From IMG/VR virus record IMGVR_UViG_3300009425_002843, positions 1 to 28,243 of that record: a DNA stretch of 28,243 nucleotides. One strand, written 5' to 3'. A program made the translations under genes and the position numbers. The notes beneath the pieces are model-generated. The model worked only from the letters and a program-made list of their open reading frames with translations, was not told the DNA's origin and ran no database searches. The DNA comes from a virus. Positions 1 to 28,243 of this stretch are shown piece after piece (position 1 is the first letter of the stretch; each line of letters opens with the position of its first letter).

Positions 1-679
1 ATAATTCTAAGAGTTCAGGGTGATAAAAATAAGTCAGTATAATATTATCAGATTTGTAAAACAATTCTCTTAACTCCTTGTGAACAATAGGTGTTTGTTC
101 CACGCCATATCTTTTTGATGAACTTAAGAAGTCATAATCATAAGTGCCGGCGGGTATTACTATTTGATGTGTTTTCGGGATCGTTTCGGTTTGTTCAGCG
201 ATATTCAATTCATGATGATAAGTCGGAAACCACTTGTCGCTGCGTCGAAAAGCTCGAAGCTTACCAAACAAAAACTTCTTGGCAGCATTTTGTTCTATCC
301 TGCCTGACGATATCGTACCATCTTCTGAAGATATAGAAACTATAAAGAACAAGGCCGCTCTCATGTAGACATTAGGGCGGTCGTACCAGCTATTTCGAAA
401 GAACCCGTAGCTCTTCTCTGGATCTTGGGCGCTTGTTGAATCCAAATTCACTACCATATTATAGAGTTTCTTGGGATCTTTCGAAAGACAATCCCAAAAG
501 TTGTATATATTACTGGCGCTAGTGTGACTAAATACGCGATACTTATCTTTTATTAGTGCACTCTCAAGAAATCCATCGTGCAATAACATTACATGAACTG
601 GGGTTGACGTGCGAAGGATTGTTTTCAAGCAAGCGATGCTCTTATGGGGCGAGATCTTCTTGAGGGGAGAGTGATTCAT
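1..679 (-). CDS. D12 DNA-methylase-like protein, motifs degenerate (3' end outside window)
   Basis: About 226 codons are visible from an ATG at 679, and the frame stays open to the window edge. The layout resembles D12-class adenine-N6 methyltransferases. An N-terminal SPLKKISPHKS sits where the family has a PL..(I/G)GxK segment. It is followed by NIYNFWDCLSKDPKKLY, a central RAALFF segment with a following G..SSG, and HKELRELFYKSDNIILTYFYHPELLEL, which resembles the family's C-terminal 'H..L...L.....LSYNN.PE' stretch. Two catalytic signatures look lost. The glycine-rich SAM motif is replaced by LLHDGFLES, and the DPPY region reads PAGTYDYDF. The start overlaps the previous gene by 38 nt. Family membership is my inference from pattern similarity. 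If correct, this is a pseudoenzyme rather than an active methylase. It could also be an unrelated protein. Confidence 0.6.
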   Translation of the reverse strand, partial: MNHSPLKKISPHKSIACLKTILRTSTPVHVMLLHDGFLESALIKDKYRVFSHTSASNIYNFWDCLSKDPKKLYNMVVNLDSTSAQDPEKSYGFFRNSWYDRPNVYMRAALFFIVSISSEDGTISSGRIEQNAAKKFLFGKLRAFRRSDKWFPTYHHELNIAEQTETIPKTHQIVIPAGTYDYDFLSSSKRYGVEQTPIVHKELRELFYKSDNIILTYFYHPELLEL

Positions 680-1016
680 CAACCGTGTGCTCTTTTAAAT
701 CATTTAATTGTGTCAACGCCTTCTCTATCACAGAAATATCAGGAGTTGCAATGGTGGGCGAAGGCGCCTGGAACTTATATTGAATATAAGACTGGATAAT
801 CTCTCCTATGTCCGATAACATTGTGTCGACTGACGCCAAATTACGGCGCAGTCCTTCAATTTGACTAAGGGTAATTGTACTCAACATCTCACACTTATTT
901 GATGACTGTTCACACGACGTCGCGAGGACGCCGGTCGCGTTGTCATAGAGGCGGCGCGTCTCTGCTTCAAGTTGATCTAACTCTACACTATATGTTAGGG
1001 TTACTCTTTGACTCAT
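642..1016 (-). CDS. Hypothetical helical protein, 124 aa
   Basis: I do not recognise this protein. It is predicted to be mostly alpha-helical, with heptad-like leucines around residues 45-75 and a Pro/Ala/Thr-rich linker near residues 85-95 before a short acidic C-terminal helix. It has no signal peptide or membrane segment. An AAGGGA Shine-Dalgarno-like sequence lies 8 nt upstream of its ATG. It follows the FlbD-like gene by 5 nt, and the D12-like gene begins inside its 3' end, so it sits in the groEL-led transcription unit. A coiled-coil or small structural role would fit, but nothing in the sequence decides it. Confidence 0.75.
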   Translation of the reverse strand: MSQRVTLTYSVELDQLEAETRRLYDNATGVLATSCEQSSNKCEMLSTITLSQIEGLRRNLASVDTMLSDIGEIIQSYIQYKFQAPSPTIATPDISVIEKALTQLNDLKEHTVDESLSPQEDLAP

Positions 1017-1021
1017 TATCT

Positions 1022-1315
1022 TTATCCCTTCAATAGTTTGTGAGATAAATTTTGTAATGTCTCTTCAATGACAGAGGGGGCGCCAATCACGATTACCTCG
1101 GTGCCGGTTTGCCCTCTGTTGATTGTTAGTTTAGAAAAGCGATGGTCTGTGTTTAGCCCCTCTTTGAGGAGTCCGCTTTCGTTTAGCTCGCGAGTACGAA
1201 AGTCCTCACGAATCATTACAACTTGGTCGGGATTAATAAACACCTCTCTCAATAGAAAGTTTTGTTGTGATGTAACTGCTCCCTTCCTACATACTTCGGT
1301 TAATTTTACTAACAT
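1022..1315 (-). CDS. Small FlbD-like beta protein, 97 aa
   Basis: The protein starts MLVKLTEV and continues with FINPDQVVMI, a later FSKLTINRG and V.VIGAPSVIEETL. This order (N-terminal strand, 'INPD.V..I', a strand with a turn, then a C-terminal helix) resembles the FlbD-like small proteins often found in phages. Their function there is unknown to me. The start is well supported by AAGGAG a few bases upstream. The gene overlaps the 3' end of the preceding gene by 7 nt, indicating translational coupling in the groEL unit. The family assignment is a pattern match by eye. Confidence 0.7.
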   Translation of the reverse strand: MLVKLTEVCRKGAVTSQQNFLLREVFINPDQVVMIREDFRTRELNESGLLKEGLNTDHRFSKLTINRGQTGTEVIVIGAPSVIEETLQNLSHKLLKG

Positions 1316-1554
1316 TTGTTCTCCTTAAATAAATAAACGTCTTTTGAATGCACAAAATGTGTGCGGCCTTTGAGTAACACAGTTATCAAAGTATTTTCCA
1401 TACCAAAAATCCCCGTATCGGACCCCAAATATAGGGCGATCATCGGTCTTTCGGTCAGGATAAGGGGTACTGAAACACCCTTTGTTGTCTTTTCAGTGGT
1501 CCATAATGTGACTGCTTGTGGAATATGCAATAAATCCCCCATTTTCATACCCAT
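1309..1554 (-). CDS. Small SH3-like beta-barrel protein, 81 aa
   Basis: The open frame extends up to 1608 inside groEL, but the first start after the groEL stop is the ATG at 1554; ATGs at 1548 and 1542 are also possible. From there the protein reads MGMKMGDLLHIPQ, then ERPMIALYLG, and ends with TVLLKGRTHFVHSKDVYLF. This is the 'GDLV ... G.V ... dG....V...DV' pattern of small SH3-like barrels common in phage genomes. No catalytic residues are evident. Its 3' end overlaps the FlbD-like gene. The role is unknown; the start choice is uncertain because none of the three ATGs has a strong ribosome-binding site. Confidence 0.7.
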   Translation of the reverse strand: MGMKMGDLLHIPQAVTLWTTEKTTKGVSVPLILTERPMIALYLGSDTGIFGMENTLITVLLKGRTHFVHSKDVYLFKENKC

Positions 1555-1556
1555 AA

Positions 1557-3131
1557 TTATTCTACTTGTATAATTCCATAGTTGGTGGTAATTAAAGTTC
1601 CCGCACAACTAGCAGCATTTGTAAGCGCCGTAAGCGTGACCTTTACCGGGTCGATAATCCCAGCTTCTAACATATTAATTAGTTCGCCTGTTCGAAAATC
1701 AACACCTTCGCCTGGTGAAGCATTGGTGACCTTTTCGACCATCAAATCTGGTGATAACCCTGCGTTCAGTGCCATCTGTCGAATAGGTTCCTCACAGGCA
1801 GCTTTCACTACGGTAGCGCCGAGAGCTTGTTCGGTGTTATTAGTGGAAATACATAAACTATTTGCTGCCCGGAGTAATGCGGCACCACCGCCCGTAACAA
1901 TTCCTTGTTCTTGACCGGAACGAACCGCTTCTAGAGCGTCTTCGATTCTATGTTTGCGTTCGGTCATCTCTACTTCTGTCAAACCACCAACATTGATGAC
2001 TGCTACACCGGACGACAAGCGTACGATACGGTCTTGGAAGCGCTCACAAGCCTGCAGGTCATCCGTTTGTTCTATCTGCGCCTTGAGGGCCGAGATAGTT
2101 GTTTCGACCGCCTCAAAGTCACAAGAGCCACCCACAACAGTAGTACTAAATTTAGAGGCTTCTACGAACTTTGCAGATCCCAAGTCAGACATGCGGACGT
2201 CTGATAGTTTTTGTCCGGCTTCTTTGGTAACAAAAGTAGCCCCCACTGAAAGTGCTAGGTCTGCAAGAGTATCGCGGCGCTCCTCACCATAGGCAGGAGC
2301 TTTGATACCAGCTATCTTCATAGTACCACGCATAGCATTCATAATCATGGCTGCTAGGGCTTGCCCATCAATATCTTCAGCTACAATAACGAGTGGCCGG
2401 CTTTCGCGTGCTATCATCTCCAGAATGGGCAGTACTTGCTCGACACTATTAATTTTATGATCAGTTACGAGGAATAGAGGATTATCGTGATGCATAAAAG
2501 CTCGACGCTCGTCTGTGATAAAGGCACCTGCGCAATAACCTGAGTTAATTTTAAAACCCTCTGTAATGTCCAAAGTTGTATCACGTGATCTCGACTCCTC
2601 AATAGTTATAGACCCATCTTGCCCGACACGATCCACAGCAAGAGCAATAAGGTGCCCAATAGTGCTATCATTGTTAGCAGAGATGGTAGCAATGTGTTCG
2701 ATGTCTTCCGTGCTAGTGACGGGCGTGGACATCTTTTCAAGGTTGCGTGATACTTCTCGTACTGCAAGATCAATTCCCCTCTGTAGTTCAATAGGTGATA
2801 CACCTGACGCAATAAAGCGCTGGGACTCACGCAGGATTGCGCGCGCCAACACCGTAGAGGTAGTGGTACCATCGCCGGCTGTGTTATTAGTTTCGATGGC
2901 AGCCTGACGAATAATCTGTGCGCCGGCGTCTTCGAAGGGATCATCCAGTGCAACAAAGTATGCGACCGTTACACCGTCCTTTGTAATGAAGGGCTGTTGA
3001 TCCTTCTCTTTAAGTAATACATTACGACCTCTTGGTCCCAATGTGGACGCCACGTTGTCAGCTAGGACGTTGGCGCCTTTGATAATCTTTTGCTGTAGGG
3101 TGTGGTTATTGTCATAAACTCTGCTGCTCAT
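1557..3131 (-). CDS. groEL: Chaperonin GroEL (phage-encoded, no GGM tail)
   Basis: This is a full-length group I chaperonin of 524 residues; bacterial GroEL is about 548. The ATP-binding/catalytic loop GDGTTT is at residues 86-91, giving an Asp at position 87 exactly as in E. coli. Other family landmarks are VASTLGPRGRNVLL near residue 27, KAPAYGEERRD in the apical domain and EDALEAVRSGQEQGIVTGGG, which carries the second catalytic Asp. The protein stops at TTNYGIIQVE, so the flexible Gly-Gly-Met tail that lines the E. coli cavity is absent. It is preceded by a consensus promoter. The partner GroES is encoded about 18 kb away. Its likely role is folding phage structural or replication proteins with, or in place of, host GroEL. 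Confidence 0.97.
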   Translation of the reverse strand: MSSRVYDNNHTLQQKIIKGANVLADNVASTLGPRGRNVLLKEKDQQPFITKDGVTVAYFVALDDPFEDAGAQIIRQAAIETNNTAGDGTTTSTVLARAILRESQRFIASGVSPIELQRGIDLAVREVSRNLEKMSTPVTSTEDIEHIATISANNDSTIGHLIALAVDRVGQDGSITIEESRSRDTTLDITEGFKINSGYCAGAFITDERRAFMHHDNPLFLVTDHKINSVEQVLPILEMIARESRPLVIVAEDIDGQALAAMIMNAMRGTMKIAGIKAPAYGEERRDTLADLALSVGATFVTKEAGQKLSDVRMSDLGSAKFVEASKFSTTVVGGSCDFEAVETTISALKAQIEQTDDLQACERFQDRIVRLSSGVAVINVGGLTEVEMTERKHRIEDALEAVRSGQEQGIVTGGGAALLRAANSLCISTNNTEQALGATVVKAACEEPIRQMALNAGLSPDLMVEKVTNASPGEGVDFRTGELINMLEAGIIDPVKVTLTALTNAASCAGTLITTNYGIIQVE

Positions 3132-3162
3132 TAATACCTCGTAGTTGTGCAGTTATATTATT

Positions 3163-3191
3163 ATTATAATCGCTTAACAGGGATTTGTCAA
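3163..3191 (-). promoter_or_regulatory. Consensus sigma70-type promoter of groEL unit
   Basis: On the minus strand TTGACA (3186-3191) and TATAAT (3163-3168) are both perfect and separated by exactly 17 bp. The groEL ATG is about 30 bp downstream of the -10. The upstream gene ends at 3203, so the promoter fills the intergenic gap. This predicts strong transcription by host RNA polymerase holoenzyme. Confidence 0.9.
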
Positions 3192-3202
3192 GTTTTTTAT
3201 TA

Positions 3203-4771
3203 TTATTCTGCCGCGTCTTGCTGCTGTTCAATTCCTTGTTCAGGTATAACTTCATCAACGGCGCGCTTAAGTTCTAAGGCGTTAGCCTTTGCTTGTGCTC
3301 CTTCAGAAATATCACCAGCAATAAAATAGCGGTTAATATTATCAGACAAAGCACCCAGCGAATTGAAAATAGACACTAAACTACCGTTCAAAGCTTGGGT
3401 ATATTGTATTGCTTTAGCTTCAATTGCGGTCGGATCTAAGCTAATTTGACCTTGGTAATATTCTTCTCTAGTGTAAACACCGGGAGAGACCGTCCACTGT
3501 GCGCCGCCGGCGACCTTGCTGCCGTAACCCTTTGTCTGTTTGAGTGCTGCAAACGCAGCGCGATTAATTTCTTCAGAATCGCCCTGTGCAAACTGATCCA
3601 TAACATTCCTATGTTGCTGGGGTGTGTAAAGTTTCGAAGCGGAGCCTTTTAATACATCCTCTGTTCCTATCATTTGAAGACGTAAGACTTCGGTACCTTG
3701 TGGTATCTGTTCTCGGTCACTCCACGGTATTGTATCATCGGTAGATTTATACAAAGCCATTCCCTTGGTAAGTTTTTCATCCTCCCATGGTCCATATGGA
3801 AATTGTGCTCTTTTGGGTTTAAGTTTGTCTGCGACCACGACCCGATCGAAGCGTTGGGTTTTTTTTCCCAAATTGGGAATGGTAAATGGAACATAACCAA
3901 ATACCGGCACCTCTGTTGGTGCGCCAATCATCGACATAAAGGTCTCGCGCGTTAACTCAAATTCATAAAATTTAAGCACCCCTGTCGCGACGTTCTTTCC
4001 TTCGGCGTTTTTCTCACTTTGCTTAATAGTAATCAAATAAACAAGGGAATCTGACTTACGTTGCGGTGACGGATCTAAGAAGAAGTCAACCAAGTTCTTG
4101 AAAGAACCATGGACCGGTCCCCCTTGTCGTAGCACCTTAAGACTATAAGGGACAAGATCCCACTCGGGATCCGCGTCGGGGTTTTCTGACTGGCGTTTAA
4201 GTTGCATATAAAGCTGGTTATCTTCAATCGGCAGAGTGCCTTTGGTTCCAACTTGTTCAGGGTCATCAACTTGAATCGATGTACCTCCGAATAAGGCTGC
4301 AAGAAATGCTTCAAACAGGAAACCGGTTACCGAGGCTCCGTAGTCATTAACAATACTGGCAAATGTGTCCAAAAAGATAAGGTACGACATAATTTTAGAT
4401 ATGTCGCCTCCAGCAGCCTCTGGCGGATCATCCAAGAAATTAGTAACACTTTTTATTTTTTCCTTTATGGAACCGCCTTGGATATTCTTAAGCAACGCTT
4501 CCATAACTTGTCTATCGATTCTATCGGGGTCGCCCCAAGCTTCTGTAATTTTAATGACGGGTCTTCGGATGACTGTCACGTCTTCGGAGCGCGATCCGCC
4601 CTCATCGGTAACATTGTCGCTCTCGTTTTCAGTTAATGAATATCCCGTAGATTTGATCGACAAGTTGTTAAGGGCACCCATCGTCTCCTCAATCATCTCA
4701 ATCAAGAGACTGGGAGTAACGTCCAGCTTCTTTTCGTATTCTTCTTGTAAAATCTTATGTAAGTCTGACAT
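3203..4771 (-). CDS. Conserved phage protein of unknown function, 522 aa
   Basis: I cannot assign a firm function. The N-terminal ~120 residues are charged and helical. The middle has FEAFLAALFGG, then an acidic stretch and VPYSLKVLRQGG..HGSFKNLVDFF, then LVYLITIKQ and FYEFELTRETFM. The order 'FE.F.A.L.GG ... D ... YSLK ... GS..NL' resembles the layout of PD-(D/E)XK-type folds, but no clear D..ExK pair is visible, so a nuclease call would be speculative. The C-terminal ~150 residues are helical, ending in a Glu/Gln/Ala tail. No signal peptide or membrane segment. It lies 11 nt downstream of the ClpP-like gene with AGAGGA before its ATG. A structural or head-assembly role beside a protease is an alternative. 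Confidence 0.85.
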   Translation of the reverse strand: MSDLHKILQEEYEKKLDVTPSLLIEMIEETMGALNNLSIKSTGYSLTENESDNVTDEGGSRSEDVTVIRRPVIKITEAWGDPDRIDRQVMEALLKNIQGGSIKEKIKSVTNFLDDPPEAAGGDISKIMSYLIFLDTFASIVNDYGASVTGFLFEAFLAALFGGTSIQVDDPEQVGTKGTLPIEDNQLYMQLKRQSENPDADPEWDLVPYSLKVLRQGGPVHGSFKNLVDFFLDPSPQRKSDSLVYLITIKQSEKNAEGKNVATGVLKFYEFELTRETFMSMIGAPTEVPVFGYVPFTIPNLGKKTQRFDRVVVADKLKPKRAQFPYGPWEDEKLTKGMALYKSTDDTIPWSDREQIPQGTEVLRLQMIGTEDVLKGSASKLYTPQQHRNVMDQFAQGDSEEINRAAFAALKQTKGYGSKVAGGAQWTVSPGVYTREEYYQGQISLDPTAIEAKAIQYTQALNGSLVSIFNSLGALSDNINRYFIAGDISEGAQAKANALELKRAVDEVIPEQGIEQQQDAAE

Positions 4772-4782
4772 ATTGGTCCTCT

Positions 4783-5391
4783 TTAAATTATATGGTCGGC
4801 AATGCCGTACTCGACAGCTTCTTCTGCTGATAAATAGATGTTAACCTTGCGTTCCAGCATTTTTTTAAGTTTAGTCTCGGTTAATTTTGTTTCGGTGACA
4901 AGGCACTCAATATACATCTTCTGAAGATTTTCTATTGCGTCCATCTCATTCATCATATCGTGTAAGCTACCAGCATTACCGCCCATTACAGAATGGATCA
5001 TGACCCGGCAGTTTTTCCCAATATAACGCTTTCCTTTTGTGCCGGCGGCGAGTATCAGAACTCCAGCGGACATAACCTTTCCAAGTCCAACTGTATGTAT
5101 TTCGGTTTCGCTGCGAATGGCACGCATGAGGTCATATAATGCAAACATATCATCAGCATTGCCACCATAGGTGGAGATGTAAAATAAAATAGGTCGATGT
5201 TCGCGTGGGTCCTCGTACATCTGGTTAAGTTCATTGAGATATAATAGGGCATGACTGACCTCTGCTATCTTCTCGGACGAGACCTCGGCAAACAATCCAA
5301 TAGTGCGTAAGTCGGGCTCTTTTCTTTGTGTTGGGCTTTGTGGAAGGACTTCTTCGGTGGCGGATATCAGCTTTTTTATCTTTTTAATCAT
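4783..5391 (-). CDS. ClpP-like serine protease, S-H-N triad, 202 aa
   Basis: Clear ClpP/crotonase-fold protease. The oxyanion-loop segment ISTYGG is near residue 72, the nucleophile Ser108 lies in GKVMSAGVLILAAGTKGKRY, and His133 lies in RVMIHS, 25 residues later as in E. coli ClpP. The C-terminal anchor YLSAEEAVEYGIAD aligns with E. coli FLSAPEAVEYGLVD. With that anchor the catalytic Asp position is occupied by Asn184 (KVNIYLSA). Asn in this position is known in Listeria ClpP1, where activity depends on the partner ClpP. The Lys-rich N-terminus (first ~12 residues) replaces the usual propeptide. No Clp ATPase gene is in the window. It may associate with host Clp ATPases or with the second ClpP-like protein at 14372-14977, or act in head maturation. 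Confidence 0.9.
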   Translation of the reverse strand: MIKKIKKLISATEEVLPQSPTQRKEPDLRTIGLFAEVSSEKIAEVSHALLYLNELNQMYEDPREHRPILFYISTYGGNADDMFALYDLMRAIRSETEIHTVGLGKVMSAGVLILAAGTKGKRYIGKNCRVMIHSVMGGNAGSLHDMMNEMDAIENLQKMYIECLVTETKLTETKLKKMLERKVNIYLSAEEAVEYGIADHII

Positions 5392-5416
5392 GATACAATC
5401 CCTTCTTTAATGTTTG

Positions 5417-5815
5417 TTACTTTACTAAATAGGTCCCTACGATGACATTCCTGTTGGATTCTAAATAATTCATAGCCGATTTCCAGTCAGTATAAGGTGC
5501 TACTCCTTGGAAAAAATCTGGATGAACCTCCAAAAGTAGCGATATTGAGCGACTCTTAAATGTCTCAATTTCTAGATCTAAATTCTCTTCATAAATCTTC
5601 AAGTTGCGTTCAGAGATATCCTTTTTCCGCAAGTCTTTAAGACAGAGGCTCCGGGAATATTCGAAATTCTCCAAGGCACGAGTTAGAAGAAAGAGCGAAA
5701 CAAGATTTGATATTTGTATAAGTTGAATACTAAGTCTCGCGGACTTAAAATAGTAAAACACTTTGCAGGTCAGGTATCCAAAGACAAAGACTCCTACCAT
5801 TAATAAATAATTCAT
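5417..5815 (-). CDS. Small membrane-anchored protein, 132 aa
   Basis: Residues 1-22 (MNYLLMVGVFVFGYLTCKVFYY) form a hydrophobic segment, probably one N-terminal transmembrane helix or uncleaved signal anchor. A second amphipathic hydrophobic stretch (LIQISNLVSLFLLTRAL) is near residue 32. The remainder is a charged helical domain with a possible coiled coil at residues 50-85. No catalytic motif is visible. It is the first gene after the terminator/promoter region at 5825-5891 and lies 25 nt before the ClpP-like gene. I do not recognise a family; a membrane-associated accessory role is an inference from topology only. Confidence 0.8.
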   Translation of the reverse strand: MNYLLMVGVFVFGYLTCKVFYYFKSARLSIQLIQISNLVSLFLLTRALENFEYSRSLCLKDLRKKDISERNLKIYEENLDLEIETFKSRSISLLLEVHPDFFQGVAPYTDWKSAMNYLESNRNVIVGTYLVK

Positions 5816-5824
5816 AATTCTCTA

Positions 5825-5862
5825 TAAAAAAATAACCATCGCCTTGTGAGGTCGATGGTTAT
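5825..5862 (-). terminator. Intrinsic terminator after the acidic-protein gene
   Basis: A perfect 10-bp stem (5853-5862 with 5832-5841) encloses an 11-nt loop in which CCT/AGG can pair further. On the minus strand it is followed directly by seven T residues (5825-5831) and then ATAGAG. It lies 30 bp after the stop of the gene at 5892, so it is well placed to end the operon that comes from 9742. There is no T-run on the plus strand, so it acts on minus-strand transcripts. Confidence 0.85.
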
Positions 5863-5891
5863 ATCTTAACACACTTGTATTATTTTGTCAA
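5863..5891 (-). promoter_or_regulatory. Sigma70-type promoter of the membrane-protein/clpP-like unit
   Basis: TTGACA (5886-5891) is followed after 17 bp by TAAGAT (5863-5868, 4 of 6 matches). The -35 abuts the stop codon of the upstream gene. The predicted start site, about 7 bp after the -10, would fall inside the 5' arm of the terminator stem, so transcripts starting here would lack most of that arm. Confidence 0.6.
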
Positions 5892-6524
5892 CTATTTTGT
5901 CAATCTCTTCATGATGCGTTCTGCAAGTTGGTCGACTACTTCTGCTTGGCGTCCTTGTTTCCTAAGACGCCGTGCAACACGACGAGTAACTTCAGCGAAC
6001 ATGGCGTCCGGATCTTCTTCTTCTTCTTCTTCTTCTTCGGGACCCATCGAGCCCATCTCAAATTCTTCACCCCCTTCTTCGGGCATGCCCGCGGGCTCGT
6101 CCAGCGCTGCTGGATCCATCTCTATCTCTTCTTCGCCAAATTCATCTCCGGCAGCCGGGGCTTCCTCTACGTCAACCTCGATACCGAGAACTTCTTGGGC
6201 GACTGCAGCTACTTGAGTCATGAACTCTGCAAATTTAGCCTCGACGGCCGGGTCGGGTGCTGGGGCTTCGTCGGCGCCCATATCATCCATTGGTTCGTCC
6301 ATTGGTTCGTCCATTGGGGCATCCATCGCCAATTCATCATCAACGACATCATCTTCCTGTCCTAACTCGTCCTCGGTGGCATGAAGTTCTTCATCCTCCT
6401 CATCACGGGCGCCTGGATAGCGGGCGCCCATCTCTTGAATTCTCTTTTCCCCTGCGGGACGCATATCAGCGAGCTTCATGAAGCGGCGAAGTTCGCTCTC
6501 GGTTAACAAATTCTTACGAGCCAT
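5892..6524 (-). CDS. Highly acidic low-complexity phage protein, 210 aa
   Basis: The protein begins MARKNLLTESELRRFMKLADM, a basic amphipathic start I associate with a family of marine phage proteins ('LLTE.E.RRFMKLA'). It then turns extremely acidic: DEEDEEL, DELGQEDDVVDDEL, three successive MDEP/MDD units near residues 70-81, and a run of eight Glu near residue 167. The last ~40 residues are again basic and helical (RRVARRLRKQGRQ..). This basic-acidic-basic pattern suits a prohead core/scaffold-like or DNA-mimic protein; neither is proven. AAGGAG lies 8 nt before the ATG. It is the last gene before the terminator. Confidence 0.85.
   Translation of the reverse strand: MARKNLLTESELRRFMKLADMRPAGEKRIQEMGARYPGARDEEDEELHATEDELGQEDDVVDDELAMDAPMDEPMDEPMDDMGADEAPAPDPAVEAKFAEFMTQVAAVAQEVLGIEVDVEEAPAAGDEFGEEEIEMDPAALDEPAGMPEEGGEEFEMGSMGPEEEEEEEEDPDAMFAEVTRRVARRLRKQGRQAEVVDQLAERIMKRLTK
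6013..6038. repeat. TTC/GAA microsatellite inside the acidic-protein gene
   Basis: Eight or more consecutive TTC triplets on the plus strand encode the poly-Glu run of the acidic protein. All are GAA codons, so the tract is also a DNA-level trinucleotide repeat that could change length by slippage without breaking the frame. Confidence 0.8.
6285..6320. repeat. Short tandem repeat encoding MDEP units
   Basis: Three near-identical 12-bp units (plus strand CCATTGGTTCGT, the third diverging to CCATTGGGGCAT) encode the MDEP-MDEP-type repeat of the acidic protein. The unit is a multiple of three, so copy number can vary in frame. Confidence 0.75.
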
Positions 6525-6595
6525 TATAAAATCTCCTTGTTTATTTGCATAAACTCAACAATAAATAGTAGTACAAATGTCAATGTGCCTAAAAC

Positions 6596-6859
6596 TTAAT
6601 AAGGTTTCTCAACTATATGTTTTTTAAGTTTTGCGAACGCCTTGGTTTCTATCTGCTTTACCCTCGCAAAGGAGATATGTAAACGTTCGGCGATCTGTCT
6701 TAAAGTCATAGGTTTTTGATCATTATTATAAATAGCTACTAAAGTGCAATTGTTATCTTTTTTGTACTCAATCCACATTCTACATTCAGAGAGTGAGCAG
6801 CAAACTTGACGTTTGCGGCACCTTTTGGCGCAGTCTGTGAGTCCATCTTTCTTTTTCAT
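6596..6859 (-). CDS. Sigma-70 region 4-like HTH regulator with Cys cluster, 87 aa
   Basis: The C-terminal half (residues 51-80, MTLRQIAERLHIS..RVKQIETKAFAKLKK) is a classic sigma70 region 4 helix-turn-helix of the kind that reads -35 elements. The N-terminal half has six cysteines (positions 10, 14, 20, 21, 26, 38) followed by CRMWIEYKKDNNC, suggesting a metal site. No region 2 is present, so it is not a complete sigma factor. It may redirect host polymerase, as an anti-sigma or co-sigma factor. Its ATG overlaps the stop of the upstream gene (ATGA), so the two are translationally coupled. Confidence 0.85.
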   Translation of the reverse strand: MKKKDGLTDCAKRCRKRQVCCSLSECRMWIEYKKDNNCTLVAIYNNDQKPMTLRQIAERLHISFARVKQIETKAFAKLKKHIVEKPY

Positions 6860-7185
6860 AAATCGGGATGCTCTTGTTCAATAAGGTCAAATATGTTTTC
6901 TATGTCATCCTCATTAAAGCCGAGAGCGCTCATAGTTTCTTCCCCTTGATCGCGCAACCGGCGGGCTTTCTTTTTAAGTCTCGGTGACTGTTCCTTCATT
7001 TCGTCAACAAACTGCTGCAACACTGGATCATCATTAATATATCCCGTGATGATTGTTCGAAAAAACTGTCCCTGCTTAAAGCCATCGTGCTTGAGCTTAA
7101 GAACAAGCTGGGCATGTCGATGTTCATTATCGGAAAATACTACGCGCTTATTAAGTTTGCCATAATCTACTTCTCCGTCGCTCAT
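6856..7185 (-). CDS. Conserved phage protein, 109 aa, coupled to the sigma-like gene
   Basis: The core KRVVFSDNEHRHAQLVLKLKHDGFKQGQFFRTIITGYINDDP resembles proteins I associate with marine T4-like phages; I know of no assigned function. The protein is charged, with a predicted strand-helix-helix start and a basic stretch RLKKKARRLRDQG near residue 90. It has a possible ribbon-helix-helix look (short strand, then two helices), which would make it a DNA-binding protein, but this is weak. It overlaps the sigma-region-4-like gene by 4 nt, which suggests a shared regulatory task. Confidence 0.8.
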   Translation of the reverse strand: MSDGEVDYGKLNKRVVFSDNEHRHAQLVLKLKHDGFKQGQFFRTIITGYINDDPVLQQFVDEMKEQSPRLKKKARRLRDQGEETMSALGFNEDDIENIFDLIEQEHPDL

Positions 7186-7186
7186 C

Positions 7187-8227
7187 TTACCAACTCCTTG
7201 AGAGGATATGAGTTCTACTCTCGCTCAATCCTGATGTAGTCTGCCTCACAAATTGTGCTTTGGCTTGGAGTTCAGTAATTGTTCGAGCGCCTGAATAAGA
7301 CAACCCAGAGCGAATGCCCCTCTCAATGTCTTCCAACACTGCTGCCACAGGTCCGCGGTACGGGACGCGAGTAGCCACACCTTCGAAGGAAGAGTATTTG
7401 CCTCGCCACTCCACCTGTGCTTCTTTGCTAGCCATGCCGCGGTAGGACTTCCATTGTGTTCCATCAGGACTTCTCTGCAGGGGCCCGGGCGTTTCATCTG
7501 TGCCCGAGAGCAGAGAGCCGACCATTACTGCGTCGGCGCCGGCTGCCAAGGCTTTTACCATATCGCCAGAGTTTTTAATACCGCCGTCGGCGATGATCTT
7601 TACATCTCGGTCTGTCTTGGCGCACTCAAAGATTGTCTGTAAGCCGGGTAAACCGTGTCCGGTCTGGATTCGTGTGGAGCAAATAGAACCACCACCAATA
7701 TTGCAGCGCACACTATCTGCGCCCCAATCCGAGAGATCGTTGACTCCCTGAAGCGTTGCGACGTTCCCTGCCATGATATGCACGAAGTCACCAAACTGTC
7801 TTCGAAGCTCTTGGAGTGCGTCCTTCACCATCACATGATGACCGTGAGCGACATCAACACAGAAGAACCGGGTACCGGCATCAAACAACTGTTGTGCGCG
7901 GTCCATATAGTCGCCATTGACTCCAATTGCGGCGCCGATGACATTGTTCCGTTTCGTCTCTGGCTCTTCTTGTGCGTAAAACTGGGCTATCTGTTCACTC
8001 TGTGTTCTCGGTGTGTTATAGCGGTGTATCACTCCTGTTCCGCCGGCGATACTCATTGCCCGGGACATGTTCGTGCTCGTGATCGTATCCATCGGAGAAG
8101 CAATAATAGGAAGAGATAGCTTGAGGCTTTTACCTAAATCGGCACCAATATCAATCTCGGAACGCGAGTGAATGTTTGAGTATTGGGGTACCAGCAGCAC
8201 ATCATCATATGATAAAGCCCTGTTCAT
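7187..8227 (-). CDS. guaB: IMP dehydrogenase/GMP reductase-family enzyme lacking CBS domains
   Basis: TIM-barrel purine oxidoreductase of 346 aa. N-terminal LSYDDVLLVPQYS, SPMDTIT near residue 44, GGGSICSTR with catalytic Cys183, IADGGIKNSGD, and SYRGMASKEAQ are the expected landmarks. The C-terminal segment AKAQFVRQTTSGLSESRTH matches IMP dehydrogenases rather than GMP reductases. The two CBS domains of typical IMPDH (about 120 residues) are replaced by a short loop around residues 84-95, so adenine-nucleotide allostery through CBS should be absent. In the flap, the IMPDH Arg-Tyr pair appears as Lys-Tyr (RGKYSSF). It probably converts IMP to XMP and raises guanine nucleotide supply during infection; GMP reductase activity cannot be excluded. 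The gene overlaps its upstream neighbour by 4 nt. Confidence 0.9.
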   Translation of the reverse strand: MNRALSYDDVLLVPQYSNIHSRSEIDIGADLGKSLKLSLPIIASPMDTITSTNMSRAMSIAGGTGVIHRYNTPRTQSEQIAQFYAQEEPETKRNNVIGAAIGVNGDYMDRAQQLFDAGTRFFCVDVAHGHHVMVKDALQELRRQFGDFVHIMAGNVATLQGVNDLSDWGADSVRCNIGGGSICSTRIQTGHGLPGLQTIFECAKTDRDVKIIADGGIKNSGDMVKALAAGADAVMVGSLLSGTDETPGPLQRSPDGTQWKSYRGMASKEAQVEWRGKYSSFEGVATRVPYRGPVAAVLEDIERGIRSGLSYSGARTITELQAKAQFVRQTTSGLSESRTHILSRSW

Positions 8228-8559
8228 TTCTCTGCCTTTTTCTTCTTGGCCTTTTGCGATTTACGGAAGGTTGGAGATCTTACAGCCAAGTCCTTTTCGG
8301 TGATAGGAGGCGCATCTGGCGGCGGAGTGGGGGCGGCTACCTCCGGAAGTGGGGCGTAGGTATTCGTCATCACTCTGTGGGTGTGTTCCGCAACAGCCAT
8401 GGCTTTCGCGTGTTCTACGACGTCGTTAAAGTAAACCTCGTCTTTAATAGAAGAAAGCGGACTCTCTAAATAAGCATCGATGATCGTTTTGTGTTCTAAA
8501 ACCTCTGCGCGTAACCTCATCAAAGCTACTTCTACGAATTTCTGTCTTGTTATACTCAT
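8224..8559 (-). CDS. Hypothetical protein, 111 aa
   Basis: Not recognised. Residues 1-60 are predicted helical, with a His/Ala-rich segment (VVEHAKAMAVAEHTHRVM). A proline-rich linker (APTPPPDAPP) follows near residue 77, then a strongly basic C-terminus (KSQKAKKKKAEK) that could bind nucleic acid. Its stop overlaps the IMPDH start (ATGA), so expression is coupled. No membrane segment or catalytic motif is visible. Confidence 0.75.
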   Translation of the reverse strand: MSITRQKFVEVALMRLRAEVLEHKTIIDAYLESPLSSIKDEVYFNDVVEHAKAMAVAEHTHRVMTNTYAPLPEVAAPTPPPDAPPITEKDLAVRSPTFRKSQKAKKKKAEK

Positions 8560-8562
8560 ATA

Positions 8563-8808
8563 TTATTCCTTATTAGTCTCTGGGTGTTTTATGTCAGACT
8601 CTTGGCTTTCTAACCTTCTCTGCTTCTTGCAGTCAAAATCCATACAAATCCTGTTCTTGTCATTCTTTGTCCCACTCAACCACCAGTTCCAATGTCCACA
8701 TTCAAGTCTATGAGGGTGAGTTCTGGTTTTAGGTTCTATAAACCTGGAGTTATCGGGTGGCTCCTTCCTTGTAGGAGACGTCGTAATTGCTTCATCGGGA
8801 TCTGCCAT
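8563..8808 (-). CDS. Small putative zinc-binding protein, 81 aa
   Basis: A polar, unstructured-looking N-terminus and C-terminus flank a central HRLECGHWNWWLSGTKND....CMDFDCKK. The spacing of H-x3-C-x-H and C-x4-C suggests one metal site. The start overlaps the hydroxylase-like gene's stop by one base (TGATG), and the frame lies between two well-supported genes on the same strand. I therefore call it real in preference to the opposing plus-strand frame. Function unknown. Confidence 0.7.
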   Translation of the reverse strand: MADPDEAITTSPTRKEPPDNSRFIEPKTRTHPHRLECGHWNWWLSGTKNDKNRICMDFDCKKQRRLESQESDIKHPETNKE

Positions 8809-9293
8809 CAGGTAATATCTCCCTGTTCATCTGACTTCTCTCGAAAGTGTTGTCGGGTACCGAAAACCCAGTCGAACCAAGGACGAGTGATACACCAGTT
8901 CATATCTTGATTCGGGCCCATGTGGTGATCAAAGTGCCATGGCATGTTCTTCTTACACCATTCCAAATCCTTGTGGGCCTTGCGGTGTTTGAAGTAATAG
9001 TTGAGCGCACAATATACAAGCGTGCAGTAAAAGATTTTGGACAGATATAGAAAAGGAAGGTTGAGTGTTAAGACTCCTGCCAGTGCTAAAACCTCTAAAC
9101 CATAAAGCTCATTGTCGTGATTGAAATTCTTTCTGCAATTACGATGATGAGTTGTCCAATGGAAAGAAAAGAACGATTTGTTAGTCTTTGCTGCTTTACT
9201 ATGTAAAACGTGCTTGTGAAGCATCCACTCTCCGAAGTTCGCATATAATAATCCCGCCATAATTGTCAACAAGTATCCCAACATTACCACCAA
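8808..9293 (-). CDS. Fatty acid hydroxylase/sterol desaturase-superfamily membrane protein, 161 aa
   Basis: The histidine clusters of the di-iron fatty acid hydroxylase superfamily are all present: H26..H31 (HKHVLH), H45WTTHH50, H103..H107 (HRKAH) and H120..HH124 (HFDHH). Hydrophobic segments at about residues 4-20 and 62-98 would place the diiron site at the membrane face. The protein is shorter than bacterial hydroxylases (about 200-300 aa) but has the core. Similar genes are known in marine cyanophages as candidate auxiliary metabolic genes. The likely reaction is O2-dependent hydroxylation or desaturation of a lipid or carotenoid; the substrate is unknown. It overlaps the neighbouring genes at both ends. 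Confidence 0.85.
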   Translation of the reverse strand: MVVMLGYLLTIMAGLLYANFGEWMLHKHVLHSKAAKTNKSFFSFHWTTHHRNCRKNFNHDNELYGLEVLALAGVLTLNLPFLYLSKIFYCTLVYCALNYYFKHRKAHKDLEWCKKNMPWHFDHHMGPNQDMNWCITRPWFDWVFGTRQHFREKSDEQGDIT

Positions 9294-9742
9294 TCAGGCT
9301 TGTTCTGCTTCCAGTTAGCAATGTAAGCCTTCTCACCGTGGTAGTAGTCTCGGTAAGATGTTACAGCGCACTCGGACAAGTATTGGGTTGGCATGGCTTG
9401 AGCGTGAGGTGTGAGGGCGCCCTGTGGTATTAGATTTGATTGAGTATCACACCACTCGATGACATCTTGAGACTTATGTCGTCTACCATAGCGTGAAGTA
9501 TATTCCTCACAAAGCGCAATGCCGTGAGTGACGAGCCATTTGAAGTTAGCGCGAGTGTCTCCTGTCCACAAGGTACACGGATGGTTCTTGTGTGCTTGGC
9601 GATAGGGAGAGTCGGTGCTGCCATAGCGGATGAGCGCAGAGCACAACATTTGTGCAGACTCTAACGGCATCTTGATTACGTGCTTGTCTACTTGTTGTTG
9701 AGCGGCTGTCACTGGATTGTTGTCTAATACGAAGATGTTCAT
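9284..9742 (-). CDS. Conserved phage protein of unknown function, 152 aa
   Basis: The pattern MNIFVLDNNPVTAAQQQVDKHVIKMPLESAQML, THKNHPCTLW-like (AHKNHPCTLWTGD), NFKWL..HGIALCEEY, SRYGRRHKS, LTPHAQAMP and ANWKQNKPDWW is highly conserved in a protein family I recognise from T4-like and other phages, without a settled function. Conserved D-K-H, H-K-N-H-P-C and K-S residues look like an active site, perhaps for nucleotide or DNA chemistry. No membrane segment. Its 3' end overlaps the hydroxylase-like gene by 10 nt. It is the first gene of the unit ending at the 5825 terminator. Confidence 0.85.
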   Translation of the reverse strand: MNIFVLDNNPVTAAQQQVDKHVIKMPLESAQMLCSALIRYGSTDSPYRQAHKNHPCTLWTGDTRANFKWLVTHGIALCEEYTSRYGRRHKSQDVIEWCDTQSNLIPQGALTPHAQAMPTQYLSECAVTSYRDYYHGEKAYIANWKQNKPDWW

Positions 9743-9765
9743 GTTACCCTTTTGTTTATATTATA

Positions 9766-9793
9766 TTATAGCATAATTTTCATATGATATAAA
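9766..9793 (-). promoter_or_regulatory. Possible AT-rich promoter before the 9284-9742 gene
   Basis: The 57-bp gap contains two overlapping TATAAT hexamers on the minus strand (9766-9771 and 9761-9766). For the first, TTTATA (4 of 6 matches) lies 16 bp upstream at 9788-9793. The -35 is weak, so this is less certain than the other promoters here. Confidence 0.45.
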
Positions 9794-9799
9794 GCTTTT

Positions 9800-10033
9800 T
9801 TATGCTGCGTGGACGATTGCAACATTTGTTTCGTAAGTTATACAATAGCCATTAGATTCTGGTTTGCTAGGCGAGTTTGTCCAATGAACCCACCACCTCA
9901 TATGTTCGTCTGGGTCATTTCTCATTCCCCATGTATCTATTTTACCTGTCTTGGCGATGACCAGCCCCACTCCATAGTCATGCCACCGTGCCTTGTGTTT
10001 CACAAGATCTCCAGATTTGAGACATTCGCTCAT
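9800..10033 (-). CDS. Small SH3-like phage protein, 77 aa
   Basis: The pattern SGDLVKHKARWHDYGVGLVIAKTGKID...WGMRND...MRWWVHWTN followed by YETNVAIVHAA fits a small beta-barrel of the SH3-like type ('GDLV.h......G.GlV.......v.W'). Such proteins are common in phages and mostly uncharacterised. It starts inside the upstream gene's stop (ATGA). It is probably the last gene of the operon that begins at 13599. Confidence 0.75.
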   Translation of the reverse strand: MSECLKSGDLVKHKARWHDYGVGLVIAKTGKIDTWGMRNDPDEHMRWWVHWTNSPSKPESNGYCITYETNVAIVHAA

Positions 10034-10260
10034 CGGGTTGATACCAGGCCGGCTTCTGCTAATATTTCATTAACTTCGCTTAAACATTTCGATAGGGCGT
10101 GGCGGCCTTCCTTGCTATTACATAAAGACATATTTATTAGTGCCATTGAGTGTTCTCTCAATTGGTTGAGTCTCATAGCTTTTTCGTCGCCGAGTTCTTC
10201 TCTGACTCTCTCTACTTCATTCATAACAGTTTCTCTTGTGCCTTGTTTTCTATTTCCCAT
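10030..10260 (-). CDS. Hypothetical helical protein, 76 aa
   Basis: Short, charged, all-helical protein: residues 8-35 are an amphipathic helix rich in Glu/Arg, and residues 40-70 form another. I recognise no family. It is coupled to the SH3-like gene by a 4-nt overlap. The 51-bp gap upstream (10261-10311) shows no clear promoter, so it is probably read with the thioredoxin-like gene. Confidence 0.7.
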   Translation of the reverse strand: MGNRKQGTRETVMNEVERVREELGDEKAMRLNQLREHSMALINMSLCNSKEGRHALSKCLSEVNEILAEAGLVSTR

Positions 10261-10311
10261 TTTGCTCTATAAACTCGGTTGGTTTCGTTCTTTTTGGATC
10301 GCGGTCTCTCA

Positions 10312-10677
10312 CTATTTTCCTCGCTGGATAAAGTCTTTAATATCTCCCGAGTGATACCATGTATTCTCGTGGGGAGGATCGGGATCTCCTAAAATTCTCA
10401 CGCGAGATTTTATAAGCCCAGTCTTTACACTGGCAATCGTCGGGACTCCGTTTATTTTAATAAGGGAATCTAGATTGTTGGCGTCATCTACATTAAATGC
10501 AAAGAAATGTACCGAATCTTCTTCGTTCGAGTTGGCCAATTCCACATAGTGATCGTGTAATGCCGAACAATACTCACATTTATTAGAGTAAAACTTTATA
10601 ACACAAAGAGCTTCTTGGTCGATATGCCCCCTGATCAGTTTTTTTAAGGCCTTCTCGGAGATCCTATTAACTGACAT
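10312..10677 (-). CDS. Thioredoxin-like protein, 121 aa
   Basis: The active-site segment VIKFYSNKCEYCSAL places a CxxC redox motif at residues 34-37 at the start of the first long helix, and NGVPTIAS supplies the cis-proline that faces it. AFNVDDANNLDSLIKI is the expected strand-helix. The C-terminal ~35 residues diverge, with Asp/Pro/His-rich DPDPPHENTWYHSG. It probably acts as a small dithiol reductant or disulfide-exchange protein. A class II RNR is encoded elsewhere in the window and needs a dithiol donor, so this is a candidate partner. The start overlaps the preceding gene by 11 nt. Confidence 0.85.
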   Translation of the reverse strand: MSVNRISEKALKKLIRGHIDQEALCVIKFYSNKCEYCSALHDHYVELANSNEEDSVHFFAFNVDDANNLDSLIKINGVPTIASVKTGLIKSRVRILGDPDPPHENTWYHSGDIKDFIQRGK

Positions 10678-10858
10678 TGGTTAAACTTTCCAGACGCTTG
10701 CGCTCTTTTTGGGCGCCGAGCGAATCGCCTAGGCGGCGATCTAAAACGTTGATTTGTTGTGCCGGAGTGCGCTTGTTGCGCTCCTCTTGGCGAGCAGCCG
10801 CGCGTTGTCGTAACTCATCGCGTTGAATTCGGCTTCTATTGATTCTTCGTTGTCCCAT
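10667..10858 (-). CDS. Small basic protein, 63 aa
   Basis: Very Arg/Gln-rich (MGQRRINRSRIQRDELRQRAA) with net positive charge and no hydrophobic core. It is predicted to be a helix or coiled coil, perhaps nucleic-acid binding. It overlaps the zinc-ribbon gene by 23 nt and the thioredoxin-like gene by 11 nt, and fits the operon's direction and spacing. Not recognised; small size keeps confidence moderate. Confidence 0.65.
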   Translation of the reverse strand: MGQRRINRSRIQRDELRQRAAARQEERNKRTPAQQINVLDRRLGDSLGAQKERKRLESLTNVS

Positions 10859-11099
10859 CTAACACCTCCTGTGTTTTTTTAATGCAATTTGGGCAAAATA
10901 ATGTAACTGATTCTTTCTCTTCTCGAACCACTACCTTCCAAGAAAAGACCATCTCTCGGTCGGACTTATCGAAAGGCGCGGAACAGGCAGAACAACTTTC
11001 TGGTAAGTGTCCAAACATCATTAGTTTGTCTTCCATCGCTTGCTGACTATCGTGCTGCCGGCGTTTTGAGTCGACTGTTCTGCGCTGTTTCCGGTTCAT
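10836..11099 (-). CDS. Zinc-ribbon protein, 87 aa
   Basis: A basic MNRKQRR start is followed by CSACSAPFDKSDREMVFSW and a second knuckle FCPNCIKK, giving a CxxC...CxxC zinc ribbon (residues about 36-39 and 69-72) with strands between. I recognise this 'MNRKQRR ... CxxC ... CPxC' type from marine phages; its function is not established. The start overlaps the stop of the Dam-like methyltransferase by 4 nt. Possibly a nucleic-acid or polymerase-binding adaptor. Confidence 0.8.
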   Translation of the reverse strand: MNRKQRRTVDSKRRQHDSQQAMEDKLMMFGHLPESCSACSAPFDKSDREMVFSWKVVVREEKESVTLFCPNCIKKTQEVLDGTTKNQ

Positions 11100-11581
11100 C
11101 GTGCGAGGGCGCCCATCGCGGGGGTGGCGGTCGATCCTGTAGCCGGCTTTGTAAACACAACTACGGCAGACGGGAAAGGGGCGCAGTTTGTGCTATCGCC
11201 AAACTTTAATCTTCCCTTGATAAAGAAAACCGATTCTGCTTTCATCACATAGTCATGCCAATACTTTGTGTCGGTGCGCGCTGGAATTAACATCACTACC
11301 TTAGTATCCCAGTCTTGTCCCTCTTCATAACCTTTCTTGATCCACTCCTCGATGCCGCGGCCGTACGGAGGGTTGACAAAAACCGTGTGCCCTTTCCAGT
11401 CTTTACTTAGCCCATTTTCGGCTTCTGTATAGAAGTTGGTACACTTGGTATTGTGCGTATTCGCGCAGGGATCTAAATCAAAAGGTCCAAATCTCCAATT
11501 TAGTTTGTCGAAAAATTCTTGGGGTGTCGACCACTGTCCGGTTTTACTTGAAAACATGGTAGCTTGAGTTGCTTTGTTCAT
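11096..11581 (-). CDS. Phage DNA N6-adenine methyltransferase (Dam-like)
   Basis: FSSKTGQWSTPQEFFDKLNWRFGPFDLDPCA at the N-terminus and NPPYGRGIEEW (catalytic NPPY at residues 70-73) are diagnostic of the phage 'DNA N-6-adenine-methyltransferase' family. Residues 90-115 (VVMLIPARTDTKYWHDYV) and 120-130 (FIKGRLKFGD) complete the fold. It transfers a methyl group from SAM to adenine; the target site cannot be read from the sequence. The start abuts the stop of the next methyltransferase (TAG-ATG). The last ~12 residues are a low-complexity Thr/Ala/Gly tail. Confidence 0.93.
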   Translation of the reverse strand: MNKATQATMFSSKTGQWSTPQEFFDKLNWRFGPFDLDPCANTHNTKCTNFYTEAENGLSKDWKGHTVFVNPPYGRGIEEWIKKGYEEGQDWDTKVVMLIPARTDTKYWHDYVMKAESVFFIKGRLKFGDSTNCAPFPSAVVVFTKPATGSTATPAMGALAR

Positions 11582-12310
11582 CTAATTTTCCTTTAGTTCT
11601 TTGATTCGATGATTGGTTATGGAAACATATTTGGGTTCTAATTCAATACCAACGTAATGGCGACTACTCTTTATGGCTGCCAGTGCTGTTGTGCCGGCAC
11701 CAATACATGAGTCCAAAATAATATCGCCTTCGTTGGAGTAAGTTTCGATTAAATATTTAAATAATTCAATTGGCTTTTGAGTAGGGTGGTGCACTTTGCC
11801 TTCCGATTCAGCTGTCTTAAAGTATATTACTGTTCTTGGATATCGTAATCCCGTCTCGTTCTTCACCAAAGTAGATACTTGAGAGCCATAGACCTCGGTA
11901 GGGCGATGGGCGCGTCCTTTGTTGTAGGGATCTCCTTGGCGCATACGCGGATTATATACAGGCGGCTTACGATAAAATATACAGACGTCTTCATGCGCCC
12001 TCATAGGCATACGCTTTGCATTCAAATAACCTGTCGCTTTCGATTTCTCCCAAACCCATGTGTATTTAAAATTTTTAATATTAGAGTTTATAAGCTGACT
12101 TGTAAAAGGCTGTGAAGCTGTGAAAATCATCGGCGCGTTTAACTTACATACTCGATTATATTCAGCCCACAGAGGTTCAAAGGGTATAATAGTGTCCCAC
12201 TTGCATTGAGTTGTGCCATATGGTAAATCACAGAGTACCATATCAATCGACTTGTCTGGAAGCTCCTTTAGACGTTCTAGACAGTCCCCAGTTAAAATCT
12301 CATCAATCAC
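11582..12310 (-). CDS. Beta-class N4/N6 DNA methyltransferase
   Basis: Catalytic motif IV DLPYG is at residues 28-32 near the N-terminus. The SAM-binding motif, SCIGAGTTALAA, is near residue 206. That IV-before-I order is typical of beta-class N6/N4 methyltransferases. HHPTQKPIELFKYLI precedes it as motif X. The start is GTG, preceded by AGAGGA 8 nt upstream, within the 3' end of the nuclease-like gene (8-nt overlap). It methylates adenine-N6 or cytosine-N4 at an unknown site. Its neighbour at 12303-12890 looks like a PD-(D/E)XK nuclease, so it may protect phage DNA from that enzyme. Confidence 0.93.
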   Translation of the reverse strand: MIDEILTGDCLERLKELPDKSIDMVLCDLPYGTTQCKWDTIIPFEPLWAEYNRVCKLNAPMIFTASQPFTSQLINSNIKNFKYTWVWEKSKATGYLNAKRMPMRAHEDVCIFYRKPPVYNPRMRQGDPYNKGRAHRPTEVYGSQVSTLVKNETGLRYPRTVIYFKTAESEGKVHHPTQKPIELFKYLIETYSNEGDIILDSCIGAGTTALAAIKSSRHYVGIELEPKYVSITNHRIKELKEN

Positions 12311-12890
12311 TTTTCATGTCCTCTAAAAATGAAAGTTGTTCCTGTATTAATTCTTCGTTCAAAGTGAAACAATTCTCCTCATTAGCATAATACTTTCGCC
12401 GGCCTACACGGCCATGATCACATACGGGAAGGTAGGTAAACTTTGTTTTTAAGTAATGCCGGATGTCCTCGCGGTATAATACACATTGGCGTTCGAACAC
12501 TTCCGAAAAGTTATTCATCTTGGTGGGGCAGCTTAAAACAAAATGTGGAGGCTCTTTGTTTTCAGCTATACAATGCGCAACCACATTGGCGCAACTACTA
12601 ATCGCGCGCTGTAAGAAGCACGAATCTACATAATGCCCCTTTGCTTCTTCGACGATAAAGATTTCACCGTCACGTTCGATTGCCAAGTCTGCATCATAGC
12701 CGCCAATAGTCTTGCGATCTTTATCTTCAACCACGTTAAAACCGTGCTGCTTGTAGATAGTACTTCTGAACGCCTCATATTCTTCTCCTACGATATCTTT
12801 TGCGGCTTTTTCAGAATCTAGGCGCCAGCGCTTGTATACAGATTTGTAAAAATCCTTCTCAAAATGCTCAATATAAACTCGACTATCCAT
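12303..12890 (-). CDS. PD-(D/E)XK nuclease-like protein, possible restriction endonuclease
   Basis: The core GEEYEAFRSTIYKQHGFNVV (residues 35-54), then GGYDADLAIERDGEIFIVEEAKG (63-85), fits a PD-(D/E)XK nuclease: a helix with a conserved Glu, an Asp (D66 or D68) at the end of a strand, and E82-x-K84 on the next strand. The flanks are unrecognised, as usual for restriction enzymes. The gene overlaps the beta-class methyltransferase by 8 nt and the dUTPase by one base. A nuclease gene fused by overlap to a methyltransferase gene is the standard type II restriction-modification layout. Alternatively it could be a recombination or degradation nuclease acting on host DNA. Specificity and activity are inferred, not shown. 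Confidence 0.65.
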   Translation of the reverse strand: MDSRVYIEHFEKDFYKSVYKRWRLDSEKAAKDIVGEEYEAFRSTIYKQHGFNVVEDKDRKTIGGYDADLAIERDGEIFIVEEAKGHYVDSCFLQRAISSCANVVAHCIAENKEPPHFVLSCPTKMNNFSEVFERQCVLYREDIRHYLKTKFTYLPVCDHGRVGRRKYYANEENCFTLNEELIQEQLSFLEDMKSD

Positions 12891-13351
12891 TATCGATCGG
12901 TACTCCCTAAAGACCCGTGTCCGCGATCACTAATCGTCATTGGATAATCATATAGATTGCCCTCGGTGCGTTCAATCGCACGGAAATGAACGACAGGAAT
13001 CAGTACGACTTGCGCGATCTTCATGCCGGCAGTGATGAACTGTGGTTCTAAACCAATGTTGTGAAGATTGACGAACACTTCTCCGTCATACCCGCTGTCC
13101 ACTACACAGGCTCCTACAAGAAGATGTAGCTTTGCGGCGTTCCCTGAACGATTTTTTACTTCAAGCATATAGCCATGTGGGATCCCAAACTTCAAGCCGG
13201 TCGGCAGAACCACCGATTCACCAGACCTTAACCACCGTCCTGCAGCGTTTTTTTCTTCCGGGCAGTAAAATAAATCAAGCCCAGCGTCAGATGGGTTCGC
13301 GCGGTCGGGTGTCCGTGCCTTTGCACGAGTCTTTGAAAATTCAAGAATCAC
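12890..13351 (-). CDS. dut: dUTPase
   Basis: Trimeric-type dUTP diphosphatase of 153 aa with all five motifs in order: DAGLDLF (residues 22-28), VKNRSGNA with the substrate-contacting Ser, ACVVDSGYDGEVFV, AQVVLIPV and RGHGSLGSTD at the C-terminus. It hydrolyses dUTP to dUMP and PPi, keeping uracil out of phage DNA and feeding thymidylate synthesis. The start codon is GTG, overlapping the upstream stop as GTGA. Its 3' end shares one base with the nuclease-like gene (TAATG). Confidence 0.97.
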   Translation of the reverse strand: MILEFSKTRAKARTPDRANPSDAGLDLFYCPEEKNAAGRWLRSGESVVLPTGLKFGIPHGYMLEVKNRSGNAAKLHLLVGACVVDSGYDGEVFVNLHNIGLEPQFITAGMKIAQVVLIPVVHFRAIERTEGNLYDYPMTISDRGHGSLGSTDR

Positions 13352-13599
13352 TGATTTTCTCCATTTGTAAGAAGGTTGTAGTTATCTACCACCTCGTCGA
13401 TGTTAATTTTTCCCTTAAACAAGCGGTAAGCCTTTACTGCTGCTCGAATCTCATCAGTGTCGAGCCAACTGTTTTCGCGATACTCGGATCGCAGTTCTTG
13501 GCGCTGCTCCTTGTACGGCGCCATGGCCTCTTCAATCGCTGCTAGCGATCTAATGTATTCCTTAACGTACTTCTGTTTCTCTTTTAGTGTGTTGGCCAC
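13348..13599 (-). CDS. Small coiled-coil protein, 83 aa (GapR-like layout)
   Basis: Residues 1-40 form one long charged helix (YVKEYIRSLAAIEEAMAPYKEQRQEL), followed by ..ENSWLDTDEIRAAVKAYRLFKGKINIDEVVD. The layout (long helix, short loop, 'D...I...V..YRL.K' helix) resembles small GapR/DUF2312-type DNA-binding proteins, but identity is low, so this is only a suggestion. It is the first gene after a near-consensus promoter, with GGAGGG 8 nt upstream of its ATG, so it should be well expressed. Confidence 0.75.
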   Translation of the reverse strand: MANTLKEKQKYVKEYIRSLAAIEEAMAPYKEQRQELRSEYRENSWLDTDEIRAAVKAYRLFKGKINIDEVVDNYNLLTNGENQ

Positions 13600-13624
13600 A
13601 AGCCCTCCTTATTGGTTCATTCTT

Positions 13625-13653
13625 ATTATAGCTAAGTTAGGACTGAAAGTCAA
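13625..13653 (-). promoter_or_regulatory. Sigma70-type promoter of the dUTPase/methyltransferase operon
   Basis: TTGACT (13648-13653, 5 of 6) and TATAAT (13625-13630, perfect) are separated by 17 bp on the minus strand. The -35 overlaps the last codons of the J-domain gene. The first gene of the operon starts 26 bp beyond the -10. Confidence 0.88.
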
Positions 13654-14357
13654 GTGTTTTTTTGAGGAACTTCAAAACCAAATAATTGTTGGAGGAAACT
13701 GCGAATCAGATTGTCTCGCCTATCATCGGAATCACAATCATAAAAGAGATAGTTATATGTTTGCGTAGCTTTTTGAATTGAGTTTCTCAATCTTTTCTGC
13801 TCTGTTTCCATCCAGCTTATTTGTTCATTATAATTCTTTGGCAACTCAATGTCAAGTTCTTCTGCCATTTCTAGTAATTTAAAGTACTGTTGCTTGTCTA
13901 GCGCCTGCTTTGCCTCTTTGAACGCTTCCTCAAACAAGTCTCTAGTGAAGTCGTCGCGGGCTTTGTCGGGATGAACATGGGTCGCTATAGCCTTAAATAG
14001 TCGTGTGAATGTCTCATGCATCTCCTTGTCGATAGCAACTTCCCCTTCTTCACCAACAGATCCTTGAAATTTGATGACTGCGGTTTCTTCGACTGGTGAT
14101 GCTTTTTGTTCTTCTATCTGTTCATCAGAAAGTTGTCCTAGGTTTTTCTCGACCCCATACATCTCTCTTACTCTTTCGGCATGTTTAGCATTTAGCTCTG
14201 CGATGTCGATGCCGTGTTCGGCGCAGAACTTCTCATAGTATTCTTGAAATTCTGGACCAGAGGATTTAGCCACTTCACATATTATAGTATGCTCTTCGTG
14301 GAGAAAACGAAGCCCGTTAAGCGATCGTTTCCATCGAAATTGAGTAGAGGTAGGCAT
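13650..14357 (-). CDS. J-domain-containing phage protein, 235 aa
   Basis: Residues 116-160 read TFTRLFKAIATHVHPDKARDD....LFEEAFKEAKQAL, which is helix II, the HPDK loop (H129-P-D-K132) and helix III of a DnaJ J-domain. Unlike classic DnaJ, this domain is central rather than N-terminal, with a ~110-residue charged region before it and a ~75-residue helical region after it (WMETEQKRLRNSIQKA). There is no Gly/Phe region or zinc domain. It probably recruits or stimulates the host DnaK ATPase for a specific phage client. It shares the transcription unit of DnaE and a ClpP-like protease. Confidence 0.85.
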   Translation of the reverse strand: MPTSTQFRWKRSLNGLRFLHEEHTIICEVAKSSGPEFQEYYEKFCAEHGIDIAELNAKHAERVREMYGVEKNLGQLSDEQIEEQKASPVEETAVIKFQGSVGEEGEVAIDKEMHETFTRLFKAIATHVHPDKARDDFTRDLFEEAFKEAKQALDKQQYFKLLEMAEELDIELPKNYNEQISWMETEQKRLRNSIQKATQTYNYLFYDCDSDDRRDNLIRSFLQQLFGFEVPQKNT

Positions 14358-14371
14358 ACCATAAGTAGTAT

Positions 14372-14977
14372 TTAGCCGAAGTCAAATTCGACATTAGTGC
14401 ATATTTTCAATTTCGGAACGTGTGCGTGGTTGATGAGATTGTGATGAGAAGCTTCTTCATAATCCAAAAACCAGTCGGCATGCCCCTTTTGGTGGACGAT
14501 ATCCAAGAAATAGTTTTCCGGATGGCCACAGTTTTTCGCCATCATTCGATAAACCTTTTTATTGAGGCGATCGGTTTCTTCTGCCGATGCTTTCACTTCT
14601 TCCACTTTTCCCCAATTCATCGAGGAAACATCATGAATCATAAGAGTGGCATCAGGATCCATGTATCTGTGTCCTTCCTCACCAAAGCTAGCAAGAATAG
14701 CACCGCAACTCATTGCTTTTCCTTGGATAATAGTAACCACGGGTAACGTGGAGTGGCGGATATCTGAAATCATAGACATCAAACTATAAACCTGTCCACC
14801 ATAGCTATCGATGATAATCGGAATTACCGGCTGGCCAGTGTTTTGAGCTTTACACATTAGTTCTGAAAACTCCTTTGCAGAGTCTTCTGTAAACTTCCGC
14901 ACTCGTACAACGACGGGAAGGTCATCAACTAGTTCTATCTTTTTGATCAGCGCACTGTGGCTTGTTATTACATTCAT
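14372..14977 (-). CDS. ClpP-like serine protease, intact S-H-D triad, 201 aa
   Basis: IDSYGG (57-61) forms the oxyanion loop, Ser90 lies in GKAMSCGAILASFG, His115 in ATLMIHD and Asp168 in HADWFLDYEEA, which aligns with E. coli RDRFLSAPEA. The Ser-His spacing of 25 equals that of ClpP. It differs from the other ClpP-like protein of the window in most positions, so the two are not a recent duplication. The N-terminal ~20 residues replace the axial-loop region that engages Clp ATPases. It starts 4 nt after the DnaE stop, so it is in the DnaE unit. It could act alone, with host ClpX/ClpA, or as a mixed particle with the S-H-N protein. Confidence 0.9.
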   Translation of the reverse strand: MNVITSHSALIKKIELVDDLPVVVRVRKFTEDSAKEFSELMCKAQNTGQPVIPIIIDSYGGQVYSLMSMISDIRHSTLPVVTIIQGKAMSCGAILASFGEEGHRYMDPDATLMIHDVSSMNWGKVEEVKASAEETDRLNKKVYRMMAKNCGHPENYFLDIVHQKGHADWFLDYEEASHHNLINHAHVPKLKICTNVEFDFG

Positions 14978-14981
14978 CGTT

Positions 14982-17900
14982 TTATCCTAATAGCCTAAAC
15001 GTTTTACCAATTGCATATGTAGAGAATCCCCAGTTTTCATCGTATTTGAGCTTTGCCATGTAGGGGTGATTAATGCGGATTGTGTCTTTGTGTGGCTTAA
15101 CGCCCCAGCATCGAATACGCGTTGATTCGTTATTCGAATCAATCACTTCCACGATCCAATATAGCTTACCGTTCTTGGTCTTGCGCTCAATAATCTTTCG
15201 CGGAATAAACCAACACAGTGTTAACCCAGGATCGAATTCGGAGATTGGCGGAACAAATTTCTCTTTAAGCTTCTCAATCTTTTCTGGTCCTATGACCAAG
15301 TTGATAGGGAAGACACCAGTCAAGTCTGTCTTAAACTGGATAATTTCTTCGCGACTAAAATCTCCTTCAGGGTAGTAAGTCTTAATATTTTCTCCCAGTC
15401 TTTTGAGATTCTTGGGGCGATCAACAACGCATGCTGACCAGAAATGTTTCATTCCTGTGAAGCGGTCGTCAAGAAGCTCGTCCAAAGCTCCACCGCGACA
15501 AAGAGCGTCTAGACACTTCTTGTTCAACTTGGAATATATAACATTCTCGTTGAAAAGCAGATCTTCAGCGCTGTGGAATGGGCGATGGTCAAGAACTTGC
15601 TGAATAGCCGATGCGCCAAATCCCTTGATAGAGGTCAGCGGTTGAATAAGCGTTTTGCCATCATCACTAATCTCCCACACAACTCCTGATTTGTTGATGT
15701 CCAGCGGAGCAATATCGAATCCGTATTTCTTTGCAATGTTAATCGCTTTTTCTTTTCTGCTCTCGGGTTCTTTGTCGAGGAATGCTGCCATCCATTCTGC
15801 GGGATAGTAGTTCCACAGCCAAGCACATTGGAAAGAGATGATACTGTATGATACGGCATGCGATTTGTTGAAACCGTAGCCGGAGAAGTATTCAAACTTA
15901 TCCCATAGCCCTTGAGAAACATCAACGTTAATACCATTCGCGGCACAACCGTTGATAAACTTATCATGAAGTTTTCCCTTAACACTGTTCTTGCCGGTGC
16001 CCTTCTTGGTCAACACCTTGCGGAGCATATTACCCTCGTCAAGCGTCAGCCCGCCAAGCTTATGAGCCAATAGGGCAATCTGCTCCTGGAAGATAAGGAA
16101 TCCGTAAGTCTCTTCGGTGATTTCTTGCGATGCCTCCGAAATATATGAAATGTGATGAGGGTGTCTTTTTGCCTCCACATAATCCGCATCAACGCCTGCC
16201 GACAATGGACCAGGACGAAAGATAGAAGTAACAGCAGAAATATCAACAATACTATTCGGCTTGGCGCGTTTGCAGAAACTTTGTGCTCCTTGCTCGGTGA
16301 ACTGGAAGATACCCGCCCACTTTCCAGCATGGAAAACGTTTTCATAAACCTCCTGATTGTTAAAATCCAAATTATCTGGGTGGAGGTTTTTATCGTAGTA
16401 TTCACGGATCTGGGCGAATGTTGGGTTCTGCACATTATGGTGGCGACGAAGGACATGCTCAATACACCCCTCCATCATTTTCAGTGTTGATAATCCAAGT
16501 AAGTCAAACTTAATGAAACCCATGGGCTCAAGGTGCCGAACGTTCTGTCCTTCTGCCCACGGTACCTGTCGTACACCACCGCTATTAATTAACGGCATGC
16601 TACGGTCTAGGTTCTCGGCGATAACTACGCCGCCGGCGTGGCGACTACAAGATCGAACTTGTCCGACTAGCCCCTCAACATGAGCTTTGACTGTGGGGTA
16701 CTTATTCAAGTACTTTTGGAGAGATGGTGAAAACTCCATCACCTCTTCCCAAGTCGGTGCATAAACACCAGCCTTGATCCCGTGCTTTTTCTTTGCTTCG
16801 GGGGTGGCTTCGCGGATCATGACAGAAGTAATGGTGTTTACTTCCGTAAAAGGAATGTTGTAAAGTTTAGAAATGTCTTTAATCAAACTGCGTAGTTGCA
16901 AAGTGTTCCAGTTAGAGATTGGTGCCACACAATCCTTCCCCCACATGTCAACCAGCTTCTCTTTGATCATCATGCTGTCTGATATATCATAATCAATATC
17001 TGGGTAATCAGTAGCATCTGATCGCAAGAAGCGTGAGAACAGAAGTCCATATTTGATTGGATCAACTTGTGTGATGCCTAATGCGTATGCAACTAATGAG
17101 CCGGCTGCAGAGCCGCGACCGGGGCCTGTTAGCATCATATCTGTTGCGGTATCAGCGATCGCTTTCATCGTCAGGAAATATTTGCTGAACCCTCGATCAT
17201 CGATAACGTCAAGCTCAAGCTTTAGACGGTCTATGTATTCTTGATTCTTATGAAAACCTGTTGACTCTAACCCATTGACTGCCGCTCGGACTAAAGCTTG
17301 GGTTGCTGTTAATCCTTCGGGGACAACAAAATCAGGCAGGCGTACTGTTGTGTCCGGCAAGAAGGATTCAATCCTCTCATACGCTATCTGATGAGTCTCT
17401 TCTATACTCTTGCGTACTAGATCGTCGTCGTATTCTTCTCCTTGGAGTTTCGAGTACCTCTTATATGATTCCCACATCTGATCGCCATTCTTTGGATAAA
17501 GCTCATATCCAATAGCATCAGTTGATTGGGGGAGAACGCTTTCATCCTCGCCTTCGTCTGTCTTCCATGATGGCTTGCCTTTTCCGAGCCAGCCGAGTTG
17601 CTTATACATCTCCCGGTCTTTCCAGGCGCCGGGAGTTGGATAGTGGCTATCAGCCGTTGAGATCATCTTAAGATTAAACTCTTTAGCAATCTGGATTATG
17701 TATTTATTTAGATCGTGCTGTTCGGGGATGTTGTTCCACTGCAGTTCTGCGTACCAGCGATCTCCAAAGATAGAGACCATTTCTCTTGTTGTTTCGCGCA
17801 TAGCCTCTAAAACGACTTCAGGTCCCGCCTCTCGGTTCTCCCAGTAGTTGCCGGCGTATACCCCTCCCAAGCATGCAGACGCGGCTATAACGCCCTCTGA

Positions 17901-18425
17901 ATACTTTCTAAGAAGGTCGTAGTCCATGCGGGGGTATCGATAGAAATACTCCTCGGTATAACTCTTGGAGACTAACTTGAACAAGTTGTTCAGTCCAATT
18001 TGATTCTGGGCTATGAGAATTAGGTGACGCCGGCGCTTTAGAATTGGTTGGGCTGCTTTTGTATTGCCCTCATCCTCTGTTGTTGCTCCTGATTGGGCTG
18101 TTTTCTTCGCGGACCTGGATCTCTTTTTGTCTGCCATGGCTTCATCATAAGCTTCTTTCCACTCATTGACAGATGTGGTGAAATATGCCTCGACCCCAAA
18201 GATAGGCTTGAAAATTTTACCTTCAGTCCGCATCTTCTTGGCATGAATCACCTGATAGGCTAACCCGTTCATATTACCATGATCAGTTAATGCGAGAGCG
18301 CTCATGCCATTCTCGTATGCAAAGTCCATATGGTCTTGTGGATATCCAATCGCGTCGAAGATCGATCCCGCAACGCTATGAGCATGAAGCCCAACAAATT
18401 TAATTTTAGATGTAGTTCTTATCAT
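14982..18425 (-). CDS. dnaE: DNA polymerase III alpha subunit (DnaE-type replicative polymerase)
   Basis: Family C polymerase of 1147 aa, close to the usual bacterial length. An N-terminal PHP domain carries LHAHS (13-17) and ALTDHGNM (45-52). The nucleotidyl-transfer site has GPGRGSAAGSLVAYALGI (444-461), PDIDYD with D476 and D478, and KFDLLGLSTL with the third Asp. Then come SRHAGGVVIA, FRPGPLSAG, GLTLDEGNMLRKVLTKKG and GYGFNKSHAVSYS. An OB-fold-like C-terminus (WIVEVIDSNNESTRIRCWG) closes it. A lysine/serine-rich insert lies in the PHP domain at about 100-135. Many T4-like phages use a family B polymerase instead. The start has GGGAGGGATGA just upstream. It follows its own promoter. Confidence 0.97.
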   Translation of the reverse strand: MIRTTSKIKFVGLHAHSVAGSIFDAIGYPQDHMDFAYENGMSALALTDHGNMNGLAYQVIHAKKMRTEGKIFKPIFGVEAYFTTSVNEWKEAYDEAMADKKRSRSAKKTAQSGATTEDEGNTKAAQPILKRRRHLILIAQNQIGLNNLFKLVSKSYTEEYFYRYPRMDYDLLRKYSEGVIAASACLGGVYAGNYWENREAGPEVVLEAMRETTREMVSIFGDRWYAELQWNNIPEQHDLNKYIIQIAKEFNLKMISTADSHYPTPGAWKDREMYKQLGWLGKGKPSWKTDEGEDESVLPQSTDAIGYELYPKNGDQMWESYKRYSKLQGEEYDDDLVRKSIEETHQIAYERIESFLPDTTVRLPDFVVPEGLTATQALVRAAVNGLESTGFHKNQEYIDRLKLELDVIDDRGFSKYFLTMKAIADTATDMMLTGPGRGSAAGSLVAYALGITQVDPIKYGLLFSRFLRSDATDYPDIDYDISDSMMIKEKLVDMWGKDCVAPISNWNTLQLRSLIKDISKLYNIPFTEVNTITSVMIREATPEAKKKHGIKAGVYAPTWEEVMEFSPSLQKYLNKYPTVKAHVEGLVGQVRSCSRHAGGVVIAENLDRSMPLINSGGVRQVPWAEGQNVRHLEPMGFIKFDLLGLSTLKMMEGCIEHVLRRHHNVQNPTFAQIREYYDKNLHPDNLDFNNQEVYENVFHAGKWAGIFQFTEQGAQSFCKRAKPNSIVDISAVTSIFRPGPLSAGVDADYVEAKRHPHHISYISEASQEITEETYGFLIFQEQIALLAHKLGGLTLDEGNMLRKVLTKKGTGKNSVKGKLHDKFINGCAANGINVDVSQGLWDKFEYFSGYGFNKSHAVSYSIISFQCAWLWNYYPAEWMAAFLDKEPESRKEKAINIAKKYGFDIAPLDINKSGVVWEISDDGKTLIQPLTSIKGFGASAIQQVLDHRPFHSAEDLLFNENVIYSKLNKKCLDALCRGGALDELLDDRFTGMKHFWSACVVDRPKNLKRLGENIKTYYPEGDFSREEIIQFKTDLTGVFPINLVIGPEKIEKLKEKFVPPISEFDPGLTLCWFIPRKIIERKTKNGKLYWIVEVIDSNNESTRIRCWGVKPHKDTIRINHPYMAKLKYDENWGFSTYAIGKTFRLLG

Positions 18426-18448
18426 TCATCCCTCCCGAATGTTCTCTT

Positions 18449-18477
18449 AATATAACACAGCGCCGATAAGATAGCAA
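18449..18477 (-). promoter_or_regulatory. Sigma70-type promoter of dnaE
   Basis: TTGCTA (18472-18477) and TATATT (18449-18454, 5 of 6) are separated by 17 bp on the minus strand, 24 bp before the dnaE ATG. The same -35 variant TTGCTA occurs in the recA promoter at the right end of the window. The rest of the 61-bp gap contains only the ribosome-binding site. Confidence 0.8.
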
Positions 18478-18486
18478 GTACTAAGT

Positions 18487-19353
18487 TCAGATTTCTTTTT
18501 TAGGTGCTAAATTATAGGTTCGAGGTTTGTAAATCTCGTAGTAGGGCACGGCAACCCGATTGTCTGATGCCATGTAGCTGCGGTATTGGTCCCACGTTCT
18601 AATATCATAGAACCAATCTAATTCGTGTTTACTGCTGTTTTTGAGATTCAGTTTTTGAAACACGGTTGGCAGGTCGAAAAACCTGGCTGACCACCTCTCG
18701 TTGAGTGGGCGCCTCTGGCTCGGTAGAGAGCCTGGTGAAGGGGGTAAATATTCCCTTGTGGTTATCTTGTTTATGTTTCGGCGGCATTGTAAATAATCTT
18801 CTCCTTTCATTGTAAAACTGATTGGAATAGAATCTAACACAGTTTTATCATTATACGTTAATGTAAAGTTTTTATTCGCGTCCTGAATTTGTGGTCTAAG
18901 TTGCCTCAAAACACGATAATCATATATAGACATTGGAAATGCTATGAAGTACTTTTCCGGCAGAATCCACCGAGAAATCTTATAAGACACAAACCAAGAC
19001 GAATATATCCCATGCAACACTGACCAGCCATACGAATTTCGTTTGTCTAAATCTTTTGGATGTATTGGAACGTAATAAATAGGCACCTCTTTGCGTACAT
19101 TCGAATAAAACTTGGTAAAATCTCGCTTATAGTAAACTGGGTCATAAACCCATTCTCCGATTGCCTGCTTAATAATGGGAGCTAAATCATTGTTAGCTAC
19201 AATCCATATTGTCTTGCAACCGGCCATAGCGCATGACATAACCGCATTTTGAATAGCCGTAAATCTAGGCTCCAAGAGCGTCAGTACGTCTGGTGTTATT
19301 GATTTATAGTCTGTCTCAAGTTGAGCGACCGGGATAATTCCTGCTAGGTGCAT
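18487..19353 (-). CDS. Nucleotidyltransferase-like protein, 288 aa
   Basis: The N-terminal ~120 residues look like an NTP-transferase (GT-A/pyrophosphorylase) fold: AGIIPVAQ at residue 4, FTAIQNAVMSCAMAGCKTIWIVANND (31-56) as the helix-strand after the nucleotide site, then IYYVPIHPKDLDKRNSYGWSVLHGI. The usual G-G-x-G-T-R glycine loop is missing and 'AGIIPVAQLET' takes its place, so nucleotide binding is uncertain. The C-terminal ~100 residues (YDIRTWDQY, PYYEIYKPRTYNLAPKKEI) are not recognised. It overlaps the preceding Rossmann-type gene by 10 nt, suggesting a joint task such as sugar or surface modification. This is inference. Confidence 0.7.
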   Translation of the reverse strand: MHLAGIIPVAQLETDYKSITPDVLTLLEPRFTAIQNAVMSCAMAGCKTIWIVANNDLAPIIKQAIGEWVYDPVYYKRDFTKFYSNVRKEVPIYYVPIHPKDLDKRNSYGWSVLHGIYSSWFVSYKISRWILPEKYFIAFPMSIYDYRVLRQLRPQIQDANKNFTLTYNDKTVLDSIPISFTMKGEDYLQCRRNINKITTREYLPPSPGSLPSQRRPLNERWSARFFDLPTVFQKLNLKNSSKHELDWFYDIRTWDQYRSYMASDNRVAVPYYEIYKPRTYNLAPKKEI

Positions 19354-20210
19354 TCTAAATAATCTAATATCTTCTTATATGGTGACGTACTTCTTGGTAA
19401 GCATTGGAGGAGTTGTCTTGGATCCAGTATAAGATCTCTAACACCCTCTGGTGCAACGACTTTTGCTTTTGTTGTGGGCGCGCCAAGCGCCGCAGTCGAA
19501 TGCCCCAATCCTCTGGTGATACATGTTGTTCTAAATTTATAATGTTTTGGTTTTCCATTAGGTCCGAGTCCATTAAATTTCCCTTTCATACCTCTTGTTT
19601 CCATTTCGCTTACGGCTTTAAACCGTGCCATCGTTTCCGAAAAATCAAAATCCTCTAATTCTTCCGGAGTTAAAAGCGAAACAACGCATGCATCCTTTAC
19701 AGGGGTTTTGCCATCGATCCTATCAGAAGAGTAAAACCAGATCTCTTTTACAAAATCATCGTCAGTCTCGATGTGATCGATGTTGTGCTTCCCTCCCCTA
19801 TTGAACGCAATCCAATCATAGCATATTATTTTTGTACTGTCAATTTCTATTTTTGGTAAATTGCTGGTATTGTCGTCGCCAAAATAATAACATTCATCAA
19901 ACTCTATATCAATGAGTTTTGCATAAGCATCCGAAAACGTTATGGTATTCTCTCCATCATAGCGGAGGCTTTCACAGGTATTTGATAGCGGGGCGTGTCC
20001 ATGGATGGACAGTAGAAAAACAAGGCGCTCCCATAGAAGATTCTTGGGCATGCCTACTGTTATAGTCCCGGCGTGGGTATTTAAACTCTGAATAATGTTT
20101 GGTATCTTTAGGCATGAAAGATCTAGAGTTTGCTCCAGGTGATCAAATCTAAAGGGCTTATGTGGAGTACTATAAAAGACAGGCAATTCATGCACAAATG
20201 CATAAAGCAA
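19344..20210 (-). CDS. Rossmann-type phage protein with displaced N-terminus, 288+ aa
   Basis: The only conventional start near the beginning is TTG at 20210, but this cuts a dinucleotide-binding beta-alpha-beta unit. Directly upstream, in frame, the sequence reads FEQIVVGSSLEALLYAF, an ideal strand-Gly-loop-helix. The true N-terminus therefore probably lies further upstream; see the entry at 20242-20283. The rest (MPKNLLWERLVFLLSIHGHAPLSN, an IEFDECYYFGDDN strand, a central acidic SLLTPEELEDFDF segment and a basic GMKGKFNGLGPNGKP part) resembles FAD/NAD-binding proteins such as UDP-galactopyranose mutase-type enzymes only loosely. Function not assigned. It is downstream of the endolysin gene and overlaps the nucleotidyltransferase-like gene. 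Confidence 0.75.
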   Translation of the reverse strand: MLYAFVHELPVFYSTPHKPFRFDHLEQTLDLSCLKIPNIIQSLNTHAGTITVGMPKNLLWERLVFLLSIHGHAPLSNTCESLRYDGENTITFSDAYAKLIDIEFDECYYFGDDNTSNLPKIEIDSTKIICYDWIAFNRGGKHNIDHIETDDDFVKEIWFYSSDRIDGKTPVKDACVVSLLTPEELEDFDFSETMARFKAVSEMETRGMKGKFNGLGPNGKPKHYKFRTTCITRGLGHSTAALGAPTTKAKVVAPEGVRDLILDPRQLLQCLPRSTSPYKKILDYLECT

Positions 20211-20241
20211 TGCTTCTAAAGAGCTACCGACTACAATCTGT

Positions 20242-20283
20242 TCAAAATGGACAGTTATAGGTCCCCCTGTCTTGCCGACACAT
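20242..20283 (-). other. Hidden start and +1-frameshift candidate for the 19344-20210 gene
   Basis: The amidase stop forms TAATG with an ATG at 20283, the same junction used by several gene pairs here. That ATG opens only 13 codons (MCRQDRGTYNCPF) before TGA at 20242-20244. The run is CCA-TTT-TGA-A: with one T fewer, or with a +1 slip of Phe-tRNA from UUU to the overlapping UUU, the frame continues as GAA-CAG-ATT into FEQIVVGSS and the downstream gene, giving about 312 aa. An in-frame AGG-GGG lies 15 nt before the TTT. Alternatives are an ATA start at 20258 with GGGGGA just upstream, or a sequencing/assembly indel in the T-run. Confidence 0.6.
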
Positions 20284-21200
20284 TATTTTTCTTCGGTTTC
20301 TTCAAGTTCTGCAAGGAGTGTTTTAAGATCGAGGCCGGCACAATCAATTTTTCTTTTACTAACATGGTAATGACTCACAAAGCCGTTAAAGTTGCCATAG
20401 AGTGCATCTTGATAATATTTAGTAGAAGTCATGCCGGTTTGACTAAGTGGAGTTTTATATTCTACGCCAGCGGCGCCATGGATTGCTTGCCACAAGGCTT
20501 TGGCTGCTTCTATTTGGACCGGGTAGAATCCAAGAAAGGGATCAAGTTTTTCAGAATGAACCCATGCATTATCAACCACTGGGCGCTCACCAAAGCCGTT
20601 CTCGGTATACCAAGACTGATATTTGGGGTAGTAGGCGTTGGAAATTTCTACTCCAACAGATGACCGGTTGGCTCTTACGTGTCCTGCATGCCAGGCGCCA
20701 TGTTGCATGTCAAGGGTTTGGTATATTGTACCATCGTTGTCAATTAAGAAATGAACCGAAATACCTTTTCTGTTTAACACGCTAGCGCAAGACGTTGAAT
20801 TAAGACATACATCCCAATGATTCACAAACAATCGGATGTTTCGTTTAGGCCGTCCGGTATAGTCATAATATGTACCAGGATTCGCTTTCAGCCCGTCAGC
20901 TTCTGACCACAGTACCACCTTATTCCACTTAATGGGATGGAAGTTACCCTGATAAACGATGAAATTAGAATAATTTAACGGGCACGGCTCGTGGTAATGA
21001 ATTTGTGATTGTCTCTCTGTCCAGACTCTGCGGAAAGTCATTGGTCCGCATAGCCCATCAGCCGAAATACCTTGTGCTTTCTGCCATTTTTTAATGGCTC
21101 TCACAAGATTTTCATCATAATACTTCTCACCAAACCAGGAGGGCTCCCACCCTAATTTTGCCGCTGATGATTGGTTATAAAAGCTTTTATCAATTGTCAT
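20283..21200 (-). CDS. Endolysin: peptidoglycan-binding domain plus N-acetylmuramoyl-L-alanine amidase
   Basis: Residues 15-60 (LGWEPSWFGEKYYDENLVRAIKKWQKAQG..ADGLCGPMTFRRV) form a peptidoglycan-binding domain. The type 2 amidase domain follows: VNHWD with the first zinc His (H128), SVHFLIDNDGTIYQ, HGAWHAGHVRANRSSVGVEISN, and FVSHYHVSKRKIDCAGLD carrying the other ligands. Total 305 aa. It cleaves the amide bond between MurNAc and the stem peptide for lysis. No signal peptide is visible, so export would need a holin not seen in this window. Its gene lies 31 nt after groES and is followed directly by the Rossmann-type gene (TAATG). Confidence 0.93.
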   Translation of the reverse strand: MTIDKSFYNQSSAAKLGWEPSWFGEKYYDENLVRAIKKWQKAQGISADGLCGPMTFRRVWTERQSQIHYHEPCPLNYSNFIVYQGNFHPIKWNKVVLWSEADGLKANPGTYYDYTGRPKRNIRLFVNHWDVCLNSTSCASVLNRKGISVHFLIDNDGTIYQTLDMQHGAWHAGHVRANRSSVGVEISNAYYPKYQSWYTENGFGERPVVDNAWVHSEKLDPFLGFYPVQIEAAKALWQAIHGAAGVEYKTPLSQTGMTSTKYYQDALYGNFNGFVSHYHVSKRKIDCAGLDLKTLLAELEETEEK

Positions 21201-21231
21201 ATGAGCGAATTCCCCTTTTCCCCTCTCGAAA

Positions 21232-21513
21232 TTATGTAACAGTAATCCCTACTATATAATTATCTTGAATTATAGTAAATAGGTTATTGTCCACATTAAC
21301 TTCCTCAATCATGGACTTATCTACAATCACACCGGCGCGATATGACAATCTCTCGGCGAACCTTACGTCATCTGCCCAAGATATCGCAATTGCTGACACG
21401 AATTTATCGTCTTGAATTTTAAAATCATCTGGAAGGACTACTCCGCTTTCCGTTTTATTCTCATTTTCGTCTTTTATTTCAATTAAAATATATCTGTTAA
21501 CTGGTTGGAACAT
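21232..21513 (-). CDS. groES: Co-chaperonin GroES-like protein
   Basis: A 93-aa beta-barrel protein: PVNRYILIEI is the first strand (as PLHDRVIV in GroES), KTESGVVLPDDF is the mobile loop with the GxVL tripeptide that docks into GroEL, and LFTIIQDNYIVGITVT is the C-terminal strand pair. The middle diverges (FVSAIAISWADDVRF..), as in T4 gp31-type co-chaperonins. It shares one base with the RNR stop (TAATG). The matching GroEL is about 18 kb away in another unit, so stoichiometry is not set by a shared operon. Confidence 0.85.
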   Translation of the reverse strand: MFQPVNRYILIEIKDENENKTESGVVLPDDFKIQDDKFVSAIAISWADDVRFAERLSYRAGVIVDKSMIEEVNVDNNLFTIIQDNYIVGITVT

Positions 21514-23504
21514 TATTTCTCCTGGGGTTGATCAAGTGGAACGTCGCAACTCTCGCCATCACAAAACTTGGTGCCAGTTCCGGCTTCTTGGACGTTTGAA
21601 CGCTGAATAGGGACTATCTTCTTAATCAGCTTGTTGTAAACTTCTTCAGTAATTGGCTCGTAGGGTGCTTGCTTATAGCCCGTGTCTTCATAGCGTAAGA
21701 AAGATACAGCCTTTAGGCGTGTCTCATACATCTCTAGCGCGCATTTAAGTTGATCCGCCTCTTCATCTTTGAATGTTACTGTAATAGACACGGAATTATC
21801 AGCCCAGTAATGTTGATATTGGGCAGCCATTTCCAGCTGTTCCCACATTGAAACCGTCTTTTTGCTTCGCGTAAAGTGGGGTTCACATACAGGAAATTCA
21901 ACGCAATAAGTATTGGGTGAATAGGCATCTTCTTCTATCTTATATCCTGCCTCTTTGAGCGACGGAATCATCCCATTATCCTTGGAAAACCGGATCCGCC
22001 TGATATAATATTCGCTTTCTGGAAAATGGATTCCCGGGGTTGAGCCGTTAAGCAAAGATACAGTGCCAGAGGGTTTAATTGAAGTCATTCGCACCGACTT
22101 GGGAATACAAAGCCAGTTAGAATACTCTTCGTCGAGTTCTTTAACATGACTGTATGCGTTATCACACCAATTTAGCATTTCTCGACGTCCGAATTTGTTG
22201 AACGCTTGAACCACGCCAGATTGAGACAGTCCGATTCGTCGGTTCTTTAACATCTTGGCGTTGGTTTCTGGCCAGTGCGTATTAGATAACGTAATGGTTT
22301 TTCCGTAGAGATACGCGATTTTTAAGGTCTTCAAATAGTCTTCGTAATCGTCGTGCTTGGCAGGAAAGGTCTCGACCAAGCAGCAAAGCTCTGCGTCTTC
22401 CAACTGCTGTTCAACACAGGGGTTGAAGCCAGCGACATTAACGTCATCATATTTTAGGCCATCTTTAAAGCGTCCGTGTGTTCGCGCATTATTAAGCCAA
22501 ATGTATCCGGGTTCTCCGTTCTTTTGTGACTGTTCTGCATGCCACGTATAATCCATTCCGACCTCCGCATTGAAGGAGTTATTTGAGCCCCAGCGGTGGT
22601 GGTAAAGCTTCTCTTGGTCGTTCTTCATTTGAAGATATTCTTTGTCTTGATAGCGACCCATGGCTAACGCAGCAGAACGACGAACATTACCTGCGACCAC
22701 ACAACGTCCAATAAGATTCTCTGTATCTACAATATCAACCGAACTGATGGACTCCCCAATCTTAGCTGAAAAGAGTTCTACAAGGTTGTCGTGCAACTCT
22801 TTCAAAGGAGCGTATCCGCTGGATGTTCCCCCAAAACCTCTGATAAGAGCACCTTCAGGTCTAATAGCAGAATAGTCAAACTTGGGTACTTTGTCGCCAA
22901 AGAAAAAGCCGTCAAGGAGCATATGAACAGAATTAACCCAACCCTCGCGCGAATCAGCGATAATGTGTACATCGTCGGTATATTGGGGCTCATGGATGGT
23001 AATTGTATTAGTACCCTCGGTATCGAAACCAACACCAATTCCCAGCATCAATGCATCCATCATCCACGCGAAAAGATAGCCGCCCTTTGTGGGAAGGTCG
23101 CGAGTAGAACGAAAAGCACAATTGAAGAGTCCTGCGGCGGTGTGTTCTTCAACGAACTTGGTGCCCATCATCCATAGTCCGCGGCCGGGTGGAGTCCATT
23201 TGAGAGAAAAGAGTCGATCAAAAGCATCTTTTGCAGTGGCCTGTGCCTTTGCATCAATCCATTCCAAACCAAGCATGAAGACATGCTGCTTCTGCATGTT
23301 GAACATACCTTCAATAACACGGCGGCATGTTTGCCACCACTCTTCGGTACCTGTTGCGCCGGCGTTAAACTCACTTAAGCGCCGGGCATAGGTACGTTTA
23401 AAGGTAACATATCCAACGGGGCCCCACGGTACATCTGCCTGTTTATAAGGCTCAATAAACGTGTCCGATAGTCTAAATCGACGAATGCTCTCAAGTGTTC
23501 TCAT
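21513..23504 (-). CDS. nrdJ: Adenosylcobalamin-dependent ribonucleotide reductase (class II, monomeric type)
   Basis: Single-chain RNR of 663 aa resembling the Lactobacillus leichmannii type (739 aa). The active site NPCVE (361-365) gives the thiyl-radical Cys363 with Asn361 and Glu365. Reducing cysteines C129 (LFNCAFRS) and C374 (ELCCLVE) are present, with C374 11 residues after C363 as in the reference enzyme. The C-terminal FCDGESCDVP is the CX4C swinging pair. It converts ribonucleotides to deoxyribonucleotides using B12 instead of oxygen or a second subunit. This implies a host that makes or imports cobalamin. There is 1 nt between it and the helicase stop codon. A dithiol donor could be the thioredoxin-like protein at 10312. 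Confidence 0.95.
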   Translation of the reverse strand: MRTLESIRRFRLSDTFIEPYKQADVPWGPVGYVTFKRTYARRLSEFNAGATGTEEWWQTCRRVIEGMFNMQKQHVFMLGLEWIDAKAQATAKDAFDRLFSLKWTPPGRGLWMMGTKFVEEHTAAGLFNCAFRSTRDLPTKGGYLFAWMMDALMLGIGVGFDTEGTNTITIHEPQYTDDVHIIADSREGWVNSVHMLLDGFFFGDKVPKFDYSAIRPEGALIRGFGGTSSGYAPLKELHDNLVELFSAKIGESISSVDIVDTENLIGRCVVAGNVRRSAALAMGRYQDKEYLQMKNDQEKLYHHRWGSNNSFNAEVGMDYTWHAEQSQKNGEPGYIWLNNARTHGRFKDGLKYDDVNVAGFNPCVEQQLEDAELCCLVETFPAKHDDYEDYLKTLKIAYLYGKTITLSNTHWPETNAKMLKNRRIGLSQSGVVQAFNKFGRREMLNWCDNAYSHVKELDEEYSNWLCIPKSVRMTSIKPSGTVSLLNGSTPGIHFPESEYYIRRIRFSKDNGMIPSLKEAGYKIEEDAYSPNTYCVEFPVCEPHFTRSKKTVSMWEQLEMAAQYQHYWADNSVSITVTFKDEEADQLKCALEMYETRLKAVSFLRYEDTGYKQAPYEPITEEVYNKLIKKIVPIQRSNVQEAGTGTKFCDGESCDVPLDQPQEK

Positions 23505-23505
23505 G

Positions 23506-24888
23506 TTAGCGCTTTCCTTTTAATTTGTTATATTTATCTTTCAATAGTTGCTTCTGAAACCGGGGACCTAGGACTGGTGGTCCAGTTATCACGGTATTTC
23601 CATTTACAGAACTGATTGTCTGTGGTGGCATGATCTTAATCGAAACATTCGAAGTGTCCATAAAAATATTATACACCATTCCGTCTGGACCGTTTCTATT
23701 TTTTGCAATAAAAAGCTTTCCTTGATTGTTCTGCTTGTCTTCAATGGTTCGCGAAATAGAGAAGATGAAGTCTGCCACAAAGCATTTATTAAATGCTTCA
23801 GATATTTGCTCCATTGTGATTACTTCTGCATTTAATCCCGATCTATTAGTTTGAGAAGCCGTCCATACCGGACATTGATATTCAGTTGAAATAGCTCTCA
23901 ACTCTTCATAAATAGATTCCAACTCGCTTCTTTTCTCTTTTCTTATTACTGTCGGTCTTAAAAGGTCCGCATAATCCACAATAATCATTCCGGGATTTAG
24001 ACCGCGCTTTATAAGTTTAGAAAGATGCGCTTTAATAGTTGTAGTAGAAGCTGATTTTGTCGGATATTCCTTGACGATTAACGTTCCATCTAAATCTTTA
24101 ATCTCATCGTAGACTTCTTCTTTAAAGTTTATGATATCTGAAAGCGGGTACCCTGTAATACAACTGTCGTAACGGGTGGCAATGATGGTGTCCTGAAGCT
24201 CCAATGTATAGTGAACTACTGTTTTACCCTCTTTGATCGCTTGGGAACCAAGATGTACAAGTACCATGCTTTTTCCGGCGCCAGTGGGAGCAACGACCAC
24301 TCCAAGCTCACTTTTACCCAAACCTCCACCACAAAGCTTATCGATCTCTTGCCACCCTGTCGTGCAGGGAACACGGTGTCGAGGCACGAAGCGAGCTTCA
24401 AAATCAGCCAAATAATCATAACCAAAATTATTGTCGGAACCCAATTTTAAAGCATTGTTAATGACCACAGAAATCTCGTCAAAGGAACAATTCTGAAGAA
24501 GTCCTACCGACTTCAACATTGCTTCCTTTAAGTTTTGTTTTCGACAGAAGTCAATAGAAGTATCTTTGATGAATTCTATATCAGTCATTTCGCGATTATG
24601 AATGCGCAAAAAATACTCACGCACTTGGCGCTGTAGAACTTCGTCTTCGTTGTCGAGATCAATCTTTAGAATAGTAGCTATTGCCTCCACCGAAGGGTGG
24701 CGACCATATTTATCGCGGTAATCTGTGATCTTTCTCAAGAAGACTTTAAGGTAGTCTAATTCTAGGAAGTCGCCGTCTAGCACTTCCGTAATTTGATCGG
24801 CAAATGGTCTATCTTCATAAATCAATTGGACAAGCCCTTCTTGGAAGGATTTCCCATATCTTCCAAGGCTTGCTTCGTGTGTTGTCAT
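23506..24888 (-). CDS. Replicative DNA helicase, DnaB/gp41 family
   Basis: RecA-fold hexameric helicase of 460 aa. TTGWQEIDKLCGGGLGKSELGVVVA leads to Walker A APTGAGKS (200-207). Walker B is MIIVDYADLL with Asp305, and VWTASQTNRSG contains the sensor Gln. The ~160-residue N-terminal region is helical and shorter than in bacterial DnaB, close to T4 gp41 (475 aa). A basic C-terminus (KQLLKDKYNKLKGKR) may contact primase or polymerase. No primase gene is visible in the window. It is the first gene after its own promoter and leads the RNR-GroES-endolysin unit. Confidence 0.93.
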   Translation of the reverse strand: MTTHEASLGRYGKSFQEGLVQLIYEDRPFADQITEVLDGDFLELDYLKVFLRKITDYRDKYGRHPSVEAIATILKIDLDNEDEVLQRQVREYFLRIHNREMTDIEFIKDTSIDFCRKQNLKEAMLKSVGLLQNCSFDEISVVINNALKLGSDNNFGYDYLADFEARFVPRHRVPCTTGWQEIDKLCGGGLGKSELGVVVAPTGAGKSMVLVHLGSQAIKEGKTVVHYTLELQDTIIATRYDSCITGYPLSDIINFKEEVYDEIKDLDGTLIVKEYPTKSASTTTIKAHLSKLIKRGLNPGMIIVDYADLLRPTVIRKEKRSELESIYEELRAISTEYQCPVWTASQTNRSGLNAEVITMEQISEAFNKCFVADFIFSISRTIEDKQNNQGKLFIAKNRNGPDGMVYNIFMDTSNVSIKIMPPQTISSVNGNTVITGPPVLGPRFQKQLLKDKYNKLKGKR

Positions 24889-24909
24889 TAATACCCTCTC
24901 TTTATAATA

Positions 24910-24937
24910 AGTATAACTGAATTGTTCGAAATGTCAA
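24910..24937 (-). promoter_or_regulatory. Sigma70-type promoter of the helicase/RNR unit
   Basis: TTGACA (24932-24937, perfect) and TATACT (24910-24915, 5 of 6) are 16 bp apart on the minus strand, 22 bp before the helicase ATG. Two short dyads lie immediately upstream at 24939-24971. Confidence 0.85.
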
Positions 24938-24938
24938 G

Positions 24939-24971
24939 TCAAAACTTAAAGTTTTGAATATCAGTGATATT
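24939..24971. promoter_or_regulatory. Two adjacent inverted repeats upstream of the helicase promoter
   Basis: TCAAAACT-TAA-AGTTTTGA (24939-24957, 8-bp arms) is followed directly by AATATCA-G-TGATATT (24957-24971, 7-bp arms). Neither has a T-run, so they do not look like intrinsic terminators. They sit just upstream of the -35 and may be operators, or weak stems that stabilise the 3' end of the nuclease mRNA. Confidence 0.5.
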
Positions 24972-26028
24972 AATTTTCGTTTACAATTCGGTTTAGATTT
25001 GTCCTTAATTCTTCCCAGTTCAACTCGCCAAAGCCGTCTTCGCGCATCATCCCTATAATTTCCGTACGGTTAAGCCCAAATTCAAAATTCTCAACACCCT
25101 GTGTTACTATGTTTTTCGATTGAATTGACATTATAGGAGAATATAACTGCATCATTTTATAGTTGTGCTCAACAAGCTCTCTATTTGTCGCGACGTTAGT
25201 GTAAAACTTTAACTTACTCTCTTCTAATTTAGCTCCACAGTGATCCATCACTCTGTCAATCGTGTGTGTTTCACTCTCCGCCAGAAAGCCAATACGTTTA
25301 GCAACGGTCGCAAAGCCGGCGCCTTTAACACCTGGAAGATTGTCGGATGCATCCCCAATGATAGCTCTTGCTAATGCCATATTGGTCGGATGTACTCCTG
25401 TCTGCTCTACAATACGACTAGTGTTTAGGACCTCATCTTTGGTGGGGCGCCAGAGGACAGTCTCGCTATCACATAGCTGCATAAAATCTTTGTCATTAGA
25501 GACGATGATCTTTTGCCAGCCGTTATAATAAGGCATCTGGGTTGCATAAGAGATAACATCGTCGGCTTCAATCTCCGGAAGCATGAACTGGATTACTGGC
25601 ATCTCATTCAAATATTCGATGATACGAGATTGTTGCCAAATCTTGTTTTGTAGTTCTTCGTTGTCCGTAAGGTTGTGAAAGGCGCGGTTAAGCCGGATGG
25701 GTTTTCGGCCGGCTTTGTAGTCCTTGTTCATGATTTTGCGCTTGGCGGATCCGTTGGGTCCGTCCCATACAATCATAATCTGATCAGGTTTTGTCATCCT
25801 CACAAGCTTTTGAAGGATCTTAATAAAACCCTTTAAGCCGCCGATGGGTTGTCCATGGGAGGAAAGAGAAGGATCTACAATATAAGCCCTTAAATAAGCG
25901 TTTAGTGCGTCAACAATTAATAGTCGTTTCATTTGGTCTCCACCGATCGGGTATTTATGCTTTCCAAGCAGTAAAACCGGATTTGGTGCCTTGGTGGTAG
26001 GTGTGGTAAGTTGTGATTGTGTTGTCAT
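24970..26028 (-). CDS. 5'-3' exonuclease / flap endonuclease (T4 RNase H, PolI-N family)
   Basis: Metal-binding acidic motifs of the 5' nuclease family occur in order: LLIVDALNAYLRAY near residue 36, MIVWDGPNGSAKRK with the basic helix following, PEIEADDVISYA, IIVSNDKDFMQL and IIGDASDNLPGVKGAG (helix-hairpin-helix). It would remove RNA primers and flaps during lagging-strand synthesis. Two starts are plausible. The ATG at 26028 has GAGGAA upstream and adds a 32-residue leader (TTQSQLTTPTTKAPNPV...). The ATG at 25932 has GGAG 7 nt upstream and begins MKRLLIVDALNAY as in relatives. The family core starts at the second, so the leader may be an extra isoform or mis-called. It follows the deaminase gene by 39 nt. 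Confidence 0.93.
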   Translation of the reverse strand: MTTQSQLTTPTTKAPNPVLLLGKHKYPIGGDQMKRLLIVDALNAYLRAYIVDPSLSSHGQPIGGLKGFIKILQKLVRMTKPDQIMIVWDGPNGSAKRKIMNKDYKAGRKPIRLNRAFHNLTDNEELQNKIWQQSRIIEYLNEMPVIQFMLPEIEADDVISYATQMPYYNGWQKIIVSNDKDFMQLCDSETVLWRPTKDEVLNTSRIVEQTGVHPTNMALARAIIGDASDNLPGVKGAGFATVAKRIGFLAESETHTIDRVMDHCGAKLEESKLKFYTNVATNRELVEHNYKMMQLYSPIMSIQSKNIVTQGVENFEFGLNRTEIIGMMREDGFGELNWEELRTNLNRIVNEN

Positions 26029-26067
26029 TTTTGTATTCCTCTGGCGTTGCCGTTGTACAATTGGGGT

Positions 26068-26520
26068 TCATAGTTTATAGCTTCCTGCTGTTTTGTTGTT
26101 GATGGTATAAATGACGCGTCTTATTCCCACGTGGCGGAGGGCAGACTCGCACATTGGGCAGGGCTTCGACATCTTGAAATCTCCCCTTTTGCCGATGCGG
26201 GCGACATATACATCGGAGCCGGCGGTTTTGCGCCTGTCGATGCCCAAGATGCTTCCAAGCTCTGCGTGAACTGTGGAGTGTCCCGGTTGAACGGCGTATT
26301 TGCGAAAGCGTTTACCAAAAGAACAAAAATTACTTTTGTTCTCTGATACATTGATCACCGATGCTCCCCTCACTAAGACTGCTCCATGTTTGGGTCCATC
26401 AAAAGTAGATTGTTGAGCGACACGACGTGCCAGATCCATATATCGCCCAACTCGTCCCCTATAAATGTGGTGTCTGTCAGCCGATGTAGAGTGCTGATAC
26501 TCTGCGCCCAATAAAGACAA
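26068..26520 (-). CDS. Zinc-dependent deaminase, dCMP/cytidine deaminase superfamily
   Basis: HGAVLVRGASVINVSENK (45-62), the catalytic H85-A-E87 (TVHAELGSIL) and PCPMCESAL with C121 and C124 are the zinc site and proton shuttle of the deaminase superfamily. The 150-aa size fits dCMP deaminase-like phage enzymes, which turn dCMP to dUMP and, with dUTPase, feed dTMP synthesis. Substrate is inferred; RNA/tRNA or other base deaminases share the motif. The start is TTG with GGGAGG 5 nt upstream. A later ATG at residue 28 (MDLARRVAQQ) is an alternative. Its promoter and inverted repeat are just upstream. Confidence 0.88.
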   Translation of the reverse strand: MSLLGAEYQHSTSADRHHIYRGRVGRYMDLARRVAQQSTFDGPKHGAVLVRGASVINVSENKSNFCSFGKRFRKYAVQPGHSTVHAELGSILGIDRRKTAGSDVYVARIGKRGDFKMSKPCPMCESALRHVGIRRVIYTINNKTAGSYKL

Positions 26521-26521
26521 G

Positions 26522-26564
26522 AATGCCTCCCATATCTATAGTATACTAAATTTGGGAGGCATTG
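26522..26564. promoter_or_regulatory. 10-bp inverted repeat flanking the -10 of the deaminase promoter
   Basis: AATGCCTCCC (26522-26531) and GGGAGGCATT (26555-26564) are perfect inverted arms 23 bp apart. One arm lies in the spacer next to the -35, the other covers the Shine-Dalgarno sequence. The first arm is upstream of the predicted start site, so the element acts at DNA level, not as an RNA hairpin. Arm centres are 33 bp apart, about three helical turns, as for a repressor binding two half-sites. Confidence 0.65.
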
Positions 26565-26568
26565 TCAA
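26540..26568 (-). promoter_or_regulatory. Sigma70-type promoter of the deaminase/nuclease unit
   Basis: TTGACA (26563-26568, perfect) and TATACT (26540-26545, 5 of 6) are 17 bp apart on the minus strand. The predicted transcript starts about 13 nt before the TTG start, so the leader is very short. Confidence 0.88.
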
Positions 26569-26578
26569 GTACTTTTTT

Positions 26579-26860
26579 TTAACGTCTATGTCTGCGATGC
26601 CTGCGTCTGGGTGTATGAGTCGGGCGACGCTCGCGATATCGTGTATATCGATGAGGATTCTCTTCAAGCAAATGTCGGCGTACATGGCGTACATCCCAGC
26701 GTCCACTTACCCAATGACCATGCTGCCAGTGTCCATCTACCCATACCCACGCTTTAACTTGGACGTGCGCGTGTGCGCCGGGGCGTGGTGCAGGTTGGTG
26801 AGCGTGGGCTGCACACCCGCTCATTAAAGCACAAAAAATTATAGTTGCTAATAGTTTCAT
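26579..26860 (-). CDS. Small His/Trp/Arg-rich lipoprotein, 93 aa
   Basis: MKLLATIIFCALMSGC is a type II signal peptide with a lipobox (LMSGC, Cys16). After a short linker, residues 38-60 contain VWVDGHWQHGHWVSGRW, repeats of the W-x-x-G-x-W type found in some bacterial envelope proteins. The last ~25 residues are nearly all Arg, His, Thr and Pro (TPRRRHRRHRR). After lipidation it would sit in the envelope, with a basic domain that could bind phosphate groups or LPS. It is 5 nt downstream of recA. Candidate roles are superinfection exclusion or outer-membrane spanin-like activity, unproven. Host origin by transfer is possible. Confidence 0.8.
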   Translation of the reverse strand: MKLLATIIFCALMSGCAAHAHQPAPRPGAHAHVQVKAWVWVDGHWQHGHWVSGRWDVRHVRRHLLEENPHRYTRYRERRPTHTPRRRHRRHRR

Positions 26861-26865
26861 TTTGT

Positions 26866-28020
26866 TTAATCCTTTACTGGGACGGTTAAATCTTCTGGTG
26901 CGGCATAGAATGCTTCAGCGGTTCCTTCACGGCGATCAAACTTCTGTATGATCTCCTCTTCCATTAGACGTACAACATTAGCTTTAAATTCATCATCAGA
27001 TGTAACTAATCCTGTCCACTTGGATGGCTGGAACCTTTTAGTATAGCCATTCGGCATTTTGAGCGTGTACCATGCGCCGGCGCTAGTCAAACACGAAGAA
27101 CCCTTAATGGCATCAAACCACGATTCTTCGTCCCTAATGCCTATGTCATCAGTTCCCCACATAATACGGAACGCACAAGATCGCCCTTGGGTCCCAAAGC
27201 GTGACTTTTCAAGCCGGATCTTAACCTCCGATCCAATGCGGAAGCCTTTCTCATCAACGACAAAAGACGCCTTTGACTTTCGTCCAGTAAGCCAGATGCG
27301 CAATGAATACGCATAATGCATAGCCTTACCGCCGGGCGTCGTATATGGGGTTACCATCGCGATCTGGCGTGCCATCGGACCTTGGGGGATATTAGTTTTC
27401 AATTGGTTGAGGACTAGGAAAGTTGCCCTCTTATCTGCGATCGGAATAACGAGTTTGGACATACCCTTCGCTAGAATTCGAGCTTTAACTGCCATTGAGG
27501 ATTGTGGATTGAAGTCGCCCTCTACATCCGACACTGCAGGAGTAAATGCCAAAGAGTCCCAGATAAAGAGCATTTGTTCCTCTGCTGCTCCTAGGATTTC
27601 TTCAATCGTCTCCAAAACAAATTCAACCGAAGATGCTTGAACATACATGAGGCGATCTAAATCGCAGCCAGCGCGCTGAATGAAGGTTGGATCGATGGCG
27701 GATTCCGAATCAAAATAGACTACCAGCATGCCCATCTTTTGGGCGTTCGCTGCGATCTGGACAGCCATGTAAGACTTACCAGTTGACTCTAATCCCGCGA
27801 TCTCTGTGAGCTTCCCCACTGGAATGCCCGAAAGCTTTCCCTTACAGACAATAGAGTCGAGCCACCGAGAACCTGTGGGAATCCACTGCTTTACTTCGGT
27901 GGGGTTATCGCCCGACAAATTGTGTGCGACAGTTACACCTGCCTTTTTGTTGACAAGACCCATTAAGTCTTGCATCGACACCTTTCCAGGCTTATTTTTG
28001 GATTTCACTTTACGTGCCAT
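26866..28020 (-). CDS. Recombinase, RecA/UvsX family
   Basis: 384 aa with Walker A GLESTGKS (76-83), Walker B MLFIWDSL (Asp155), VVYFDSESAID, LNQLKTNI in the L2 region and TPGGKAMHYAYS. Length and the diverged C-terminus resemble phage UvsX (391 aa) as much as bacterial RecA (about 350). It forms filaments on single-stranded DNA for strand exchange and recombination-dependent replication. The acidic C-terminal tail (EGTAEAFYAAPEDLTVPVKD) matches the regulatory tails of RecA proteins. GGAGC upstream of the ATG and a promoter overlapping the preceding methylase gene support the start. Confidence 0.95.
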   Translation of the reverse strand: MARKVKSKNKPGKVSMQDLMGLVNKKAGVTVAHNLSGDNPTEVKQWIPTGSRWLDSIVCKGKLSGIPVGKLTEIAGLESTGKSYMAVQIAANAQKMGMLVVYFDSESAIDPTFIQRAGCDLDRLMYVQASSVEFVLETIEEILGAAEEQMLFIWDSLAFTPAVSDVEGDFNPQSSMAVKARILAKGMSKLVIPIADKRATFLVLNQLKTNIPQGPMARQIAMVTPYTTPGGKAMHYAYSLRIWLTGRKSKASFVVDEKGFRIGSEVKIRLEKSRFGTQGRSCAFRIMWGTDDIGIRDEESWFDAIKGSSCLTSAGAWYTLKMPNGYTKRFQPSKWTGLVTSDDEFKANVVRLMEEEIIQKFDRREGTAEAFYAAPEDLTVPVKD

Positions 28021-28043
28021 CGTTTGCTCCTTTAGTTTCGTTT

Positions 28044-28072
28044 AGTATACCATGGCGCATGCGCTATAGCAA
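28044..28072 (-). promoter_or_regulatory. Sigma70-type promoter of recA with palindrome in the spacer
   Basis: TTGCTA (28067-28072) and TATACT (28044-28049, 5 of 6) are 17 bp apart on the minus strand. The spacer contains the perfect 10-bp palindrome GCGCATGCGC (28055-28064). The -35 overlaps the last codons of the upstream methylase gene. Confidence 0.82.
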
Positions 28073-28243
28073 GTTAGTTATGATAATTTCTGAAGATTTC
28101 TTACTTTTGTTCATTCCGTAGGACCAACTGGCTTCTACGATCTCGTAGTCTTTATATAGCTCGCAGATCTCGGGGCAATTATTATATGAAAGTACCCACC
28201 GCTTTCGCTGGGATAATATCTCATAGAGCACTTTGTGATCAAA
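28064..28243 (-). CDS. D12-class DNA adenine methyltransferase, C-terminal 59 residues (gene continues outside window)
   Basis: No start is visible; the frame is open from the window edge to TAG at 28064. FDHKVLYEILSQRKRWVLSYNNCPEICELYKDY matches the 'DH..L...L......LSYNN.PEI..LY' C-terminal motif of D12 (T4 Dam-type) adenine methylases. It ends with SYGMNKSKKSSEIIITNLL, typical of the family ('W.Yg......sEiiItN'). The catalytic DPPY would lie outside the window. This is the intact-looking counterpart of the degenerate D12-like gene at the left edge. Confidence 0.8.
   Translation of the reverse strand, partial: FDHKVLYEILSQRKRWVLSYNNCPEICELYKDYEIVEASWSYGMNKSKKSSEIIITNLL

Follow-up and report, generated by a model that had tools for sequence, protein, structure and literature searches.

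Two overlapping genes in the window, which is the whole stretch of DNA that was analysed (a virus record of 28,243 bases), encode a putative nuclease (NUC) and a DNA methyltransferase (MT1) that quite probably constitute a Type II-like restriction-modification (R-M) pair, housed in an exchangeable slot and aimed at unmodified DNA of the host or of rival phages. A restriction-modification pair had been proposed from the letters of the window without database searches (hereafter the sequence-only reading), and the proposal gains support from the predicted fold of NUC, from the overlapping pair being kept in other phages, and from the unrelated nuclease-methylase pairs that sister phages carry in that slot. 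Since both genes are under purifying selection, the fold prediction is confident and of the restriction type, and homologues of NUC and MT1 repeatedly occur together, the pairing goes beyond chance.

The NUC and MT1 genes and their operon

The large ORFs of the window lie on the minus strand, and we take them to encode RecA, a deaminase, an exonuclease, a helicase, ribonucleotide reductase, GroES, an amidase, a DnaE-type polymerase, two ClpP-like proteases, a J-domain-like protein, dUTPase, NUC, MT1, a further methyltransferase (MT2), thioredoxin, an IMPDH-like enzyme, and GroEL; outside the set scanned with profiles, these names were assigned by reading motifs and from general knowledge. NUC (12303-12890, minus strand) is a 195-aa protein with a predicted PD-(D/E)XK restriction fold and a candidate Type II-like restriction endonuclease, as judged from its ORF, its predicted fold, and its dN/dS. 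Its start overlaps the stop of the dUTPase gene (12890-13351, minus strand; PF00692, 6.8e-15) by 1 nt (TAATG), and its own stop overlaps the GTG start of MT1 (242 aa; 11582-12310, minus strand) by 8 nt (12303-12310, minus strand), while MT2 (11096-11581, minus strand; PF05869, 6.4e-34) starts directly after the end of MT1 (11581/11582). The sequence-only reading had called the 8-nt overlap correctly and had set the pair between dUTPase and a second adenine methyltransferase, which are found upstream and downstream, respectively. The pair itself is also real, but it lies at 11582-12890 on the minus strand, whereas the range first given for it (12303-13351) contains NUC and dUTPase and leaves out MT1. 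The nuclease gene comes first and no controller gene was seen. A promoter scan of the region gave 7 against a mean of 4.8 (sd 2.2) in shuffles, which is no clear excess, so we claim no promoter of its own for MT1. The window also holds a set of chaperone genes that is unusually full for a phage, namely a J-domain-like gene with an HPD stretch (13650-14357) and GroEL-like (1557-3131) and GroES-like (21232-21513) genes, the latter two far apart.

By its sequence, MT1 is a beta-class DNA methyltransferase, matching PF01555 (2e-25), phrog_67 (1.2e-69), and the PADLOC Type II methyltransferase profile PDLC03251 (2.6e-76). This agrees with the class first read from its motifs, as motif IV (DLPYG, residues 28-32; 12215-12229, minus strand) precedes an LDSCIGAGTT stretch near the C-terminus, which is the beta-class order. 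Its closest relatives in isolated phages are ~50% identical. MT2 is a phage Dam-type adenine methyltransferase that matches TIGR01712 in addition to PF05869. Purifying selection on both NUC and MT1 is strong (dN/dS about 0.03): between the window and the related locus L086, dN/dS was 0.032 for NUC, 0.027 for MT1, and 0.032 for dnaE, values that are approximate because dS in this comparison is 1.1-1.4 and thus near saturation.

An exchangeable slot for unrelated cassettes

The interval between dUTPase or orf83 and MT2 is an exchangeable slot for unrelated cassettes, with near-random turnover. Sister phages were gathered by dnaE and by MT2, with duplicates removed by the sequence around MT2, and 103 distinct loci had both borders, dUTPase (as in the window) or orf83 on the left and MT2 on the right. 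MT2 is present with or without a cassette; in the 44 empty loci, dUTPase or orf83 meets it directly or nearly so (usually with a 1-4 nt overlap), and the remaining 59 are wider (gap >150 nt), 51 of them with an ORF of 150 aa or more. A nuclease-like ORF accompanies a beta MTase in the window, L094, L100, L116, L136/L149/L152/L235, and L139, and a D12 MTase in L122 and L144/L193/L229; larger gene sets fill the slot in L097, L110, and L124, and an MTase alone or fused in L128 and L138. Here, nuclease-like denotes D...E/D-x-K or HNH-type motifs recognized by eye, unless a profile match is given, as for the partner ORFs in L136 and L149, which match REase_II PDLC03515 at 5e-6 and 3e-6, respectively. 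Among 79 occupant ORFs, Pfam identified 18 with PF01555 and up to 10 with D12 (some proteins match both), together with four GHKL ATPases, three HNH proteins, one Eco57I, and one PDDEXK_5. The occupants form many unrelated clusters, some of which are not R-M-like (cytochrome c, ORFs without an assigned function). On a quick dnaE tree (76 rows), the empty or filled state changes 25 times, compared with 25.7 for shuffled labels, and the full set of cassette labels requires 37 changes, compared with a possible minimum of 28. L136, L139, L144, and L186 illustrate this turnover at short distance, with 96-99% identity in dnaE, 85-98% in MT2, and four unrelated cassettes.

Several occupants merit description in their own right. 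In L163, a 97-aa ORF (8849-9141) corresponds to the 208-aa nuclease of the L096 type minus its middle, in frame, and stands beside an intact MTase (9142-9885), so that the cutter is lost and the protector kept. Nuclease-like ORFs for which MT2 is the sole adjacent MTase are found in L096 (9084-9710), L219 (1697-2323), L106 (15574-16143), and L125 (7798-8394), and decay, an inactive nuclease, or protection by MT2 are possibilities for these four. GHKL/HATPase_c_3 ATPases of 488-582 aa occur in L097 (16100-17566, followed by a beta MTase), L191 (4396-5937), L195 (1351-3093), and L199 (4244-5992), and might form part of a multi-gene system for defence or modification that has so far gone unrecognised. 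In six slots (L105, at 15366-16790, L108, L186, L194, L201, and L207), the only occupant is a 474-aa protein whose C-terminus bears an HNH motif, and L173 has a short cytochrome c-like protein (5672-6004; Pfam Cytochrom_C, 8.6e-8). One close relative, L090 (15063-15778), is without NUC, MT1, and MT2, its dUTPase being followed directly by orf87.

The genomes of relatives of the window phage are about 200 kb. Six long records of the family (185-205 kb, not proven complete) yielded neither a tyrosine integrase (PF00589) nor a serine recombinase (PF00239), and we therefore call the family apparently virulent. The same six records also contain no PF01555 match, and no PF01555 cassette was seen in their slots, which ties the PF01555 MTases to the slot.

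Sporadic cassettes with fast turnover would also be expected of a selfish or addiction module, whether R-M or homing-like, that persists by excluding cassette-free relatives and brings the phage no benefit against hosts. R-M genes can serve as stabilising elements (PMC4176335), and one slot occupant does match a homing-endonuclease profile (PDLC03700). We consider this unlikely, since the non-homologous cassettes have only the site in common and a single element cannot explain the slot, and since NUC and MT1 are so strongly conserved; moreover, such a module would still be an R-M pair in mechanical terms, and so overlaps with the explanation that we prefer.

Pairing, family, and predicted fold of NUC

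Homologues of NUC and MT1 overlap in five lineages, namely that of the window (with L001-L004), L011, L012, L013, and L255, and a nuclease-MTase gene overlap of 4-17 nt was also seen in L086, L009, L011, L012, L013, L018, and L255. In L255, the pair is found elsewhere, preceding homologues of two window genes, the small regulator-like ORF and ClpP, and NUC-MT1 thus appears to move as a unit. Other arrangements exist: in L248, from a 464-kb record, NUC adjoins a different, convergent beta MTase, and the L246/L247/L250 lineage and L256 have NUC without an adjacent MTase, the 30-kb L250 record carrying a PF01555 MTase away from NUC. The MT1 homologues of L009 and L018 are preceded by another nuclease with an E-C-K motif that matches PADLOC REase_II PDLC03499 (1.5e-7 and 2.8e-9, respectively); PDB matches of the L009 nuclease (E 0.5-0.95) were dismissed as chance. 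L018 has the dnaE and dUTPase of the family, and its REase_II nuclease and MT1-like MTase are located between these two genes (3358-4660), so that dUTPase separates them from the position of the usual slot.

These arrangements bear upon the view that MT1 is an anti-restriction methyltransferase directed against a host restriction enzyme, with NUC as an unrelated neighbouring nuclease. Solitary MTases are frequent in phages (PMC4176335), MT1 relatives are present in 1161 phage records, most of the more distant ones that were inspected (L020-L030) have no nuclease-like neighbour, and NUC likewise has lineages in which no MTase is adjacent. Nevertheless, NUC and MT1 overlap in all five lineages at more than one genome position, and other nuclease-MTase pairs recur in the same slot, which makes this view very doubtful.

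NUC matched no profile in Pfam, PHROG, NCBIfam, or PADLOC, no PDB sequence, and no characterised restriction enzyme by sequence. As restriction endonucleases diverge fast, the missing match to a known family is not decisive. Four viral contigs carry NUC at 91-92% identity, each with the same MT1, and more distant relatives (30-45% identity) were found in L011, L012, L013, L246-L248, L255, and L256 by inspecting the genes that precede MT1 homologues and by a profile search. A tblastn search with NUC and the L248 homologue gave no match in isolated phages and plasmids, and a pattern-based scan of genome contigs returned a single relative, on a MAG contig with phage-like neighbours, suggesting that the family is rare in bacteria as far as a pattern-based scan can tell. 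In an alignment of 11 sequences, D68, E81, E82, K84, G85, Y87, D89, R95, and A96 are invariant, with D68, E82, and K84 kept across the 30-92% identity range. The sequence-only reading had placed D66, D68, E82, and K84 exactly where the translation has them, and D66 is not conserved. The predicted catalytic region of NUC spans 12639-12689 (minus strand), with the codons of D68, E82, and K84 at 12687-12689, 12645-12647, and 12639-12641, respectively.

The AlphaFold2 model of NUC built from 11 homologous sequences has a mean pLDDT of 94.1 and a pTM of 0.90, and it supersedes a poor first model (pLDDT 61) built from near-identical sequences only. It contains helices at 3-24, 30-48, and 90-109 and strands at 69-73, 76-83, 116-121, and 151-155. 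D68 lies at the first of these strands and E82-x-K84 where the second one ends, as in the PD-(D/E)XK arrangement. The fold check that had been suggested at the outset thus returned the expected class, with the best alignments to Type II restriction enzymes and NucC. VIA-align ranked BbvCI at the top (Z 11.4, 3.4 A over 166 residues), followed by NucC (11.3), PspGI (10.0), Kpn2I (9.6), SgrAI (9.5), Cfr10I (8.3), and Ecl18kI (8.2), with BsoBI and BsaWI also among the highest matches. The top Foldseek matches include EcoT38I (probability 0.99, E 3.9e-3), NucS/EndoMS, and the small subunit of R.BspD6I, with all E-values against the PDB >1e-3, and Hjc is also among the structural matches. NucC is a sequence-nonspecific effector of CBASS, and because it ranks level with the restriction enzymes, the fold is no proof of sequence specificity. 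Assignment of NUC itself to CBASS finds no backing, as NUC has no PADLOC match and a scan of seven neighbours revealed no CD-NTase; the immediate neighbours are dUTPase, orf83, MT1, and MT2. On its model, NUC is a probable restriction-type PD-(D/E)XK nuclease. That NUC is instead a broad-specificity nuclease of host takeover or recombination (host DNA breakdown, Holliday junctions, repair), with MT1 marking phage DNA outside any site-specific R-M, would suit the nucleotide-metabolism setting, the Hjc and NucS/EndoMS matches, and the tie of NucC with BbvCI, but is decidedly improbable given that the Type II enzymes align to the whole chain (about 150-167 residues, Z 8-11) and score above NucS (104-110 residues, Z 6.7-6.8), and that a housekeeping nuclease is not expected in a slot swapped near-randomly among sister phages.

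Proposed role and comparison with known systems

Under the R-M reading, NUC would act as a site-specific, probably dimeric, endonuclease, and MT1 would methylate the site of NUC in phage DNA; an incoming phage genome would presumably arrive already methylated from the previous cycle. The nuclease-first order, with neither a controller gene nor a clear promoter for MT1 in view, could endanger a bacterium that takes up the pair, but it would be harmless to a lytic phage with a pre-methylated genome and would suit it. The unmodified host chromosome may be one target, its cleavage feeding the neighbouring dUTPase, ribonucleotide reductase, and deaminase pathway, and co-infecting phages with a different cassette may be another. 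The nucleotide-metabolism context favours recycling of host DNA, which is compatible with rival exclusion, and the near-random turnover among close siblings favours exclusion of rivals or evasion of their enzymes. The swapping of cassettes among sister phages fits phage-phage competition better than a fixed housekeeping role. We give even chances to a broader proposal, in which a virulent family maintains a dedicated slot in its replication operon for swappable R-M weapons, including an unnamed restriction endonuclease family found almost only on viral contigs, and in which these weapons drive exclusion among near-identical siblings. Sibling phages whose main difference lies in the slot make host-DNA recycling and rival exclusion directly testable against each other, and the cassettes supply unnamed nucleases, each with a methylase partner, as candidate new restriction enzymes.

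According to a 2014 survey (2261 prokaryote genomes and phage records), R-M is nearly absent from non-integrated phages (PMC4176335), whereas the single phage family described here has a wide variety of R-M-type pairs in one slot. Neither a direct precedent for a phage R-M swap slot nor a case of interchangeable R-M-type pairs sharing one slot in apparently virulent phages turned up in the open-access literature that we searched. Several known systems are nonetheless comparable. Chloroviruses and marseilleviruses also encode an adjacent MTase and restriction endonuclease, thought to degrade host DNA in the former (PMC7019647) and proposed to exclude rival viruses in the latter (PMC7253447), but these viruses infect eukaryotes, whereas the genome here is of the bacteriophage type and has one slot in which unrelated cassettes replace one another. 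The Mom-REase fusions predicted in jumbo phages likewise join a modification domain that protects phage DNA to a domain of restriction endonuclease fold, with a predicted attack on host or superinfecting DNA (PMC7824862); these rely on momylation and are fused, whereas NUC and MT1 are separate overlapping genes in an exchange slot, of which the parts of that account drawn on here describe none. The anti-phage hotspots of P2-like prophages and P4 satellites (PMC9122126) are, like the slot, small (about 1-5 kb) variable loci between conserved genes with fast turnover and with nuclease and defence genes. Their carriers are temperate, whereas no integrase or resolvase was found in the six records of 185-205 kb, and the slot differs further in lying within a replication and nucleotide operon and in being rich in MTase pairs. 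With the Type II R-M systems, the window shares a predicted restriction-type PD-(D/E)XK nuclease gene overlapping a separate, closely linked gene for a beta-class DNA methyltransferase; the NUC-MT1 pair departs from them in its location in an apparently virulent phage operon, its nuclease-first order with no controller gene seen, and a nuclease that lacks a curated profile.
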